The notes under the pieces: model-generated
Seen by the model: the letters and a program-made list of their open reading frames with translations, nothing else
What the model was told of the DNA's origin: nothing
The model's database searches: none
Made by a program: the position numbers and the translations under genes
Source: Rhodococcus oxybenzonivorans
Lineage (GTDB): Bacteria; Actinomycetota; Actinomycetes; Mycobacteriales; Mycobacteriaceae
Assembly: GCF_003130705.1 (NCBI RefSeq)
Contig: NZ_CP021354.1
Span: 558,001-622,000, forward strand
DNA length: 64,000 nt
Reading direction: 5' to 3'
Shown here: in pieces, positions 1 through 64,000 of the stretch
How the letters are laid out: each line of letters opens with the position of its first letter
How positions within the stretch are numbered: the first letter of the stretch is position 1

Positions 1-129
1 GTGTTCCCCTCAGCAAGAATTGAGTGCTTGCGTATGACAGTGCGAATAGACACTACGTGGACGAACCTTTACTTGCCCACCTTTGGACCGCTTCTTCTCG
101 AGGCGATTTCATGCCTTACGCTGGTAAAC

Positions 130-807
130 GTGACTAATTCTGGGGGATCGGACAACTCGAATCCGGACGGCGGCCAATACCCGCCCGGCTACGGCGAGGT
201 ACCGGGTTTGCCGCGGGACGGATACGGGGTCGACGCCTCCGGCAACCCCACGTATTCGGCACCTACCGAGAAGTATCCCGACTACCAGCAGCCGGGCGCC
301 TACGGAACGTCGCCGGCGCCGGAAAGCCAGGGGCAGTACGGAAGCCCCAATCCCCCTGCCACGCCGAACCAGTACGGTGGCACCCATCAGTACGGCGGTT
401 CGCCTCAGCCGTACGGGACACCCAACCCATACGCGGCACCGAACCAGTACGGCGGGCAGGCACAGTACGGCAGGCAGAATCAGTATGCCGCCCCGAACCA
501 GTACGGTGCCCCGACTTCGGGGTACGGGCCCCCGAATGCGTATGGCGCGCCGTATGCGCAGCAGCCTGGAACCAACGGGCTGGCGATCGCCGCACTGGTC
601 GTCTCGATCGTGGGCGGCTGCGTCTACGGTCTCGGGGCCATCGTCGGCATCATTCTCGGGGTCGTTGCACTCGGTCAGATCAAGCGGTCCGGGGAACAGG
701 GCCGGGGACTCGCGATCGCCGGCATCGCCCTCGGCGCGGCGTACATCCTCGGGTGGATTCTGTTCTTCCTCGTCATGGTGATTGCGGCGGCGTCGTCGGG
801 AGTGTGA
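130..807 (+). CDS. DUF4190-type membrane protein with Gly/Tyr/Gln-rich N-terminus
   Basis: About 225 residues. Roughly the first 150 are low complexity and built from repeats such as NQYGG, NPYAAP and NQYGAP. They are followed by two hydrophobic segments (about residues 150-175, starting NGLAIAALVV, and 193-223) joined by a short basic loop (GQIKRSGEQGRG). This is the usual DUF4190 arrangement in actinobacteria, a cytoplasmic disordered tail plus a helical hairpin; no function is established. I chose GTG at 130 because the composition becomes typical there. The frame stays open to the window edge but the upstream residues look non-coding. The 3' end overlaps the convergent gluQ by 35 bases. 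Confidence 0.75.
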   Translation: MTNSGGSDNSNPDGGQYPPGYGEVPGLPRDGYGVDASGNPTYSAPTEKYPDYQQPGAYGTSPAPESQGQYGSPNPPATPNQYGGTHQYGGSPQPYGTPNPYAAPNQYGGQAQYGRQNQYAAPNQYGAPTSGYGPPNAYGAPYAQQPGTNGLAIAALVVSIVGGCVYGLGAIVGIILGVVALGQIKRSGEQGRGLAIAGIALGAAYILGWILFFLVMVIAAASSGV

Positions 808-1747
808 TCACCCACGGCTCGCGCGGCAGCCGAGCCGGTTCGAAACGGTCGAGCAGCCCGGCCAGGTCCACTTCCTCGTCGGGCGCGGTGAGTCGCAACG
901 AGGTGGCCAGCATGGCGAGTACCTGACGAGGGGTGCGCCCCAAAGCCTTCTGGTCGCCGAGCGTGACGGCACCGGCGCGCTTGGCCAGTCTCCGGCCTTC
1001 CTGGTCGAGGGCCAGGGGGACGTGGGCGTACTGGGGCGCCGTCAGTCCGAGCAGTCCGGCCAGGTAGGCCTGACGGGGCGCCGACGACAGCAGATCGTCG
1101 CCGCGCACCACCTGGTCGACGCCCTGGGCTGCGTCGTCGACCACCACCGCGAGGTTGTACGCGGGTGTGCCGTCACCGCGCCGCAGCACGAGGTCGTCGA
1201 CCATCCCGGAATAGCTGCCGTGTAGCAGATCGTCGATCGTGAACGACCCGACCTCGGCGCGCAGGCGCAGGGCGGGGGGACGGCCACCGGCCCGCCGGGC
1301 GTCGCGTTCTTCCGGTGTCAGGTTTCGGCAGATGCCGGGATACGCACCGTGCGGTGCGTGGGGTGCGGACGGGGCCTTCAGTATTTCCCTTCTCGTGCAG
1401 AAGCACTCGTAGGTGAGGCCGGCCGACTCGAGTCGGGTGACCGCGTCCCGGTAGTGCTCGAGCCGGTCCGACTGCACCATGAGGTCCTCGTCCCAGTCGA
1501 GGCCGAGTTCGCGGAGATCTGCCAGTTGCTGCTCGCGGGCGCCCGGGCGGACGCGGTCGAGGTCTTCGACGCGCATCAGGAAACGACGGCCGGTCGACCG
1601 CGCGAACAGCCACGCCAACAGGGCAGTGCGGAGGTTCCCGAGGTGCAGGTCTCCCGACGGGCTGGGCGCGAATCGGCCCGCACCGGCGGTGGCGTTGTTC
1701 GGCTCCGCCTGGGAGAGCGGCGTTATCGGGTGCGGCGACTGGGACAT
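773..1747 (-). CDS. gluQ: Glutamyl-Q tRNA(Asp) synthetase
   Basis: A 324-residue truncated glutamyl-tRNA synthetase paralogue that attaches glutamate to queuosine in tRNA(Asp) rather than to a tRNA end. Visible motifs are the HIGH-like signature (FAPSPSGDLHLGNLRTALLA), the zinc-ligand pattern CFC followed by YPGIC typical of this subfamily, and the KMSKS equivalent RRLAKRAGA. The length fits the family (about 290-320) and the anticodon-binding domain of GltX is absent. The frame is open further upstream, but ATG at 1747 leaves a normal N-terminus; the upstream residues are Arg/Ser-rich and belong to the end of the TetR gene read in another frame. It lies 16 bases downstream of the TetR gene, on the same strand. 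Confidence 0.88.
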   Translation of the reverse strand: MSQSPHPITPLSQAEPNNATAGAGRFAPSPSGDLHLGNLRTALLAWLFARSTGRRFLMRVEDLDRVRPGAREQQLADLRELGLDWDEDLMVQSDRLEHYRDAVTRLESAGLTYECFCTRREILKAPSAPHAPHGAYPGICRNLTPEERDARRAGGRPPALRLRAEVGSFTIDDLLHGSYSGMVDDLVLRRGDGTPAYNLAVVVDDAAQGVDQVVRGDDLLSSAPRQAYLAGLLGLTAPQYAHVPLALDQEGRRLAKRAGAVTLGDQKALGRTPRQVLAMLATSLRLTAPDEEVDLAGLLDRFEPARLPREPWVITLPTTPPQSP

Positions 1748-1763
1748 CGGCGAGGCGGTGGGG

Positions 1764-2378
1764 TCAGCTGGCCAGTTCGATCGCCGACGTCGTCGGCACG
1801 ACCTCGGCGCCTTGCAGAACCATGGCAATCTGGATGTCGAGGGCGTGCTCGAGGTACTCCGGCGGGTACAGGCCGGGGCTTCCGAGCGCATGGAGCGCGA
1901 GGCCGTCGACGGCGGCGAGCAGCAACGCCGCGCGTGTTTCGGCCTCGTGGACGCCCATGCCGATCAACACCGCGGACAGCTTGGTACGGATGGTGAACAG
2001 GGTCGTGCGGCGAATCTCGGCGAGCGAGGCCGAGGTGGCCGCACGGACGGCGAACCCGGCCATGACGTGGGCCTCACGGGACCTGGCCTCGTCGAGCGGA
2101 AGTAGCTGTGACAAGGCCGAGAACAGGCCGCGGGCGGGTTCGCCGTCCTGATCCACGTCCGCCAAACGGGTGAGCAATTTGTCGACGAGAGTCCTCAGGG
2201 CGAAGGCGAACATCTCGTCCTTGGTGGAGAAGTGATGCTGCACGGCGCCGATGGACACGCCCGCCCGCTTGGCCACCTCCCGCACGCTGGCACCCTCGAG
2301 GCCTGCCTGGGCCGCGACATCGAACAGGGCTGCCGCGAGGTGCTCTGGACTGGTCGAGGAGTATCGGCGTTCGCGCAT
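1764..2378 (-). CDS. TetR-family transcriptional regulator
   Basis: A 204-residue TetR repressor. The N-terminal helix-turn-helix is clear (VREVAKRAGVSIGAVQHHFSTKDE, about residues 30-53), followed by an all-helical ligand domain resembling the TetR_C_6/BetI-like class. ATG at 2378 gives the normal short arm before the first helix. A perfect 15-bp palindrome at 2397-2411 lies 19 bases upstream and is the likely operator for autoregulation and for the divergent locus. That locus is now a pseudogene, so the regulator may have lost its original neighbour target. Confidence 0.85.
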   Translation of the reverse strand: MRERRYSSTSPEHLAAALFDVAAQAGLEGASVREVAKRAGVSIGAVQHHFSTKDEMFAFALRTLVDKLLTRLADVDQDGEPARGLFSALSQLLPLDEARSREAHVMAGFAVRAATSASLAEIRRTTLFTIRTKLSAVLIGMGVHEAETRAALLLAAVDGLALHALGSPGLYPPEYLEHALDIQIAMVLQGAEVVPTTSAIELAS

Positions 2379-2396
2379 GGATAGAACATTACTTGC

Positions 2397-2411
2397 GTAT
2401 TGAATCAATAC
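2397..2411. promoter_or_regulatory. Palindromic operator for the adjacent TetR regulator
   Basis: GTATTGAATCAATAC is a perfect 7-1-7 inverted repeat, 19 bases upstream of the TetR start and in the intergenic gap with the divergent hydrolase remnant. Size and position suit a TetR dimer site. Binding is inferred from position only. Confidence 0.6.
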
Positions 2412-2454
2412 ACATGTCAGGTGCCCCTGTGTCGCAAAGTGTCGCGTGTGACCA

Positions 2455-3030
2455 ATGGGTTCAGCGCTGCTCGTAGGCCGGAAACAGATCACACCGATGG
2501 GGTGCACGGTCTACCCCAACCAGGTCGGCGACATCGACGTGGTGGTCAACAACTTGCCGGACGAGCGAGTCGTACTGGTCGCGCACGACGCGTCCGGTCC
2601 GCCGGCCATCGACTGGGCGCTGCGGAACCCTGAGCGGGTCGAGGAGCTGGTCCTGCTCAACACCTACTACGAGTGGACGATCGGCCTTCGACGGGCCACA
2701 TGCCATCGTGCTGTACTCGACTCCCGGGCTCAACGCGATCGCCCGATCGCCCGTCGCCCGTCGCCCGTCGCCCGTCGCCCGTCGGCTGTCGGCGATGCGA
2801 CCCGACCTCGAGCGGCGCCTCTTCCACTACCAGGTGGGCTCATTCATCCGCGACGGTGACGCACGAGCTGAACTCGTCCCGCAGCTGTTCGAGCAGTTTC
2901 GCGCGTCACGTCCGGCGTTCTGGCGGCACACCTCCGGCATGCTCGGCCAGGTGGTTTCCCGGCGGTTCAAGGCCCGCCAGCTGCAGCATTTCCACCGTCC
3001 CGTGCGGATCATCTTCGGCGTCAGCGACAG
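2455..3030 (+). pseudogene. Decayed alpha/beta hydrolase (haloalkane dehalogenase/epoxide hydrolase type)
   Basis: The first frame carries a nucleophile elbow (VVLVAHDASGPPAIDWALR) and the following strand (VEELVLLNTYYEW). Continuation is then in the next frame, from about 2687 (FDGPHAIVLYSTPGLNAIARS), through cap-domain residues (RPDLERRLFHYQVGSFIRD) to a final-strand signature (RPVRIIFGVSD) near 3025. The gene has therefore suffered a frameshift around 2672-2690. It also lacks the expected N-terminal 40-60 residues and ends abruptly at about 3030, where sequence related to a different family begins. A 7-base tandem repeat lies inside it at 2747-2781. It cannot make an intact hydrolase. Confidence 0.75.
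2747..2781 (+). repeat. Tandem repeat, 7-bp unit TCGCCCG, five copies
   Basis: Five perfect head-to-tail copies of TCGCCCG, with a sixth at 2739-2745 separated by one A. The repeat encodes RSPVARRPSPVARR in the hydrolase remnant frame. Compared with the usual family sequence, the extra PVARRPS equals three units (21 bases), which suggests in-frame slippage expansion. Confidence 0.9.
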
Positions 3031-3367
3031 CCTGGGCGTCGCCCGTAACGTGCTCACCGACCGGCTCGAGCGGTTGGTGGAGGCGGGTGTGCTGGAGCGC
3101 GTCGAGTATCAGCAGCGTCCGCCTCGCTTCAAGTACCGGCTCACCGCGGTCGGCCTCGAACTCTGCACGCCGGTGGTCGGACTCATGCATTGGGGCGACC
3201 GGCACCGGTCGGGGCCGGACGGCCTACCGCGGCTGACCCGGCACCGTGAGTGCGGTGGTCAGCTGCACGCCGAGCTGGTGTGCGGGCAGTGGGGCGAGAC
3301 TGTTTCCGGCACCGAACTGGAACTGCCGGGGCCCGGACTACGAACAGCCCCCCTTGCTGCCGGTTAG
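3031..3367 (+). pseudogene. 3' fragment of an HxlR-family regulator fused to the hydrolase remnant
   Basis: From about 3031 the frame reads GVARNVLTDRLERLVEAGVL, then VEYQQRPPRFKYRLTAVGLEL, the classic HxlR winged-helix core and wing. Downstream (MHWGDRHRSGPDGLPRLTRHRECGG) is the family's C-terminal tail with its conserved Trp-Gly and a late Cys. The first helix-turn-helix helices are missing. The fragment joins the hydrolase C-terminus in the same frame, so an internal deletion has fused two neighbouring genes. The last stretch to the stop at 3367 shows no known similarity. Confidence 0.7.
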
Positions 3368-3433
3368 CTTGCGCGCGATGGGGTAGGAGTGGGACCCGGA
3401 TGATCGACGTGCGCCTCGAGTCCGACGTGCATG

Positions 3434-4972
3434 TCAGGTGGCCGGAATGACGGCGCGGGGCATGTCGGCCCGCAACTCCACATCGGTGACGAAATCACCG
3501 TCACCGGGCTCGTAGCGTCGCTGCGGGTCGAAATCTTCCACGCGGAAACTGTTCAACGCGGGTGAGTGCGTCGTCACGGCGAGGGTGCCGCCGTCGAGGT
3601 CGAACTGGAGCAGCCGCTGGAAACCGGTCTCCCGGCGGTTGTCGACCCGGAAGTTCTGGTAGTCGGCGAGCAATTCCACCACGGTGCGGTCGGTGTCCCC
3701 GACCTTTCTGTCGGTAACGGTCGTCTGCCCGTCGACATGTCCGGCGAGGACGAGGAACACCGTGTCGAACGGCACGACGAGCCGGTTCCAGATCTGCTGT
3801 CCGGCGCTTCCGCCAATGTCGCCGAAGCCGCTCATCCGTAGGGAGCCGTCCTCGTCGAGGTAGTAGTGGCTGCCGATCATCACATTGCGATCCGGGTGCG
3901 CGGCGAGAACGTCCTCCGCCCACTGCAGTACCCGCTCGGGCGGGTTGTAGCCGATGTACAGCATCAAGAACTTCGCACCTGCGAGGTCGAGCAGGTCGTA
4001 ATGGGCCGAATTGTCGGTGTCCGTCACCGACCCGCCCCAATACGGCCTGTCCCGGTATCGCCACGGGCCGAAGAACTCGTTGTAGAGGGCGTGGTTCTTC
4101 TCATGCTCGCCCGGGATCAGGCGGCCGCCGACATTCCACAGATTGTCGTGATTGCCGGGCAGGACGCCGTGCGGGATGCCGGCGTCTTCCAGCCTCGACA
4201 TCGCATTGTCCGCCACTTCGAATTCGGGGCGGGCGCGAGTGTCGGGCGCGCCCGGCCGAATCCAGCTCTGGACCAGGTCGCCGGTGTGCATCGAGTACGC
4301 GATCTTCCGGTCCGCGGCATTGTCGGCCGTCCAGCGGGTCATGCTGTCGAACACCGCGGGATTGTCTCGGGACACGTACTGGGTGTCGGTGATGTGCTGA
4401 ATTGCGAAGTCGTAGGACGCCGGATCTGCGAATTGCTGGTCGGCCTCGGAGTTGGCATCGCGGAAGGAACGGTCGCGGCGTGGACTGTCGATCACGAGGA
4501 TCTGGGCCGAATCGGCACCCTCGATGCGGGTGCTCAGCCTCACCGGACCGCCCGGAACGTCGGGTCGCGCGGTGGCCACCGGCTCACCCCAGCTGCCCGC
4601 CTGCTCATCCCAGACGTGCAGTGCCACGTCGTCGAGGTTGACCGAACGGCCCTCCCAGACCACCTCGTTGGCAAGAGTGCCCGGTGCGAACGTGACCTCG
4701 TATCGCATGTACGGGTACTCGTCGAAGCGGTGGGTGGTGGCCGATGTGCGGTCCGATTCGTCACCGGGCACACGACCGGACGGCGTGAGGTCGTCGGTGA
4801 TGCCGGCGAACATGACCGCGGAGTGCAGTGGAGTCGAATTGAGCAGCCCGCGCGACGCCAGGCCCTGGGCGCCGCGCGGCTCCGGTTCTGCTCCGGCGAC
4901 CCCGTCGCCGCTGAGCACACCGGCAACCAGCGACACGGCCATCAACGTGGCTAACCTGCCCGGCACACTCAT
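3434..4972 (-). CDS. Secreted metallophosphoesterase
   Basis: A 512-residue exported phosphoesterase of the calcineurin-like fold. It starts with a signal peptide (LATLMAVSLVAGVLSGDGVAGA, cleavage near residue 27). Then comes a beta-rich domain (about residues 50-180), and the catalytic part begins at FAIQHITDTQY. Metal-binding motifs appear in family order: D-T-Q near residue 192, HTGDLV near 228, GNHDN near 275, SHYY near 368 and AGHVDGQ near 412. These give a binuclear metal centre acting on phosphate esters outside the membrane; the substrate is unknown. ATG at 4972 begins the signal peptide. The gene stands alone between the pseudogene and a convergently oriented stretch. Confidence 0.85.
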   Translation of the reverse strand: MSVPGRLATLMAVSLVAGVLSGDGVAGAEPEPRGAQGLASRGLLNSTPLHSAVMFAGITDDLTPSGRVPGDESDRTSATTHRFDEYPYMRYEVTFAPGTLANEVVWEGRSVNLDDVALHVWDEQAGSWGEPVATARPDVPGGPVRLSTRIEGADSAQILVIDSPRRDRSFRDANSEADQQFADPASYDFAIQHITDTQYVSRDNPAVFDSMTRWTADNAADRKIAYSMHTGDLVQSWIRPGAPDTRARPEFEVADNAMSRLEDAGIPHGVLPGNHDNLWNVGGRLIPGEHEKNHALYNEFFGPWRYRDRPYWGGSVTDTDNSAHYDLLDLAGAKFLMLYIGYNPPERVLQWAEDVLAAHPDRNVMIGSHYYLDEDGSLRMSGFGDIGGSAGQQIWNRLVVPFDTVFLVLAGHVDGQTTVTDRKVGDTDRTVVELLADYQNFRVDNRRETGFQRLLQFDLDGGTLAVTTHSPALNSFRVEDFDPQRRYEPGDGDFVTDVELRADMPRAVIPAT

Positions 4973-5011
4973 GACCTGAGGTTACAAGTGTGGCCGGGAC
5001 GGCGCCGATCG

Positions 5012-5572
5012 TCAGGCCTTGCGCCCGAGGAAGCCCAGAAGTCGGGTCTGCTCGTCCGCGTCCGCGGGCACTTCGACGGCCGGCCCGCATACACCTGCCA
5101 TACGGATGTTGTCGCCCAGTTGCTCGGCGACGGTACGTACCCACGCGAGGTCATCGGCGGGGATCGTCTCGTCGAGCCCGGTGGCCCGCGCGAGGTCCCA
5201 TCCGTGGACCACCAGGTCGAAGCAGTAGAAGCTGCCGACCGTGTCGGCGAGGGTGGTGAGGCCGAAGTGTCCTTCGTATTCGCGGCTTCCGCGCTCGGGG
5301 TCGTCGAGGATGTCCTGCATGCCGTCGCGGGTGGCCGCCCACGCGGCGGTCGGATCCTCGTCGACGGAAGGTCCGGCGGGCAGCTCGAGGTCGACCACGG
5401 TGACGATGTACCGCTGGGTGTCGATTACGTGGCGCAGGAGGTCGCGGGCGGTCCAGCCCTCGCACGGCGACACATTGTTCCACCGGTCGGCGGGCACGGA
5501 TTCGACGCGAGCGGTGAACTTCTCGGCCAGATCTCGGTAATGGGCGGCGGGGGTGTCCGTTGTCGAAGTCAT
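5012..5572 (-). CDS. TIGR03086-type metal-binding DinB-fold protein
   Basis: A 186-residue protein of the DinB/mycothiol-dependent maleylpyruvate-isomerase-like fold. Features typical of the TIGR03086 group are NNVSPCEGWTARDLLRHVIDT (His ligand in the second helix) and SFYCFDLVVHGWDLARATG (second His region). These four-helix proteins often bind a metal through three His and some use mycothiol, but the substrate here is unknown. The start overlaps the stop of the upstream AraC gene by four bases (5569-5572), so the two form a translationally coupled operon. Confidence 0.8.
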   Translation of the reverse strand: MTSTTDTPAAHYRDLAEKFTARVESVPADRWNNVSPCEGWTARDLLRHVIDTQRYIVTVVDLELPAGPSVDEDPTAAWAATRDGMQDILDDPERGSREYEGHFGLTTLADTVGSFYCFDLVVHGWDLARATGLDETIPADDLAWVRTVAEQLGDNIRMAGVCGPAVEVPADADEQTRLLGFLGRKA

Positions 5573-6378
5573 GCTGCCGATTCTTCCCCTCCGAAGCGGT
5601 CGAGGGCTTGAACATTTCCGACATCGACGACGGAGGCGCTGCCGTGCCAGCCGGGTGCCTCGCTCGCAAGCAGGTCGGAGGGGGTCAGTGAGGAGATCCG
5701 GCGGCACTCGCGGGACAGATGCGCCTGATCGCTGTAACCCGAGGTGGCGGCGAGTTCGGCCAGGCTCCTTCGCTTTCCGGACTGGGCCAGCGCCATGAAC
5801 CGTTGAAGCCGCAGGATTCCGCGCAGGGTCGCTGGGCCGTATCCGAACGCGTCGTTGCACCGCCGCTGTAGTTGCCGTTCGGTGACTGACGTGGCGTCGG
5901 CGAGCGCGCCCACGGTCCAGGAGTGACGAGCCAGCGCCCGGCGCACGTGGCCGATCAGCGGATCCGCTTCGCGTCGGCTGCCGCGCAAGGATCGCACGGC
6001 GTTCTCGAACAACGTGATTCGCTCGTCGCTTCCCGCCGCGTTGTCCAGCCGGTCGGTGAGTGCTCGTTCCCAGCTCGAGCCGAGGACGTCGCCCAGCCCG
6101 ACGCGGATGTTACGTACCTCGGACGCCGGGGTTCGGAACAGTGGCGAAGCGGCGCCCGGCCGGAAACGCACGCCCACCGATTCGGTGCCCGGCGGCAGGG
6201 TGAACGACCAGGCCGATGTTTCGGGACCGCAGAGCCGGATGCCGATCCCGCGAATCCACAGAATGTCCATGCAACCGTCCGGCACCAGCAGGTGCTCGCC
6301 CTCGGTGCGCGCCGACCAACCGCACACCAGGGTGTCGGTGAGGTCGCACGACGGTGAGGTCGGCGTGTACCAGCCCAT
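5569..6378 (-). CDS. AraC-family regulator with DUF6597-like N-terminal domain
   Basis: 269 residues. The N-terminal half contains the pattern HLLVPDGCMDILW and GVRFRPGAA, typical of the sensor domain found in many actinobacterial AraC proteins. The C-terminal half has two helix-turn-helix units: TVGALADATSVTERQLQRRC and SLAELAATSGYSDQAHLSRE. ATG at 6378 gives MGWYTP, the normal start for this group. It is the first gene of an operon with the DinB-fold protein, which is the likely target. A cysteine/metabolite ligand cannot be predicted. Confidence 0.85.
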   Translation of the reverse strand: MGWYTPTSPSCDLTDTLVCGWSARTEGEHLLVPDGCMDILWIRGIGIRLCGPETSAWSFTLPPGTESVGVRFRPGAASPLFRTPASEVRNIRVGLGDVLGSSWERALTDRLDNAAGSDERITLFENAVRSLRGSRREADPLIGHVRRALARHSWTVGALADATSVTERQLQRRCNDAFGYGPATLRGILRLQRFMALAQSGKRRSLAELAATSGYSDQAHLSRECRRISSLTPSDLLASEAPGWHGSASVVDVGNVQALDRFGGEESAA

Positions 6379-6535
6379 GACAGGGAGCGTAGTCACGCGC
6401 ACCGACATCTGCCGCTGTCGCGGCATCACGCGAAACTGCCCGCACCGGCGGACAACTCGAGGTGAACTGTAGGCACGGGTCCGTCGAGGTTCCCCGGAGG
6501 CCCGCCATACCGCCGTCACAGAGAACGAGGACTCC

Positions 6536-7051
6536 ATGAGACGAACATGGGCGCTGGCCGCAATCGCCGCCGTCAGCCTGGCTTTCTCGAGTTGCGCGTA
6601 CGACAGCACCGACTCCGGCGATACGGGCGGGAACGCACCCGTGTCGCCGACTCCGACATCGCCACCTGCGTCCCCCAGTGAACCCGTCCTGAAGATGGGC
6701 CCGACGACCATCGGTGAAGTGGTTGTCGATACCGGTGGGATGACGGTCTATGTGTACGACAACGACGAGGTCGGGTCGGGCGCGAGTTCGTGCCGTGGCC
6801 CCTGCCTCGAATCATGGCCGCCGGTTACCAGCGTCACCGAGAATCCTGTCGTCCAGGGTTTGCAGGAGGTCGTCGTCGACACCATCCCGGCGGCGGACGG
6901 TACCCACCAGCTGACCGTCAACGGGCGGCCGGTGTACCGCTACAAGGACGACAACGAGCCCGGGGACGCGTTCGGACAAGCCGTGGGCAGTGTCTGGTGG
7001 ACCCTCGACTCCTCGGGTAACCCTGTCACGACGACTGCCGGCGGCGAGTAG
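6536..7051 (+). CDS. Lipoprotein with Yx(FWY)xxD repeats (COG4315/Lipoprotein_15)
   Basis: 171-residue exported lipoprotein. The signal segment (ALAAIAAVSLAFSSCA) ends in a lipobox cysteine near residue 21, followed by a Ser/Thr/Pro linker. The mature part contains two copies of the family repeat: MTVYVYDNDEVGSGASSCRG with a Trp-Pro partner (ESWPPV), and RPVYRYKDDNEPGDAFGQ ending in GSVWW. Members are secreted or surface attached; some are reported near redox or haem proteins, but the role is not settled. It is transcribed divergently from the AraC operon and overlaps the convergent DUF1275 gene by 26 bases. Confidence 0.82.
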   Translation: MRRTWALAAIAAVSLAFSSCAYDSTDSGDTGGNAPVSPTPTSPPASPSEPVLKMGPTTIGEVVVDTGGMTVYVYDNDEVGSGASSCRGPCLESWPPVTSVTENPVVQGLQEVVVDTIPAADGTHQLTVNGRPVYRYKDDNEPGDAFGQAVGSVWWTLDSSGNPVTTTAGGE

Positions 7052-7715
7052 CGCTGTCAACCGTCCGGTGGACGAGGACGGTCAGCGCAGTGGCCGGCAC
7101 CGCCGCGAACCACAGGGCGTCCAATCCGACCCAGCGGTGGGCGAGGGTGCCCGTCACCGCGCCCGCCACCAGCCCGATCCACAGCGCGAAGTGACGTAGC
7201 CACGCCCAGCGGGAGCCGCCGAACATGGCGGCCGCGAGTCGGTGCCCCATCTTTACGAGGGCACCGGTCATGTACGTGAGTCCGACGGTCACCTCGCCAT
7301 CGCGCTGGAAGAAGGAGTTCTCGGCCCCCATCGCGAGCAGCATGGCACCGACAGCCACCGTGCTCGCATCGAGGCTCGCGGCGAGAGACCCTGCGAGGAG
7401 CAGGCCCGACACCGCCGCGAGCACGGTGCTCTTCACCGGCAGGTTCCGCCGGTCTGCGAGGTGGACGATCGTTGCACCCAGCACGGTCCCCAGGACGAAC
7501 ACGCCGATGACGGCGGCGGCCGTCAGCGCATGCGCCCAGGTTCCTTCGGCGAATCCGACGCTGAAGCGGGTGAGATTGCCGCTCATGAACGCGACGAAGA
7601 ACCCACCGAGGGTGATGAATCCGAGAGCGTCGACGTATCCGGCCAGGACGGACAGAACGACGGCGAGGGTGAGCATCCGCCTGCTGTCGTCGATCGGCAC
7701 AGCACTATCCAACAC
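7026..7715 (-). CDS. YoaK/DUF1275 family membrane protein
   Basis: 229-residue integral membrane protein with about six transmembrane segments. Family signatures are AGYVDALGFITLGGFFVAFM followed by SGNLTR near residue 45, and NSFFQRDGEVTVGLTYMTG in the middle. No transport substrate is known for the family. GTG at 7715 begins MLDSAVPIDD; an internal ATG at 7676 (MLTLAVVLS) would also leave the first membrane helix intact, so the start is uncertain. Three copies of AAACAC(A/T)GTG lie in its upstream region. Confidence 0.82.
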   Translation of the reverse strand: MLDSAVPIDDSRRMLTLAVVLSVLAGYVDALGFITLGGFFVAFMSGNLTRFSVGFAEGTWAHALTAAAVIGVFVLGTVLGATIVHLADRRNLPVKSTVLAAVSGLLLAGSLAASLDASTVAVGAMLLAMGAENSFFQRDGEVTVGLTYMTGALVKMGHRLAAAMFGGSRWAWLRHFALWIGLVAGAVTGTLAHRWVGLDALWFAAVPATALTVLVHRTVDSATRRRQSS

Positions 7716-7722
7716 CGTGCAG

Positions 7723-7780
7723 AAACACTGTGGCGTAGAAACTCATTTGCGTAGAAACACAGTGACGGGAAAACACAGTG
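7723..7780. repeat. Direct repeats AAACAC(A/T)GTG upstream of the DUF1275 gene
   Basis: Copies at 7723-7732, 7755-7764 and 7771-7780, with a weaker one at 7711-7719. The longer unit GCGTAGAAAC occurs at 7733-7742 and 7749-7758. Each CAC(A/T)GTG core is itself palindromic. They sit 8-65 bases upstream of the DUF1275 start and overlap the terminator at 7774, so they are either a multi-site operator or chance duplication. Confidence 0.5.
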
Positions 7781-7810
7781 GCCCCCGATCCGAGATCGGG
7801 GGCCACTGTG
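7774..7810. terminator. Strong hairpin terminator after the mycolyltransferase gene
   Basis: A perfect 17-bp stem (7774-7790 with 7794-7810) with a three-base loop, 31 bases beyond the stop of the mycolyltransferase on the minus strand. There is no long U-tract, as is common in actinobacteria. It may also shield the DUF1275 promoter. Confidence 0.75.
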
Positions 7811-7840
7811 GTGGAAGGTCAGGCGAGGGGAACGCTCGGC

Positions 7841-8797
7841 TCAGGAGGTGCCGAGGGCGGGCGCGATCGTGCCGGCCCAGGACTCGTGCAGCCGGTCCTG
7901 CCAGTAGTTCCAGGTGTGGAGGCCTTCATCGGTGATGCGCGTCTGCACCTTGGCGCCGGCGCGCTGCGCGGCGGGGACAAAGGTCCTGCTGCTCAGGCCG
8001 GCGGCGGTCTCGAGGGGAACGGTCTGCGAGAACTTCACCGGGTCGAAGTGATCGCTGTCCGGGTCGACGGTGGGATCGCTCGCCGCGCCTGCACCGGAGG
8101 AGATGTAGACGGACTTGCCGCGCAGGGCGCCGACGTTGAGCAGCGGGTCGTTGCGAATCCACGCCGGTGACGGCCAGAAGCCCCACATGTTCGACGCGTT
8201 GCCGCCCATCTGGGCGACGGAAACCTGAATGCCCTGGGCGAAGCCGGGGGAGCTGGCCGTCGGATATCCGCTGTAGGAGGCGACCGCTTTGTAGAAGTCG
8301 GGACGATGGATGGCGAGGTTCAGCGCGGAGGTGCCGCTCATCGACAGACCGGCCACGGCGTTGTTCACCCCGTCGCTGCCGAACTGCGACGCCATCACCG
8401 GGGGCAGCTCGTTGGTGAGGAAGGTCTCCCACTTGACGCGGCCGAGCTTGGGATCGTCGCGCTGCCAATCCGAGTAGAAGGTGCCGCCGCCGCCGAACGG
8501 TATGACCACGTTGACGTGCTTGCCGGCGAAGAAGCTCTCCACGTCGGTCTCGATCAGCCAGCCGTTGTTGTCGTCCGGTGCCCGCAGCCCGTCGAGCAGG
8601 TACAGGGTAGGGGCAGGACCACCGCCCGCGGCCTTCAGCACCTTCACGGGAATGTGCTTGTCCATAGAGGGTGAATACACCGAGATCAGGGCCGAGTCGG
8701 CATGGGCGATGCCGGCTCCGGTCAAAGCGGATGCGAGGCCCGACGCCAACACTGCGACGAGGCCCACGATCAACGCGCGGGTGCGACGAATCGCCAT
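7841..8797 (-). CDS. Secreted mycolyltransferase (antigen 85/FbpA family)
   Basis: 318 residues. Members transfer mycolic acids from trehalose monomycolate to trehalose or arabinogalactan outside the membrane, building the mycomembrane. A signal peptide ends at AHA-DS near residue 33. The alpha/beta-hydrolase core shows LYLLDGLRAPDDNNGW, the nucleophile motif GLSMSGTSAL (Ser154), and the C-terminal catalytic His in HTWNYWQ. Ag85's characteristic WPSPAWIRNDP-like segment is also present (FWPSPAWIRNDP). ATG at 8797 has a good ribosome site (AAAGGGA). Expressed alone with its own terminator. Its presence is strong evidence for a mycolate-bearing host. Confidence 0.92.
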   Translation of the reverse strand: MAIRRTRALIVGLVAVLASGLASALTGAGIAHADSALISVYSPSMDKHIPVKVLKAAGGGPAPTLYLLDGLRAPDDNNGWLIETDVESFFAGKHVNVVIPFGGGGTFYSDWQRDDPKLGRVKWETFLTNELPPVMASQFGSDGVNNAVAGLSMSGTSALNLAIHRPDFYKAVASYSGYPTASSPGFAQGIQVSVAQMGGNASNMWGFWPSPAWIRNDPLLNVGALRGKSVYISSGAGAASDPTVDPDSDHFDPVKFSQTVPLETAAGLSSRTFVPAAQRAGAKVQTRITDEGLHTWNYWQDRLHESWAGTIAPALGTS

Positions 8798-8900
8798 GGA
8801 ATTGTCCCTTTATCTCGTACCGACACACACTGCGCCACGAACGATAACAGGAAGATAACTACTCTGCGTATTCAAGAAGGCCTGGATGTGAAGCGAAAAG

Positions 8901-8938
8901 AACCCCTGTGAACCGCTTTTCAGCAGTTCACAGGGGTT
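8901..8938 (-). terminator. Rho-independent terminator of the tRNA-Ser gene
   Basis: 13-bp perfect stem (8901-8913 with 8926-8938), GTTCACAGGGGTT on the transcribed side, followed on the minus strand by CTTTTC. It begins five bases after the tRNA 3' end. Confidence 0.85.
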
Positions 8939-8942
8939 CCTG

Positions 8943-9030
8943 TGGCGGAGGATAGGGGATTTGAACCCCTGAGGGCGTTAACCCAACCCGCGTTCCAGGC
9001 GAGCGCCATAGGCCACTAGGCGAATCCTCC
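8943..9030 (-). tRNA. tRNA-Ser (anticodon GGA)
   Basis: 88-nt class II tRNA read on the minus strand. The acceptor arm GGAGGAT pairs with ATCCTCC before the discriminator G and an encoded CCA. The T arm has GGTTCAAATCC, and the anticodon loop CTGGAAC is flanked by CTCGC/GCGGG. The long variable arm matches serine tRNAs. It decodes UCC/UCU. The gene lies next to ffs and dnaX, as in other Corynebacteriales. Confidence 0.93.
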
Positions 9031-9090
9031 GTGGAGGAGCATACCCAACGACCCCGCCTCGGTGTTAAACGGCCAGGTGAAAGCGCGGTT

Positions 9091-9585
9091 CTACGCCCAG
9101 TGCAGCAGGGTCAGCGAGTGTTCGGCCAGCGGCACTGACCGGTTGCACGAGGTGTCCGGGTCCGCGACGGCGTCCAGGCCGAAAGTCGTGTCGATCAGGA
9201 GGGTGCCCGAGTCGGTGGTGAACTCGAGGATGCACTGGTACTTGCTCTCGGCGAGGGCGCGACCTTCGTTTCCGAGCACCTCGATGATGCGCAGGGGCTT
9301 GTCGGGGGCGGCGGAATCTGTGGTGGTGACGGTCACGGTGTTCAGCGTCTCGGGCCGGCCCCACGTGCAGCTGCGACGCTCGTCGGCCTCGACCGGCGTG
9401 CCGTTGCCGACGTCGGCCGTCAGCAACGGGTCCAGCGTTGCCACGTCGGCCAACGTGCACGGGTCCACCGCATCCCAGCGCACTGCGTCGTCCGAGGTCG
9501 GCTCGTCGTCGCCCCCTCCGCACGCCGACAGTGCCGCCACGACGCTGCCGAGTGCCACCGCCCGCGCGGCCCTTCTCCTATACAT
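9091..9585 (-). CDS. DUF3558-like lipoprotein
   Basis: 164 residues with a signal peptide and lipobox (VVAALSAC-GGG, Cys near residue 21). The mature part has the DUF3558 hallmarks: a first cysteine in VDPCTLADVATL, a second in RRSCTW, a third in KYQCIL and a fourth in DTSCNRS, probably forming two disulfides. DUF3558 proteins are surface lipoproteins of mycolata with unknown function. ATG at 9585 gives MYRRRAARAV, a proper basic signal start. Confidence 0.8.
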   Translation of the reverse strand: MYRRRAARAVALGSVVAALSACGGGDDEPTSDDAVRWDAVDPCTLADVATLDPLLTADVGNGTPVEADERRSCTWGRPETLNTVTVTTTDSAAPDKPLRIIEVLGNEGRALAESKYQCILEFTTDSGTLLIDTTFGLDAVADPDTSCNRSVPLAEHSLTLLHWA

Positions 9586-9691
9586 CCCTCAAATCCCATC
9601 GGTCTTTCGGCCCGAGGTGGCCGAATGCGGTGGCGACCGTAGCACCGGGCCCCGGTTCCGGGGTGGATCCCTGCGGCGGTTCGGGGCCGTC

Positions 9692-9697
9692 TACACT
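9692..9697 (+). promoter_or_regulatory. Candidate -10 box (TACACT) of the SRP RNA gene
   Basis: TACACT sits about nine bases before the predicted SRP RNA 5' end, as expected for a vegetative sigma promoter. No good -35 is seen, which is usual in high-GC actinobacteria. Confidence 0.45.
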
Positions 9698-9705
9698 CTG
9701 TGGTG

Positions 9706-11160
<1,455 letters not shown>

Positions 11161-11165
11161 CTCGG

Positions 11166-12002
11166 CTACATCCGGGCGTTGCGGGCCATCACGAAGCTGT
11201 ACACACCGTAGGCGGCGATGCCCAGTCCGGCGAGGACCAGAAGCACCTGACCGTACGGCGCCGAGCCGAGGGTTTTGACTGCGCCGTCGAGTCCGGTGGC
11301 CTTGGAAGGGTCGGACTTCAACACGGCCACGATCACGAGGACTCCCGCGCCGGCGATCACCAGACCCTTCGCGACGTACCCGATGACACCGAGCGGCTCC
11401 ACGAGCTTCGAGGGCTGGCCTTTCAGATCGTCGCAGAAATTCTTCGACGCTCCCTTGTAGACGTGATACCCGCCGATCGCGATGGCCACGAGAGCCACCA
11501 CGATGAGAAGGGTCTTGCCAGCCCCGGACTCCATGAGCCGAGCGCTGAGTCCCGCATTCTGCTGACCGCTCGACTTCCCGGCGCCGCGGGCGAACTGGAC
11601 CGCCGAGAAAGCGAAAGCGAAGTAGACCAAGGCCAGGCCGAACGCCTTCGCGCGGTCCATTAACGAGGGACCTTCCGGATCACCCTGCGATCCCTCGGTG
11701 ACATGCGGTCCGAGCACGGTCTCGGCCAGCCGCCACAGAGCCATTGCGACGAACGCCACCGCGGCTACCCACAGGACGAACCGGCCACCCGGTTTGGAAG
11801 CCAGCGTGCCCAGTGCCCCGGACTGGTCGGCGTCGCCACCGTTGCCGAACGCCAGCTGAATGATGATGTATGCAACCAGGAGATGAACGAATCCGCTCAT
11901 CACGTGTCCGGCACGGGCAACCCGTTCGAAGGTGGTGCTGTCTGTCGCACGATCGACCGCTCCACTGAATCCGCCGGCTCGGTTGGCTTCGTTCGGGGCC
12001 AT
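11166..12002 (-). CDS. DUF1206 membrane protein
   Basis: 278-residue polytopic protein made of three similar units, each with two membrane segments: FERVARAGHVMSGFVHLLVA, then MDRAKAFGLALVYFAFAFSA, then VEPLGVIGYVAKGLVIAGAG. This threefold duplication is the DUF1206 signature, common in Actinobacteria; its function is unknown. ATG at 12002 begins MAPNEANRAGG. Its length matches the family. No operon partner. Confidence 0.85.
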   Translation of the reverse strand: MAPNEANRAGGFSGAVDRATDSTTFERVARAGHVMSGFVHLLVAYIIIQLAFGNGGDADQSGALGTLASKPGGRFVLWVAAVAFVAMALWRLAETVLGPHVTEGSQGDPEGPSLMDRAKAFGLALVYFAFAFSAVQFARGAGKSSGQQNAGLSARLMESGAGKTLLIVVALVAIAIGGYHVYKGASKNFCDDLKGQPSKLVEPLGVIGYVAKGLVIAGAGVLVIVAVLKSDPSKATGLDGAVKTLGSAPYGQVLLVLAGLGIAAYGVYSFVMARNARM

Positions 12003-12088
12003 CGGGTGTCCTTCGGGTCGCGCGCATTGGACCGCAGTCCCTGGAACCTAGAGGTACCCGGCAACGGCCGCGCCGACACGCGGTGTGG

Positions 12089-12361
12089 TCAGCGGCGCGG
12101 AGGCCGCGTCCCGGATTGGGGTGCGCCGGGATCGATGGTGAGGTCGTCGGTGTCGGCGAAAACCAGGCGTCCGTCGTCGAGGGCGATTGCCCATCGATGC
12201 GCGGGAGCCCATTCGTGCCCACGTTCGGCGTCGGTCAACGCGGCGTAGTCCTCGATGACGTGACCGGTCTGTGCCTCCTCGGACTGCCGGCGTACCAGCA
12301 CCCGCACACCCACAGCGACGTTTGCGGGCGCCGGTTTCTTCTCGCTCGTGTTGTCGGGCAT
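12089..12361 (-). CDS. Small conserved hypothetical protein
   Basis: 90 residues, no recognised domain. The central block (VLVRRQSEEAQTGHVIEDYA, then HRWAIALDDGRLVFADTDDL) looks like a small beta-barrel, similar in feel to the short acidic actinobacterial proteins with an SH3-like fold, but I cannot name a family. ATG at 12361 follows GAGAGGGTGAG. Gene-like codon use and a good ribosome site make it likely real. Confidence 0.65.
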   Translation of the reverse strand: MPDNTSEKKPAPANVAVGVRVLVRRQSEEAQTGHVIEDYAALTDAERGHEWAPAHRWAIALDDGRLVFADTDDLTIDPGAPQSGTRPPRR

Positions 12362-12548
12362 TGCTCTCACCCTCTCGCTCGGCGGATACCTCGGATCATA
12401 TGCACATTCCCGCATGACCGACGAACGATAAGGGCTGCTTTCGTATACACATCCCCTCCACCGTGACCACGACCCGTCGTAGAAGGCAGGGCCGGACGGG
12501 CGCTGTGACGGGACCGGTATAAAACCCTACGCGCGAGTAATGCAGTGC

Positions 12549-12572
12549 TGTGGACAACTCTGTGGACAACTC
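12549..12572 (+). repeat. Tandem DnaA-box-like repeats (TGTGGACAACTC twice)
   Basis: Two head-to-tail copies of TGTGGACAACTC. Each contains TTGTCCACA on the minus strand (12549-12557 and 12561-12569), the DnaA-box consensus described for actinobacteria. They lie in the 5' region of the HhH-GPD repair gene. A TATAAAA element at 12519-12525 is nearby. Whether DnaA binds here is untested. Confidence 0.55.
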
Positions 12573-12627
12573 AGGTATCGAACCTGTTGACTCCCGGCCG
12601 GATGGGCGTGGTGGCAGGATCGACCCC

Positions 12628-13221
12628 ATGGCACGCACGTTGAATCTCGTCGGTGATCCGGAGGCGGACGCACTTCTGGCGAGTGACCCCCTTGCCCTGC
12701 TGATCGGAATGCTGCTCGATCAGCAGGTTCCGATGGAGACGGCGTTCGCGGGCCCGCAGAAGCTTGCGGATCGTCTCGGCGGGCTCGAGGTGCATCGCAT
12801 CGCGGAGATGGATCCGGAAGAATTCGCCGCCGTCTGTGCACAGACTCCCGCGGTGCATCGGTTCCCCGGTTCCATGGCCACGCGCATCCAGTCGCTGTGC
12901 GCGTTTCTCGTCGAGAACTACGACGGCAGCGTCGAAGCGCTGTGGACCGACGGCGATCCCGACGGCAAAGAGGTTCTGAAACGGTTGAAGGCGCTGCCCG
13001 GCTACGGCGACCAGAAGGCGCGGATCTTCCTGGCACTGCTCGGCAAGCAGATCGGGGTGGAACCCAAGGGCTGGCGGGAAGCCGCCGGCGACTACGGTAC
13101 GGACGGTTCCCGCCGGTCGATCGCAGACGTCGTCGACGAGAAGAGCCTGCACGAGGTCCGCGAGTTCAAGAAGGCCGCCAAGGCCGAGGCGAAGAAGGAA
13201 GCCGCCGCGAAGAAGAAGTAG
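12628..13221 (+). CDS. HhH-GPD superfamily base-excision repair protein
   Basis: 197 residues related to the MutY/Nth superfamily. N-terminal LASDPLALLIGMLLDQQVPMETAF is the family's opening helix pair. The helix-hairpin-helix is LKALPGYGDQKARIFLALLG (about residues 130-150), and the following Lys-Gly-Trp-rich segment ends in a Lys/Ala-rich tail (KKAAKAEAKKEAAAKKK). I do not see the FeS cluster cysteines of Nth. The expected catalytic Asp region is not clear, so the exact lesion is unknown. I chose ATG at 12628; an in-frame upstream start exists but its residues are not family-like. Confidence 0.8.
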   Translation: MARTLNLVGDPEADALLASDPLALLIGMLLDQQVPMETAFAGPQKLADRLGGLEVHRIAEMDPEEFAAVCAQTPAVHRFPGSMATRIQSLCAFLVENYDGSVEALWTDGDPDGKEVLKRLKALPGYGDQKARIFLALLGKQIGVEPKGWREAAGDYGTDGSRRSIADVVDEKSLHEVREFKKAAKAEAKKEAAAKKK

Positions 13222-13224
13222 CCG

Positions 13225-14586
13225 CTACTCGGAGTCCTTCCGTTCCTCGTCCAGGTGCCGACGGCGTTCGCTCTCGTGCATCCACGGGAACACGCTGTTG
13301 CCCTGACCGCCGCCTCCCGGTCCGTGACCGAGGACGCCGCCTCCAGGTCCGTGGCCGAGGACGCCGTGCTCGTACGCCGATTCGGCGTGCAGGGCCAGGT
13401 CGATTCCCGAGGATTCGTCCTCCGCACTCACCCGGAACCCGAAGGCGCGGTCGATGAGCTTGCCCAGCGCGTACGTGACGCCGAAGGCGTAGAGGGCGAC
13501 GACGACCACGGCTACTACCTGCTTGCCGAGTTGCGCGAAGCCGCCGCCGTACAAGAGGCCCTCCGCACCGCCCGTCATCACTTCGGTGGCGAGCAGGCCG
13601 ATCAGGATCGTGCCGACGATGCCGCCGACCAAGTGGACGCCCACCACGTCGAGGGAGTCGTCGTAGCCGAGGCGGAACTTCCATCCGACGGCGAACGAAC
13701 AGACCACACCGGCGACCGCCCCGACGACGGACGCGCCGAGCATGCTCACCGTTCCGCACGAGGGCGTGATCGCGACCAGGCCGGCGACGACACCAGACGC
13801 AGCGCCGAATGTGGTGGGGTGTCCGTCTCGCTTCTGTTCCACGAGGAGCCAGCCGAGCAGGCCGGTGCAGCCGGCGACGAGGGTGTTGAGGAAGATTGCG
13901 GCCGCGGTGCCGTCGGCGGCGAGGGCGGAGCCTGCGTTGAAACCGAACCAGCCGAACCACAGCAGCCCGACACCCAGCAGCACCAGGGGCAGGTTGTGCG
14001 GGCGCATCGATTCCGAGCGGAAGCCGAGGCGCGGGCCCAGAACCAGGGCCAACGCGAGGCCGGACGCACCGGAGACGATCTCGACGACCAGCCCGCCCGC
14101 GTAGTCGAGGGCGCCGAACTGCGCGATCCAGCCGTCCGGGTTCCACACCCAGTGGGCGACGGGCGCATACACGAGAAGGGCCCAGATCGGGACGAAAACC
14201 ATCCATGCCGAAAACTTGGCGCGGTCGGCGATCGCTCCGCTGATCAGCGCGGCGGTGATGATCGCGAACGTCAGCTGGAACGTCGCGAAGAGGATCTCGG
14301 GAACCTGCCCGTGAACCGTGGTGGGGTCGATACCCACCATCCCCAGATGCTCGAAGCCGCCGATCAGGCCGCCGCCGATGTCGTCACCGAAGATCAGGGA
14401 GTATCCCGCCACCAGCCATGCCACGGTGACCAGGGCGATCGACACGAAACTCATCATGATCATGTTCAGGACACCGGTGGATCTCACCATCCCGCCGTAG
14501 AACAGGGCGAGACCCGGGGTCATCAACAGGACCAGCGCGGTACTGATCAGCAGCCAGGCGGTTGCTCCGGCGTCGATTGCAGGCAC
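13225..14586 (-). CDS. amt: Ammonium transporter (Amt/MEP family)
   Basis: 453-residue channel for NH3/NH4+ uptake with 11 predicted membrane helices. Signatures: WLLISTALVLLMTPGLALFYGGMV at the first helix, DYAGGLVVEIVSGASGLALA, the twin-His region (DVVGVHLVGGIVG) and FGFRVSAEDESSGID after the last helix. The cytoplasmic tail is unusual: two tandem copies of GVLGHGPGG from a 27-bp duplication, ahead of a conserved SVFPWMHESERR. No glnK/glnB partner is present in the window. A GlnR-type box lies 61-98 bases upstream, so nitrogen-limitation control is likely. ATG at 14586 begins MPAIDAGATAWLL. Confidence 0.93.
   Translation of the reverse strand: MPAIDAGATAWLLISTALVLLMTPGLALFYGGMVRSTGVLNMIMMSFVSIALVTVAWLVAGYSLIFGDDIGGGLIGGFEHLGMVGIDPTTVHGQVPEILFATFQLTFAIITAALISGAIADRAKFSAWMVFVPIWALLVYAPVAHWVWNPDGWIAQFGALDYAGGLVVEIVSGASGLALALVLGPRLGFRSESMRPHNLPLVLLGVGLLWFGWFGFNAGSALAADGTAAAIFLNTLVAGCTGLLGWLLVEQKRDGHPTTFGAASGVVAGLVAITPSCGTVSMLGASVVGAVAGVVCSFAVGWKFRLGYDDSLDVVGVHLVGGIVGTILIGLLATEVMTGGAEGLLYGGGFAQLGKQVVAVVVVALYAFGVTYALGKLIDRAFGFRVSAEDESSGIDLALHAESAYEHGVLGHGPGGGVLGHGPGGGGQGNSVFPWMHESERRRHLDEERKDSE
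13313..13366. repeat. 27-bp direct duplication in the amt 3' end
   Basis: Two adjacent 27-base copies (13313-13339 and 13340-13366) differing at two positions. They are in frame and encode GVLGHGPGG twice in the cytoplasmic tail of the transporter. Confidence 0.85.
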
Positions 14587-14646
14587 GACATTCTCCTCAC
14601 ACGCTCGGACGGAACCGTGCGCGGAAAGTCACGATGACCGTGACCC

Positions 14647-14684
14647 GTTTCGGGTGTGCTGCCGACGCGTTGCGAACGTGTTAC
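14647..14684 (-). promoter_or_regulatory. GlnR-type operator upstream of amt
   Basis: Read on the minus strand: GTAAC-N6-GCAAC-N6-GCAGC-N6-GAAAC, with exact six-base spacers. The actinobacterial GlnR consensus is two half-sites GTnAC-N6-GAAAC repeated at the same spacing. Two of the four pentamers match exactly and two deviate slightly. It lies 61-98 bases before the amt start, the usual position for nitrogen activation. Confidence 0.7.
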
Positions 14685-14807
14685 GCAATTCACTCATTCG
14701 ACGAGTGCCGGGTGTGAAGTGACGGGTGTGGCGACGACGGATCGGGTGTGGCTGTGGACCCGACCACCCGTACCTGACCTGTCGGGGTCCGCCGGTAGTC
14801 TTTCCGC

Positions 14808-17045
14808 GTGGCCCTGTACCGGAAGTACCGACCCGCATCCTTCGCCGAGGTGGTGGGGCAGGAGCACGTCACCGAACCACTGAGCACCGCACTCGATGCC
14901 GGACGGATCAACCACGCCTATCTGTTCTCCGGTCCTCGTGGCTGCGGCAAGACGTCCTCTGCCCGCATCCTCGCGCGCTCGCTCAACTGCGTCGAAGGCC
15001 CGACGTCCACCCCGTGTGGTCAGTGCCCCTCCTGTGTGGCTCTGGGACCGGGCGGTTCCGGCAACCTCGATGTCACCGAACTCGACGCCGCCAGCCACGG
15101 TGGTGTCGACGACACGCGGGAGCTGCGCGACCGCGCGTTCTACGCACCCGCGGAGTCGCGGTACCGGGTGTTCATCGTGGACGAGGCCCACATGGTCACG
15201 ACGGCCGGATTCAATGCCCTCCTCAAGATCGTCGAGGAACCGCCGGAGCACCTCATCTTCATCTTCGCCACCACCGAGCCGGACAAGGTGCTGCCGACCA
15301 TTCGTTCGCGTACCCACCATTACCCGTTCCGGTTGCTGGCGCCGTCGACTATGCGTGGGCTGCTCGAGAAAATCTGCCTGCAGGAGAACGTTCCGGTGGC
15401 GGATCCCGTATATCCGCTGGTCATCCGTGCGGGCGGCGGTTCTCCGCGAGACTCGCTGAGCATCCTCGACCAGTTGCTGGCCGGTGCGGGCGACGACGGG
15501 GTGACCTACCCGCGTGCGCTTGCGCTCCTCGGTGTCACCGATGTGGCACTCATCGACGACGCAGTCGACGCACTGGCCACTGGAGACGGCGCTGCGCTGT
15601 TCGGAACCGTGGACCGTGTCATCGACGCCGGCCACGATCCGCGGCGGTTCGCCGTCGACCTTCTCGAGCGTCTACGCGACCTGATCCTTATGCAAGCGGT
15701 GCCGGACGCCGCCGAGCGCGGCCTGGTCGACGCACCCGGCGATGTGCTCGAGCACATGCGCGCACAGGTGAAGCGGATCGGACCGGCAACGCTCACCCGA
15801 TACGCGGAGGTGATCCACGCCGGGCTCGGCGAGATGCGCGGCGCCACTGCCCCACGTCTGTTGCTCGAAGTGATGTGCGCCCGCATGCTTCTGCCGTCGG
15901 CGTCCGACGCGGAGTCCGCGGTATTGCAGCGACTCGAGCGAGTCGAGCGGGGACTTCCCCCGGCCGGTACGGCACCGGCGCCTGCGGTAGCCGGACGTCC
16001 GAACCCGGCGCCCGCGGCGCAGAACGGTTCGACGGCAGATCCTGCGGCGCAGGCCAATTCGTCCCCGCAGCCCGAACTCAAGTTTCAGCGGCCCTCGATG
16101 AGGGCGGCCGAGACAGTGCCTGCGCCACCCGAACCCGAACCGGCGCCACACCCCGTTCCGAAGCCCGAGCCGACACCCGAGCCTGCCCCCGTTCCGGAGC
16201 CGACGCCGGAGCCCGCCCCGGTTCCGGCGCCCGAGCCTGCTCCCGTTCCGGAGCCGACGCCGGAGCCCGCCCCGGTTCCGGCGCCCGAGCCCGCTCCCGT
16301 CCCCGAGCCGGAACCGACGCCGCAACCGGTAACCGAACCCGATGCGACCCCGGCTCCCGAGGTCGCGGCGCAAGCGGACGCGCCCGGCGGCCCCGACGCC
16401 GCTGCACTGCGAGAGGCATGGAACAGCCTGCGCGAGAAGGTGAGCCAGCGGAACAAGATTCTTCCGGCGATGCTGTCGGCGGCGACGGTGCACGACGTGC
16501 AGGGCAATCGCTTGATCCTCGCGCATCCCGTTCCCAATCTGGGCGCACGCATCGCCTCACCGCACAACGCGCAGGTCATCGCGGAGGTGCTCGCCGAGAT
16601 GTTCGGCGGCGACTGGGAAGTGGAGTATCAGGCGGGCGCTCCGGCACCCCCGCCGCCGCCGGTCACGAAGGTCGCCTCGGCACCTACCCGACCGGCCGGC
16701 ACACCGCGATTCTCGCGGCCCAGCCAGGACAAGACCGCACAGCGTGCAACTCCACCGTCGTCGGAGCCGCGGGCTGCAGGCGCAGAAATCGCTCGGCCGC
16801 AGCCTCGTTCGTCGTCCGAGCCGGACGACGACATTCCGCCGCCGGAGGCACCCGACTATCCCGACGATCCTGCACCCCCGATCGACTACGAATCCGCGAC
16901 CCCTCCTGTCACCACCCCGGAAGACGAAGAGGAGATGTTCGCCGAGGCGGCGGAACCCGCTGATCCGTCCACACGTCGTGACCCGGAGGTCGTTGCGTTC
17001 GAATTGCTCAAGGACATGCTCGGGGCGAGGAAACTCGAGGGCTGA
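14808..17045 (+). CDS. dnaX: DNA polymerase III subunit gamma/tau
   Basis: 745-residue clamp-loader ATPase that joins the replicase halves at the fork. Visible: Walker A GPRGCGKTSSAR (about residues 42-53), a four-cysteine zinc module (CVEGPTSTPCGQCPSC), Walker B VDEAHM, and the arginine finger region PTIRSRTHHYPFR. The C-terminal part after residue 370 is a long Pro/Ala/Glu linker with PEPAPVPEPTP repeats, followed by a tau-like folded domain (ALREAWNSLREKVSQRN). GTG at 14808 is chosen because the sequence opens with the conserved MALYRKYRP. No internal frameshift site was evident. Confidence 0.95.
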   Translation: MALYRKYRPASFAEVVGQEHVTEPLSTALDAGRINHAYLFSGPRGCGKTSSARILARSLNCVEGPTSTPCGQCPSCVALGPGGSGNLDVTELDAASHGGVDDTRELRDRAFYAPAESRYRVFIVDEAHMVTTAGFNALLKIVEEPPEHLIFIFATTEPDKVLPTIRSRTHHYPFRLLAPSTMRGLLEKICLQENVPVADPVYPLVIRAGGGSPRDSLSILDQLLAGAGDDGVTYPRALALLGVTDVALIDDAVDALATGDGAALFGTVDRVIDAGHDPRRFAVDLLERLRDLILMQAVPDAAERGLVDAPGDVLEHMRAQVKRIGPATLTRYAEVIHAGLGEMRGATAPRLLLEVMCARMLLPSASDAESAVLQRLERVERGLPPAGTAPAPAVAGRPNPAPAAQNGSTADPAAQANSSPQPELKFQRPSMRAAETVPAPPEPEPAPHPVPKPEPTPEPAPVPEPTPEPAPVPAPEPAPVPEPTPEPAPVPAPEPAPVPEPEPTPQPVTEPDATPAPEVAAQADAPGGPDAAALREAWNSLREKVSQRNKILPAMLSAATVHDVQGNRLILAHPVPNLGARIASPHNAQVIAEVLAEMFGGDWEVEYQAGAPAPPPPPVTKVASAPTRPAGTPRFSRPSQDKTAQRATPPSSEPRAAGAEIARPQPRSSSEPDDDIPPPEAPDYPDDPAPPIDYESATPPVTTPEDEEEMFAEAAEPADPSTRRDPEVVAFELLKDMLGARKLEG
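16191..16298 (+). repeat. 54-bp near-perfect duplication in dnaX linker
   Basis: Two adjacent 54-base units (16191-16244 and 16245-16298) starting GTTCCGGAGCCGACGCCGGA and differing only near their ends. They encode the 18-residue block VPEPTPEPAPVPAPEPAP, twice in a row, within the proline-rich linker. Confidence 0.85.
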
Positions 17046-17047
17046 TC

Positions 17048-17065
17048 GTCCCGCTGGTTCGGGAC
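17048..17065 (+). terminator. Possible dnaX terminator hairpin
   Basis: GTCCCG (17048-17053) and CGGGAC (17060-17065) form a short six-bp hairpin starting three bases after the dnaX stop. It is weak and has no T-tract. Confidence 0.35.
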
Positions 17066-17110
17066 ACAGGCCCCTGGTGCCCGGGACGCCGGGTAACCGA
17101 TTCTCGTTCC

Positions 17111-17803
17111 ATGAGCACAGTGAATGTTCCTGAGGGCGTGCAGAACGAGGTCCCGGCGGCTGCACGACGTGGCCGGTGGTGGGCATATGTCGGGATTCTG
17201 GCCGGGGCGGCCGGGATTCTCGGCATCCAGGCGAGCATGTCGATCGACGCGGTCTATGCGGAGTCGTCGGCAGGTGACGCGGTAGCGATCATGAACCACC
17301 TCGCCGGACAGCGAACCAGCATCCTCGTGATGCACGTGTCGATCATGACCACGGCGCTGCTCCTGCTCGTCTTCGCAGCCGGGTTGGCTCAACGGCTACG
17401 GGCGGCGCTACCCGCGGACAGCATCCTTCCGTCGGTTGCGGCGTTCGGTCTGGTCCTGACGTCGGCGGCGTGCCTGCTGGGGACCGGCCTGACGACGGAG
17501 CTGGTGTTCGGCCTCGGTGAGACGGATCAGCTGGTGCCGGAGTTCGCGGTGATCGGAGCCCACTGGATGGGGACGATCCCGTGGTTGTGGGCGGGCGCGG
17601 GCGTCAGCGCGCTGGCGGTTGCTGCCGCGCTGCTACGCGCACACGCGGGGCCCCGGTGGATCGGCTGGGTCAGTCTGGTCCTCGGTCTGGTGACTGCCCT
17701 CATCGGCGTGTCACCCCTGCAGTACATGGCCGGGTTCACCGGACCGCTGTGGGTGTTGGTCAGTGCGGTGGGATTCGCGTTCGCACCCTCCCTGCGTGAG
17801 TGA
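17111..17803 (+). CDS. Hypothetical six-helix membrane protein
   Basis: 230 residues with about six membrane segments, starting at YVGILAGAAGILGIQA and ending at GPLWVLVSAVGFAFAP. A central loop follows an amphipathic stretch (NHLAGQRTSILVMHVSIM). It resembles the DUF4386-like actinobacterial membrane proteins only in layout; I do not recognise a family. ATG at 17111 (MSTVNVPEGVQNEV) has no strong ribosome site. It ends overlapping the possible GTG start of the sensor kinase, so it may be cotranscribed with the two-component system and could be its sensing partner. Confidence 0.7.
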   Translation: MSTVNVPEGVQNEVPAAARRGRWWAYVGILAGAAGILGIQASMSIDAVYAESSAGDAVAIMNHLAGQRTSILVMHVSIMTTALLLLVFAAGLAQRLRAALPADSILPSVAAFGLVLTSAACLLGTGLTTELVFGLGETDQLVPEFAVIGAHWMGTIPWLWAGAGVSALAVAAALLRAHAGPRWIGWVSLVLGLVTALIGVSPLQYMAGFTGPLWVLVSAVGFAFAPSLRE

Positions 17804-17817
17804 TACTCGTTCGCACG

Positions 17818-19800
17818 ATGAGCGAGACGAGGGCATGTCGAATGATCGAGGGGTCGGCGGGTACCGGCGGTGCGCCGGTACCCGCCGCAGTCATGGCGGT
17901 GTCGTCGTGGGTGCTGGTGGTCCTGTCCGTTGTGGCGTTCGTCGGCGCAGACCCGGGCATCGATTCCAACCAGCTGTTCTTCCTGGTAGATGTCGTCGGC
18001 GCTGCGGTGTACGGGACCGTGGGCGGGGTCGTCCTCGCTCGGCGTGTGCACCCGGTACCGATCCTCCTCGGCCTCACCGCGATCGGAGTGGGCGTCGCCG
18101 CGCTGAGCTACAGCTACTCGCAGCTCGCGCTGGTCCGTCCCGGCCTCCCGGGAGTCGGTGTGCTGGAACCGCTGCAGAACACGGCGTGGATTCCGGGCAC
18201 GCTCAGCCTCTTCCTCATCGTCCCGTGGCTGATCCGCGACCATCCGCTGGGGCCGATCGCGAAGGCAGGAGTCGCGGCGGGTATCGGCGCGACCGCGTGG
18301 TACTTCTGGTCGCGGACCTTCACCGACATTCCACCGATCTGGGTGCTTCTTCCCGTCCTCGTCGTCGGGGTGCTTGCGTCGGCGGATTGTGGTTGGCGGT
18401 GGCGGCACGGTCCGCAGACCGAGCGGGTAGGTCTGGGATGGATGTGTCTGGGCACCGGTCTGATGACGGCCGCGTACATTCCTCTCGCGCTGCCGGCGTC
18501 GCTTCCCGGGCTGTGGGTGCTCAATCCACTGGTGCACCTCGCCGTGCAGGCGTTCTACCCGGTCGCGATCCTGGTGTGCGTTCTGCGGCAGCGCATGTGG
18601 GGACTGAACCTGGCGGTCAGCCGTGCGACGGTGGCCGGGACGCTCACCGTCCTGCTGCTGGTGTTGTACGTCGTGGTGGCGACGCTCGTGTCGGCGCTGC
18701 TCCCCGCGGGTGAATCGGTGGGTGCGCAGGTGGTGGCGGCGGGAGTCGTCGCCGTCGCTGTACAACCCGCGCGGTTGTGGCTCCAGCGGCGAGTGCACCA
18801 CCTGGTGTACGGCGAGGGCGCAGATCCGGCCCGAGCGGTCCGCACACTGGGGCGGCGATTCGGCAGTGCCGAGTCACCAGAGGAACTACTCGCGGAACTC
18901 GCCGCCGGTGTGGGTGTCGCGTTGCGCCTCGAATCGGTATCTATTCGCCGTGGCAGCGGCGTTGCCGCGGTGTGGGGTCACGCGACGGGACCCGCAGAGT
19001 CGGTGAAGTTGGTACATCGTGGAGCGGTGTTCGGCACGATGATCGTCACCGCACCTCCCGGGGAGACGCTCGGCTCGCGGACGCGCAGATCGCTCACCGA
19101 GCTGTCTGCCGTGGTCACGGCGGGCCTCGTGGTCATGCAGTCGGCCGACGACCTGCGGGAGGCCCGGCGGCAGCTGGCGTCGGTTCGCCTCGAGGAGCGC
19201 CAGATGATCCGCCGTGAACTGCACGACGGCCTGGGACCGTCGCTGGCGGGCATCCGACTCGGCCTGCAAGGGGCCCGGAACCTGCTCACGAGCGATCCCG
19301 ATTCGGCAGCGGCACTCATCGATTCGCTGCAGGCGGAACTCGACCACCAGGTCGAGGGTGTCCGGCAGCTGTCCCGCAGCATGTTTCCGCCGGTGCTCGA
19401 CGAACTCGGCCTTCTCCCCGCCCTGCAAGAATTGGCGGAAACACACTCCCGTAGTGGTTTCACGCTGCACATTCGAGCAGACCCGCCAGCCGGCCTCGGT
19501 ACGCAGACCAGCGCCGCTGCGTACGGAATCATCGTCGAGGCCGTGACCAACGCACGACGGCACAGTGGCGCCGACGGTTGCCGTGTCGACGCCACACTCG
19601 GTCAGGATCCGGGAGTCGGCGATGTCCTCGAAGTGATGATCCGGGACGACGGCTGTGGGTTCGATCCCACGGGAGGTGCCGGGGTGGGGACCCGGTCGAT
19701 GCGTGAGCGCGCCCGCGAACTCGGCGGCACCCTCGACATCGAATCGGGGAGTCCGACAGGCACAGTGGTCACCGCCCGGCTACCGTTGTCACCACTATGA
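17818..19800 (+). CDS. NarL-type sensor histidine kinase
   Basis: About 660 residues. N-terminal half: roughly eight membrane helices (residues 15-300), a multi-pass sensor region. A linker follows, then a GAF-like segment (LLAELAAGVGVALRLE). The catalytic part has the HisKA_3 phosphoacceptor in MIRRELHDGLGPSLAGIRLG and the ATP-binding boxes AAYGIIVEAVTNARRHSGA (N box), IRDDGCGFDP (G1) and GVGTRSMRERARELGG (G2). The start is uncertain: ATG 17818 is used here, but GTG 17800 (overlapping the previous stop) and ATG 17839 are possible and none has a strong ribosome site. Its last four bases overlap the response regulator gene. Confidence 0.85.
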   Translation: MSETRACRMIEGSAGTGGAPVPAAVMAVSSWVLVVLSVVAFVGADPGIDSNQLFFLVDVVGAAVYGTVGGVVLARRVHPVPILLGLTAIGVGVAALSYSYSQLALVRPGLPGVGVLEPLQNTAWIPGTLSLFLIVPWLIRDHPLGPIAKAGVAAGIGATAWYFWSRTFTDIPPIWVLLPVLVVGVLASADCGWRWRHGPQTERVGLGWMCLGTGLMTAAYIPLALPASLPGLWVLNPLVHLAVQAFYPVAILVCVLRQRMWGLNLAVSRATVAGTLTVLLLVLYVVVATLVSALLPAGESVGAQVVAAGVVAVAVQPARLWLQRRVHHLVYGEGADPARAVRTLGRRFGSAESPEELLAELAAGVGVALRLESVSIRRGSGVAAVWGHATGPAESVKLVHRGAVFGTMIVTAPPGETLGSRTRRSLTELSAVVTAGLVVMQSADDLREARRQLASVRLEERQMIRRELHDGLGPSLAGIRLGLQGARNLLTSDPDSAAALIDSLQAELDHQVEGVRQLSRSMFPPVLDELGLLPALQELAETHSRSGFTLHIRADPPAGLGTQTSAAAYGIIVEAVTNARRHSGADGCRVDATLGQDPGVGDVLEVMIRDDGCGFDPTGGAGVGTRSMRERARELGGTLDIESGSPTGTVVTARLPLSPL

Positions 19801-20471
19801 GCGCGAGTATTGCCAGTACTTCACCCTCGCCCATCCGGGTCGTCGTCGTCGACGATCACCCGGTGTTCCGGCTCGGAATGGTGGCACTGCTCTCGACACT
19901 CGACGGCATGGAGGTGGCTGCTCAGGCCAGCTCCGTCGCCGAAGCGCTCGACGTCGTCGACGCCGAAGTCGATGTGGTGCTCATGGACCTCGAACTCGGT
20001 GACGGGTCGGGCGTGGACGCCACCCGCCGGTTGGTCCAGACATATCCGGCGTTGCGGGTGCTCGTGGTCACGATGCACGAGGACGACGAGTCGCTCGTCG
20101 CTTCGGTGCGTGCCGGGGCGAGGGGTTATCTCGTCAAGGGCGCCGACCCCGCCGAAGTGGAACGTGCTGTGCGAGCCGTCGCAAATGGCGAAATGATCCT
20201 GGGCGCCGCGGTCGCCGCCCGGGCGATGACCTTCATGGCGGCCTCACACCGGGTGCGCTCGACGGTGTTTCCCGAGTTGACCGACCGGGAACGTGAGGTT
20301 TTGGACCTCGTGGCTCGCGGGCACGACAACGCGAGCATCTCCCGGCGACTGGTGCTGAGTCCGAAGACCGTGCGCAACCATGTGTCCAACGTGCTGGCCA
20401 AGCTCGGTGTGCCCGACCGTTCCGCCGCCATCGTGCGCGCGCGGGACGCCGGGCTCGGACTCGATCCGTGA
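19797..20471 (+). CDS. NarL/LuxR-type response regulator
   Basis: 224 residues. Receiver domain: VVVVDDHPVFRLGMVALL, phosphoacceptor Asp64 in VDVVLMDLELGDGSG, and the Lys of GARGYLVKGADP. C-terminal LuxR helix-turn-helix: ELTDREREVLDLVARGHDNA with SPKTVRNHVSNVLAKLG. It is coupled to the upstream kinase by an ATGA overlap (19797-19800). The regulon is unknown; the upstream membrane protein is a candidate. Confidence 0.9.
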   Translation: MSASIASTSPSPIRVVVVDDHPVFRLGMVALLSTLDGMEVAAQASSVAEALDVVDAEVDVVLMDLELGDGSGVDATRRLVQTYPALRVLVVTMHEDDESLVASVRAGARGYLVKGADPAEVERAVRAVANGEMILGAAVAARAMTFMAASHRVRSTVFPELTDREREVLDLVARGHDNASISRRLVLSPKTVRNHVSNVLAKLGVPDRSAAIVRARDAGLGLDP

Positions 20472-20480
20472 GTGCGGCAG

Positions 20481-22124
20481 CTAGACGGCCGCGGTGGATG
20501 TCGTCGGCACGAATCTGAACCCGGGGCCGGAGTCGTCGGTGTTCGTGGGACTCGGGCCCGGCCCGGGGCGGGTGGTGCGGACGTCGGGAATCCGGCGGGG
20601 AGACGAGACGAGTGACGGGGTGTCGCGCCACACCGGATCCGCTTCCTGCAGTTCGAGTGCCGTCGAGATCAGCGCCTCCTCGGCCCACGGGAGACCACCG
20701 AGTTGCACGCCGAAAGGGATGCCGGTGGCGGTGGACCGGCCGGCGGGAACGCAGATCACGGGTGCCCCGGTGTAATTGGCCCAGAAGTAGTTTTCCCTGG
20801 CGCCGGCGAACACGCTCGTATCAGCCAGTGTGTCGCGGCGGATTCCGTCCGTCAGGGCCCCGGGTCGCAGAACCACGTCCAAGGCGTGCTCGGCGAACAT
20901 GCGGTTGTACTCGTGCTGGTAACGCCGTCGTTCGCGTTCGAGCGAAAAGTAGTCTGCCACCGGCACGCCGAGACTCGCGACAGCCGCAGTCGCGGCAACA
21001 GCCGATTCCGGCCTGTACGACGGGAGCCGATCGACGAACTGCTGGTGATACACACCGAATTCGGCCAGGTCACCGGTGAGAAGTCCGGTGGGAACCGTCG
21101 GCATCCGGACGTCGACGATCACCCCGCCGAGACGACGGATCAGGTCGAGAAATGCCGAGAACAACACCCCCACAGATTCGGGCAGCTCCTCGGTTGCCGT
21201 GCTCGGGAGGCCGAAGCGTATGCCGGACAACGGCTGTGGGCCGCCCACGGCGGAGAGCGGGTACCCGTTCGCCGGTACGTCGGGTCCCACCGACGTGCTG
21301 GGGTCGTCGACGTCGACGCCCGCCATGTAACTGAGCAGCAGGGACGCGTCGGCGACACTGCGCCCCATCGGTCCGGTGTGATCACGAGTCCACGTCAGCG
21401 GGATCACCCCGCTGGTGCTGCACCGGCCGAACGTCGGCTTGATGGCGGTAATTCCGCACGCGCTCGCGGGGATGCGCAGTGATCCGCCGGTGTCCGTCCC
21501 GACAGCGCACGGAGTGAACCGGGCGGCGAGTGCGGCGGCACTGCCGCCCGAGGAACCGCCCGGCGAGTACTCGGTTCCCCAGGGATTGCCGACCTGGGGT
21601 GTGGCGGTCCCGATAGCGAACTCATGCGTGTGCAGGTGTCCCATGAGGACCATTCCCGCATCGCGGAACCGCCGCCACACGCCCGAATCGCCGGCGGCGA
21701 TGTTGCCGGCAAGGGCGTCGCTCGACGCCGTCAGGGGCAACCCGGCCACGGCGAAGACATCTTTCAGGCCGATCGGCAATCCGCAGGCGAGTGGTGCCGA
21801 TCCGGTAGCCAGTCGCTGCGCTGCCAGGTCTGCCGCGGCGTATGCCTGCTCCGAGTAGATCCGGATCCACGCCTCGACCGAGCCGTCGTATTCCGCGCTG
21901 CGACCGAGGCACGCGTCGAGCAGATCCCGTGGGTGCAGGGCACGCGACTGCAGAAGAGTCGCCGCCTCGATCGCACTCAGCAGAGCGGGGTCGGTCTCCG
22001 TGACGGACGTCGGCGGCGGAAGACGCCGACGGGCCGAGGCGGTTCGGCCACCGAATCCGGCTGCGGTCACGGCACCCACCGCCGCGGCCCCGAGGAGACG
22101 TCGCCGGGACAGCGGGGTCGGCAC
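20481..22124 (-). CDS. Tat-exported amidase signature family enzyme
   Basis: 547 residues. The start MPTPLSRRRLLGAAAVGAV is a twin-arginine signal, so the enzyme is exported folded. The amidase core has the Ser-cisSer-Lys triad: Lys in GLPIGLKDVFAV (about residue 118), cis-Ser/Gly-rich loop in YSPGGSSGGSAAALAA and the nucleophile Ser in GTDTGGSLRIPAS. C-terminal WANYTGAPVICVPAG is family-typical. The amide substrate cannot be read from sequence. It is transcribed toward the response regulator and ends 10 bases from it. Confidence 0.88.
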   Translation of the reverse strand: MPTPLSRRRLLGAAAVGAVTAAGFGGRTASARRRLPPPTSVTETDPALLSAIEAATLLQSRALHPRDLLDACLGRSAEYDGSVEAWIRIYSEQAYAAADLAAQRLATGSAPLACGLPIGLKDVFAVAGLPLTASSDALAGNIAAGDSGVWRRFRDAGMVLMGHLHTHEFAIGTATPQVGNPWGTEYSPGGSSGGSAAALAARFTPCAVGTDTGGSLRIPASACGITAIKPTFGRCSTSGVIPLTWTRDHTGPMGRSVADASLLLSYMAGVDVDDPSTSVGPDVPANGYPLSAVGGPQPLSGIRFGLPSTATEELPESVGVLFSAFLDLIRRLGGVIVDVRMPTVPTGLLTGDLAEFGVYHQQFVDRLPSYRPESAVAATAAVASLGVPVADYFSLERERRRYQHEYNRMFAEHALDVVLRPGALTDGIRRDTLADTSVFAGARENYFWANYTGAPVICVPAGRSTATGIPFGVQLGGLPWAEEALISTALELQEADPVWRDTPSLVSSPRRIPDVRTTRPGPGPSPTNTDDSGPGFRFVPTTSTAAV

Positions 22125-22358
22125 GAGGGGACTCTTCTCTTGTCGCGGGAGTGCGGGCGCGCGTCATTAGAGCACGAAAATGCTGCCTCGGCGCGATGAG
22201 AGAAGGGGAACCGTGATCGCCTGGGTCACGATCCTGGATCGCTTCGGTCCTTCCTCCGGTTTTGCAACAGGTTCTAAGGTGAAGTTGACGGGGTATGCCC
22301 CGCGCAGAGCGCCGTGTGCACTGTCGGCGTCGACGCAGATAAGGAAGGAACACCCGAA
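22125..22358. other. Intergenic region between amidase and fadA
   Basis: No gene seen. It must hold the promoters of both divergent genes. The fadA ribosome site AAGGAAGGAA is at 22341-22350. I see no clear operator palindrome. Confidence 0.5.
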
Positions 22359-23573
22359 GTGACCACAGAGGCATTCATTTATGAAGCCATCCGCACCCCG
22401 CGTGGCCGCGGAAAGAAGACCGGTTCGCTCCATTCGGTCAAGCCGATCTCGCTGGTCACCGGCCTGATCGACGAGCTCCGCGTCCGCTTCCCCGACCTCG
22501 ACGAGGACCGCATCTCGGATCTGATCCTCGGTGTCGTCACCCCGGTGGGCGACCAGGGTATGGATATTGCACGCATCGCCGTCAACGACGCCGGGCTGCC
22601 CGACACCGTCGGTGGTGTCCAGCTCAACCGGTTCTGCGCGTCGGGCCTCGAGGCCGTCAACACCGCCGCCCAGAAGGTGCGGTCGGGCTGGGACGAACTG
22701 GTGATCGCCGGTGGCGTCGAATCGATGTCCCGCGTGCCGATGGGCTCCGACGGCGGACCGTGGGCACTCGACCCGGCCACCAACTACGACAACTACTTCG
22801 TGCCGCAGGGTGTGGGCGCCGACCTGATCGCCACCATCGAGGGCTTCTCCCGCGAAGACGTCGACGCGTACGCCGTCCGCTCGCAGGATCTCGCCGCGAA
22901 GGCGTGGGCGGGCGGGTACTTCACCAAGTCCGTCGTCCCGGTGAAGGACATCAACGGCATCACCGTCCTCGACCACGACGAGCACATGCGTCCCGGCACC
23001 ACCGTGGAAAATCTCGCAGGCCTCAACCCGTCGTTCGCCGGTGTCGGTGAGATGGGCGGCTTCGACGCGGTGTCGCTGCAGAAGTACCACTGGGTCGAGA
23101 AGATCAACCACGTCCACCACGGCGGTAACAGCTCCGGCATCGTCGACGGCGCCGCACTGGTGCTCGTCGGATCGGAGCAGGCCGGCAAGGACATGGGTCT
23201 GCGGCCGCGTGCCCGCGTCGTCGCCACCGCCACCTCCGGCGCCGACTCCACGATCATGCTCACCGGTCCGACCCCGGCGTCGAAGAAGGTCCTCGCCGCA
23301 GCCGGACTGACCGTCGACGACATCGACCTGTTCGAGATCAACGAGGCGTTCGCATCGGTGGTGCTGAAGTTCCAGAAGGACCTGAAGATTCCCGACGAGA
23401 AGCTCAACGTCAATGGTGGTGCCATCGCGATGGGTCACCCGCTGGGCGCTACGGGGGCCATGATCACCGGCACCATGCTCGACGAACTCGAGCGGCGGAA
23501 CGCCCGGTATGCCCTCATCACCTTGTGCATCGGCGGCGGTATGGGTGTCGCCACCATCGTCGAGCGCGTCTGA
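22359..23573 (+). CDS. fadA: Acetyl-CoA C-acyltransferase, beta-oxidation thiolase
   Basis: 404 residues, last step of fatty-acid beta-oxidation (thiolytic cleavage of 3-ketoacyl-CoA). Catalytic residues: Cys93 in [11 protein letters not shown], the His in [15 protein letters not shown] and the second Cys in [14 protein letters not shown] at 22359 follows the excellent ribosome site AAGGAAGGAA. Forms a two-gene operon with fadB 28 bases downstream, the same layout as Rv0859-Rv0860 of M. tuberculosis. The pair should assemble into the trifunctional enzyme complex. Confidence 0.93.
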
Positions 23574-23601
23574 CGCCCGGATCAACAGGAGACTTGAAGC
23601 A

Positions 23602-25740
23602 GTGAGCGAGCAGAACATCATCAACTGGGAGCAGGACGCCGACGGCATCGTCGTGCTCACCATCGACGATCCCAACCAGGGCGCGAACACCATGAACGAC
23701 GCCTACATCTCCTCGATGAAGGCGACCGTCGACCGCCTCGTCGAGGAGAAGGACTCCATCACGGGCGTCGTCATCACGTCCGGCAAGAAGACCTTCTTCG
23801 CCGGCGGCGACCTGAAGAACATGATCAAGGTCGGGCCCGAGAACGCCCAGGAAATCTACGACCACAGCGTCGCGATCAAGTCGGATCTGCGTCGCCTCGA
23901 AACCCTCGGCAAGCCCGTTGTCACCGCAATCAACGGTGCCGCACTCGGCGGCGGACTCGAAATCGCCCTCGCCACCCACCACCGCATCGCCGCGGACGTG
24001 AAGGGCGTCAAGATCGGCCTCCCCGAGGTGACCCTCGGTCTGCTGCCCGGCGGTGGCGGAGTCGTGCGCACGGTCCGGATGCTCGGTCTGCAGAACGCGC
24101 TCATGCAGGTACTGCTGCAGGGTCAGCAGCGAGGACCGGCCCAGGCCAAGGAGGTCGGACTGATCGACGAGGTCGTGTCCTCCGTCGAGGAACTGGTACC
24201 CGCTGCGAAGGCGTGGATCAAGGCCAACCCTGAGGGCGGCGTGCAGCCGTGGGACAAGAAGGGCTACCGGATTCCGGGCGGAACCCCGTCCACCCCCGCA
24301 TTCGCCGCCAACCTGCCCGCCTTCCCCGCGAACCTGCGCAAGCAGCTCAAGGGCGCCCCCATGCCTGCGCCGCGCGCGATCATGGCAGCCGCCGTCGAGG
24401 GCTCGCAGGTCGACATCGACAACGCGCTGCTCATCGAGGCGCGGTATTTCACGTCGCTGGTCACCGGCCAGGTCGCGAAGAACATGATCCAGGCCTTCTT
24501 CTTCGACCTGCAGGCCATCAACTCCGGGGCCTCCCGCCCCGAAGGCATCGAGAAGACCCCGATCACCAAGGTCGGTGTGCTCGGCGCCGGAATGATGGGC
24601 GCGGGTATCGCCTACGTGTCCGCGAAGGCCGGCTTCGACGTCGTCCTCAAGGACGTGAGCATCGAGGCCGCGAACAAGGGCAAGGCGTACTCCGAGGGCA
24701 TCGAGGCCAAGGCGCTGTCGCGTGGCAAGACCACCGAGGAGAAGTCGAAGGCGCTGCTCGACCGGATCAAGCCGACCGCCGACCCGGCCGACTTCGCCGG
24801 TGTCGACTTCGTCGTCGAGGCGGTGTTCGAATCGCAAGACCTGAAGCACAAGGTGTTCCAGGAAATCGAAGACATCGTCGACCCGAATGCGCTGCTCGGT
24901 TCCAACACCTCGACCCTGCCGATCACCGGCCTGGCCACGGGTGTGAAGCGGCAGGAAGACTTCATCGGCATCCACTTCTTCTCACCCGTCGACAAGATGC
25001 CGCTCGTGGAGATCATCCGCGGCGAGAAGACGTCCGACGAGGCCCTCGCCCGCGTCTTCGACTACGTGCAGGCCATCCGCAAGACACCGATCGTCGTCAA
25101 CGACTCGCGCGGCTTCTTCACCTCACGCGTCATCGGCACGTTCATCAACGAGGCCATCGCCATGCTCGCCGAGGGCATCGAACCGGCCACCATCGAGCAG
25201 GCAGGTCTGCAGGCCGGCTACCCCGCCGCGCCGCTCCAGCTGTCGGACGAGCTGAACCTCACGCTGATGCAGAAGATCCGCAAGGAAACCGCGGAAGCTG
25301 CGAAAGCCGAAGGCAAGGAACTGCCCGCCGATCCGGCAGGCGACGTCATCAACACCCTGGTCGACAAATTCGACCGCAAGGGCAAACTCGGCGGCGCCGG
25401 CTTCTACGACTACGCCGACGGCAAGCGCACCGGCCTGTGGCCCGGCCTGCGGGAGAACTTCGGTTCCAAGGAACTCGACGTCCCGTTCCAGGACCTCATC
25501 GAACGCATGCTGTTCATCGAGGCCATCGAAACCCAGAAGTGCTTCGACGAGGGTGTTCTCATGACCACCGCCGACGCCAACATCGGCTCCATCATGGGTA
25601 TCGGCTTCCCCGCCTGGACCGGCGGTGTGTCGCAGTACATCCAGGGCTACGCAGGCGGCCAGGCCGGCTTCGTCAAGCGCGCTGAAGAACTCGCCGCCAA
25701 GTACGGTGAGCGCTTCACCCCGCCGGCGTCGCTGAAGTAG
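23602..25740 (+). CDS. fadB: Fatty-acid oxidation complex: enoyl-CoA hydratase / 3-hydroxyacyl-CoA dehydrogenase
   Basis: 712 residues. Residues 1-270 are the crotonase domain (FFAGGDLKNMI and NGAALGGGLEIALATHHRIA oxyanion-hole segments, LPEVTLGLLPGGGG). The NAD-binding dehydrogenase domain starts at GVLGAGMMGAGIAYVSAKAG (near residue 330) and carries GIHFFSPVDKMPLVEIIRG. C-terminal dehydrogenase helices end near residue 705. GTG at 23602 follows AGGAGA. It hydrates enoyl-CoA and oxidises the hydroxyacyl-CoA, passing ketoacyl-CoA to FadA. A repeat-type hairpin follows 14 bases after the stop and may terminate the operon. Confidence 0.94.
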   Translation: MSEQNIINWEQDADGIVVLTIDDPNQGANTMNDAYISSMKATVDRLVEEKDSITGVVITSGKKTFFAGGDLKNMIKVGPENAQEIYDHSVAIKSDLRRLETLGKPVVTAINGAALGGGLEIALATHHRIAADVKGVKIGLPEVTLGLLPGGGGVVRTVRMLGLQNALMQVLLQGQQRGPAQAKEVGLIDEVVSSVEELVPAAKAWIKANPEGGVQPWDKKGYRIPGGTPSTPAFAANLPAFPANLRKQLKGAPMPAPRAIMAAAVEGSQVDIDNALLIEARYFTSLVTGQVAKNMIQAFFFDLQAINSGASRPEGIEKTPITKVGVLGAGMMGAGIAYVSAKAGFDVVLKDVSIEAANKGKAYSEGIEAKALSRGKTTEEKSKALLDRIKPTADPADFAGVDFVVEAVFESQDLKHKVFQEIEDIVDPNALLGSNTSTLPITGLATGVKRQEDFIGIHFFSPVDKMPLVEIIRGEKTSDEALARVFDYVQAIRKTPIVVNDSRGFFTSRVIGTFINEAIAMLAEGIEPATIEQAGLQAGYPAAPLQLSDELNLTLMQKIRKETAEAAKAEGKELPADPAGDVINTLVDKFDRKGKLGGAGFYDYADGKRTGLWPGLRENFGSKELDVPFQDLIERMLFIEAIETQKCFDEGVLMTTADANIGSIMGIGFPAWTGGVSQYIQGYAGGQAGFVKRAEELAAKYGERFTPPASLK

Positions 25741-25797
25741 GCGGCTCCGCCGCCCGTGAGTGGTTAAGGAGTCTCTGGACTCGTTAACCACTCACGG
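25739..25797 (+). repeat. REP-like composite palindrome, copy 1
   Basis: A small GGCGGC-TCC-GCCGCC hairpin beside a large inverted repeat CGTGAGTGGTTAA...TTAACCACTCACG (25754-25797) with a short inner GAGTC/GACTC stem. It sits directly after fadB. The 27 bases from 25739 are identical to those of copy 3 at 49710. Probably also acts as a transcription terminator. Confidence 0.85.
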
Positions 25798-25804
25798 GGC
25801 TGAG

Positions 25805-25831
25805 TTATCCCCAACCTGTGGGTTATCCACA
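25805..25831 (+). promoter_or_regulatory. Two DnaA-box-like sites
   Basis: TTATCCCCA at 25805-25813 and a perfect TTATCCACA at 25823-25831, 65-90 bases upstream of the AbiEi-like gene. Possible DnaA contact sites; not tested. Confidence 0.45.
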
Positions 25832-25895
25832 GGGCGATTTATTTCCCCAGGTGCGACACCGAGACCCGTCGGAGGTCTCGGTGATCGTGCCCGGT

Positions 25896-26945
25896 ATGAC
25901 AGTTACGAAATTCGCCGCCCTGAAAGACGTCGCCGAGAAGCAGTTCGGCCTGATCACCCACACGCAGCTCCACGCCCTCGGGTTTCCCCGCAGCAGAGTC
26001 CGGCACCGCGTCGAATCCGGTCGATGGCAAGCAGTGCTCCACGGTGTCTACTCGGTGAGCAACGGACCGATCACTCGTGAGATGTCACTGGAAGCCGCGC
26101 TGCTCTTCGGAGGCAGAGGCGCAGTCCTCAGCCACCACACCGCCGCCGAGGAATGGCACATGATTCGTGTCGAGCCGGCGCGCCCCGTGCACATCACCGT
26201 TCCCTATAAGAGATCGGCTATTTCCCAGCCGCCGACCGTTGTCGGCGCGGGCCTCGCGTCGGTCAGTTTGTGCCACCGCGAAGGAACTGTCGTTCATTCG
26301 GGAGTGGTCGTGCACCGGTCGAGGGCGCACGATTACATCGCCATCGACGCTGACCAACCCCGGACGGCAAGGGCGGACACGGCTCTGGATGTTGCGATCG
26401 CCGAACCCACGGCACGGGACGCCTACACCCGGCTCATCGCTCTCGCGACCAATGCCCGGATCCCGCTGCGCGACATTCGACGACGCATGGAGGAGCGACG
26501 GCCGCGCCGATACCGCAAGGCACTCGCGGACGCGGTGCGACTGCTGGCCGACGGCGTCCAGTCGATCCTCGAGTACCGCTACGCCACCGACGTCGAGGAT
26601 GCGCACGGTTTGCCGCGCGCCCGACGGCAGTCGCCGGTGGTCGTGGACGGACGCACCCTGTTCGAGGACTGCGACTACTCCGATCACGGTGTGCCGCTCA
26701 TCGTGCGACTCGACGGTCGCCGTGCGCACGCCATGGCGGAGGTCGCCTTCCGGGATCGTCGACGCGACAATGCAGCAGAACTACAGGGAAGGCCGCGGCT
26801 TGTCTACGGGTTCGACGAGGTGACGAAGAGCCCGTGCGTGGTGGCCCGCGAAGTGGAGACCGTCCTGGTGCGGGAGGGGTGGGTGAGGCCGGGCGAGAGG
26901 TCCTGCCGGGCTTGTGAGTGGTTAAGGAGTGCAGAGACTCCTTAA
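25896..26945 (+). CDS. AbiEi-like antitoxin-domain protein with DUF559/VSR-like C-terminus
   Basis: 349 residues. The N-terminal winged helix (KQFGLITHTQLHALGFPRSR, then GRWQAVLHGVYSV) is the AbiEi antitoxin domain of type IV toxin-antitoxin systems. The C-terminal 110 residues (FEDCDYSDHGVPLIVRLDGRRAH, FRDRRRDNA, then RLVYGFDEV) resemble the DUF559/very-short-patch endonuclease-like fold often joined to it in actinobacteria. No AbiEii toxin gene is adjacent, so it is an orphan; its role is unknown. ATG at 25896 begins MTVTKFAALKD. The last codons and TAA lie within repeat copy 2, which has supplied the C-terminus. Confidence 0.8.
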   Translation: MTVTKFAALKDVAEKQFGLITHTQLHALGFPRSRVRHRVESGRWQAVLHGVYSVSNGPITREMSLEAALLFGGRGAVLSHHTAAEEWHMIRVEPARPVHITVPYKRSAISQPPTVVGAGLASVSLCHREGTVVHSGVVVHRSRAHDYIAIDADQPRTARADTALDVAIAEPTARDAYTRLIALATNARIPLRDIRRRMEERRPRRYRKALADAVRLLADGVQSILEYRYATDVEDAHGLPRARRQSPVVVDGRTLFEDCDYSDHGVPLIVRLDGRRAHAMAEVAFRDRRRDNAAELQGRPRLVYGFDEVTKSPCVVAREVETVLVREGWVRPGERSCRACEWLRSAETP

Positions 26946-26966
26946 CCACTCACGGGCGGCGAAGCC
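26914..26966 (-). repeat. REP-like composite palindrome, copy 2 (inverted orientation)
   Basis: A perfect 17-bp stem (26914-26930 with 26937-26953) GTGAGTGGTTAAGGAGT, six-base loop, followed by the GGCGGC-GAA-GCCGCC mini-hairpin on the right, the mirror order of copies 1 and 3. The stop codon of the AbiEi-like gene (26943-26945) lies in its right arm. It separates two convergent genes and likely terminates both. Confidence 0.88.
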
Positions 26967-26968
26967 GC

Positions 26969-28270
26969 CTATGACCACCACGGGCGGAGCGGGACATGCG
27001 CTTCACCCTTCGGCCCGAGCTTGACGGCGAGGACCTGGTGCAGCTGCACGACGTTGCGTTCGAACCCGAGCCGCGACCCGGCCATGTAGAGGCCCCATAC
27101 GCGTGCGGTTCCTTCACCCACGTCGGCGACGCAGGCGTCCCAGTTGTCGACGAGGTTCTGGCACCACCCGGCGAGGGTGAGTGCGTAGTGTTCGCGCAGG
27201 TTCTCCTCGTGCCGGACTTCGAGGCCCACGTTCTGGATCTCGGAGATGATGCGACCCGAGCCGGTGAGTTCGCCGTCGGGAAAAACGTACCGGTCGATGA
27301 AGCCACCGGCGCGCGCCTGACTGCGATTGTCGGGACGGGTGATGCAGTGGTTGAGAAGCCGCCCGCCCTCCCGCAGTTTGTCTTTCAGCAGGGTGAAGTA
27401 GGCGGGGTAGTTGCCGACGCCGATGTGCTCGGTGAGGCCGATCGACGAGATGGCGTCGAAGCCGGTTTCGGGCACGTCGCGGTAGTCGGAGAACCGGACT
27501 TCGGCGAGGTCGGACAGGCCCTCTTCGGCGATGGCCTTCTGCGCCCACTCGGCTTGCTCGCGCGACAGGGTGGCGCCGATGACCTTGACGCCGCGCCGGG
27601 CCGCGTACCGAACCATCGAACCCCAGCCGCACCCGATGTCGAGCAGCCGGTCACCAGGCTGGAGGCCGAGTTTCTCGAACACCAGCCGGTACTTGTTGTC
27701 CTGCGCTTCTTCCAGGGTCTGCTCGGTGTTCTCGTAGCACGCGCACGTGTACGTCATGGAGGGACCGAGGACGTACTCGTAGAAGGTGTTCGAGACGTCG
27801 TAGTGGTGGTGGATCACTTCGGCGTCGCGCGCCTTGGAGTGCCGCAGGCCTTCGGCGACGCGACGCCACCGCGGGAGATGTTCCTGCGGGGGAGGGGCGA
27901 TGGGCCGTAAGAGGTCCCAACCGAGCGAACGGGTGATGGCCGCGAGCGTCAGCGCCGACGGACGACGGAAATGCAGTTCGTCACCCATGACCCGGAGAAT
28001 CTCGTAGGGGTCGCCGGGGTGGACGCCGCGTGCTTCGAGGTCGCCGGACACGTAGGCCCGGGCCATCCCGAGATCACCGGGGGCGGTTGCCAGGTAGGTG
28101 GTTCCGCGGGTGGACTTGAGGTGCAGGCCGTAGGGCGCATCCTCGGGTCCGGCGGCACTGCCGTCGTATGCGGTGAACCGCAACGGGAGCATGCCGTCGG
28201 AGAGAGTCTCGAGAATCTCCGCGATGGTCAGCTTCCGGTCTTGTGTGCGGGGAGCTTTCAGAGTTGTCAT
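26969..28270 (-). CDS. SAM-dependent methyltransferase of the cyclopropane-synthase family
   Basis: 433 residues with the CfaS/mycolic-methyltransferase core: HYDVSNTFYEYVLGPSMTYTCA and the SAM-binding loop LLDIGCGWGSMVRYAA (about residues 200-220). IGLTEHIGVGNYPAYF supplies the conserved Glu-His. It is the homologue of M. tuberculosis Rv3720. Enzymes of this group methylate the double bond of unsaturated acyl chains in phospholipids. Paired with an FAD protein it fits the two-step route to 10-methyl branched acids. Its start overlaps the FAD gene's stop by four bases (28267-28270), so the operon reads FAD protein first. Confidence 0.88.
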   Translation of the reverse strand: MTTLKAPRTQDRKLTIAEILETLSDGMLPLRFTAYDGSAAGPEDAPYGLHLKSTRGTTYLATAPGDLGMARAYVSGDLEARGVHPGDPYEILRVMGDELHFRRPSALTLAAITRSLGWDLLRPIAPPPQEHLPRWRRVAEGLRHSKARDAEVIHHHYDVSNTFYEYVLGPSMTYTCACYENTEQTLEEAQDNKYRLVFEKLGLQPGDRLLDIGCGWGSMVRYAARRGVKVIGATLSREQAEWAQKAIAEEGLSDLAEVRFSDYRDVPETGFDAISSIGLTEHIGVGNYPAYFTLLKDKLREGGRLLNHCITRPDNRSQARAGGFIDRYVFPDGELTGSGRIISEIQNVGLEVRHEENLREHYALTLAGWCQNLVDNWDACVADVGEGTARVWGLYMAGSRLGFERNVVQLHQVLAVKLGPKGEAHVPLRPWWS

Positions 28271-29751
28271 CGACGTTGCACCGCCTTGGAGAAGAGGTCC
28301 AGTAACCGGGAATCGGGATCGTAGTGCTTTTTCAGTTCGGTGTATCGATCGCCGCCGTAGTAGAGGCGCTCGAAATCCGCTCGTGAGTAATAGGAGTCAG
28401 AGTAGAGGGACTTGTGTCCGTCGAAGTCGCTGACCTTGTCCTCGATGAGCCGGTTGGCCGCCCCTTCGGGCTCTCCGGGCCGGATGGGCACCGACGACCA
28501 GAAGCCGATGTTCACATAGGTGCGTTTCGGTTCGAGGGGATAGAGAGGCCACGGTCGCTGCGACGACGCTCCGGCGGGCGCAGGTTCACGCAAGCGCAAC
28601 GGGCACAACCACAACGGTTCGATGGGGATCTCGTCGAGAAACCATCGAACGAAGTCGGCGGTGCGCTCGATGGGTACTTCCACGTCCTGCACGACCCGCT
28701 CACGTGGGGGATTGCCCTTCCGCTTCTCGAGACGGTCACCGATGTCGTACTTGTGGTCGAGCGCGATGAGCTTCCAGTAGAAGCTGCTACGGAGAAGCTT
28801 CTTGGGCCACAACCTGCGGATCGTCGGATTCTGCGCGCCGAACGCACGCGAGCACCAGAACCAGTCGGTGTCCCACCGCCACAGGTAATCTCGGGTCGTC
28901 AATTTGTCCGTTTTGGGATGGTTCACCGAAGCGTGCTGAATGGACCGGTAGAAGATGTTGCGACCGGTGTAGTCGCTGACCGCACCGCCCTCGTCGGTCT
29001 GGTTGCCCAGCGTCAGATAGCTTTCGGATGCGGTGAACACCACGCCGTCCACGTAGTCGACGGGGATTCCGTCGTAGGTCCGGTCGCCGACGATCCGGTC
29101 CATCGTCGATTGCAGTTCGTCGAGTGAATCGAAACGCAGGTGTCGCAGTGCCACATACCGTTTGACGGGCTCGAGCTCGATTCGCAGGCGGGTCGAATAT
29201 CCCAGTGTGCCGTACGAATTGGGGAAACCCCAGAACAGATCGGAGTGCCGGCCCTCCGGCGTGGCGGTGATGATGTCGCCGCTCCCGGTCAGAACATCGA
29301 TCTCGAGCACGGACTCGTGGGGCAGGCCGTTGCGGAACGACGTCGACTCGATCCCGAGCCCGGTTACCGCGCCCCCCAAAGTGATTGTCTTGAGCTGCGG
29401 AACCACCAGCGGTGCCAGCCCGTACGGCAGGGTGGCGTCCACGAGGTCCTCGTACGTGCACATCCCCGCGACATCTGCTGTCTGCGCCTGCGGATCGACG
29501 GAGATGACCCCGCCGAGGCCGGAGACATCGAGTCCTGGGGCGGTAGTGTGTGCGCGAGCCCGAAACAGATTGGACGTCTTCTTGGCGAGTCGTACGTCGG
29601 CGTCCGAAGGGATCGCGCGATACGACGCGAGTAACCGTTCGACACCGGCGCGGTGAGCATCGATCCCGGTCAGGGGCGATGTGCGATGCGCACGGGAGGG
29701 GCGTCCACCCGCCCGCATGCTTTTCAGTAGTTCAACCGAAGAGGCAGCCAC
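28267..29751 (-). CDS. FAD-binding oxidoreductase (DIMINUTO/24-sterol-reductase-like)
   Basis: 494 residues. PCMH-type FAD-binding domain in the first half: TSNLFRARAHTTAPGLDVSG, DPQAQTADVAGMCTYEDLVD, PLVVPQLKTITLGGAVTGLG and NSYGTLGYSTRLRIEL. The C-terminal half carries the substrate cap (LWRWDTDWFWCSRAF). It is the Rv3719 homologue and immediately precedes the Rv3720-like methyltransferase with a 4-base overlap. Paralogous pairs (reported as BfaA/BfaB or TmsA/TmsB) make 10-methylstearate by methylating an alkene and then reducing the methylene product. By position and family this protein would be the reductase, but I cannot separate the true pair from its paralogues. Confidence 0.88.
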   Translation of the reverse strand: MAASSVELLKSMRAGGRPSRAHRTSPLTGIDAHRAGVERLLASYRAIPSDADVRLAKKTSNLFRARAHTTAPGLDVSGLGGVISVDPQAQTADVAGMCTYEDLVDATLPYGLAPLVVPQLKTITLGGAVTGLGIESTSFRNGLPHESVLEIDVLTGSGDIITATPEGRHSDLFWGFPNSYGTLGYSTRLRIELEPVKRYVALRHLRFDSLDELQSTMDRIVGDRTYDGIPVDYVDGVVFTASESYLTLGNQTDEGGAVSDYTGRNIFYRSIQHASVNHPKTDKLTTRDYLWRWDTDWFWCSRAFGAQNPTIRRLWPKKLLRSSFYWKLIALDHKYDIGDRLEKRKGNPPRERVVQDVEVPIERTADFVRWFLDEIPIEPLWLCPLRLREPAPAGASSQRPWPLYPLEPKRTYVNIGFWSSVPIRPGEPEGAANRLIEDKVSDFDGHKSLYSDSYYSRADFERLYYGGDRYTELKKHYDPDSRLLDLFSKAVQRR

Positions 29752-29963
29752 ACCCTGACGCTATCCCTCTCGGCGGATTGAAGCCACGCATATCGCCGCG
29801 GCGGGCCGAAGATTCACACAAATGTCTCACCAACGCGCGGGTCGTGACAGCGATCCGGTGACCTAGCTCACAATCGATTGCTGCGCCGTCACCGATGTCC
29901 GCATTCGAGAGGCAGGATGGTGAGGGAAGATACCGTACGAACCGTACTAGAGGAGTCAGAACA

Positions 29964-30398
29964 GTGGGCCAGGTCAGCGCGAGCAGTTCGATTACCGTCG
30001 CAGCCACGCCGGAGAAGGTGCTTGCGGCCTTGTCGGACTACGAGACGGTGCGTCCCCGCATCCTGTCGGAGCACTACCGGGACTACCGCGTTCTCGAGGG
30101 CGGGCAGGGCACCGGCACCGTGGCGCAGTGGACGTTGAAGGCCACCGAGAAGCGGTCGCGTGACATCAAGGCGACCGTCACCGTGGCAGGCGACACGATC
30201 ACGGAGACGGATGCTAATTCTTCGCTCGTCACTACCTGGGTGGTCGTACCGAGCGGGTCCGGCTCGACCGTCACGACCACCACACAATGGAAGGGTGCGG
30301 GCGGCATCGGCGGCTTCTTCGAGAAGACCTTCGCCCCGCTGGGCCTGAAGAAGATCCAGGCAACGGTACTCGCCAATCTGGAGCGTGAACTCGCCTGA
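29964..30398 (+). CDS. SRPBCC-family (START-like) protein
   Basis: 144 residues forming a helix-grip fold: SSSITVAATPEKVLAALSDY at the start, YRDYRVLEGGQGTGTVAQWT, and the C-terminal helix GFFEKTFAPLGLKKIQATVL. The Rv3718c homologue in the conserved block. A hydrophobic-ligand-binding role is typical; the ligand is not known. GTG at 29964 follows AGGAG at 29951. Transcribed divergently from the FAD protein and ends at a hairpin. Confidence 0.82.
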   Translation: MGQVSASSSITVAATPEKVLAALSDYETVRPRILSEHYRDYRVLEGGQGTGTVAQWTLKATEKRSRDIKATVTVAGDTITETDANSSLVTTWVVVPSGSGSTVTTTTQWKGAGGIGGFFEKTFAPLGLKKIQATVLANLERELA

Positions 30399-30407
30399 CC
30401 GTCCCTT

Positions 30408-30431
30408 CCTGCCCGGCCCCTGCCGGGCAGG
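30408..30431 (+). terminator. Terminator after the SRPBCC gene
   Basis: Perfect 10-bp GC stem (CCTGCCCGGC at 30408-30417 with GCCGGGCAGG at 30422-30431), loop four, ten bases after the stop. Confidence 0.7.
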
Positions 30432-30550
30432 GGGATGAGGCCGCTCGCGACTGCCCGTGAGGTGGTGCGTGCTGCCTGGTTCGTCGGCGTGAGGCCACCT
30501 CGGCGGCGACCGTCTACGCTGGCAGGGTAACCGCAGAAAGGACCACGTCA

Positions 30551-30889
30551 GTGCAACCAGGTGGACAGCCCGACATGTCGCAGCTTCTGGCGCAGGCACA
30601 GCAGATGCAGCAGCAGCTGATGGCCGCGCAACAGGAGATGGCCGAAGCCGAGGTCACCGGGCAGGCCGGTGGTGGACTCGTCACTGCGACCGTCAAAGGC
30701 ACAGGTGAAGTAGTCGGTCTGAAGATCGACCCGAAGGTCGTCGATCCCGACGACGTCGAAACGTTGCAGGACCTGGTGATCGGCGCCATCGAGGACGCGT
30801 CGAACAAGGCGCAGCAGATCGCGGCGGAGAAGCTCGGTCCGCTGGCAGGTGGATTGGGCGGAGGCCTGCCCGGTCTTCCCGGCTTCTAG
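30551..30889 (+). CDS. YbaB/EbfC nucleoid-associated protein
   Basis: 112 residues. The N-terminal helix is Gln/Met rich ([20 protein letters not shown]), then the beta sheet [21 protein letters not shown] and a final helix ([20 protein letters not shown]), ending in a Gly/Pro/Leu tail. This is the DNA-binding YbaB fold. It lies ten bases before recR, a gene pair seen across bacteria. GTG at 30551 follows GAAAGGA. Confidence 0.92.
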
Positions 30890-30898
30890 AGGTCCGGC

Positions 30899-31507
30899 GT
30901 GTACGAGGGGCCGGTCCAGGACCTGATCGACGAACTCGGCAAGCTGCCCGGTGTCGGGCCGAAGAGTGCCCAACGCATCGCGTTTCACCTGCTCAGCGTC
31001 GAACCTTCCGAGATTCAGCGGCTCGAGAACGCCTTGGAGCGGGTCCGTGACGGCGTTCAGTTCTGCGTGGTGTGCGGCACCGTATCCGACAAGGAGTACT
31101 GCCGGATCTGCGCCGACCCCCGCCGGGACCGCACGGTGATCTGCGTGGTGGAGGAACCGAAGGACGTGCAGGCGGTGGAGCGGACCCGTGAGTTCAAGGG
31201 TCGCTATCACGTACTCGGGGGTGCCCTCGACCCCCTGTCGGGTATCGGCCCCGACCAGCTTCGCATTCGAGAGTTGCTGGGGCGCATCGCGAATCAGGAG
31301 GACGGGGTCGACGTCTCCGAGGTCATCATCGCCACCGATCCCAACACCGAGGGTGAAGCCACCGCCACGTATCTGGTGCGCATGCTTCGGGACTTTCCGG
31401 GGCTGACGGTCAGTCGGCTCGCATCGGGGCTGCCGATGGGCGGCGACCTCGAGTTCGCCGACGAACTGACCCTGGGCCGAGCGTTGTCCGGAAGACGCAC
31501 ACTGTGA
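30899..31507 (+). CDS. recR: Recombination mediator RecR
   Basis: 202 residues. RecFOR gap repair protein. N-terminal helix-hairpin-helix ([20 protein letters not shown]), the four-Cys zinc module ([16 protein letters not shown]), and a Toprim domain ([15 protein letters not shown]) with the [17 protein letters not shown] segment ([15 protein letters not shown]). GTG start at 30899; the stop overlaps the start of the following TetR gene (GTGA). Confidence 0.94.
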
Positions 31508-32094
31508 CGTCCGAGCCGACCGCGATGCCCGAACGCACTGCGACCGCACCTGCGAAACGCACAGCCGAGCAGTCGAGGTCGCTCATCGTCGATGCGGCGG
31601 GGCGGGCATTCGCCACCAGGCCCTATCGTGAGATCACTCTCAAAGACATTGCCGACGATGCGGGGGTCAGCGCCCCGCTCATCATCAAATACTTCGGGTC
31701 CAAAGAGCAGTTGTTCGACACCCTCGTCGATTTCCGGGGGGCCGCCGACATGATATTCAATGGCCCACTGGATGGGCTGGGCGAGCGAATGGTGTCGATG
31801 TTCGCGCGTCCGATGGAATCGTACAAACCGCTGTCGTTGAACATTCTGTTCATGAGCGGGGCCAGCGAGGAGCGGGGCCGCAAGCTGCGCGCCAACTACT
31901 CCTCGCAGATGATCGATGCGCTGGCGACACGCTTGACCGGCCCGGATGCGCGGCTGCGCGCGGAACTGGTGATGTCGATGTTGACCGGTCTCGCGGTGAT
32001 GCGCCGCAAGATGATGCAGGAGTATGCCTCCGGTTCGCCGGAGGAGGTGGTGGCGCACTACGCCCCACTGGTGCAGCAGCTGCTCGACCCCTGA
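31504..32094 (+). CDS. TetR-family regulator, translationally coupled to recR
   Basis: 196 residues. Helix-turn-helix at residues 38-62 ([20 protein letters not shown], then [11 protein letters not shown]). GTG at 31504 overlaps recR's TGA. The C-terminal ligand domain is not assigned. A perfect 19+19-base palindrome follows 14 bases after its stop, directly before the drug-exporter gene, so the exporter is its likely target. Confidence 0.85.
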
Positions 32095-32108
32095 CAGTTC
32101 GGCTTGCG

Positions 32109-32152
32109 TGGTAAATGGCTGTTCACCTAAAGTGGTGAACAGCCATTTACCA
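32109..32152. promoter_or_regulatory. 44-bp perfect palindrome, probable operator of the MFS gene
   Basis: Arms 32109-32127 and 32134-32152 (TGGTAAATGGCTGTTCACC and its complement) are perfect over 19 bases with a six-base spacer TAAAGT. It is AT-richer than its surroundings, has no U-tract, and lies between tetR and the exporter, 19 bases before the latter. This size suits two overlapping TetR dimers. Confidence 0.65.
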
Positions 32153-32170
32153 ACTGTACGGGGGTGACGC

Positions 32171-33643
32171 GTGACGATTTCGTTGCCACGGCCGTTGTCT
32201 TCGATGCCGCGGGCGTCGTCGGCACGCGCGGCGGCCGAGCCGCAGTCCCTCCCAGTTGGATCCCGATTCCTTCTCCCCATTCTCGCCTTCGCCGGGGTGT
32301 TCCAAGCTGTACTGCAGACGGTGATGGTGCCGCTGCTCCCGAGCATGCCGGCGTTCACCGGCGCCGGGACGACGTCGGTGTCCTGGCTGATCACGGCGAC
32401 TCTGCTCGTCGGCGCGGTGGTCACTCCCATTTTCGGGCGCCTCGCGGACATGTATGGAAAGAAGCGAATGCTGATGGCGGCGTTCGTCATCATGACGCTG
32501 GGCGCAGTGCTGTGCGCGGTTACCTCCGACATCGGACTGCTGATCTTCGCGCGCGGACTGCAGGGCGTCGGCGGCGCGGTTATCCCGATCGGTATTTCGA
32601 TCCTCCGCGACGAACTGCCGCCGGAGAAGGTGCACCGCGCAATCGCGATGATGAGTTCCACCCTCGGCATCGGCACGGCCCTGGGCCTGCCGTTCGCGGC
32701 TGCCATCGCCGAATATTCCCATTGGCACGTTCTCTTCTGGGTGATCGCAGCGATCGGGTTGGCGGTCACCACGGCGGCGGCGTTGTTCATCCGCGAATCG
32801 GCGGTGCGCTCCGGCGGACGCTTCGACGGGGTCGGCGCGGTCGGGCTGACGGCCGCACTGGTCAGCTTGCTGGTGCCGATCACGCAGGGCAGTTCGTGGG
32901 GCTGGTCGAGTCCCGCGGTGCTGGGCATGTTCGCGTCTTCGGTGTTTCTGTTCGCGTTGTGGGGCTACCAGCAGTTGCGCAACCGGAATCCGCTGATAGA
33001 CCTGCGAGTCTCTGCACGCCGGTCGGTTCTCCTGCCGCACGGAACCGCACTTCTCGTCGGGTTCGCCTTCTATGGCAACGCGCTCATCACGACACAGCTG
33101 CTACAGGCGCCGCGGAGTGGAGCCGGATACGGACTGACGATCCTGCAGGCTGCGGTGTGCCAGCTGCCCACCAGTCTGTCGATGATCGTCTTCGCCCAGG
33201 TCGGGGCGAGTGTGACCGCGCGGTTCGGGTCGAAGGTGACGATCCTCGCCGGAGCCGTGTGTCTCGTTGCCGGTTACTCGCTACATGCTGTGCCGGGTAA
33301 GGAGTTGTGGTTGGTGATCACGGCGTTGGGTGTCGCAGCCATCGGCACGGCACTGGTCTACAGCACGCTGCCGATGCTGATCGTGCGCGCCGCGCCCGCG
33401 ACCCAGATGGCCGCGGCCAATGGTGTGAACGTCCTGCTGCGGACGATGGGCACCACCATGTGCAGCGCAGTGGTCGCGTCGGTTCTCGCGGCCGGCGTGG
33501 TGGGCGGGACCGCCACTTCAGGGTCATTCTCGCTGGCGTACGGGGTGTGTGCGGTGTTGGCCGTCTTGGTGTTCGCCGTCTCGCTCGCGTTGCCGGGTCA
33601 TGTCCGGTCGCAAAAAAATGTGATGGAACCGCTTGTGACGTAG
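32171..33643 (+). CDS. MFS drug exporter (DHA2-like)
   Basis: 490 residues, about 14 membrane helices, proton-coupled efflux. Motif A in the loop 2-3 (GRLADMYGKKRMLM), motif C-like GLPFAAAIAEYSHWHVLFW, and the duplicated DHA2 layout. A 30-residue cytoplasmic start precedes the first helix. GTG at 32171 is preceded by GGGGGTGA. Tied to the adjacent TetR by the palindrome at 32109. Its substrate is unknown. It ends at a terminator shared with the convergent ArsR gene. Confidence 0.88.
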   Translation: MTISLPRPLSSMPRASSARAAAEPQSLPVGSRFLLPILAFAGVFQAVLQTVMVPLLPSMPAFTGAGTTSVSWLITATLLVGAVVTPIFGRLADMYGKKRMLMAAFVIMTLGAVLCAVTSDIGLLIFARGLQGVGGAVIPIGISILRDELPPEKVHRAIAMMSSTLGIGTALGLPFAAAIAEYSHWHVLFWVIAAIGLAVTTAAALFIRESAVRSGGRFDGVGAVGLTAALVSLLVPITQGSSWGWSSPAVLGMFASSVFLFALWGYQQLRNRNPLIDLRVSARRSVLLPHGTALLVGFAFYGNALITTQLLQAPRSGAGYGLTILQAAVCQLPTSLSMIVFAQVGASVTARFGSKVTILAGAVCLVAGYSLHAVPGKELWLVITALGVAAIGTALVYSTLPMLIVRAAPATQMAAANGVNVLLRTMGTTMCSAVVASVLAAGVVGGTATSGSFSLAYGVCAVLAVLVFAVSLALPGHVRSQKNVMEPLVT

Positions 33644-33720
33644 ATCACTCGGGGGTATCGTAAGTAGTGCGGATCGAGGAAATGTACCTGTGAGCAGAGA
33701 AAACTCGTGAAGCAGAGATC

Positions 33721-33750
33721 CGGCCGAGAATGCAGAAGCATTCCCGGCCG
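33721..33750. terminator. Bidirectional terminator between MFS and ArsR genes
   Basis: Stem CGGCCGAGAATGC (33721-33733) with GCATTCCCGGCCG (33738-33750), loop AGAA, a single mismatch in 13 pairs. Lies between convergent genes. Confidence 0.75.
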
Positions 33751-33768
33751 AACCCCTGTCTGGGGTCC

Positions 33769-34095
33769 TTACATCGATTCTGCGATGTTCTTGATAGCTG
33801 CCAGCCGTCGGTCCCACTCGGCACCGATTCGCTCCAGCGTCCGGGCCGTCTTGCCGAGTTCGGCGCCGAGCGCCCGATAGCGGACCTCCCGACCCACCTT
33901 CACCGATTCGACCAACCCACAGGCCTGCAGGGCGGTGAGATGCTTGGCGATCGCCTGCCTCGACACCGGCAGTCGGGTGGCGAGGGACGACGCGGAATGA
34001 TCTGCCCGTCCGAGCTCGGTCAGGATCTCCCAGCGGGTTTCGTCGGACAGGGCCGCGAACACCGAAGCGAGTTCGGCATAGGTGCCCACGGTCAT
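33769..34095 (-). CDS. ArsR-family winged-helix regulator
   Basis: 108 residues. VFAALSDETRWEILTELGRA, then ATRLPVSRQAIAKHLTALQACGLV is the ArsR recognition helix, with the wing VKVGREVRYRALG. No metal-binding cysteine pair, so it senses something other than soft metals. ATG at 34095 overlaps the stop of the upstream AHSA1 gene by four bases. Two 18-bp palindromes upstream of the operon are the likely operators. Confidence 0.88.
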   Translation of the reverse strand: MTVGTYAELASVFAALSDETRWEILTELGRADHSASSLATRLPVSRQAIAKHLTALQACGLVESVKVGREVRYRALGAELGKTARTLERIGAEWDRRLAAIKNIAESM

Positions 34096-34535
34096 GCCTT
34101 CACGCCATGTAGGTAGGCGACCAATTCGTCGAGTTCGGCGTGCCAACCCTGGATGTTGCCTTCGCGCTGCTGGTTCCGTGCGTCCGCGTCGCGGTCGAGG
34201 GTGTCGAATCCAGTCTCGGTCACCGTCAGCTCGGTTCCCGACTCGTGCTCGGCGAGGGTGAACCGGACCAGCGTCGAATTGCCTTCCACAGGATCGGTGT
34301 CTCTGTCGGCCGCCCAGCGGAAACCGAAGCAGTTCGGCTCGTCGACCTCGGTCACGATCGCGCGGGACGTTCCGTGCCCGTCCCAGGTGAACTCTGCTCT
34401 GCCGCCCACGGCGAGGTCGATCTCGGCCTGCTGTCCGAACCATTGGGCGACCTTGTCGGCGTCGGTGATGGCAGCCCAGACTGTCGATCGCGGGGCGCTG
34501 ATGACAACGCTTCGGGTGATGCTCGTCGAATCCAT
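34092..34535 (-). CDS. AHSA1/SRPBCC-family protein
   Basis: 147 residues, helix-grip fold: TRSVVISAPRSTVWAAITDA, VAQWFGQQAEIDLAVGGRAEF, LTVTETGFD. Ends with the amphipathic C-terminal helix GWHAELDELVAYL. Very frequently paired with a small ArsR protein in actinobacteria, as here. Function unknown; a stress or detoxification role is inferred. ATG at 34535 opens MDSTSITRSV. Confidence 0.85.
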   Translation of the reverse strand: MDSTSITRSVVISAPRSTVWAAITDADKVAQWFGQQAEIDLAVGGRAEFTWDGHGTSRAIVTEVDEPNCFGFRWAADRDTDPVEGNSTLVRFTLAEHESGTELTVTETGFDTLDRDADARNQQREGNIQGWHAELDELVAYLHGVKA

Positions 34536-34562
34536 GTCGATTACCTTCCTTCGCGCGGTTTC

Positions 34563-34613
34563 TGCAACTCAATGGTTGCATGCCCACTTGACTTCTGCAA
34601 CCCAACGGTTGCA
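34563..34613 (-). promoter_or_regulatory. Tandem ArsR operators
   Basis: Two 18-base sites, TGCAACTCAATGGTTGCA (34563-34580) and TGCAACCCAACGGTTGCA (34596-34613), 33 bases apart start to start, about 28 bases before the AHSA1 start. Each is an imperfect inverted repeat TGCAAC...GGTTGCA. Confidence 0.75.
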
Positions 34614-34633
34614 TCAAGTGACGCCACTGACGG

Positions 34634-34642
34634 TTATCCACA
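34634..34642 (+). promoter_or_regulatory. DnaA-box-like site TTATCCACA
   Basis: A perfect match to the DnaA consensus, followed by CCTGTGG which makes a partial palindrome. It stands alone in the gap before the GatD gene; functional meaning unknown. Confidence 0.4.
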
Positions 34643-34815
34643 GCCTGTGGAGAGGCTGTGTGTGATTTCTGCCGCCCGATCGCGCCGCGAAGATCGGCGG
34701 GATCGTCGCAGTGCAGAACGACGAATGGACGGCATTGTCGGCACAGGGAACCGCCCTCGGACCCGTCCCGGGTCAGAGGGTTCGATCGGCGCAGCGTGGG
34801 ACTACTCCCGCCGGA

Positions 34816-35526
34816 CTACACGCGCAGGCGTTCCCGGCGCAGCTGCTCGACTTCGGGGAGGTCGAGGGTGGGGAGTTCGTCGACGCCGAGGGCTCGCTTC
34901 AAAATGAGGTCGGCGAGTTCGGGATTGCGGGCCAGCGCCGGTCCGTGCATGTACGTGCCGATCACGGAACCCTGGACGACGCCCTCTTGTCCATCTCCGA
35001 CCCCGTTCCCGACGCCGTGGTTCACGCGGGCGAGGCCGCGCGCGTCGGGGCCGAGAGTCGTTCCACCGCGGTGATTTTCGAATCCTGTGAGCGGCAGAGT
35101 CAAGCCGTCGAGGTGGGGCTTGGTGATCACCTCGCCGATGGACCGGGTGGCCTGCGGAGAGGTGGTGACGTCGAGCATCGACACACCGTCTACGCGTTCG
35201 CCGCTCGATGTCTCGTACCAGTTGCCCAGTACCTGGATGGCGGCGCAGATCGCGAGCACGGGGGCACCGCGTTCGGCGGCCTTCTGGAGTCCGGGATATT
35301 TGGTGAGGTGGCGGGTCGCGAGCCGCTGGGCCGAGTCCTCGGCACCGCCGAGGGTGTAGGCGTCGAGCGATTCGGGGACCGGGTCGTTGAGGGTGATTTC
35401 GACGATCTCGGCGTCGTATCCGCGCATGCGCAGTCGCTGCCGCAGGATGAGAGCATTGCCGCCGTCGCCGTAGGTGCCCATGACGTCGGGGAGTACCAGT
35501 CCGATGCGCACGGTGGAGTCAGACAT
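34816..35526 (-). CDS. gatD: Lipid II amidation glutamine amidotransferase GatD
   Basis: 236 residues, CobB/CobQ-like glutaminase domain that supplies ammonia to MurT for amidating D-Glu in peptidoglycan (lipid II). The nucleophile Cys is in APVLAICAAIQVLG, and the His in GTYMHGPALARNP is the base. Also note the GLVLPDVMGTYGDGGNA start and FENHRGGTT region. Its 5' end overlaps murT by eight bases, so they are one transcription unit, as in M. tuberculosis Rv3712/Rv3713. Confidence 0.9.
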   Translation of the reverse strand: MSDSTVRIGLVLPDVMGTYGDGGNALILRQRLRMRGYDAEIVEITLNDPVPESLDAYTLGGAEDSAQRLATRHLTKYPGLQKAAERGAPVLAICAAIQVLGNWYETSSGERVDGVSMLDVTTSPQATRSIGEVITKPHLDGLTLPLTGFENHRGGTTLGPDARGLARVNHGVGNGVGDGQEGVVQGSVIGTYMHGPALARNPELADLILKRALGVDELPTLDLPEVEQLRRERLRV

Positions 35527-36772
35527 TGCGCGCCTCCTTCGCGATGGCGTTGTTCAGGTCGCGGAATGCGGTGTAGTTGGCGAGCACCTCGACACGTCCC
35601 GGCGGGCAGGAAGCGATGGCGCGCAGAGGATTCGGTTCGAGGGTGTGGTCGACGCCCGCGTAGGTGAGGCGCACGGCGAGGTCGGTACCGCGTTCGCCGG
35701 CGGCCACCACCTTGACGCCTTCGAAGTGCTCGAAACGCACGTCCCACAACCACGAGAGGTCTTCACCGTCGGGTACCTGACCGTTGACCGCGATCACCAG
35801 TCCGTCGACGGTGGGGTCGATCATCGACAGCGCCTCTTGCCAGCCGGCCGGGTTCTTGGCGAGCAGCATGTGGACCGAATGGGGCCCGACTTCGACGGTG
35901 CTGTAGCGGCCGGCCACTTCTTGCACGGTGGCTGCGGCGGCGACCGCGTCCTCGGCTTTCGCGCCCATCGCGACTGCGGCGGCCACTGCCTGGGCAGCGT
36001 TGCCTCGATTCGCGCGGCCGGGTAATGCCAGCGTCATGGGAATCTTCAGGCCCTCCGGCCCGTAGAGGTTCTCCTCGTCCAGCCACCAGTCGGGGGTGGG
36101 GCGCGCGAAGTCGGAACCGGTACTGCGCCAGTGCGGGCCTTCCCAGACGATCGGCTCACCGGTGCGCGGACAGCTCGCGGCGTCGCTGGCCCAGCCGCCG
36201 CCCGCTGCCACCCAGACGACGTTCTTCGCGTCGTAGGCCACCGACGTGACGAGAACGTCGTCGCAGTTGGCGATGACGGTGGCCTCGGGATGCGCGGCGA
36301 CGCAGGCGCGGAGTTTGCGCTCGATCATGTTGATCTCGCCTACGCGGTCGAGCTGGTCGCGGCTCAGGTTGAGGAACACCAGAACTTCGGGATCGACCGC
36401 GTCACTGACATGGGGGACGTGCAGTTCGTCGACCTCGAGTGCGGCGAGGGGTGCGTGCACTCGGTTGCTCAGGGCCGCGACGATCCCGGCGTCCATGTTG
36501 GCGCCGTCGGCCTGGCTGGCCACCTCGCCGAGGGTCGAGAGCGCGGCGGCCGTCATCCGGGTGGTGGTCGACTTGCCGTTGGTGCCGGTGATCACCGCGG
36601 TGCGGCGGCTACGACCGAGCTGTTCCATCAGCGTGGGGTCGATCTTCAGGGCGATCAATCCGCCGATCATCGAGCCCTTGCCGCGTCCCGCCTTCTGCGA
36701 TGCCCAGGAGGCGGCCGCTGCTGCCCGGAGGGCGACCTTGCCGCGTGTCGTGATCCCAGTTCCAGTACTCAC
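35519..36772 (-). CDS. murT: Lipid II isoglutaminyl synthase subunit MurT
   Basis: 417-residue Mur-ligase-like ATPase that aminates the D-glutamate of lipid II with ammonia from GatD. P-loop TAVITGTNGKSTTTRMTA (about residues 58-75), then VDELHVPHVSD and FLNLSRDQLDRVGEI. The central lid region that carries a Cys4 zinc ribbon in S. aureus is degenerate here: only one Cys (ASCPRTGEPIVWE) is left. The C-terminal DUF1727 domain ends at NNAIAKEARNV. ATG at 36772 begins MSTGTGITTRG. Divergent from nothing; reads into gatD. Confidence 0.9.
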   Translation of the reverse strand: MSTGTGITTRGKVALRAAAAASWASQKAGRGKGSMIGGLIALKIDPTLMEQLGRSRRTAVITGTNGKSTTTRMTAAALSTLGEVASQADGANMDAGIVAALSNRVHAPLAALEVDELHVPHVSDAVDPEVLVFLNLSRDQLDRVGEINMIERKLRACVAAHPEATVIANCDDVLVTSVAYDAKNVVWVAAGGGWASDAASCPRTGEPIVWEGPHWRSTGSDFARPTPDWWLDEENLYGPEGLKIPMTLALPGRANRGNAAQAVAAAVAMGAKAEDAVAAAATVQEVAGRYSTVEVGPHSVHMLLAKNPAGWQEALSMIDPTVDGLVIAVNGQVPDGEDLSWLWDVRFEHFEGVKVVAAGERGTDLAVRLTYAGVDHTLEPNPLRAIASCPPGRVEVLANYTAFRDLNNAIAKEARNV

Positions 36773-36797
36773 TCCGCGAGTTTTGCACAGGGTCCGG

Positions 36798-37724
36798 TCA
36801 GACGCCGACTCGCGCCGGTGGACGGACGTGCGGAGATGGTCCCTGGCGTGCCTTGCCGCTCATCTGGGTGGCTGCCGCACCGGCGATGACCACCGCTCCA
36901 CCGATCAGCGACACGGCGCTCGGTTCCTCGTGCAGCACCAGCCACGCTGCCCCGATGCCGACAACGGGAACGAGGAGGGACAACGGTGCGACGGTGCCCG
37001 CCGGATAGCGGCTGAGCAGAGCCGTCCAGAGGCCGGAGCCGGCGATGGTGCCGAGGATCACGATGTAGGCGAGTCCGGCAAGCGCCAGCGGGCCGTTGCC
37101 GTGAAGCGAAGACGTCAGCGCGTCCCAGCCGGACGAGGGTCCTTCGACCGCGAACGAGAGTGCGAGCATGGGCAGCGGGGGAATGACGCACATCCACAGC
37201 ATCAGGCGCATCGGCTGGTCGGAGGCCGCCTTTCGGTTTCCGAGGTTGCCCAGCGCCCACGACAGGCCGGCGAGCAACGTCAGAACCACGGGGAGGAGGG
37301 CGGCGTGCTGGGACCGGTCCCAGCCGATGAGCGCCATCCCCGACATCGCCACGAGGAGCCCACCCACCTGCACCGGCCGCAGTCGCTCGCGGAGCAGGAT
37401 TGCGCCCAGTACGACGGTGAACGGCGCCGACGACTGCAAGACCAGTGACGCCAGCCCGGTGGGCATCCCGACATGCATGGCCCAGAACAGGAACGTGAAC
37501 TGCCCGACTCCGAAGCCGGTGCCGTAGAGCAGCAGCCACGTGGTGGGGACCTGCGGCCGCGGAACGAACAAGACCACCGGGATCGCGATGAGGAGAAAGC
37601 GCACTGCCGCGAAGAAGAACGGCGGGAAGTGATCGAGACCGGCGCGAATGGCGAGAAAGTTCAGACCCCACAACACGACGACGGTAAGTCCGAGGAGCCG
37701 ATCGCGGGTGGTCATGTGCTCCAT
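36798..37724 (-). CDS. EamA/DMT-family exporter
   Basis: 308 residues with ten membrane helices in two EamA repeats (first repeat LTVVVLWGLNFLAIRAGLDH; second LLAGLSWALGNLGNRKA). Typical of metabolite or amino-acid efflux. ATG 37724 (MEHMTTRD) is used; ATG 37715 is an alternative. Divergent from a LysR gene, with a palindrome in the gap, so LysR-dependent export is likely. Substrate unknown. Confidence 0.85.
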   Translation of the reverse strand: MEHMTTRDRLLGLTVVVLWGLNFLAIRAGLDHFPPFFFAAVRFLLIAIPVVLFVPRPQVPTTWLLLYGTGFGVGQFTFLFWAMHVGMPTGLASLVLQSSAPFTVVLGAILLRERLRPVQVGGLLVAMSGMALIGWDRSQHAALLPVVLTLLAGLSWALGNLGNRKAASDQPMRLMLWMCVIPPLPMLALSFAVEGPSSGWDALTSSLHGNGPLALAGLAYIVILGTIAGSGLWTALLSRYPAGTVAPLSLLVPVVGIGAAWLVLHEEPSAVSLIGGAVVIAGAAATQMSGKARQGPSPHVRPPARVGV

Positions 37725-37745
37725 CGTGAGCCTGCCGAACCATCA

Positions 37746-37772
37746 GGACAAGCACTTTATAGTGCATTGTCC
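37746..37772. promoter_or_regulatory. LysR-type palindrome between divergent genes
   Basis: GGACAAGCACT-TTAT-AGTGC(A)TTGTCC: inner GCACT/AGTGC is perfect and the outer GGACAA/TTGTCC is perfect with one base inserted. Sits 15 bases before the LysR start and 22 before the exporter start. Confidence 0.65.
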
Positions 37773-37787
37773 ATGTAGTTTTACTTC

Positions 37788-38681
37788 ATGGATGCGACCC
37801 GCTTGCGAGTCCTGCGTGAGCTGGCGGACCGAGGGACGGTGGCCGCCACTGCCGCGGCATTGTCGATGACCCCGTCCGCCGTATCGCAGCAATTGAAGAT
37901 CCTGGGGCGGGAAGCAGGCGTGACCCTGCTCGAACCCGACGGCCGGCGCCTGCGGCTCACCGACGCCGGACAGGCCCTCGTGGTGCGGGCCGACGACGTC
38001 CTGGCCGCCCTGGACCGGGCAGCAGCGGAGATGGACGCCTACCGGGGGTCGCCGCGAGGTCGTGTCCGGGTGGCGCTGTTTCCGTCCGGCGCCGCGTTGC
38101 TGCTGCCCCGGCTGCTCGACGTCCTCGCCGGAAGCGGTGTGGACGTGCAGCCGCGCGACGAGGATTTGCCGTCGTCGGCATTGCCGACGTTGCTCGCCGA
38201 CTACGACGTGGTTCTCACTCACCGGGATGAGCGTGCCGCCGACACGTCGTCACCTCGGGTGACCGCCGAACCGCTCATGCGTGAGCCGATCGATCTGATC
38301 CTGCCGCCCGGTCATCGTTTCGCGGGGCAGAATTCGGTGCGACCGGAACAGTTGGCCGACGAGAGCTGGATCAGCGTGCGCGGCGGATTCCCCGTCGACG
38401 ACGTCCTGCTGTCGGTGGCCGCGGCAACCGGAGTGCAGCCGCGGGTGGTGATGCGTATCAACGACTTCCGGGTCATCGAGGAACTGGTGGCCGGCGGGCA
38501 CGGTGTCGCGCTGCTGGCCCGCCATGCCGTGACCCACCCGTCGGTGGTCCGGTTGCCCCTTGCCGGTGTCCGGGCGGCGCGCATCTACGAACTGACTCGT
38601 CGTCCGGCGGCCGATGCCATTCCTGCCGTCGCAACGGTGCTTCAGGCGTTCCGGGACGTCGCGGCGGAGGTCACGGACTGA
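37788..38681 (+). CDS. LysR-family transcriptional regulator
   Basis: 297 residues. N-terminal HTH (RVLRELADRGTVAATAAALS, then MTPSAVSQQLKILGREAG) is canonical. The co-inducer domain is LTPP-like: EPIDLILPPGHRFAG and FPVDDVLLSVAAATG. Length fits LysR. Expected to control the divergent EamA exporter, the pattern of LysE/ArgP pairs. No ligand is suggested by sequence. ATG at 37788 begins MDATRLRVLRELA. Confidence 0.88.
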   Translation: MDATRLRVLRELADRGTVAATAAALSMTPSAVSQQLKILGREAGVTLLEPDGRRLRLTDAGQALVVRADDVLAALDRAAAEMDAYRGSPRGRVRVALFPSGAALLLPRLLDVLAGSGVDVQPRDEDLPSSALPTLLADYDVVLTHRDERAADTSSPRVTAEPLMREPIDLILPPGHRFAGQNSVRPEQLADESWISVRGGFPVDDVLLSVAAATGVQPRVVMRINDFRVIEELVAGGHGVALLARHAVTHPSVVRLPLAGVRAARIYELTRRPAADAIPAVATVLQAFRDVAAEVTD

Positions 38682-38690
38682 CATGGCAAA

Positions 38691-38714
38691 GGGACCCGCT
38701 CGAAAGCGGGTCCC
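38691..38714. terminator. Bidirectional terminator after LysR and SHOCT genes
   Basis: GGGACCCGCT (38691-38700) and AGCGGGTCCC (38705-38714) with loop CGAA, between two convergent genes. Confidence 0.8.
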
Positions 38715-38734
38715 CCTCGGGAAGTGGCCAGTGA

Positions 38735-39112
38735 TCAGCCCAACGCCTTCGCCTTCAACGTCTCGTACTCCTGTTGGTTGATGGTTCCGGCATCGAGCAA
38801 CGCTTTCGCGTCCGCGATCTGCTCCGCCGACGACTTGCCCGCGACCTCGCGAATGTAGCTGTCTTGCGCCTGTTTGACCTGCTGAGCCGCGGCCATCGAC
38901 CGCTGCGCCATGCCGTCGCTCTTCACGATCAGGTACACCAGCGCGGTCAGGAAGGGGACGATGAACAGGAAGATGATCCAGATGGCCTTGGCCCAGCCCG
39001 ACGACTTATGGTCGCGGAACAGGTCGGTGATGATGGAGAACAGCAGGATCAGGTAGGCCACGAAGGCGAACGTGGTGATGATTACCCAGAGGAAGTCCCA
39101 GAACGAGTCCAT
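38735..39112 (-). CDS. SHOCT-domain membrane protein (PLDc_N-like)
   Basis: 125 residues. Two membrane segments (IITTFAFVAYLILLFSII and AIWIIFLFIVPFLTALVYLI) form a hairpin of the phospholipase-D nuclease N-terminal type, then a linker and the C-terminal SHOCT motif (EQIADAKALLDAGTINQQEYETLKAKAL). Oligomerisation role is inferred. ATG at 39112 begins MDSFWDFLWV. Confidence 0.85.
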   Translation of the reverse strand: MDSFWDFLWVIITTFAFVAYLILLFSIITDLFRDHKSSGWAKAIWIIFLFIVPFLTALVYLIVKSDGMAQRSMAAAQQVKQAQDSYIREVAGKSSAEQIADAKALLDAGTINQQEYETLKAKALG

Positions 39113-39218
39113 TGCAGCGCTCCATTTCACACAGTCGAAGGAAGTCTGCGCCGACTATCGCAGCTTCCGGCACCGCCCGCGTCATCCGAAACAGGTGAAA
39201 TGGGTATGGCCCAGTACA

Positions 39219-39258
39219 CGACACGGCCGCGACACCCGTAGGTGCCGCGGCCGTGTCG
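39219..39258 (-). terminator. Terminator after the acyl-CoA carboxylase gene
   Basis: Perfect 13-bp stem CGACACGGCCGCG / CGCGGCCGTGTCG (39219-39231, 39246-39258), loop 14, eight bases after the stop. No U-tract. Confidence 0.65.
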
Positions 39259-39265
39259 CGTCGTT

Positions 39266-42200
39266 CTAGCTTGCTGATTCCACCGCTCGTCGCATACCGC
39301 GCTCGACGGCACCGATGATGTAGGGGCGGAGTTCGACGGCGGGGATGACCGCGTCGACGGAGCCGACCTGCTGAGCGCGCTGGATGTTGTGCACGGCCTC
39401 GAACTCGGCGGCGACTTCACCGAGTTTCTCGTTGCGGACCGCAGCCTGCTGGGCGGCCAGCTCGACGCGCAGGTGAGCCTGCTGGGCGTCGGTCTGGGCG
39501 CCGGCCAGGTTGGCCTCGAGTTCCCGGATCGTCGGGTCGGCGGCCACCCGCGAGTTGACCTCGCGGGTGAACACCACGGCCGCGGCGGGCGCGCCACCGA
39601 GCACCGACGCGAAGGAACCCTCGACGGCGAGAACTTCCATGTTGTCGTTGAGCGCTCCGGAGAACACGACGAACGCGCCGCCGTGGTAGCGGGAGATGAC
39701 GCAGAATACGATCGGGCCGTCGAAATTAACGATGGCGCGGCCGATTTCGGCGCCGTACTCGAGCTGGATGTGCCGCAGCGAGTCGGGGGACCCGTCGAAG
39801 CCGGACAGGTTGGCCAGCACGACGAGGGGACGGCTTCCGCTGGCGGCGTTGATTGCCCGCGCCGTCTTCTTCGACGACTGCGGGAACAACGTTCCGGCGG
39901 TCCACTGGTCGGGGCCGTTGGCCGGCGACCATCCCTTACGGGCGATGGCCCGCGACTCGATGCCGATGACACTCACCGGGTAACCGCCCAGGTGCGCATC
40001 CATGACGACGGACGTGTCCGCGTCCGCCATGTCGGCCCACCGCTCCAGCACCTGGTGGTCCTGGTCGACGAGCGCCCGCATCACGGTGCGAATGTCGAAC
40101 GGCTTCTTGCGTTCCGGGTTCGTCTCTGCCGAGAAGATGTCACCGACCGTGGTGAAGTCGCTCGACGGGTGGACGTGCGGGAAGGTGCGCACGTCGCGGC
40201 CGATGGGGTCGGCGGTGTGGGCCCGACGCGGGAACCGTTCCCCGGCAACCACATACGCATGGTCGTAGTGGGCGAACAGGATCTGGCAGGCCGCGGGCAG
40301 GTTGGGAGCCCAGTACTGCGCCTCGCCGTTGGGTCCCATGACGCGGTCATAGCCACCGATACCGAAGTTGTCCTCGGCCGAGACACCACCCGAGTAGTCG
40401 AGCGAGTTCTTACCGGTGAGCACCATGGCGCTGTCGGGCGTCATCACGAGGATGCCCTTGGTGTGCATCAGCATCGTGGCTTCGGCGTTCCAGTAGGGCT
40501 GCGCGCCGACGTTGATGCCGGCCACGATCACGTTGACCTCGCCACCGTTCTGCGTGAACGTGATGATGCGACGCAAGCCGCGAGACACCCAGTCCATGTT
40601 CTCGGTACCGCTGTCCATGGAGATCGTCGCCCCGGACGACAACGCGAACCACTCGACCGGCACACCCAGCTCCTCGGCCAGGTCGACGCCCGCTACGAGA
40701 CGCGCGCACTCGGCTTCGGCGACGGTGCCCAGCGCCTTGGTCGGATCGCCGAAGAGCGCGACCCGGGTCATGCCCTCGGGGTGCCGTTCGGTGCGGGCGG
40801 TGACCAGACCGACGATGAGGCCGGCGCGGTTCTGTCCGTACGGACGGTCCACCGGAACCAGTCGGCCCGACTCGTCCAGGTCGTGCTCGACGAAGGTTCC
40901 GTCGCGACCGGTGAGCAGGGGAATCAGCTCGTACGGGTAGACGGTGCCGCGGGCGCGGGAACTGCGGACCTTCTGGGTGTACGCGTCGAGCGGCTGCAGC
41001 GGCTCGGTCGGCGGGTCGGTGACCTTGACGACGACGCCGCTGCCGGTGCGGTAGGAGAATCGCAGTGCCTTCTCCTGCGACTCCGTTCCGGCCGGGCCCT
41101 GGAGCCGGGCGATCACGGTGATCTCCTCGAGTCCGGCGCCCGCGGTGAGCGGGGCCGCGACCCGCGCAAATTCCTGCAGGTCTTCCACCGGAGCGTCGAT
41201 CTTCGGCCATACGTACAGCACGACGCGGTTGGCGTCGAGCTTGCGCTTGCTGCCACGGGCCGCCTGAGCTCGCCGGATGCCGTCGAGGCAGGACTGGAGC
41301 ACGCGCTCGGCAGCGGGAACGCCGATCACCTGGCCGTCCTCGTTGCGGACGGGGGTGATGTCGCGGATTTCGGCGAGTGCGATGAGGCGCTCGTCGGTGG
41401 GGTTCTCGGGCGACACCAGGTGGAACAGGAACGTGTCCGCCGCCGCGGGCAGGCGGGTGCCTTCGAAGTTCTTCAGGCGCCACAGATCGAAGCGCTGACC
41501 GGTGAGCGGGTGCATGTCCCGGATCAGTGCCTCTTCCGCGAGCACACCCGCGTCCGGCCGGTAGGTGAACTTGCGGACGTCGAGGCCGACGCCACCGAAG
41601 ACGGACACCGTGACTCGGCGGCAGGAGGCGATCAGGGGCAGCGTCGCCAGCGTCTTGCGCAGGTCCTCCGACATCGTGTCGGGATCGGCCGGCGGCTCGG
41701 ACCACGACAGGTACAGGTCGAGGACGAGATTGTCGGGGGTCTCCGAGGCGACATCACCGATTTCGGTGAGCGCACCGGGCAGTTCGGCATAGTCGGCGAC
41801 GGCCGACACGAGGTGCAGACGCTCCCCGAGCAGGTCGAAGTTGCCGGTGACGAAGTGCCGTCCGCCACGATCGAACGCTGCGACGTCTTCGAGCGTACGG
41901 ATGTCGTAGTAGCGGCGGGTGACCACCTCGAGCAGCGGGCCCACGGTGGCGCTCTTGCGGGCGATGCGCTGTCCGAGCAGCTCGGTCAGCGACTGCGGGG
42001 TGGCGACCAGCGCTTCGAGGCGTTCCTGGTAGTCGCCGGCGCCGGGATGCTCGGCGAGGTACTCGAGGCTGCCGCGGACACCGTCGTACACCTGTTCGCG
42101 GGCCTTGCGGATCTGCGGCTCGTCGAAGAAGCGGAAGCGGACGTTGCGGGCGACGTTGCCGATCACCGGGTAGCGGACCTGGGTGGCGACGATCAACCGG

Positions 42201-44752
42201 TCCAGCACCTCACCGAGTCCGCTCGGGGCGCGGCCGGGTGCGTTGCCGTCGTTGAGCCAGCGGTCGAGCAGTGCGGCGATGACGGGAACCTGATTGTCCA
42301 TCCGCTGCTGCGCGAGGAAGAGGCGGTACACCGCTTCCTCGAGCTCGGCGGTGCGCTCGAGATCGGTGACGTCGTAGTGGCGCAGAGCGCGCGACAACCG
42401 GGTCTGGAAGGACTCCGGAAGCCCCTCGAGCTCGACGTCCAGGGTGTGGAGATAGGTGTGGAAATGCTCGCGCGGGCTGTGCACCCGCTCGTCGCCGTCT
42501 TCCTCGGCCACCGTCGGACGGTTACGGCCGATCTCGCAGATGTCGGCGAACGTGGTGAGCAGCGCCAGCTCGGCCTGCACGAGGTCGGGATCGCCGGCGA
42601 TCTGTGCCCGCAGCTTCTCGTACTGGGCGAGCAGGACACCGGCCCGCTTCGCGCTGACGTCGTACCCGGTGAGCAGCGCGCCGAGCGCATCGATCTGCGC
42701 AAGGGCATCGAGGCGCGGGTCACCGTGGGGTGCCGGGGCGCCGAGATCGAATTCGACCCGAGGCGACTGCTGCGCCGTGGACTCGTCGGAGCTTTCCTCC
42801 ACCCGCAGCAGCGCCGTTCCGGCGTCCACCTGCGAGTTGACCATGGCCAGCACTTCCCGGACCCGGCCGGCGACGGGCGCGCGGACCGCGGTTTCCATCT
42901 TCATGCTCTCGAGGACGACCAAGGTGGCGCCGACCTCGACCTCGTCACCGACGGACACCGGCACCGCGACCACGACCGCCGGGGCGGGGGCGCGTACGAC
43001 ACCGGCCTCGTCCTGGCTGATCTGGTGACTGATGCCGTCGACCTCGACGAGGTACTGGGCGCGTCCCGCGACGGAGACGACGTGGTGGCGGCGGTCGCCG
43101 ATCACCAGGCGGCTCTCGAACTCGCTGAGCCGGTCCACCTCGACCTCGGTCTCGGGGGCGTCCCCGTCGACGCGGTAACGGTGGGCGCCGACCTGCGTGA
43201 CGGTGAGTCCGTACGCCTGACCCTGGTAGCTGAGCTCCACCTTGCGGCCGATGGCGTGGCCGGCGCGGGGTCGCCCACCGCGGGCAGACGAAAGGAACGC
43301 CTGACGCTCGAGCTTCTCCTCGGCGTCGTAGACATCGATGGCGGCGGCGATCAGCGCGACATCAGCGGTGCGGGACGGCACGTTGGACGTGCCCGCGTCG
43401 GTGCGGTCCAGCCAGCCGGTGTCGGCGGACGCCGTGATGACCTCTTCGCGGTCGAGCAGGTCGAGCAGGAAGGACTTGGTGGTGGTGCCGCCGCGCAGCA
43501 CGACCGTGGTCTCCCGCAACGCCGTGCGCAGCCGGGCCAGTGCCTCGGAGCGGTCGCGGCCCCAGGCGATGACCTTGGCGACCATGGAGTCGTAGTCGGG
43601 CGGGATGACGTCGCCCTGCGCGATGCCGGTGTCGACGCGCAGGCCGCTGCCGAGCGGGAACTTGAGCAGTTGCACCGCGCCGGGGGCGGGTGCGAATCCG
43701 TTGGCGGCGTCTTCGGCGTTGAGCCGGGCTTCGACGGCGTGGCCGAACTCGGGCGGGCAGTCACCCACGAGGGGTTCGCCGCTGGCCACGAGGATCTGCA
43801 ACTTCACCAGGTCGATTCCCGTGGTGGCCTCGGTGATGGGGTGCTCCACCTGCAACCGGGTGTTCACCTCGAGGAAGGTGAAGGTCTTCTGCTCCGGCTG
43901 GTAGAGGTACTCCACAGTGCCTGCGCCGCGGTATCCGGCTGCACGCACGAGTTCGCTCGACACGGTGCGGAGGTGATTCGACTGCTCTGCGGTGAGGAGC
44001 GGCGAGCTGGACTCCTCGATGACCTTCTGGTTCTTGCGCTGGATGGAGCAGTCACGCACACCAGGAGCCCAGACGTTGCCGAAGTTGTCGGCAATGACCT
44101 GTACCTCGACGTGGCGCGCATCGGTGACCAGTCGTTCGATGAAGACGACGGGGTCGCCGAACGACCGCTGGGCCTCACCCTGGGTGCGCTCGAGCGCGAG
44201 TTCGAGTTCGTCCTCGGACCACACCTTGCGGATGCCGCGGCCACCGCCACCACTGCGGGCCTTGATGATGAGCGGGTAGCCGATTGCCTGCGCGTGGCGA
44301 CGTGCGTCGGCGCGGGTGGCGACGGGTCCACCACTCCACGGTGCGACCGGGACCTCCACCTTCTCCGCGAGGAGCTTGGCCTCCACCTTGTCACCGAGCA
44401 GACGCATCGCTTCAGCGGGCGGACCGATGAAGGTGATACCCAGCTGTTCGCACACCTCGACGAAAGCGGGATCCTCGGCCACGAAGCCCCAGCCCACCCA
44501 CACGGCGTCGGCCTTGCTCTCGCGCAGGGCGCGGGCCAGCTCGGCGTGGTCCAGGTAGGCGGTTCCGCTCTTGACTGTGCGCAAGCACACACCTTCGTCG
44601 GCCTGGCGCACGAACATCGCGCGGCGCTCCGCCTCGGTGTGCAGTGCAACTGTCGTGATGCCGTAGTTGTGCTCGGCATTCAGTTCACGCACGGCTCGAA
44701 TCAGGCGGACCGCAGCCTCGCCGCGATTGACTATCGCTATTCGCTTGAACAT
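39266..44752 (-). CDS. Single-chain acetyl/acyl-CoA carboxylase
   Basis: 1828-residue multidomain enzyme that makes malonyl-CoA (or a longer acyl analogue) for lipid synthesis. Domains in order: biotin carboxylase (residues 1-450; MFKRIAIVNRGEAAVRLI, ATP-grasp KARSGGGGRGIRK, LEVNTRLQVEHPITEAT), BCCP (biotinyl Lys about residue 618 in VLESMKMETAV), a eukaryotic-type ACC central region (about 700-1250; MHPLTGQRFDLWRLKNFEGT), and fused carboxyltransferase beta+alpha (about 1290-1810; GENMDW-like TENMDWVSRGL, AGINVGAQPYWNA, GGVSAEDNFGIGG). Other actinobacterial carboxylases use separate AccA and AccD chains; a homologue is reported in Saccharopolyspora. ATG at 44752. It stands alone, with a long 5' leader. 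Confidence 0.93.
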   Translation of the reverse strand: MFKRIAIVNRGEAAVRLIRAVRELNAEHNYGITTVALHTEAERRAMFVRQADEGVCLRTVKSGTAYLDHAELARALRESKADAVWVGWGFVAEDPAFVEVCEQLGITFIGPPAEAMRLLGDKVEAKLLAEKVEVPVAPWSGGPVATRADARRHAQAIGYPLIIKARSGGGGRGIRKVWSEDELELALERTQGEAQRSFGDPVVFIERLVTDARHVEVQVIADNFGNVWAPGVRDCSIQRKNQKVIEESSSPLLTAEQSNHLRTVSSELVRAAGYRGAGTVEYLYQPEQKTFTFLEVNTRLQVEHPITEATTGIDLVKLQILVASGEPLVGDCPPEFGHAVEARLNAEDAANGFAPAPGAVQLLKFPLGSGLRVDTGIAQGDVIPPDYDSMVAKVIAWGRDRSEALARLRTALRETTVVLRGGTTTKSFLLDLLDREEVITASADTGWLDRTDAGTSNVPSRTADVALIAAAIDVYDAEEKLERQAFLSSARGGRPRAGHAIGRKVELSYQGQAYGLTVTQVGAHRYRVDGDAPETEVEVDRLSEFESRLVIGDRRHHVVSVAGRAQYLVEVDGISHQISQDEAGVVRAPAPAVVVAVPVSVGDEVEVGATLVVLESMKMETAVRAPVAGRVREVLAMVNSQVDAGTALLRVEESSDESTAQQSPRVEFDLGAPAPHGDPRLDALAQIDALGALLTGYDVSAKRAGVLLAQYEKLRAQIAGDPDLVQAELALLTTFADICEIGRNRPTVAEEDGDERVHSPREHFHTYLHTLDVELEGLPESFQTRLSRALRHYDVTDLERTAELEEAVYRLFLAQQRMDNQVPVIAALLDRWLNDGNAPGRAPSGLGEVLDRLIVATQVRYPVIGNVARNVRFRFFDEPQIRKAREQVYDGVRGSLEYLAEHPGAGDYQERLEALVATPQSLTELLGQRIARKSATVGPLLEVVTRRYYDIRTLEDVAAFDRGGRHFVTGNFDLLGERLHLVSAVADYAELPGALTEIGDVASETPDNLVLDLYLSWSEPPADPDTMSEDLRKTLATLPLIASCRRVTVSVFGGVGLDVRKFTYRPDAGVLAEEALIRDMHPLTGQRFDLWRLKNFEGTRLPAAADTFLFHLVSPENPTDERLIALAEIRDITPVRNEDGQVIGVPAAERVLQSCLDGIRRAQAARGSKRKLDANRVVLYVWPKIDAPVEDLQEFARVAAPLTAGAGLEEITVIARLQGPAGTESQEKALRFSYRTGSGVVVKVTDPPTEPLQPLDAYTQKVRSSRARGTVYPYELIPLLTGRDGTFVEHDLDESGRLVPVDRPYGQNRAGLIVGLVTARTERHPEGMTRVALFGDPTKALGTVAEAECARLVAGVDLAEELGVPVEWFALSSGATISMDSGTENMDWVSRGLRRIITFTQNGGEVNVIVAGINVGAQPYWNAEATMLMHTKGILVMTPDSAMVLTGKNSLDYSGGVSAEDNFGIGGYDRVMGPNGEAQYWAPNLPAACQILFAHYDHAYVVAGERFPRRAHTADPIGRDVRTFPHVHPSSDFTTVGDIFSAETNPERKKPFDIRTVMRALVDQDHQVLERWADMADADTSVVMDAHLGGYPVSVIGIESRAIARKGWSPANGPDQWTAGTLFPQSSKKTARAINAASGSRPLVVLANLSGFDGSPDSLRHIQLEYGAEIGRAIVNFDGPIVFCVISRYHGGAFVVFSGALNDNMEVLAVEGSFASVLGGAPAAAVVFTREVNSRVAADPTIRELEANLAGAQTDAQQAHLRVELAAQQAAVRNEKLGEVAAEFEAVHNIQRAQQVGSVDAVIPAVELRPYIIGAVERGMRRAVESAS

Positions 44753-44902
44753 CAGTTAGCGCTCCGTTTCCGTAAAACTCATTGATCCGCAGAGTGTTTC
44801 GATGGCCAAGGCCATGCCCGCCGTGGACTGGGTGCCGCCTTCGCGGACACACGCACCCCTGCACAACCCACTCGTCCCCTCCAGAGGTGCCCCGAATGCG
44901 AT

Positions 44903-44934
44903 CATCGGGTCCTGCCACTCTGCAGGACCCGATG
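44903..44934. promoter_or_regulatory. 13-bp inverted repeat in the carboxylase leader
   Basis: CATCGGGTCCTGC (44903-44915) and GCAGGACCCGATG (44922-44934) are perfectly complementary with the six-base spacer CACTCT. It lies 151-182 bases upstream of the carboxylase start, no gene ends nearby and no U-tract follows, so it is more like an operator or leader hairpin than a terminator. Confidence 0.6.
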
Positions 44935-45003
44935 CCCGGGAACTGGAGCATAACGTCGATTTTTTGTACCCGCGCGTAACTTCAGCGAGGGTCACGTTCG
45001 GTT

Positions 45004-45009
45004 TGTCAA
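45004..45009 (-). promoter_or_regulatory. Candidate -35 (TTGACA) of the carboxylase promoter
   Basis: TTGACA on the minus strand, perfect consensus. A -10 is not clear downstream. If used, the transcript would have about 220 bases of leader. Confidence 0.35.
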
Positions 45010-45148
45010 GTGTTCAAGAAGTTACCTGTAACGCATTGTCACGTCGTGAGTTTCGGGGCGAACGACGAAAACGTCACGCCGCAGCGCACTTTCACGTCAA
45101 GTTACCGAGCGGTTCGATACGCCGGCGCAGAGGCCCGGAAAACGCGAA

Positions 45149-45181
45149 CGCCGCGAGCGCGCACGGGGCGCACTCGCGGCG
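45149..45181 (-). terminator. leuA terminator hairpin
   Basis: Perfect nine-bp stem CGCCGCGAG / CTCGCGGCG (45149-45157, 45173-45181), then TTCGCGTTTT on the minus strand, 16 bases after the leuA stop. Confidence 0.7.
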
Positions 45182-45196
45182 ATACGGACGAATCGG

Positions 45197-47149
<1,953 letters not shown>

Positions 47150-47235
47150 CTACTCCTGAGCCTATTCTCCGTGTGTAGGGGTTCGGCACGTTTCCGGATG
47201 TGCCGCCGTTCGACACGTCGAGCGAGGGAGGTGCA

Positions 47236-48249
47236 GTGCGTCACATCTCGCGGGTCACTCCGGTGGTTCTCGTCATCGTTCTCGCAGCGTGTGCCCTGTC
47301 CTGCGGGGTGAACGTGGACGGCTCGCCGCGTGTCGTCGGGGTGGGTGCACCGGTCTACGGCCGGCCTGTCAGCGACTTCGTCCGCGCAGAGCTCGCGGTT
47401 GCCGCGGCGGCCAGAGCCGTCGAACCGTGCGGACTGCTCGACGCAGCCGGGGTGGCGTCGTTCGGCGTCCTCACCGCATACGGTCCGGCAGGCGACCTGT
47501 CGACGTGCCATGCCGAGGTGATCCCGCCCGGCGGTACACCCGTCGATCCGTCCTGGATCGAGGTGGTGGTGGGGGAGCGTGAACCGTCCGAGGGAGTCGG
47601 CCGCGGCCGCGCCGCCGGTGGCATCGAGGTGCGCCCGGCGCTGTCGCCGCTGCCCGGTACGTGCACGCTCTACTTCTCGCTGCCGCCGGTTCCGGGAGTC
47701 GCCGCGCAGCGCTGGGGACACGTCTCCTATCTCGACGGAGCTGCCGGTGTGGTGAGGCCGGCTGCCGGTGACGACTGCGCTGAGGCGAGCGCCGTCCTCG
47801 CGGCGGTGACGGCCAGGCTGCATTCGACTCCGCGGAGTACCACGAATATCCCACTGGCGCAGCAAGACCCGTGCCGGGTGGTCGAAAACGTGACTGAACT
47901 CGAGATCACGACGTTCGCCCCGGGCAGTCGGCCGTACGAGTGCCGCCTGACCCTCGGACGCGGTGACGAGGCATCCGTGCGGTTCGCCCTGTCCACCCCA
48001 CCGCCGCGGACCGGGGGGCCAGAGGTGGTCGAGATCGACGGAGAGTCGTTCGCCTTCTTCGAGGACGCGCTCGAATGCCATTACTACTTCTATCCCGGGG
48101 ACGTTGTCGACACCAACGTGCAACACAGCCCGATGAGCGAAATGGCCCGACGCGGCAACAGACTGACGGCCTCGGTGGCGGCAACGGCGCGTGACTGCGA
48201 AGAGGCGCAAATGCTGGTGCTCGCCGCGGCAGAAATGTTCGACTACTGA
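47236..48249 (+). CDS. Lipoprotein with two DUF3558-like halves
   Basis: 337 residues. Signal peptide with lipobox LAAC near residue 19. Two similar halves each begin with Pro-Cys and carry three more Cys: PCGLLDAAGVASFG...DLSTC...GTC...DDC, then DPCRVVENVTELEITTFAPG...YEC...LEC...RDC. This duplication is the DUF3558 pattern twice in one chain. GTG at 47236 follows GAGGGAG. Function unknown; surface location inferred. Confidence 0.75.
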   Translation: MRHISRVTPVVLVIVLAACALSCGVNVDGSPRVVGVGAPVYGRPVSDFVRAELAVAAAARAVEPCGLLDAAGVASFGVLTAYGPAGDLSTCHAEVIPPGGTPVDPSWIEVVVGEREPSEGVGRGRAAGGIEVRPALSPLPGTCTLYFSLPPVPGVAAQRWGHVSYLDGAAGVVRPAAGDDCAEASAVLAAVTARLHSTPRSTTNIPLAQQDPCRVVENVTELEITTFAPGSRPYECRLTLGRGDEASVRFALSTPPPRTGGPEVVEIDGESFAFFEDALECHYYFYPGDVVDTNVQHSPMSEMARRGNRLTASVAATARDCEEAQMLVLAAAEMFDY

Positions 48250-48250
48250 C

Positions 48251-48601
48251 ATGAACACTCAGGTCGAGGTGGCCCAGGCGTACCTGGATGCGTTGGTCAG
48301 TCACGATGGGAACGCGGTGCCCCTCGCTCCCCGGGCCGTCCGCTACGAGGCGGGATTCAAGACGGGGTTCTCCGGAAACCATCTGCGCCGCAGTCTGTCC
48401 CGAGGTCCGCAGTTCCGTCTGATCCGCGCCGTTCGTGAGGTGGCGTGGTCGGTGGCCGGGGACGACGTCACAGCCGATTATCTCCTGGACGCCGGGCTGT
48501 TCGGCCGAACCCTCATGACCGTGCGGGTGATCGAGACCTTCCACATACCGCAGAACGATCTCCGAATCCGCCGCATCGACGCGAAGATCCGGCGTCCCTG
48601 A
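48251..48601 (+). CDS. NTF2-like/SnoaL-type hypothetical protein
   Basis: 116 residues. VAQAYLDALVSHDGNAVPLAPRAVRYE is the opening helix-strand of the NTF2 fold, LRRSLSRGPQFRLIRAVREV follows, and it ends in TFHIPQNDLRIRRIDAKI. Often found in mycobacteria beside lipoproteins and steroid-catabolism genes; no reaction can be assigned. The ATG at 48251 follows one base after the lipoprotein's stop, so cotranscription is likely. Confidence 0.7.
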   Translation: MNTQVEVAQAYLDALVSHDGNAVPLAPRAVRYEAGFKTGFSGNHLRRSLSRGPQFRLIRAVREVAWSVAGDDVTADYLLDAGLFGRTLMTVRVIETFHIPQNDLRIRRIDAKIRRP

Positions 48602-48660
48602 AGACGTAGAGAACACCGGAGTCCGCGTTCACCTGCCTGGATCGTCGCGACGGGCCGGAA

Positions 48661-49626
48661 CTAGCCCAGTGTTTCGTGTGCCGCGGGGATGGATCCCAGG
48701 CGACCGGCCTGGAAGTCCTCGAACGCCTGCATTACCTCGGCCTTCGTGTTCATCACGAACGGTCCGGCCATGGCCACCGGCTCGCGGATCGGCTTGCCGC
48801 CGAGGACGAAAACCTCCAGCGAGGAGGTACGCGAGTCCTGGGTGTCTGCCGCGGCAATGGTCAGGGCGTCGCCGCGTCCGAAGACGGCGGTCTGCCCCAT
48901 CCGGAACGGCCTGCGCTCCGAACCGACCAGGCCCTCACCGGCGAGGACGTACGCAAGGGCGTTGAATTCCGGATTCCACGGCAGCGTCAGGCTCGCCCCG
49001 GGGGCAACGGTCGCGTGAACCAGGCTGATCGGGGTGTATGTCGAGCCCGGGCCGGAGTGTCCGTCCACCTCGCCCGCGATGACCCGCACCAGGGCGCCGC
49101 CGTCGGGGGAGGACAGCAGGGCCACCTTTTGCCCGGTGATGTCCTGATAGCGGGGTGCGGCCATCTTGTTGTCGCGGGGCAGGTTCACCCACAATTGGAC
49201 GCCGTGGAAGAGCCCACCACTCATGACCAGGTGCTCGGGCGGGGTCTCGATGTGGAGGATGCCACCACCGGCCGTCATCCATTGCGTGTCGCCGCCGCCG
49301 ATGGTGCCGCCGCCCCCGTTGGAGTCCTGGTGCTCCATGATTCCGTCGATCATGTAGGTCACGGTCTCGAACCCACGATGCGGGTGCCACGGCGTTCCCT
49401 TGGGTTCGCCGGGCGCGTAGTTCACCTCACCCATCTGGTCCATGTGGATGAAGGGGTCGAGCGCGGCCAGATCGATGCCGGCGAAGGCGCGGCGAACGGG
49501 GAAGCCCTCGCCCTCGTACCCGACCGGAGCCGTGGTCAGGGAGCGGACCGGCCGGTCGACGGCGCCCGGGGCAGGGGCGTCGATACGCGGCAGGGCAAGG
49601 ATGTTGTCGACAGTCACGGCAGGCAT
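48661..49626 (-). CDS. Pirin-family protein
   Basis: 321 residues, two cupin domains. The metal site of the N-terminal cupin is visible in TPWHPHRGFETVTYMIDG and the later HQDSNGGGGTIGGGDTQWMT. Pirins include redox-sensing and quercetinase members; which one this is cannot be settled. A TAGTTGA-N4-TCAATTA palindrome lies 23 bases before its start and recurs before the luciferase-like gene at 54.3 kb. ATG at 49626 begins MPAVTVDNIL. Confidence 0.85.
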   Translation of the reverse strand: MPAVTVDNILALPRIDAPAPGAVDRPVRSLTTAPVGYEGEGFPVRRAFAGIDLAALDPFIHMDQMGEVNYAPGEPKGTPWHPHRGFETVTYMIDGIMEHQDSNGGGGTIGGGDTQWMTAGGGILHIETPPEHLVMSGGLFHGVQLWVNLPRDNKMAAPRYQDITGQKVALLSSPDGGALVRVIAGEVDGHSGPGSTYTPISLVHATVAPGASLTLPWNPEFNALAYVLAGEGLVGSERRPFRMGQTAVFGRGDALTIAAADTQDSRTSSLEVFVLGGKPIREPVAMAGPFVMNTKAEVMQAFEDFQAGRLGSIPAAHETLG

Positions 49627-49648
49627 CGGGTGTCTCCTCGAACTCGTG

Positions 49649-49666
49649 TAATTGATTCTTCAACTA
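49649..49666 (-). promoter_or_regulatory. RosR/MarR-like operator upstream of pirin
   Basis: TAGTTGA-AGAA-TCAATTA on the minus strand, 23 bases before the start. Matches the TTGA-N4-TCAA core of the MarR-family RosR site in Corynebacterium and the site at 54329-54346. Confidence 0.6.
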
Positions 49667-49709
49667 CCTTACGAGGTGTAACAGCGGCGGTGCGCAGGTA
49701 TTCCCGCGC

Positions 49710-49775
49710 AGGCGGCTCCGCCGCCCGTGAGTGGTTGACGAGTGCAGAGACTCGTTAACCACTCACGGGGCGCGA
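49710..49775 (+). repeat. REP-like composite palindrome, copy 3
   Basis: The same GGCGGC-TCC-GCCGCC mini-hairpin, the long stem CCCGTGAGTGGTT...AACCACTCACGGG (49724-49769, one mismatch), and a further GGCGC-GAA-GCGCC hairpin on the right. Orientation as copy 1. Located between pirin and the DUF732 gene. Confidence 0.85.
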
Positions 49776-49782
49776 AGCGCCC

Positions 49783-50190
49783 TCAGTTGAGGACGCCCTC
49801 GTGGTCGGGGCAGTACCGGGTGATGGCACCGATGATGTAGTAGTAGACGCCGTCGGCGGAGAGCATGGGCGTCCACTCCTCGCGCACCCGGTCGAGGGGT
49901 TTGCCGGCGTCGAGGGCGGTGCAGATTTCGCCGGCCTGGTGCACCGCGGTCTCGTCGTTGGTGACGTTCTGGTTCATCGACCTCAAATAGGTCAGGTAAT
50001 CGGCGGCGGTGGCGGGGTCGTCGGCGACCGCGAAGATGCGCTTCCCCGGTGCGGAGGCGGCGGTGGTCCTGGCAGCGGCGGAGGTCGTGCTCGACTCCGG
50101 TGCCGCGGAATCGGCGCTGTCCCCACCGCAGGCGGTCAGGAATGTCGCGGAGCAGAGGGTGAGGGCGGTCAGAGCAAGAGTGCGGCGCAT
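49783..50190 (-). CDS. DUF732-type lipoprotein
   Basis: 135 residues: lipobox FLTAC near residue 21, a Ser/Thr/Ala linker, then a small alpha-helical domain (DPATAADYLTYLRSMN, ICTALDAGKPL, IGAITRYCP) typical of DUF732 of mycolata. The cysteines in EICTAL and RYCP likely form a disulfide. Secreted or surface attached; function unknown. Confidence 0.78.
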   Translation of the reverse strand: MRRTLALTALTLCSATFLTACGGDSADSAAPESSTTSAAARTTAASAPGKRIFAVADDPATAADYLTYLRSMNQNVTNDETAVHQAGEICTALDAGKPLDRVREEWTPMLSADGVYYYIIGAITRYCPDHEGVLN

Positions 50191-50303
50191 GTGGTGACGG
50201 AGTCCTTTCGAGGCTGGTGCGGCGACGATCGTATCGCCCGTGCGGCGAGAGCACGCGGTGTGTGTTCGCGGCGTTCGCCTGTTCGCCCGGGTGCCCGGCA
50301 GGT

Positions 50304-50309
50304 AGTGTT
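50304..50309 (+). promoter_or_regulatory. Candidate -10 box of the methyltransferase transcript
   Basis: TAGTGT at 50304-50309 would give a transcript with a leader of about 130 bases. No convincing -35. Confidence 0.35.
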
Positions 50310-50337
50310 GCCCTCTCCAGTCGGAGTGGTTCGAGGA

Positions 50338-50450
50338 GGTGAGACCCGTGTTCGTCAGTTCAGTCCGGGTGCTCTCACCCCGCGACCGCGCGGTGGTGCC
50401 GACCTGAGGTGGCCGAGAGAGCGCCCATCGGCAATCCGAAAGGCACTCTC
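50338..50450 (+). promoter_or_regulatory. Attenuator-like leader of the HemK-family gene
   Basis: Segment 1 GGTGAGA-CCCG (50338-50348) pairs with segment 2 CGGG-TGC-TCTCACC (50366-50379). Segment 3 GAGAGCGCC (50417-50425) pairs with segment 4 GGCACTCTC (50442-50450), with an inner TCGG/CCGA. Segment 4 abuts the gene start and its hairpin encloses the ribosome site AAAGG (50439-50443). Segment 2 (GCTCTC, 50371-50376) can instead pair with GAGAGC of segment 3. This is an erm-like 1:2/3:4 versus 2:3 layout. Confidence 0.6.
50348..50407 (+). CDS. Leader peptide before the HemK-like methyltransferase
   Basis: 19 codons, MFVSSVRVLSPRDRAVVPT, GTG start, with AGGAGG seven bases upstream, a stronger ribosome site than that of the gene itself. 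It runs through segments 1-2 of the leader structure and stops 44 bases before the methyltransferase ATG. Its role as a ribosome-position sensor is inferred. Confidence 0.6.
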   Translation: MFVSSVRVLSPRDRAVVPT

Positions 50451-51221
50451 ATGTCAGTTTCCGTCGAAGATGCTCTCGTTCATGAATTGCGCTCTGCCGG
50501 CTGCGTTTTCGCCGAAGATGAAGCACGGTTGATCCTCGCGGCCGCGAGTGATCGGACGAACCTCGTGTCGATGGTCCAGCGGCGCGTTTCCGGTGTGCCA
50601 CTGGAACACGTGCTCGGCTGGGCAGAGTTCTGCGGTCTGCGAATAGCGGTCGACGCCGAGGTTTTCGTGCCTCGCCGGCGTACTGAATTCCTCGTCGACC
50701 GGGCGGCGGCTTTGATGCGTGAAGGTGCTGTCGTGGTCGACCTGTGCTGTGGGTCGGGAGCGGTCGGAATTGCGCTCGCCGCCCTTATCGATTCCCCCGA
50801 GTTGTATGCGGTCGATATCGACCCTGCCGCGGTCCGATGCGCTCGTCGTAACATGCCCGCGGAGCGCGTGTTCGAGGGCGACCTCTACGACCCGTTGCCT
50901 GCTTCCTTGCGCGGACAGGTCCATGTTCTGGTGGCCAACGCTCCATATGTGCCGACCGAGGCGATTCGGTTGATGCCCCCCGAGGCGCGACTGCACGAGC
51001 CGCGGGTGTCACTCGACGGTGGTGCCGACGGCCTGCACATTCAGCGGCGAGTGGCGGTCGGGGCGCAGCACTGGCTCGGCCCCGGCGGTCACCTCCTGAT
51101 CGAAACAAGTGAGAGCCAGGCAACGCGGACAGTCCAGGCCTTCACCGACGCGGGGTTGAGCGCGCGAGTCGAGTCCTCCGCCGAGCTCGGTGCCACCGTC
51201 GTCGTCGGAACGCGGTCGTGA
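50451..51221 (+). CDS. HemK/PrmC-like N5-glutamine methyltransferase paralogue
   Basis: 256 residues. SAM site VVDLCCGSGAVGIALAA and DIDPAAVRCARRN, then the catalytic-type NAPYVP where PrmC has NPPY; ETSESQATRTVQAF ends the fold. N-terminal helical domain (RRVSGVPLEHVLGWAEFCGLR) matches release-factor methyltransferases. The NPPY-to-NAPY change marks a subgroup annotated as a putative protein N(5)-glutamine methyltransferase; its target is not proven. ATG at 50451; the ribosome site AAAGG is inside a hairpin. Confidence 0.85.
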   Translation: MSVSVEDALVHELRSAGCVFAEDEARLILAAASDRTNLVSMVQRRVSGVPLEHVLGWAEFCGLRIAVDAEVFVPRRRTEFLVDRAAALMREGAVVVDLCCGSGAVGIALAALIDSPELYAVDIDPAAVRCARRNMPAERVFEGDLYDPLPASLRGQVHVLVANAPYVPTEAIRLMPPEARLHEPRVSLDGGADGLHIQRRVAVGAQHWLGPGGHLLIETSESQATRTVQAFTDAGLSARVESSAELGATVVVGTRS

Positions 51222-51307
51222 GCGCCTCGACACAATGCTGGACCGACCTCGCGGGGCGCAGCTGCGTTCTGCTCTCCCGAGGCCGGAATTTTCGTTAGGG
51301 TCTCGAG

Positions 51308-53293
51308 ATGGGTCGTGGCGCAGGAGTCGGCATCGGAATCCGGGCAACGCTGGCGGCAGCACTCTGCGCCGGCATGGTGGCGGCGTGTTCGTCGGACGAG
51401 GCGCCACCGAGCGACCCCGCGGCCACCTGTGCCGATGTTCGCAACGGCACGACGGCCGCAGCGCCGCCCGCCGGGCAAGCTCCGCCGCCGGCAGGCACTC
51501 CGCCCACCAGTCAGAACCTTGCGACCAATCCGGAGATCGCGACGGTCTATCGCTCCGGGATGGTGCCCGTCGATACCGCGTCGTATGCGGTGTCGACCGC
51601 CAACCCGATTTCGACACAGGCGGCGTGCGACGTTCTGCGCGAAGGGGGCACAGCGGCCGACGCGTTGATCGTCGCGCAAACGGTGCTCGGCATCGTCGAA
51701 CCGCAGTCGTCGGGAATCGGTGGTGGTGCTTTCCTCCTCTACTACGACGCGGAGAAGAACAGTGTCGAGGCGTACGACGGACGCGAGGTCGCACCGATGG
51801 CGGCGACGGAGAATTATCTCCGCTGGATCAGCGACACGGACCGCACCGAACCGAAGCCTGACGCGCGCGCGAGTGGGCGGTCGATCGGAGTGCCCGGCGT
51901 CGTCCGGATGCTCGAGCTGGCACATCGTGAACATGGCAGGAATGAGTGGCGGGAATTGTTCGATCCCGCAGTCTCCCTGGCGGATCAGGGTTTCGAGATC
52001 AGCCCCCGCATGGCCGGGCAGATCGCCGCTTCGGCTCCCGACCTGGCAATCGACGAGGCGTCGAAGGCGTACTTCCTGAACCCGGACGGCAGCCCCAAAG
52101 TGGCGGGCACCAAGCTGACGAATCCCGCGATGGCCAAAACGCTCGGAGCCGTCGCTTCGGGCGGTGCCGATGCCTTCTACACCGGCGCGATCGCCCAGAG
52201 CATCGTCGACTCCACGGCGACGACCTCGGGAGGACGGACCCCGGGCCAGATCACGCTCGACGACCTCGCGAATTACCAGGCGAAGAAGCGCACGGCCCTG
52301 TGTACGCCGTACCGAGACCACGAGGTCTGCGGTATGCCGAACCCGTCGTCCGGGGGGACGGCGGTGGCGGCGACCCTCGGCATTCTGGAGAACTTCGACC
52401 TGTCTGCCGTGGGGCCGACGAACCTCGACGCCAATGGTGGAAAACCGACGGCGGAGGCCGTGCATCTCATCGCCGAGGCGGAGCGGTTGGCGTACGCGGA
52501 CCGGGACAAGTATGTGGCCGACTCGGATTTCGTTCCGCTGCCCGGTAATTCGGTGGACACGCTGTTGAATGACGACTACCTGAAGCAACGTGCCGACCTC
52601 ATCGATCCCGGCAAGAGCATGGGCACCGCGAAGCCGGGTGACTTCGGTCCGGTGCCGCTCGGGGTGCAGCCGCAGGACAAGGAGCACGGAACCAGTCATA
52701 TTTCGATCGCGGACAAGTACGGCAACGTCGCGTCGATGACCACCACGGTGGAGTCGGCGTTCGGAGCTTTCCACATGACCGAAGGTTTCGTGCTCAACAA
52801 TCAGCTCACCGATTTCTCGGCCCAACCCGTCGGACCGGACGGTGTGCCGCTGGCCAACCGGGTGGAGCCGGGGAAGCGGCCCCGCAGTTCGATGGCCCCG
52901 ACGCTGGTCTTCGGTCTCGGTGACGACGGCGCGCGAGGTGACCTCGAATTCGTGACGGGCTCACCCGGTGGCTCGGTCATCATCCAGTTCGTCGTGAAAA
53001 CATTGGTGGGCATGCTCGATTGGGGCATGAACCCGCAGCAGGCCGTCTCGGGAGTCGACTTCGGCGCCGCCAACACCCCGGTGACCGGGGTGGGCGGTGA
53101 ACATCCGAACATCAATGCTGCCCGGGACGGCGCCGATGACCCGCTGATCGCCCAGTTGCGGGCGATGGGCCACCAGGTCTCGGTTGCTCCGCAGTCGAGC
53201 GGGCTCAGTGCACTGCAACGCGTCGACTCCGGGTGGGTCGGCGGCGCCGATCCCCGACGCGAGGGTGCAGTGATGGGCGACGGTACCGGTTAG
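51308..53293 (+). CDS. ggt: Gamma-glutamyltransferase lipoprotein
   Basis: 661 residues. Signal and lipobox (MVAAC near residue 27), so anchored outside. The Ntn-hydrolase core self-cleaves before Thr462 (EHGTSHISI). Other signatures: QSSGIGGGAFLL, and PRSSMAPTLVF in the C-terminal chain. It hydrolyses or transfers gamma-glutamyl groups from glutathione-like compounds. A Pro/Ala-rich linker (PPAGQAPPPAGTPP) joins it to the anchor. Next genes on the far side include a glutamate-cysteine-ligase fusion. Confidence 0.9.
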   Translation: MGRGAGVGIGIRATLAAALCAGMVAACSSDEAPPSDPAATCADVRNGTTAAAPPAGQAPPPAGTPPTSQNLATNPEIATVYRSGMVPVDTASYAVSTANPISTQAACDVLREGGTAADALIVAQTVLGIVEPQSSGIGGGAFLLYYDAEKNSVEAYDGREVAPMAATENYLRWISDTDRTEPKPDARASGRSIGVPGVVRMLELAHREHGRNEWRELFDPAVSLADQGFEISPRMAGQIAASAPDLAIDEASKAYFLNPDGSPKVAGTKLTNPAMAKTLGAVASGGADAFYTGAIAQSIVDSTATTSGGRTPGQITLDDLANYQAKKRTALCTPYRDHEVCGMPNPSSGGTAVAATLGILENFDLSAVGPTNLDANGGKPTAEAVHLIAEAERLAYADRDKYVADSDFVPLPGNSVDTLLNDDYLKQRADLIDPGKSMGTAKPGDFGPVPLGVQPQDKEHGTSHISIADKYGNVASMTTTVESAFGAFHMTEGFVLNNQLTDFSAQPVGPDGVPLANRVEPGKRPRSSMAPTLVFGLGDDGARGDLEFVTGSPGGSVIIQFVVKTLVGMLDWGMNPQQAVSGVDFGAANTPVTGVGGEHPNINAARDGADDPLIAQLRAMGHQVSVAPQSSGLSALQRVDSGWVGGADPRREGAVMGDGTG

Positions 53294-53299
53294 CGCACG

Positions 53300-54310
53300 T
53301 CACTCCTGTTCGACGAGTGGCGCGACTTTGGTGCCGAGGAGTTCGATGGCGCGCATCACCTTGTCGTGCGGCAGCGGCCCGACGCTGGGGTGCAGCATGA
53401 ACCGCTCGATGCCGAGGGTCTCCCGCATGTCGACGATCTTCTCCGCCACCTGCTCGGGGTTCCCGAGGATCAGTGAGCCGCCGGGGCCCCGCATGGCGTC
53501 GAAGGACTGGCGATCCATCGGCGCCCACCCGCGTTCGCGACCGAGTCCGGTCATGGCCGCGGCATAGGACGGGTAGAAGTCGTCGGCGGCTTGCTCGGCC
53601 GTGTCGGCGACATAACCGTGGGCGTGGACGGCGATCGGCTGCGGTTCGTGACCGCCCTCCGATACCGCACGCCTGTGGAGTTCCGCGAGCGGGGCAAAGC
53701 GTGCCGGCCTGCCTCCGATGATCGCGAGCGCCATCGGGAGACCGAGCAGCCCGGCACGGACCACGGACTCCGGGTTGCCGCCGACTCCGACCCACACGGG
53801 CAGGGGACGCTCGGGCCTCGGGTACACCGGCTGATCGGTCAAGGCCGGACGGAATCGTCCTGACCACGACACCGATTCGGAGTCGCGGAGTGCGAGGAGC
53901 AGCCCGAGCTTCTCGACGAACAGGTCGTCGTAGTCGGCGAGGTCGTACCCGAACAAGGGGAACGATTCGGTGAAGGATCCGCGACCGGCCATCACCTCGG
54001 CGCGACCGTCGGAGATGAGGTCGAGGGTGGCGAACTCCTCGAACACCCGCACCGGGTCATCGGAGCTGAGCACGGTGACCGCGCTGGTCAACGCGATGTG
54101 GGAAGTCTTCGCTGCTGCGGCGGCGAGCACGACGGCGGGCGCGGACGCGGCGAAGTCGGCTCGGTGATGCTCCCCGACGCCGTAGACGTCGAGACCGACC
54201 TGCTCGGCGAGCACGACCTCCTCGAGTAGGTTCTTCAGGCGCTGCCGTGGTGAGACGGTTCCGGTCTCACCGGGGCCGACCTCGGCGAATGTCGTCAACC
54301 CGAGTTCCAT
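53300..54310 (-). CDS. Luciferase-like flavin-dependent oxidoreductase
   Basis: 336 residues, TIM-barrel LLM class. [15 protein letters not shown] start, [24 protein letters not shown] in the flavin pocket, then [26 protein letters not shown] or F420 could be the cofactor. A RosR-like palindrome lies 19 bases before the ATG at 54310, whose ribosome site is AAGGAG. Convergent with ggt. Confidence 0.87.
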
Positions 54311-54328
54311 GGCTACACTCCTTCTAGA

Positions 54329-54346
54329 TAGTTGAACTATCAATCA
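54329..54346 (+). promoter_or_regulatory. RosR/MarR-like operator upstream of the LLM gene
   Basis: TAGTTGA-ACTA-TCAATCA on the plus strand, overlapping the perfect 15-bp palindrome GATAGTTGAACTATC (54327-54341), 19 bases before the LLM start. Shared with the pirin gene. Confidence 0.6.
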
Positions 54347-54420
54347 GTGTGGTAACGGTGGAACCCTGCCGGATATTCCGACGTTGGTTCGGATCGGCGC
54401 GCTCGGGGAATACCGACACC

Positions 54421-54612
54421 ATGGCGACTTATCGAGTAATCGACCCCAAAGGTGACGTGGTAGAGACCCGAGAAATCGACGCAGCCGACGACGCGCACGC
54501 GTGGTTCGTCGATGTCCGGGCCGACAACAGCGAACTCGGGTGGCGGATGGAAGTCGAGCACGACGGCGAATGGTCGTTCTTCGATGACACCGAGGGCGTA
54601 TCGAAGCAGTAG
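54421..54612 (+). CDS. Small conserved protein
   Basis: 63 residues, MATYRVIDPKGDVVETREID at the start and WRMEVEHDGEWSFFDDTEG near the end. A plausible single beta-sandwich; no family recognised. ATG 54421. Ends 11 bases before the ligase/peptidase fusion and is likely cotranscribed with it. Confidence 0.65.
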   Translation: MATYRVIDPKGDVVETREIDAADDAHAWFVDVRADNSELGWRMEVEHDGEWSFFDDTEGVSKQ

Positions 54613-54622
54613 AGACCCCACC

Positions 54623-57010
54623 GTGCTCGCCAGCAGCCCAAGGAAATTGGGCGTCGAGGAAGAATTTCACCTCATCGACTTGAAGACCCGGCGCCTGACG
54701 ACCCGTGCGCCGGAATTGCTGGCGCGACTGCCCGACGACGCCTACGTCGACGAGCTGCAGCGGTGTGTGGTGGAGGTCAACAGTGGTGTGTTCACCGACC
54801 TCGCCGACCTCAGGTCCGACCTGGCCTGGCACCGCTCGCTGCTCGTCGACGCGGCCGAGGGGCTCGGTGTCGGGGTGGCGGCCGCCGGATCGATGCCACT
54901 CGCCCTTCCGACGGAGATGCAGGTGACAGGGTCGCTGCGCTACCAGCGCATGCTGGCCGACTATCAGATGCTCGCCCGCGAACAACTGATTTGCGGCACC
55001 CAGGTGCATGTCGATGTGCCCGACCGGGACGAGGCCGTCCAGGTGGCCAACCGCATCGCCCCCTACCTGCCGGTTTTCCTGGCGCTCAGTGTGAGTTCTC
55101 CGTTCCGGGCCGACGGCTCGGACACCGGTTACGCGAGCGCGCGGACCCTGCTGTGGTTACGGTGGCCGAGTACCGGTCCGGCGGCGCCCGTCTCCTCGGC
55201 CGCCGAGTACGACACCCTGATCGACGACCTGGTGTCGAGCGGCGTGATCAGCGACCCCGGCATGGCCTACTTCGACATCCGCCCCTCGGCCAAGCTTCCG
55301 ACGCTGGAACTGCGGGTGTGTGACAGCTGCCCGCGACTCGACACGGTCATCCTTGTTGCGGCCCTCTTCCGCGCCCTCGTCGAACGGGAGGTCCAAGGTC
55401 TGCGGGCCGGCGACAAGGGGCTGAAGGTCGTCTCGACGATGACCCGGGCGGCACTCTGGCGGGCTGCGCGTTCCGGCCTGGAAGCGGACTTGGTAGACGT
55501 CACGGTTCCGCGCTCGCGGCTCGCTGCGGACATCGTCGAGGACTTCGTGCGCTCCTTGAGACCCCAGCTCGAGGAGACAGGTGACTGGGACACCGTCCGC
55601 GAACTGTCTGCCGCCGCCCTCGCGACGGGAAGCTCGGCTGCCCGTCAGCGTCAAGCATTCCAACGACGGAATCGGTTGACCGACGTCGTCGACCAGCTTC
55701 TCGCCGAGACGGCCGACCGCGTGTCACCGCTTCCCGAGGGCGAAACCCTGGTGCCGAGCGCGCACGCGGGACGCTCGCACTCGAGCGTGGCGACCCGCCC
55801 GCGGAGACGCTGGGCCGCGCGATTCGCCCGGCGTGGCAGCGAATCCGAGCTGACCTGGACCGGGTCGGGAGAACTCGACGAACAGCAGCTGCTCGCGTGG
55901 CGTAGAGATCTCCACGCCCACCCCGAGCTGTCGTTCGAGGAGCGACGAACAACTCGGGTCGTGCGCGATCACCTTGCGAGTCTCGGTGTGGAGCCCGTCC
56001 TCATGCCCGGTGGAACCGGACTGTGGTGCGATATCGGACCCGAGACGGAACACTGCATCGCCCTGCGCGCCGACCTGGACGCATTGCCGATTACCGAGGC
56101 CACCGGTCTCGAATTCCAATCCACTGTGCCCGGGGTTTCACACGCCTGCGGTCACGACGCGCACACCGCAATGCTGATGGGCGCCGCCGCCGTCCTCGTC
56201 AAGTACCCACCGACGTGCCGAGTGCGATTGATCTTCCAGCCAGGGGAAGAAACCACGCCAGGCGGTTCGGTCGACACGATCGCCGCCGGCGCACTGGAGG
56301 GTGTCTCCAAGATCTACGCCCTGCACTGCGACCCGAACCTCGAAGTCGGGAAGCTCGCCACCCGGAGCGGTCCCATCACCTCGTCGAACGCATCGGTGAC
56401 CGTGCGCCTCTGGTCGCAGGGTGGACACACCGCGCGCCCGCACCTGACGGGCGATCTGATCCACGCCGGTGCGGTACTCATCACCGGGCTGGCCTCTGTG
56501 CTCGACCGCCGCATCGACGCCCGTACGGCGACGGTCCTCACCTGGGGGAAGGTGTCCGCCGGTCAGGTGGGCAATTCCGTGCCGGAGTCGGGGGAACTCG
56601 TCGGGACCCTCCGCAGTGCGTCCCACGAGACCTGGGCCAACCTCGAGCCGCTGGTCACCGACACGATCGGCGAACTACTCGCCCCCTACCACGTGCGCTA
56701 CGAGCTCTCCTACCTGCAGGGCGTGCCACCCGTGGTCAACGACCCCGACTGCACGGCGGACCTACGGGAAGCGATCGAGTCCGTGGTCGGGTTCGATCAC
56801 CTCGCGGAAGCCGAGCAGTCGAGCGGCGGGGAGGACTTCGCGTGGTACCTCGAGCAGGTTCCCGGTGCGATGGCCCGCCTCGGCGTCTGGGAGGGCGTCG
56901 GCGAACGTCAGGAACTGCACCAGCCCGGTTTCCGGCTCGACGAACGCGCGATGATTCACGGTTTGCGCACGCTGGTGGCGCTGACACGGCTCGGCGATCA
57001 GACCGAGTGA
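54623..57010 (+). CDS. Fusion of GCS2 glutamate-cysteine ligase-like domain and M20 peptidase
   Basis: 795 residues. Residues about 8-375: carboxylate-amine ligase of the YbdK/GCS2 family (LGVEEEFHLIDLKTRRL, QVHVDVPDRDEAVQVANRI, LPTLELRVCDSCPRLDTVI). Then a basic linker (RPRRRWAARFARRG). Residues about 420-795: M20/amidohydrolase with DLHAHPELSFEER, the metal site ACGHDAHTAMLMGAA (near 510), FQPGEETTPGG (catalytic Glu near 540) and GGEDFAWYLE. The two activities would form and cut amide bonds on glutamyl compounds. GTG at 54623 opens MLASSPRKLGVEEEF. Confidence 0.85.
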   Translation: MLASSPRKLGVEEEFHLIDLKTRRLTTRAPELLARLPDDAYVDELQRCVVEVNSGVFTDLADLRSDLAWHRSLLVDAAEGLGVGVAAAGSMPLALPTEMQVTGSLRYQRMLADYQMLAREQLICGTQVHVDVPDRDEAVQVANRIAPYLPVFLALSVSSPFRADGSDTGYASARTLLWLRWPSTGPAAPVSSAAEYDTLIDDLVSSGVISDPGMAYFDIRPSAKLPTLELRVCDSCPRLDTVILVAALFRALVEREVQGLRAGDKGLKVVSTMTRAALWRAARSGLEADLVDVTVPRSRLAADIVEDFVRSLRPQLEETGDWDTVRELSAAALATGSSAARQRQAFQRRNRLTDVVDQLLAETADRVSPLPEGETLVPSAHAGRSHSSVATRPRRRWAARFARRGSESELTWTGSGELDEQQLLAWRRDLHAHPELSFEERRTTRVVRDHLASLGVEPVLMPGGTGLWCDIGPETEHCIALRADLDALPITEATGLEFQSTVPGVSHACGHDAHTAMLMGAAAVLVKYPPTCRVRLIFQPGEETTPGGSVDTIAAGALEGVSKIYALHCDPNLEVGKLATRSGPITSSNASVTVRLWSQGGHTARPHLTGDLIHAGAVLITGLASVLDRRIDARTATVLTWGKVSAGQVGNSVPESGELVGTLRSASHETWANLEPLVTDTIGELLAPYHVRYELSYLQGVPPVVNDPDCTADLREAIESVVGFDHLAEAEQSSGGEDFAWYLEQVPGAMARLGVWEGVGERQELHQPGFRLDERAMIHGLRTLVALTRLGDQTE

Positions 57011-57013
57011 GAC

Positions 57014-57259
57014 CTACATCTGCGGTGGGAACGGCGGCATCGGGTCGGGTGGTTGGGGTCCGGGCGGCTGCGGTCCGGGTCCGGGTTCGGGTGGCCGCTC
57101 GGGTTCGGGCGGACGTTCCGGTCCGGGCTCCGGCGGGAACGGATGAGGCGGCGTCGGAGTGGGCGGTATCGGCGGCTGCGGTTCCGGCTCGGGAGGTTCG
57201 GGCCCCGGTGGCACCGGTCCCGGGTCGCGGTTCAGGGGCTCGTCACGGTGGCTCGTCAT
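57014..57259 (-). CDS. Proline-rich small protein
   Basis: 81 residues. After MTSHRDEPLNRDPG the chain is almost entirely Pro, Glu and Gly (PEPPEPEPQPPIPPTP and so on) to the end. No fold can be predicted and such GC-rich proline tracts can be artefacts of codon bias. It is the only minus-strand reading with a reasonable start (ATG 57259), but no ribosome site is clear. Low confidence. Confidence 0.35.
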   Translation of the reverse strand: MTSHRDEPLNRDPGPVPPGPEPPEPEPQPPIPPTPTPPHPFPPEPGPERPPEPERPPEPGPGPQPPGPQPPDPMPPFPPQM

Positions 57260-57438
57260 CGCCTCGATCACTTTCCTGTCGGCTGATTGAGGAGTACCCC
57301 GATCGGGCATACCACAAGCGGCATGACATAGACCGGTGGTTGGGGAACAAAATCGGGAGCCGGTGCGTTGTCTAGCAACCATGCCCCGCAAGCGCGGGAA
57401 TGTCCGGCAGGGGAGACCCGAGCCGAAGGGAGGAAGTC

Positions 57439-57738
57439 ATGGCAACCGACTACGACGCACCACGGGTTACCGTCGACGACGAACTCGCGGAGGACTCGCT
57501 CGAAGAACTGAAGACGAGAAGGAACGAGTCGCAATCTTCCGTCGTCGACGTGGAAGAGGCCGACACGGCGGAGTCCTTCGAACTGCCCGGCGCAGACTTG
57601 TCCGGTGAGGAACTCACGGTACGGGTCGTTCCGAAACGGGCCGACGAGTTCACGTGTAGTAGCTGCTTCCTGGTGCACCATCGTTCCCGTCTCGCCTCGG
57701 ACGAGGGTGGCCAGCTGATCTGCCGCGACTGCGCGTGA
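57439..57738 (+). CDS. DUF4193 zinc-ribbon protein
   Basis: 99 residues. Acidic N-terminal segment (VDDELAEDSLEELKTRRNES, then VVDVEEADTAESFELPG) and a C-terminal zinc ribbon CSSCFLVHHRSRLA...CRDC. This is the DUF4193 family of Actinobacteria, believed to bind RNA polymerase or nucleic acid in some reports but not firmly assigned. ATG at 57439 follows GAAGGGAGG. A hairpin follows its stop. Confidence 0.87.
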   Translation: MATDYDAPRVTVDDELAEDSLEELKTRRNESQSSVVDVEEADTAESFELPGADLSGEELTVRVVPKRADEFTCSSCFLVHHRSRLASDEGGQLICRDCA

Positions 57739-57743
57739 GACAG

Positions 57744-57776
57744 GTGAGTGCCGAAGTGCCGTACTTCGGCACTCAC
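57744..57776. terminator. Terminator after the DUF4193 gene
   Basis: Perfect 14-bp stem GTGAGTGCCGAAGT / ACTTCGGCACTCAC (57744-57757, 57763-57776), loop GCCGT. Between convergent genes. Confidence 0.8.
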
Positions 57777-57802
57777 GTTCGTCGTTCGCGCGGGCATCGC
57801 GC

Positions 57803-58825
57803 CTACGGCTGATCGAACTGTCGCCGCTTGTGGTCACCGAACGGTTCGTCCCGTTCCCGAACGGCCTCGCGGAATCCTGCGGTGGCCGAACGCAACTGAA
57901 ACGCGTATCCCTCGCGGGTGTGCCGGGACACGCCGTCGAACACGGTGCTGATCATGCCCGAGTTGGCCACCCCCTGGGCGAGGAGAGCGCTGTTCAAGGC
58001 GAGCTTGACCATCATCAGCTGATTGATCGGCATCTGAGCGATCCGGCCGACGAGATCCTCGGTGCGCTGGTCCAATTCCTCGGCGGGCGCAGACTCCACC
58101 GCCAGCCCCCACTCGGCTGCCTGCTTTCCGCTCAGGCAATCACCGGTCAGCAGTAATCGTTTGGCCCGTTGATCGCCGAGGCGGTGCGCCCACATCCCGG
58201 CGGCAGGCACCCCCCACACCCTGGTCGGGGGGTAGCCGATCTTCGTGTCGTCGGCCGCGATGATCTGGTCGCAGTAGAGGGCGATGTCGGTGCCGCCCGC
58301 CACGCAGAAGCCGTGCAGCTTCGCGACGGTCGGTTTGTTCGAATGCAGCAGACTCGCGAACCCACGATTGAAACGGCTCATCATCGCGTAATCTGCCATC
58401 GGATCCCAGTGGCCGAACGGATTGTGATTGCGCGCCTGCACCATCGGATCGAGCACCGTGCCGGTGGTCCTGTCCGGTCCGTCTCCCGGATTGCCGCCGC
58501 TCTCGGCGAACACTCCGAGGTCGTATCCGCCGCAGAACCCCTTCCCGCGTCCCGACAGCAGGATGACGTGGACGCGGGGATCGAGGTCCGCCCGTTCGAC
58601 GGTGGCGGCGAGCTCGAGCGGGGTGTCCGCGGTGATGGCATTGCCGTGCTCCGGCCGGTTGAAGGTGATCCGCGCAATCCGCCCGGTCACCTCGTAGGTG
58701 AGCGTGCGGTACTCGGTGTGGTCCTCGGCCTGTTCCCGGTCCGCGAACAGCGAATCGGCTCCCTCGTCCCAGCCTTCCCGCCACGCGCCGGGACGCATGC
58801 CGGCGTGGTTCTCGTAGTCGGTCAC
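57803..58825 (-). CDS. Enoyl-CoA hydratase/crotonase-family protein
   Basis: 340 residues, longer at both ends than the usual 260. Crotonase core: LLSGRGKGFCGGYDLGVF (oxyanion hole), LHGFCVAGGTDIALYCDQII and VPAAGMWAHRLGDQRAKRLLL. N-terminal ~40 residues are extra and acidic. Last gene of the tetR-acyl-CoA dehydrogenase-crotonase operon; its start overlaps the dehydrogenase stop by four bases. Confidence 0.87.
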   Translation of the reverse strand: MTDYENHAGMRPGAWREGWDEGADSLFADREQAEDHTEYRTLTYEVTGRIARITFNRPEHGNAITADTPLELAATVERADLDPRVHVILLSGRGKGFCGGYDLGVFAESGGNPGDGPDRTTGTVLDPMVQARNHNPFGHWDPMADYAMMSRFNRGFASLLHSNKPTVAKLHGFCVAGGTDIALYCDQIIAADDTKIGYPPTRVWGVPAAGMWAHRLGDQRAKRLLLTGDCLSGKQAAEWGLAVESAPAEELDQRTEDLVGRIAQMPINQLMMVKLALNSALLAQGVANSGMISTVFDGVSRHTREGYAFQLRSATAGFREAVRERDEPFGDHKRRQFDQP

Positions 58826-60459
58826 GACCCCACCTTGGGGGTGGCGCGGTCGATGATCGCCGCGGTGTCGATGCCCGTCGGGAGTGTCCCGAACACGGTG
58901 CCCCAGTCTCCCGACAACCTGCTGACGCAGAAGGCGTCGGCCACCGCCGGATGTCCGTAGCGGACGAGGAGTGAAGCCTGCAGAGCGAGTGCCATGTCGC
59001 CGACGATCCGGCGGGCGCGGTGCTCGAGGCTGTCCAGGTCACCGAAACTCGACTTCAGCTCGGCGATCGCGGTATCGAGCCGGGAATCGACTCCGGCAGT
59101 GGAGTCGAGTTCGTCGAAGAACACCTGCAGCGACTCCGGTTGTTTCGCCATCGCCCGTAGGGTGTCGAGGGCGGCAACGTTGCCGGAGCCCTCCCACACC
59201 GACAACAGGGGCGCCTCGCGATACAGCCGCGGCATCCGCGACTCCTCGACGTAACCGTTGCCGCCGAGGCATTCCAGGGCTTCCGCCGCATGGATCGGCC
59301 CGCGTTTGCAGACGAAGTATTTGCTCACCGACAGGGAAATCCGGCGCAGCATCGTCGCCTGTTCGTCACCGGCCGTCGCGCGGTCGGTGAGTGCGGCCAG
59401 CCACAGTGCGACCGTGGTGGACGCCTCCGACTCCACCGCCAGGTCGGCGAGCACATTTCGCATCAGGGGCTGATCGACCAGATGGGCGCCGAACGCGCTG
59501 CGGTGCACGGCGTGGTGCGCTGCCTGCGCGGTGCCGACCCGCATGCCGGTGGCAGTCCCGATCGTGCAGTCGAGGCGGGTCATGTTGACCATCTCGATGA
59601 TGGTTCGGACACCGCGGCCTTCCTCACCGACGAGCCACGCCACGGCCTCGTCGTACTCCACCTCACCACTCGCGTTCGAGTGGTTGCCGAGCTTGTCCTT
59701 GAGGCGCTGCAGGTGCATTCGGTTCCGGCCACCGTCCGGGAGGACGCGGGGAAGCAGGAAACACGACAGGCCGCCCGGGGCCTGCGCGAGGACCAGGAAC
59801 AGGTCCGACATCGGCGCGGAGGTGAACCACTTGTGCCCGGTCAGCAGGTAGCTGCCATCGGACTGTGGCACCGCGCGGGTGGTGCCCGCGCGGACGTCGG
59901 AGCCGCCCTGCTTCTCCGTCATCGACATACCGGCGATCAGCCCGGCCTTGGTGAGGGGCGGACGCAACACCGGGTCGTAGACGCGGGAGGTGAGCAGGGG
60001 TTCGTATCGTGCGGCGAGTTCGGGGTTGTGGCGCAACGCGGGAACGACGGCGTAGGTCATGGAGATCGGGCAGCCGTGCCCGGCGTCGACCTGTCCCCAT
60101 ACCGCCATCTTCGCCGCTCTGATCAGGTGAGCATGTGGATTCGGATCCGCCCACGGACTGCCGTGCAACCCCATCTCGACAGCGGTGGTCATCAGCCGGT
60201 GATACGACGGGTCATACTCCACCTCGTCGATGCGGTGACCGTAACGATCGTGCGTCCGCAGCACGGGTGGGTGTGCTTCGGCGAGGTCGCCCCACCGCTG
60301 CGCTTCCTCGCTGCCCGCCAGCCGCCCGAGGTCGTGGAGTTCTTCGAGCGCGTCGTGGGCGCCCTCCCGTTGCAGCGCTTCGAGTATCGGCGGGTAGTAG
60401 GCCGCATCGAAGTCGGTGAGGGGTGGCACCTGATTGAAAACCTCGTGCGTGGCGGTCAT
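58822..60459 (-). CDS. AidB-like acyl-CoA dehydrogenase
   Basis: 545 residues. FAD-dependent dehydrogenase of the AidB/FadE group. YGHRIDEVEYDPSYHRLM is the AidB-type opening; AGMSMTEKQGGSDVRAGTT and GHKWFTSAPMSDLFLVLAQ are the flavin site; LECLGGNGYVEESRMPRLYREAPLLSVW is the C-terminal signature. Overlaps its neighbours on both sides by four bases. Probable substrate: an uncommon acyl-CoA sensed by the TetR. Confidence 0.9.
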   Translation of the reverse strand: MTATHEVFNQVPPLTDFDAAYYPPILEALQREGAHDALEELHDLGRLAGSEEAQRWGDLAEAHPPVLRTHDRYGHRIDEVEYDPSYHRLMTTAVEMGLHGSPWADPNPHAHLIRAAKMAVWGQVDAGHGCPISMTYAVVPALRHNPELAARYEPLLTSRVYDPVLRPPLTKAGLIAGMSMTEKQGGSDVRAGTTRAVPQSDGSYLLTGHKWFTSAPMSDLFLVLAQAPGGLSCFLLPRVLPDGGRNRMHLQRLKDKLGNHSNASGEVEYDEAVAWLVGEEGRGVRTIIEMVNMTRLDCTIGTATGMRVGTAQAAHHAVHRSAFGAHLVDQPLMRNVLADLAVESEASTTVALWLAALTDRATAGDEQATMLRRISLSVSKYFVCKRGPIHAAEALECLGGNGYVEESRMPRLYREAPLLSVWEGSGNVAALDTLRAMAKQPESLQVFFDELDSTAGVDSRLDTAIAELKSSFGDLDSLEHRARRIVGDMALALQASLLVRYGHPAVADAFCVSRLSGDWGTVFGTLPTGIDTAAIIDRATPKVGS

Positions 60460-61067
60460 GTCGGGCTCCCGAGAGATCGAAGGGTGAAAGTGAGCAGAGC
60501 GGGGACGATGGCGGAGTCGCCGGCTCCGCGGGCCAGTGGCAGGATCAGGGCCTCACCGATGGCCCCGACGATGCAGGCCGCGGTCACCGACGCATCCTGA
60601 TCCGGGATTTCCCCGGCCTCGACGGCGGCGGCGATGGCGACTGCCAGTGCATCGCGGAACGATTCACGGAACAGCAGCCGCTCCGTGTCCACCTGGGGGT
60701 CGACGGGTTCGACGAGTAGTGCGTAGGCGAGTGTCGGTGCGCGCAGGGCGCGTTCGGCGAAGGTGTGTACGGAGGCCGACACGGCTGCGACATAGCGCCC
60801 TTCGGTGGATTGCGCGGAGTTGCCGGCCTGGACGGCAGCGCTCACCTCGCGGCTGCACACGATCCGGAAGACCTCGGCGAACAATTCGCCCTTGTTCGCG
60901 AAGTGTCGGTAGACGGTGCCGGTGCCCACTCCTGCCTCGGCTGCGACGGCCGAGATGGAGCACCCTGCGTAGCCGTGCCGGGCGATCAACCCGAGTGCCG
61001 AGTCGATCAGGGTGGTACGGAGGGCGTCCAGTCTTTCCTGGACGGCAGGAGTGCGCCGATAGGCCAT
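60456..61067 (-). CDS. TetR-family regulator of the acyl-CoA dehydrogenase operon
   Basis: 203 residues. Helix-turn-helix at residues 38-62 (CSISAVAAEAGVGTGTVYRH, then FANKGELFAEVF). It heads the operon with the dehydrogenase and crotonase and is divergent from a second crotonase gene. A 28-base palindrome starts four bases before its start codon, which argues for autoregulation and for control of both sides. Confidence 0.87.
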   Translation of the reverse strand: MAYRRTPAVQERLDALRTTLIDSALGLIARHGYAGCSISAVAAEAGVGTGTVYRHFANKGELFAEVFRIVCSREVSAAVQAGNSAQSTEGRYVAAVSASVHTFAERALRAPTLAYALLVEPVDPQVDTERLLFRESFRDALAVAIAAAVEAGEIPDQDASVTAACIVGAIGEALILPLARGAGDSAIVPALLTFTLRSLGSPT

Positions 61068-61070
61068 ATC

Positions 61071-61098
61071 GAAGAAGTGAACACCCGTTCCGTTCTTC
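61071..61098. promoter_or_regulatory. TetR operator between divergent operons
   Basis: GAAGAA-GT-GAAC-ACCC-GTTC-CG-TTCTTC: two 12-base arms complementary in 10 positions around ACCC. Covers the space between tetR (start 61067) and the crotonase gene (start 61147). Confidence 0.65.
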
Positions 61099-61146
61099 CG
61101 TCAAGGGTGCTAACGTCGGCCGGACCAGCGAGGAAAGGCGCACCCG

Positions 61147-61938
61147 ATGGCTTCCGACGTGGTACTCGTCCGACGGAACGGCCCGGTCACGACGATCAGT
61201 CTCAATCGGCCGGAAGTGCGCAACGCGGTGGACAGGCCCACCGCCGAGGCACTCGCCGACGCCTTCCGCGAGTTCGACCGCGACGAAGACGCCTCCGTCG
61301 CAGTTCTGCACGGTGAGGGCGGGACGTTCTGCGCAGGGGCAGACCTGAAGGCGATCAGCGCAGGCCGGGGTAACCGGGTCGCCCCGGACGGTGACGCCCC
61401 GATGGGGGTGTCCCGCATGAGGCTGTCCAAGCCCGTCGTCGCCGCGGTCGAGGGTCATGCCGTGGCCGGTGGACTCGAATTGGCACTGTGGGCCGACCTG
61501 CGGGTCGCCGACGAGAACGCGATCTTCGGGGTCTACTGCCGTCGTTGGGGTGTCCCCCTGATCGACGGGGGAACGGTTCGCCTCCCGCGGCTCATCGGTG
61601 AGAGTCGCGCGATGGATCTGATTCTCACCGGCCGTTCCGTCGACGCCGACGAAGCCCTTCTGATCGGGCTGATCAACCGGAAGGTCCCGGCCGGTGACGC
61701 GCTTTCGGCAGCGGAGCAACTCGCCGCCGACATCGCTGTCTTCCCGCAGGTGTGCATGCGGCAAGACCGGCTGTCGGTCCTCGAACAGCACGGCCTTTCC
61801 GAGGAGATCGCGCTCCTGGCGGAACTACGCCACGGGGCAACCTCGTTGGCGAACGGAACAGTCGAGGGTGCGTCGCGGTTCGCCGCCGGCGCGGGGCGGC
61901 ACGGATCGTTCGACACGCCCGAGGCGGATCGCTCCTGA
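61147..61938 (+). CDS. Enoyl-CoA hydratase
   Basis: 263 residues, standard crotonase length. NRPEVRNAVDRPTAEALADA, GEGGTFCAGADLKAIS (oxyanion hole), GHAVAGGLELALWADLRVADE, and FGVYCRRWGVPLIDGGTVRL. A Glu pair for hydration is not obvious, so isomerase or hydratase remain open. ATG at 61147 follows GAGGAAAGG. Divergent from tetR and sharing its operator. Confidence 0.87.
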   Translation: MASDVVLVRRNGPVTTISLNRPEVRNAVDRPTAEALADAFREFDRDEDASVAVLHGEGGTFCAGADLKAISAGRGNRVAPDGDAPMGVSRMRLSKPVVAAVEGHAVAGGLELALWADLRVADENAIFGVYCRRWGVPLIDGGTVRLPRLIGESRAMDLILTGRSVDADEALLIGLINRKVPAGDALSAAEQLAADIAVFPQVCMRQDRLSVLEQHGLSEEIALLAELRHGATSLANGTVEGASRFAAGAGRHGSFDTPEADRS

Positions 61939-61995
61939 CCGAGCCCGGTGACGATGACAGGTGCGTAGCATCGATTAACCGGGCTCGAAGGTGGG

Positions 61996-62985
61996 GTGCA
62001 CGTGAACGACTGGGTAAAGGAGCAGTTCTTCCGGGCCGCACCGACCGAGGCCGTGGAAACGTCGCGGCGCAGGATCCGACTGCGGCAGGTGGTGTGGTTC
62101 TCGTACCTGTCGGCGCTGGTGCTGGTCGTCTGGTTCGTCGGCCTGCCCACCGATCGTCTCTATCAGGCCGCCTGGATCATCGCCGGGCTGATTGCCTTCA
62201 CCATCGACCGCAGCTGGCGTGAACACCTGAAGGTACTGACCGATTGGCTCCCGCTCATTGCCGCGCTGGTGGTGTACGACCTCAGCCGGGGGGTCGCCGA
62301 CGAACTCGGAATGCCCATCCGCGTCACGGAACTGGTCACCGCGGAGAGCTGGCTGTTCGGCGGCACGATTCCAACGGTCTGGTTGCAGGACCATCTGCTC
62401 GGGCCGCACGGTGTGCCACCGTGGTGGACTCTGCTCACCGGCATCGTCTACACCAGTCATTTCCTGGTGCCGTGGCTGGTGGCGGCGGTCTTCTACGCAT
62501 ACTCCCGGCCGATCTGGGCGAAATACATGAGGCGGGTGCTGGTGCTCTCGTACCTCGGATTGACCACCTACATCCTGCTGCCGGCCGCGCCGCCGTGGTT
62601 CGCGGCCGAGGTGGGCGCGATCGATGTTCCCGTGGGCCGGGTTGCCGGCTTCGGATTCGGCATCGTCCCGCTGGACGTGAGCACGCGGTGGCTGGAGGCA
62701 CAAGGCAATCCGGTGGCGGCAATGCCCTCGCTGCACGCCGGGTTCGCTTTCCTGGTCGCGATCGCGTTGTGGCCGCTCGCCTCCAGATGGTGGCTACGTA
62801 TTCCACTCGTGCTGTACCCACTGGCGATGGCGTTCGCGCTCGTCTACGGCGGCGAACACTATGTGGTGGACGTGCTCGCCGGCTGGGCCTGCGTCGGACT
62901 CGCCATCGTCCTGTGCAGGATGTGGGAGGGGCGGGTCGGACTGCGCGGGGCAGGGGAACGCACCGACGTCTCCCTCGCTGCGTGA
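61996..62985 (+). CDS. PAP2-superfamily membrane phosphatase
   Basis: 329 residues with about eight membrane segments. PAP2 motifs: GNPVAAMPSLHAGFAFLVAI (motif 2, Ser-His) and YGGEHYVVDVLAGWACVG (motif 3). The first motif (Lys-Arg) is weak. Resembles inositol-phosphorylceramide/phosphatidylinositol-type synthases more than soluble phosphatases. GTG at 61996; GTG 62002 is a possible alternative. A lipid-phosphate or phosphotransferase role is inferred. Confidence 0.82.
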   Translation: MHVNDWVKEQFFRAAPTEAVETSRRRIRLRQVVWFSYLSALVLVVWFVGLPTDRLYQAAWIIAGLIAFTIDRSWREHLKVLTDWLPLIAALVVYDLSRGVADELGMPIRVTELVTAESWLFGGTIPTVWLQDHLLGPHGVPPWWTLLTGIVYTSHFLVPWLVAAVFYAYSRPIWAKYMRRVLVLSYLGLTTYILLPAAPPWFAAEVGAIDVPVGRVAGFGFGIVPLDVSTRWLEAQGNPVAAMPSLHAGFAFLVAIALWPLASRWWLRIPLVLYPLAMAFALVYGGEHYVVDVLAGWACVGLAIVLCRMWEGRVGLRGAGERTDVSLAA

Positions 62986-63022
62986 CCACCGTGGAAAACC
63001 GGCACGCGTACCGTCGGAAGAG

Positions 63023-64000
63023 ATGCAACAGTACGTCCCTCGCCCCCCGTCCACCGTCGGCGACTGGAGTGATGCCCGACGGAAAATGCAGTTGCGCCGA
63101 TCCCGCCCGGGGCACTCGTGGCAACGCTTCGGCCGCACTCGCCGAATGCTGATGTGGCTCGGACTGTCGATGGTGCCCGTGCTCATAGTCGGTGGGCAAT
63201 ATTGGGTCCAGGACGTGCATCCTGAGAGGGAGCGGCTGGCCCAGACCGTGCCCGCCGTCCACGACGTCTACGAGGCGAAGAATCTGGCCGATCAGCGCAC
63301 AGCCGTGGTCGATATGGTCGGGCTGGGCAACGTCGACGCCACGGATACGGCACGGTCGCTCGGGGCCTACACCGACCTCGGGCAGGTGTGGGCAGTGGAA
63401 TATGACAACAGCGGTATCGACACCAAGGTGATCAGCGACCTGATCGTCGACCATGCCGCCGCCACGGGAACCGACAACATCATCCTGTCGGGGCACAGCA
63501 TGGGTGGGGTGGTCGCGCTGGAGGTGGCTCAGCACATCTACGAGGACACCGACACCGTGCTGGCAGGGGTCGTTCTCGACTGCACGCCCGTCGATCTGCA
63601 CGCCGTGCGGGGAGATGCGCGCGACGCCGGGGAGGACATGCTGCGGTGGATCGGCTGGTTGCCGGGCGCGCGGGAGAGCAGGAGCCTTCGCGTGTTGGTC
63701 GAAACAGCCGCCCGCAAGGACCACTTCCTCGACAGCAACTCCTGGTACCCGCGTGTCGACCTGTCCGCGCTCGGCAGCGTCGTCGAGGAGGTCCTGCACG
63801 ACAAGGTGTTCTCGGACGATGCCGCCAGCAACGGCTTGATCGAGTCCCAGTTCAAGGTGATCGTCGCCTCGGGTGCCATCGACAATCTGAAGTCGCTTGC
63901 CGTGGAGCGGGATGGGAAACCCCTGCCGGCAGTCGTTTTCGTTCGCCCGCGGGACGGTCGATTCGATCCCGTGGTCGACGTCGACTACACCCAACGCATA
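63023..64000 (+). CDS. Membrane-anchored alpha/beta hydrolase (cut at window edge)
   Basis: Open to the right edge, at least 326 residues. After a basic start (MQQYVPRPPSTVGDWSDARR), an anchor helix (MLMWLGLSMVPVLIVGG) precedes an exported hydrolase domain with the nucleophile motif ILSGHSMGGVVALEVAQ and a following CTPVDLH segment. ATG at 63023 follows GGAAGAG. Substrate unknown. The product is truncated only by the window. Confidence 0.8.
   Translation, partial: MQQYVPRPPSTVGDWSDARRKMQLRRSRPGHSWQRFGRTRRMLMWLGLSMVPVLIVGGQYWVQDVHPERERLAQTVPAVHDVYEAKNLADQRTAVVDMVGLGNVDATDTARSLGAYTDLGQVWAVEYDNSGIDTKVISDLIVDHAAATGTDNIILSGHSMGGVVALEVAQHIYEDTDTVLAGVVLDCTPVDLHAVRGDARDAGEDMLRWIGWLPGARESRSLRVLVETAARKDHFLDSNSWYPRVDLSALGSVVEEVLHDKVFSDDAASNGLIESQFKVIVASGAIDNLKSLAVERDGKPLPAVVFVRPRDGRFDPVVDVDYTQRI

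Follow-up and report, generated by a model that had tools for sequence, protein, structure and literature searches.

The short leader in front of a PrmC-related methyltransferase gene in the 64,000-nucleotide stretch of Rhodococcus oxybenzonivorans DNA analysed here (the window) very probably belongs to a family of ribosome-mediated translational attenuators that is widespread in Actinomycetes and apparently undescribed. On comparative evidence, a leader open reading frame (ORF), a characteristic geometry and alternative 2:3 and 3:4 helices are spread to five gene families. For the methyltransferase branch, we lean towards a switch in which a ribosome held at the start of the leader ORF turns the gene on. 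The parts of the window leader, all on the forward strand, are as follows.

50303..50308, +, −10-like hexamer TAGTGT (putative; predicted transcript start about 50315)
50334..50339, +, leader Shine-Dalgarno (SD) AGGAGG, read from the sequence
50338..50344, +, segment 1, GGTGAGA, overlapping the leader SD; predicted to pair with segment 2b
50348..50407, +, predicted leader ORF of 19 codons, GTG (50348) to TGA (50405-50407), peptide MFVSSVRVLSPRDRAVVPT
50367..50376, +, segment 2, GGGTGCTCTC, predicted partner of segment 3
50373..50379, +, segment 2b, TCTCACC, alternative partner for segment 1
50417..50426, +, segment 3, GAGAGCGCCC, predicted to pair with 2 or 4; triple covariation
50438..50443, +, methyltransferase SD GAAAGG, read from the sequence
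50442..50450, +, segment 4, GGCACTCTC, overlapping the methyltransferase SD and extending to the ATG (50451)
50451..51221, +, PrmC-related protein N(5)-glutamine methyltransferase (TIGR03704), 256 aa, 403.6 bits against a cut-off of 248.8

Much of this architecture had been proposed by a first-pass annotation made from the window alone. The 19-codon ORF and its AGGAGG stand, with a spacer of 8 bases (50340-50347) rather than the 7 first given, and the methyltransferase ribosome site and start indeed lie within 3:4, as that annotation had placed them. For the leader SD, we take AGGAGGTGA to be the complement of the 16S 3′ end. A start of the peptide at an in-frame upstream GTG inside AGGAGGTGAG was rejected because no SD would serve it. 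Folded alone, the window leader reaches −54 kcal/mol (z −2.12), which is a modest result since 5 of 200 shuffles fold equally well; in this minimum free energy (MFE) structure, 2:3 is formed without a ribosome and segment 1 is paired with segment 4. As the single-sequence fold only modestly beats shuffles, the case rests on comparison.

The gene behind the leader had been assigned to the HemK family, and its TIGR03704 score bears this out. TIGR03704 is entered as "putative protein N(5)-glutamine methyltransferase". The protein falls under the cut-off for true PrmC (TIGR03534; 176.1 vs 199.1 bits), and a separate PrmC is encoded elsewhere in the same genome (241.9 bits, cut-off 199.1). We know of no substrate for TIGR03704 proteins, and found no study of this methyltransferase in the open-access literature; the leader gives it a testable physiological context.

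Both the leader ORF and the stems are conserved before TIGR03704 genes in many Actinomycetes, which answers the check that the first-pass annotation had proposed. A protein search gave a match in 48 of 61 genomes (the window's own and relatives) at E ≤ 1e-30, the weakest of which could represent other HemK proteins. Scanning named genomes retained 80 methyltransferase loci, bringing the total to 110 (30 + 80). Of these, 64 carry the strict motif GGAGGTG[AG]G upstream (18/30 and 46/80) and the other 46 do not; duplicate records of genomes already counted account for three loci with the motif and two without it. None of the 10 Bacillota loci from the named genomes has the strict motif, so that it is present in 46 of the 70 remaining named-genome loci. 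The motif-bearing genera include Streptomyces, Kitasatospora, Streptosporangium, Microtetraspora, Actinomadura, Nonomuraea and Pseudonocardia. In Erythropolis-type Rhodococcus (L013, L014, L015, L017 and L018), the methyltransferase is present and its leader absent, with only an AGGAGG...CTCTCTCATG stretch left; these genomes carry the leader before the hydrolase gene.

The helices were assessed in two alignments. A1 holds 46 of the 64 motif-bearing loci and was built without fitting to the 2:3 structure; it omits L031, L032 and L059 (same genome twice), L083, L091, L097, L040 and L080 (long insertions), L020-L024, L007 and L009 (near-identical), and L048, L070 and L075 (usual gene start not found). 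A2 comprises 94 hand-chosen leaders, aligned and fitted to the 2:3 model, and omits L020-L024, ten methyltransferase loci from the class-wide search (L144, L167, L169, L177, L178, L179, L190, L222, L231 and L245) and a few older loci. Since L020-L024 have a rebuilt segment 2 and a shorter 2:3, their omission favours 2:3; these five Rhodococcus leaders carry a CTCCT stretch at the place of 2b that could pair with the SD itself. A further alignment, A3, takes in 51 of 69 references, with a few ends reset by hand and the L225 row lacking its 5′ part, and MAFFT alignments of larger sets are gappy.

Helix 2:3 is paired in 98.0% of cells in A1 and in 97.4% in A2, where six of its 10 pairs changed on both sides, none of 500 shuffles scored as high, and sliding the segments gave at most 69.3%. 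For 3:4, the corresponding values are 92.6% in A1 and 89.2% in A2, the latter matched by four of 500 shuffles and falling to at most 60.8% when slid. Four of its six pairs changed on both sides, a number that 68 of 500 shuffles attain, and the most informative 3:4 pair is broken in 22 of 90 leaders. Columns 44, 92 and 131 of A1 covary (44:92 is TA in 23 sequences and CG in 18; 92:131 is AT in 19 and GC in 17), and since the three change together, one position of segment 3 tracks both of its partners. The alignments thus indicate that the methyltransferase leaders form mutually exclusive 2:3 and 3:4 helices with the gene's SD and start in segment 4, strongly for 2:3 and moderately for 3:4. In the scheme of four segments first proposed, pairing 1:2 and 3:4 or else 2:3, the 1:2 helix (segment 1 with 2b) stays a predicted one: it is seen in 85.6% of cells with little covariation, which hardly tests it because segment 1 is part of the nearly invariant SD. 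GGAGGTG is invariant across the 46 sequences of A1, the same motif having served to pick the loci; in the methyltransferase SD of those leaders, the GG is invariant and the two preceding As nearly so. A small hairpin within segment 2 (88.1% of cells paired) shows weak covariation. An arm just before the SD, 4′ (GGCATCCC), was rejected as the partner of segment 3 in methyltransferase leaders, being 85.3% paired with covariation no higher than in shuffles.

The comparison likewise indicates that the leader ORF is translated from its own SD. In 193 of 195 leaders, an [AG]TN codon lies 13 (in a few cases 14) nucleotides downstream of the first G in GGAGG, against a chance estimated at about 40% with four offsets allowed. 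Of 115 methyltransferase leaders, 113 have a frame 0 that closes ahead of segment 3, compared with 37 and 36 for the other two frames. Over the five families, frame 0 does so in 259 of 267 leaders; the corresponding counts are 181 for frame +1, mostly owing to the TGA within ATGA and GTGA, and 53 for frame +2. As the sequences are related to one another, such counts do not represent independent events. Counts of closure and of start and stop codons are of loci, some possibly one genome counted twice. The ORF usually has 14-21 codons. Start and segment 2 are 17-21 nt apart in 115 of 121 methyltransferase leaders, while 7-18 nt separate the stop from segment 3 in 93 of 121 and the distance falls outside that range in 28.

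Among 122 methyltransferase leaders, the starts are ATT in 74, ATC in 25, GTG in 11, GTT in five, ATG in four, GTC in two and ATA in one; 107 are therefore near-cognate (neither ATG nor GTG), mainly AUU. The hydrolase, Rox, GNAT and patatin leaders start with ATG or GTG in 135 of 146 cases. Stop codons of the same 122 are TAG in 65, TGA in 43 and TAA in 14.

The peptide differs among families and the frame varies too, each of the three frames over segment 2 being used by some leaders. Segment 2 stands in another phase in 17 of the 92 methyltransferase leaders with an anchor, two of 13 GNAT, one of 87 hydrolase and 11 of 11 patatin leaders, the last showing two phases among themselves; 42 leaders without an anchor were left unclassed. 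All 31 leaders with segment 2 in another phase still close before segment 3. At codon 2, positions 1 and 2 vary and the third base is C in all 176 leaders of standard spacing, a fixed third base beside two variable ones that points to a constraint on the RNA rather than on coding. In L195 and L196, which lie outside the 176, this base is G.

Covariance searches placed the leader before five unrelated families: the TIGR03704 methyltransferase, the rifampin monooxygenase Rox, an alpha/beta hydrolase, a two-domain GNAT and a patatin-like protein. Model R1 matches in at least 131 of 394 class genomes, many with several matches. From among the R1 matches listed, 135 loci were taken, of which nine had no ORF call and 126 gave an ORF: 61 methyltransferase, 52 hydrolase and Rox jointly, seven GNAT, four patatin-like and two apart, one of which (L154) carries a hydrolase ORF in the right frame. 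Model R2, built from all five families, matches in 98 of 251 family genomes (E ≤ 0.01) and 129 of 394 class genomes (E ≤ 0.001). Of 30 further loci, 29 gave an ORF, and of 60 more, 56 did. The leader thus precedes one of the five families at 124/126, 29/29 (two already seen, since L246 and L274 repeat L203 and L159) and 56/56 ORF-called loci. L263, L283, L326 and L327 have no ORF call, and L336 has no leader. In the four plasmid records that were matched, the gene table, which is known to be incomplete, lists no feature at the matched stretch.

The window's genome carries two copies of the leader (85.6 and 90.9 bits, the next match scoring 22.9); the second, at G000:C1:2091564-2091671 on the minus strand, precedes an alpha/beta hydrolase gene. 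The sole solved relative of the hydrolase at E ≤ 0.01 is the esterase 4ao6 (E 6e-20). Two Rox proteins exceed the rifampin-monooxygenase equivalog cut-off of 800 (820.4 and 819.6 bits); a third one tested, at L200, is short and falls below it. The genome of the window also encodes a Rox (927.4 bits), whose location is not among the leader matches. The first ~40 residues match the hydrolase start in 14 of 22 Rox ORFs (L142, L143, L147, L149, L152, L157, L187, L193, L197, L198, L199, L204, L205 and L218), 12-16 residues do so in two and none in six. Judging from these N-termini, Rox was apparently dropped in behind the hydrolase leader and first codons, and so seems to have replaced the rest of a hydrolase gene. 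Within the stretches fetched, a paralogue of IF-1 (infA) lies downstream of the leader-bearing GNAT gene at four of seven loci (L150, L151, L237 and L241). As a post-transcriptional regulon present in numerous actinomycete genera, the family would place a single RNA switch in control of a rifampin monooxygenase, an as yet uncharacterised hydrolase, the PrmC-like methyltransferase and a GNAT linked to translation.

Upstream of the leader, a TANNNT hexamer occurs at −48 to −20 from GGAGG in 111 of 121 methyltransferase leaders (mean of 15.8 in mononucleotide-shuffled sequences) and in 71 of 73 others (10.5); its commonest position is −30 to −34. A scan of the window leader with the sigma-70 consensus found nothing. 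The position of the hexamer predicts that the transcript starts before the leader SD rather than inside the ORF, the latter being one of the outcomes that the first-pass annotation had named as counting against its proposal. No terminator-like site was found in window positions 50190-50700. A divergent DUF732 gene (window 49783-50190, minus strand) adjoins the putative leader promoter. Elsewhere in the window, at 16319-16412, ARAGORN calls a tRNA with a four-base anticodon that has no Rfam match and is probably a false positive.

Taken together, these features suggest the following scheme. Transcription would start ~20 nt before the near-perfect leader SD, and a ribosome would initiate at GTG in the window, usually at AUU or AUC in relatives, on an ORF that runs across segment 2 and stops shortly ahead of segment 3. 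Ribosomes running through the ORF would cover segment 2, so that 3:4 forms and hides the methyltransferase SD and start (OFF). A ribosome held at or near the leader start would instead cover segment 1. The leading edge of an initiating ribosome lies at about +15, which places segment 2, 17-21 nt after the start, just past it. Left free, segment 2 would capture segment 3 and release segment 4, and the methyltransferase would be translated (ON). We infer the direction of this switch, in which we have moderate confidence, and start-proximal arrest as its signal; the inducer would probably be some block of translation initiation or early elongation.

We modelled folding with a 32-nt ribosome mask for 111 methyltransferase leaders and 138 leaders of the other four families. 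In the former, helix 2:3 has a probability of 0.30 in the absence of a ribosome. A ribosome at the start raises it to 0.61, and with the ribosome at codon 2, at codon 7 and at the stop it is 0.37, 0.00 (a value forced by the mask) and 0.11. The unpaired fraction from SD to start is 0.40, 0.50, 0.46, 0.36 and 0.48 for the same states; moving the ribosome from codon 7 to the start leaves this region more open in 70 of the 111 leaders and less open in four, so that the model prefers the start state to an elongating ribosome. A ribosome at the stop codon opens the region about as much, and the start is not unique in this respect. Opening the window leader is modelled to cost 4.7 kcal/mol when a ribosome sits at the start, as compared with 9.0 without one, 8.0 at the stop and 7.2-11.6 at other codons. 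The means over 116 methyltransferase leaders differ little between ribosome positions (none 6.9, start 6.4, stop 5.9, codons 3-14 mostly 7.2-7.8 kcal/mol). The 138 leaders of the other families show no start-dependent opening (28 more open, 25 less), and their most open state is that with the ribosome at the stop (0.54 vs 0.41 without a ribosome). In this model, then, the output step in those four families may differ, for example by coupling to termination.

A start-held ribosome is one of several ways in which these helices might be used. Ongoing translation of the leader could simply repress the gene, as has been suggested for lmrC uORF2, any loss of ribosomes rather than arrest at the start letting 2:3 form. 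The MFE structure of the window leader, with 2:3 formed in the absence of a ribosome, agrees with this, as does a report on lmrC, in which disruption of the uORF2 start gave strong constitutive expression (PMC8546547). However, 2:3 is modelled at half the probability without a ribosome that it has with one at the start (0.30 vs 0.61 in the 111 methyltransferase leaders), the ribosome-free window leader costs 9.0 kcal/mol to open, and its MFE structure ties segment 1 to segment 4. We regard simple repression as unlikely.

About equally unlikely is peptide-dependent, drug-specific arrest as in erm, in which an antibiotic would stall the ribosome on a nascent motif such as WVLP in the hydrolase and Rox leaders. 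Peptides within these two groups are very similar (MNAVSxWVLP or VNAVSTWVLPSGVTVGR), and Rox is a rifampin monooxygenase by its score (820.4 bits, cut-off 800). Yet TGG GTG CTC CC is for the most part segment 2 itself, so that pairing can explain its conservation; the 31 leaders with segment 2 in another phase further lower this reading, and the codon 2 pattern in 176 leaders is one of RNA rather than of coding. The erm-like logic of the first-pass annotation thus survives in part: a ribosome at the start doubles modelled 2:3 pairing in the methyltransferase leaders, but no arrest peptide is common to all.

A ligand- or protein-binding 5′ untranslated region of the riboswitch kind, in which the ORF is incidental, would account for some nucleotides between start and segment 2 that are conserved beyond coding need. 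It is very improbable given closure of the frame before segment 3 in 259 of 267 leaders and the narrow spacing of the start. Moreover, Rfam 15 gave no match at the gathering score in the window region and none at E ≤ 1 in eight related loci, in line with the first-pass annotation, which recognised no described riboswitch here.

The least probable reading is the self-control through release factors first suggested, in which slow leader termination would report under-methylated release factors and induce the methyltransferase: a ribosome waiting at a stop codon shortly before segment 3 would cover part of that segment, and the modelled stop state also opens the SD, but the genome has its separate PrmC, all three stop codons are in use and Rox, hydrolase, GNAT and patatin genes also stand behind this leader, for which reasons it was rejected as a general rule. 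As peptide, frame of segment 2 and stop codon all vary, neither an erm-type arrest peptide nor release-factor feedback is supported as such a rule.

The start-held ribosome may have a broader meaning. It is conceivable, and we put it forward tentatively, that the leader senses ribosomes held at initiation, class-wide and independently of the peptide, as a module moved between at least five unrelated genes that answers blocks of initiation or early elongation. A near-perfect SD and a deliberately poor AUU or AUC start would then park a 30S or 70S particle just short of segment 2. If so, its regulon would span antibiotic inactivation, ribosome or factor modification and a paralogue of IF-1, and the prevalent AUU starts would offer a natural system for start-codon discrimination and IF3.

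Among known systems, the leaders of ermB and ermC act by translational attenuation and share with the scheme proposed here a short ORF, four segments and a methyltransferase SD freed by a ribosome held upstream. The differences are that here no arrest peptide is common to all; that the starts of the methyltransferase branch are mostly near-cognate; and that the enzyme is a protein-type rather than an rRNA adenine methyltransferase, its leader being shared by five families. The whiB7 gene of mycobacteria, which encodes a transcription factor, offers another case of actinobacterial uORF-dependent control, tied to the antibiotic response, whereas no transcription-factor gene is among those assigned behind this leader. 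We found no description of the leader itself in print among open-access papers. The ilvB and fthC uORF motifs are likewise conserved uORF leaders found computationally, before different genes, and the accessible part of that paper does not contain the present leader (PMC11109978). The rifamycin-associated element (RAE) is a 19-bp palindrome that acts on transcription and, like our leader, precedes rox, in Streptomyces venezuelae (PMC10719064). A search of 21 Rox loci for an RAE-like pattern, over the roughly 200 nt upstream of the leader that were covered, gave no match. The lmrC leader of Streptomyces lincolnensis works through a premature transcription terminator, whereas the window leader has nothing terminator-like in 50190-50700; what the two have in common is ribosome-mediated attenuation through a uORF in an actinomycete (PMC8546547).
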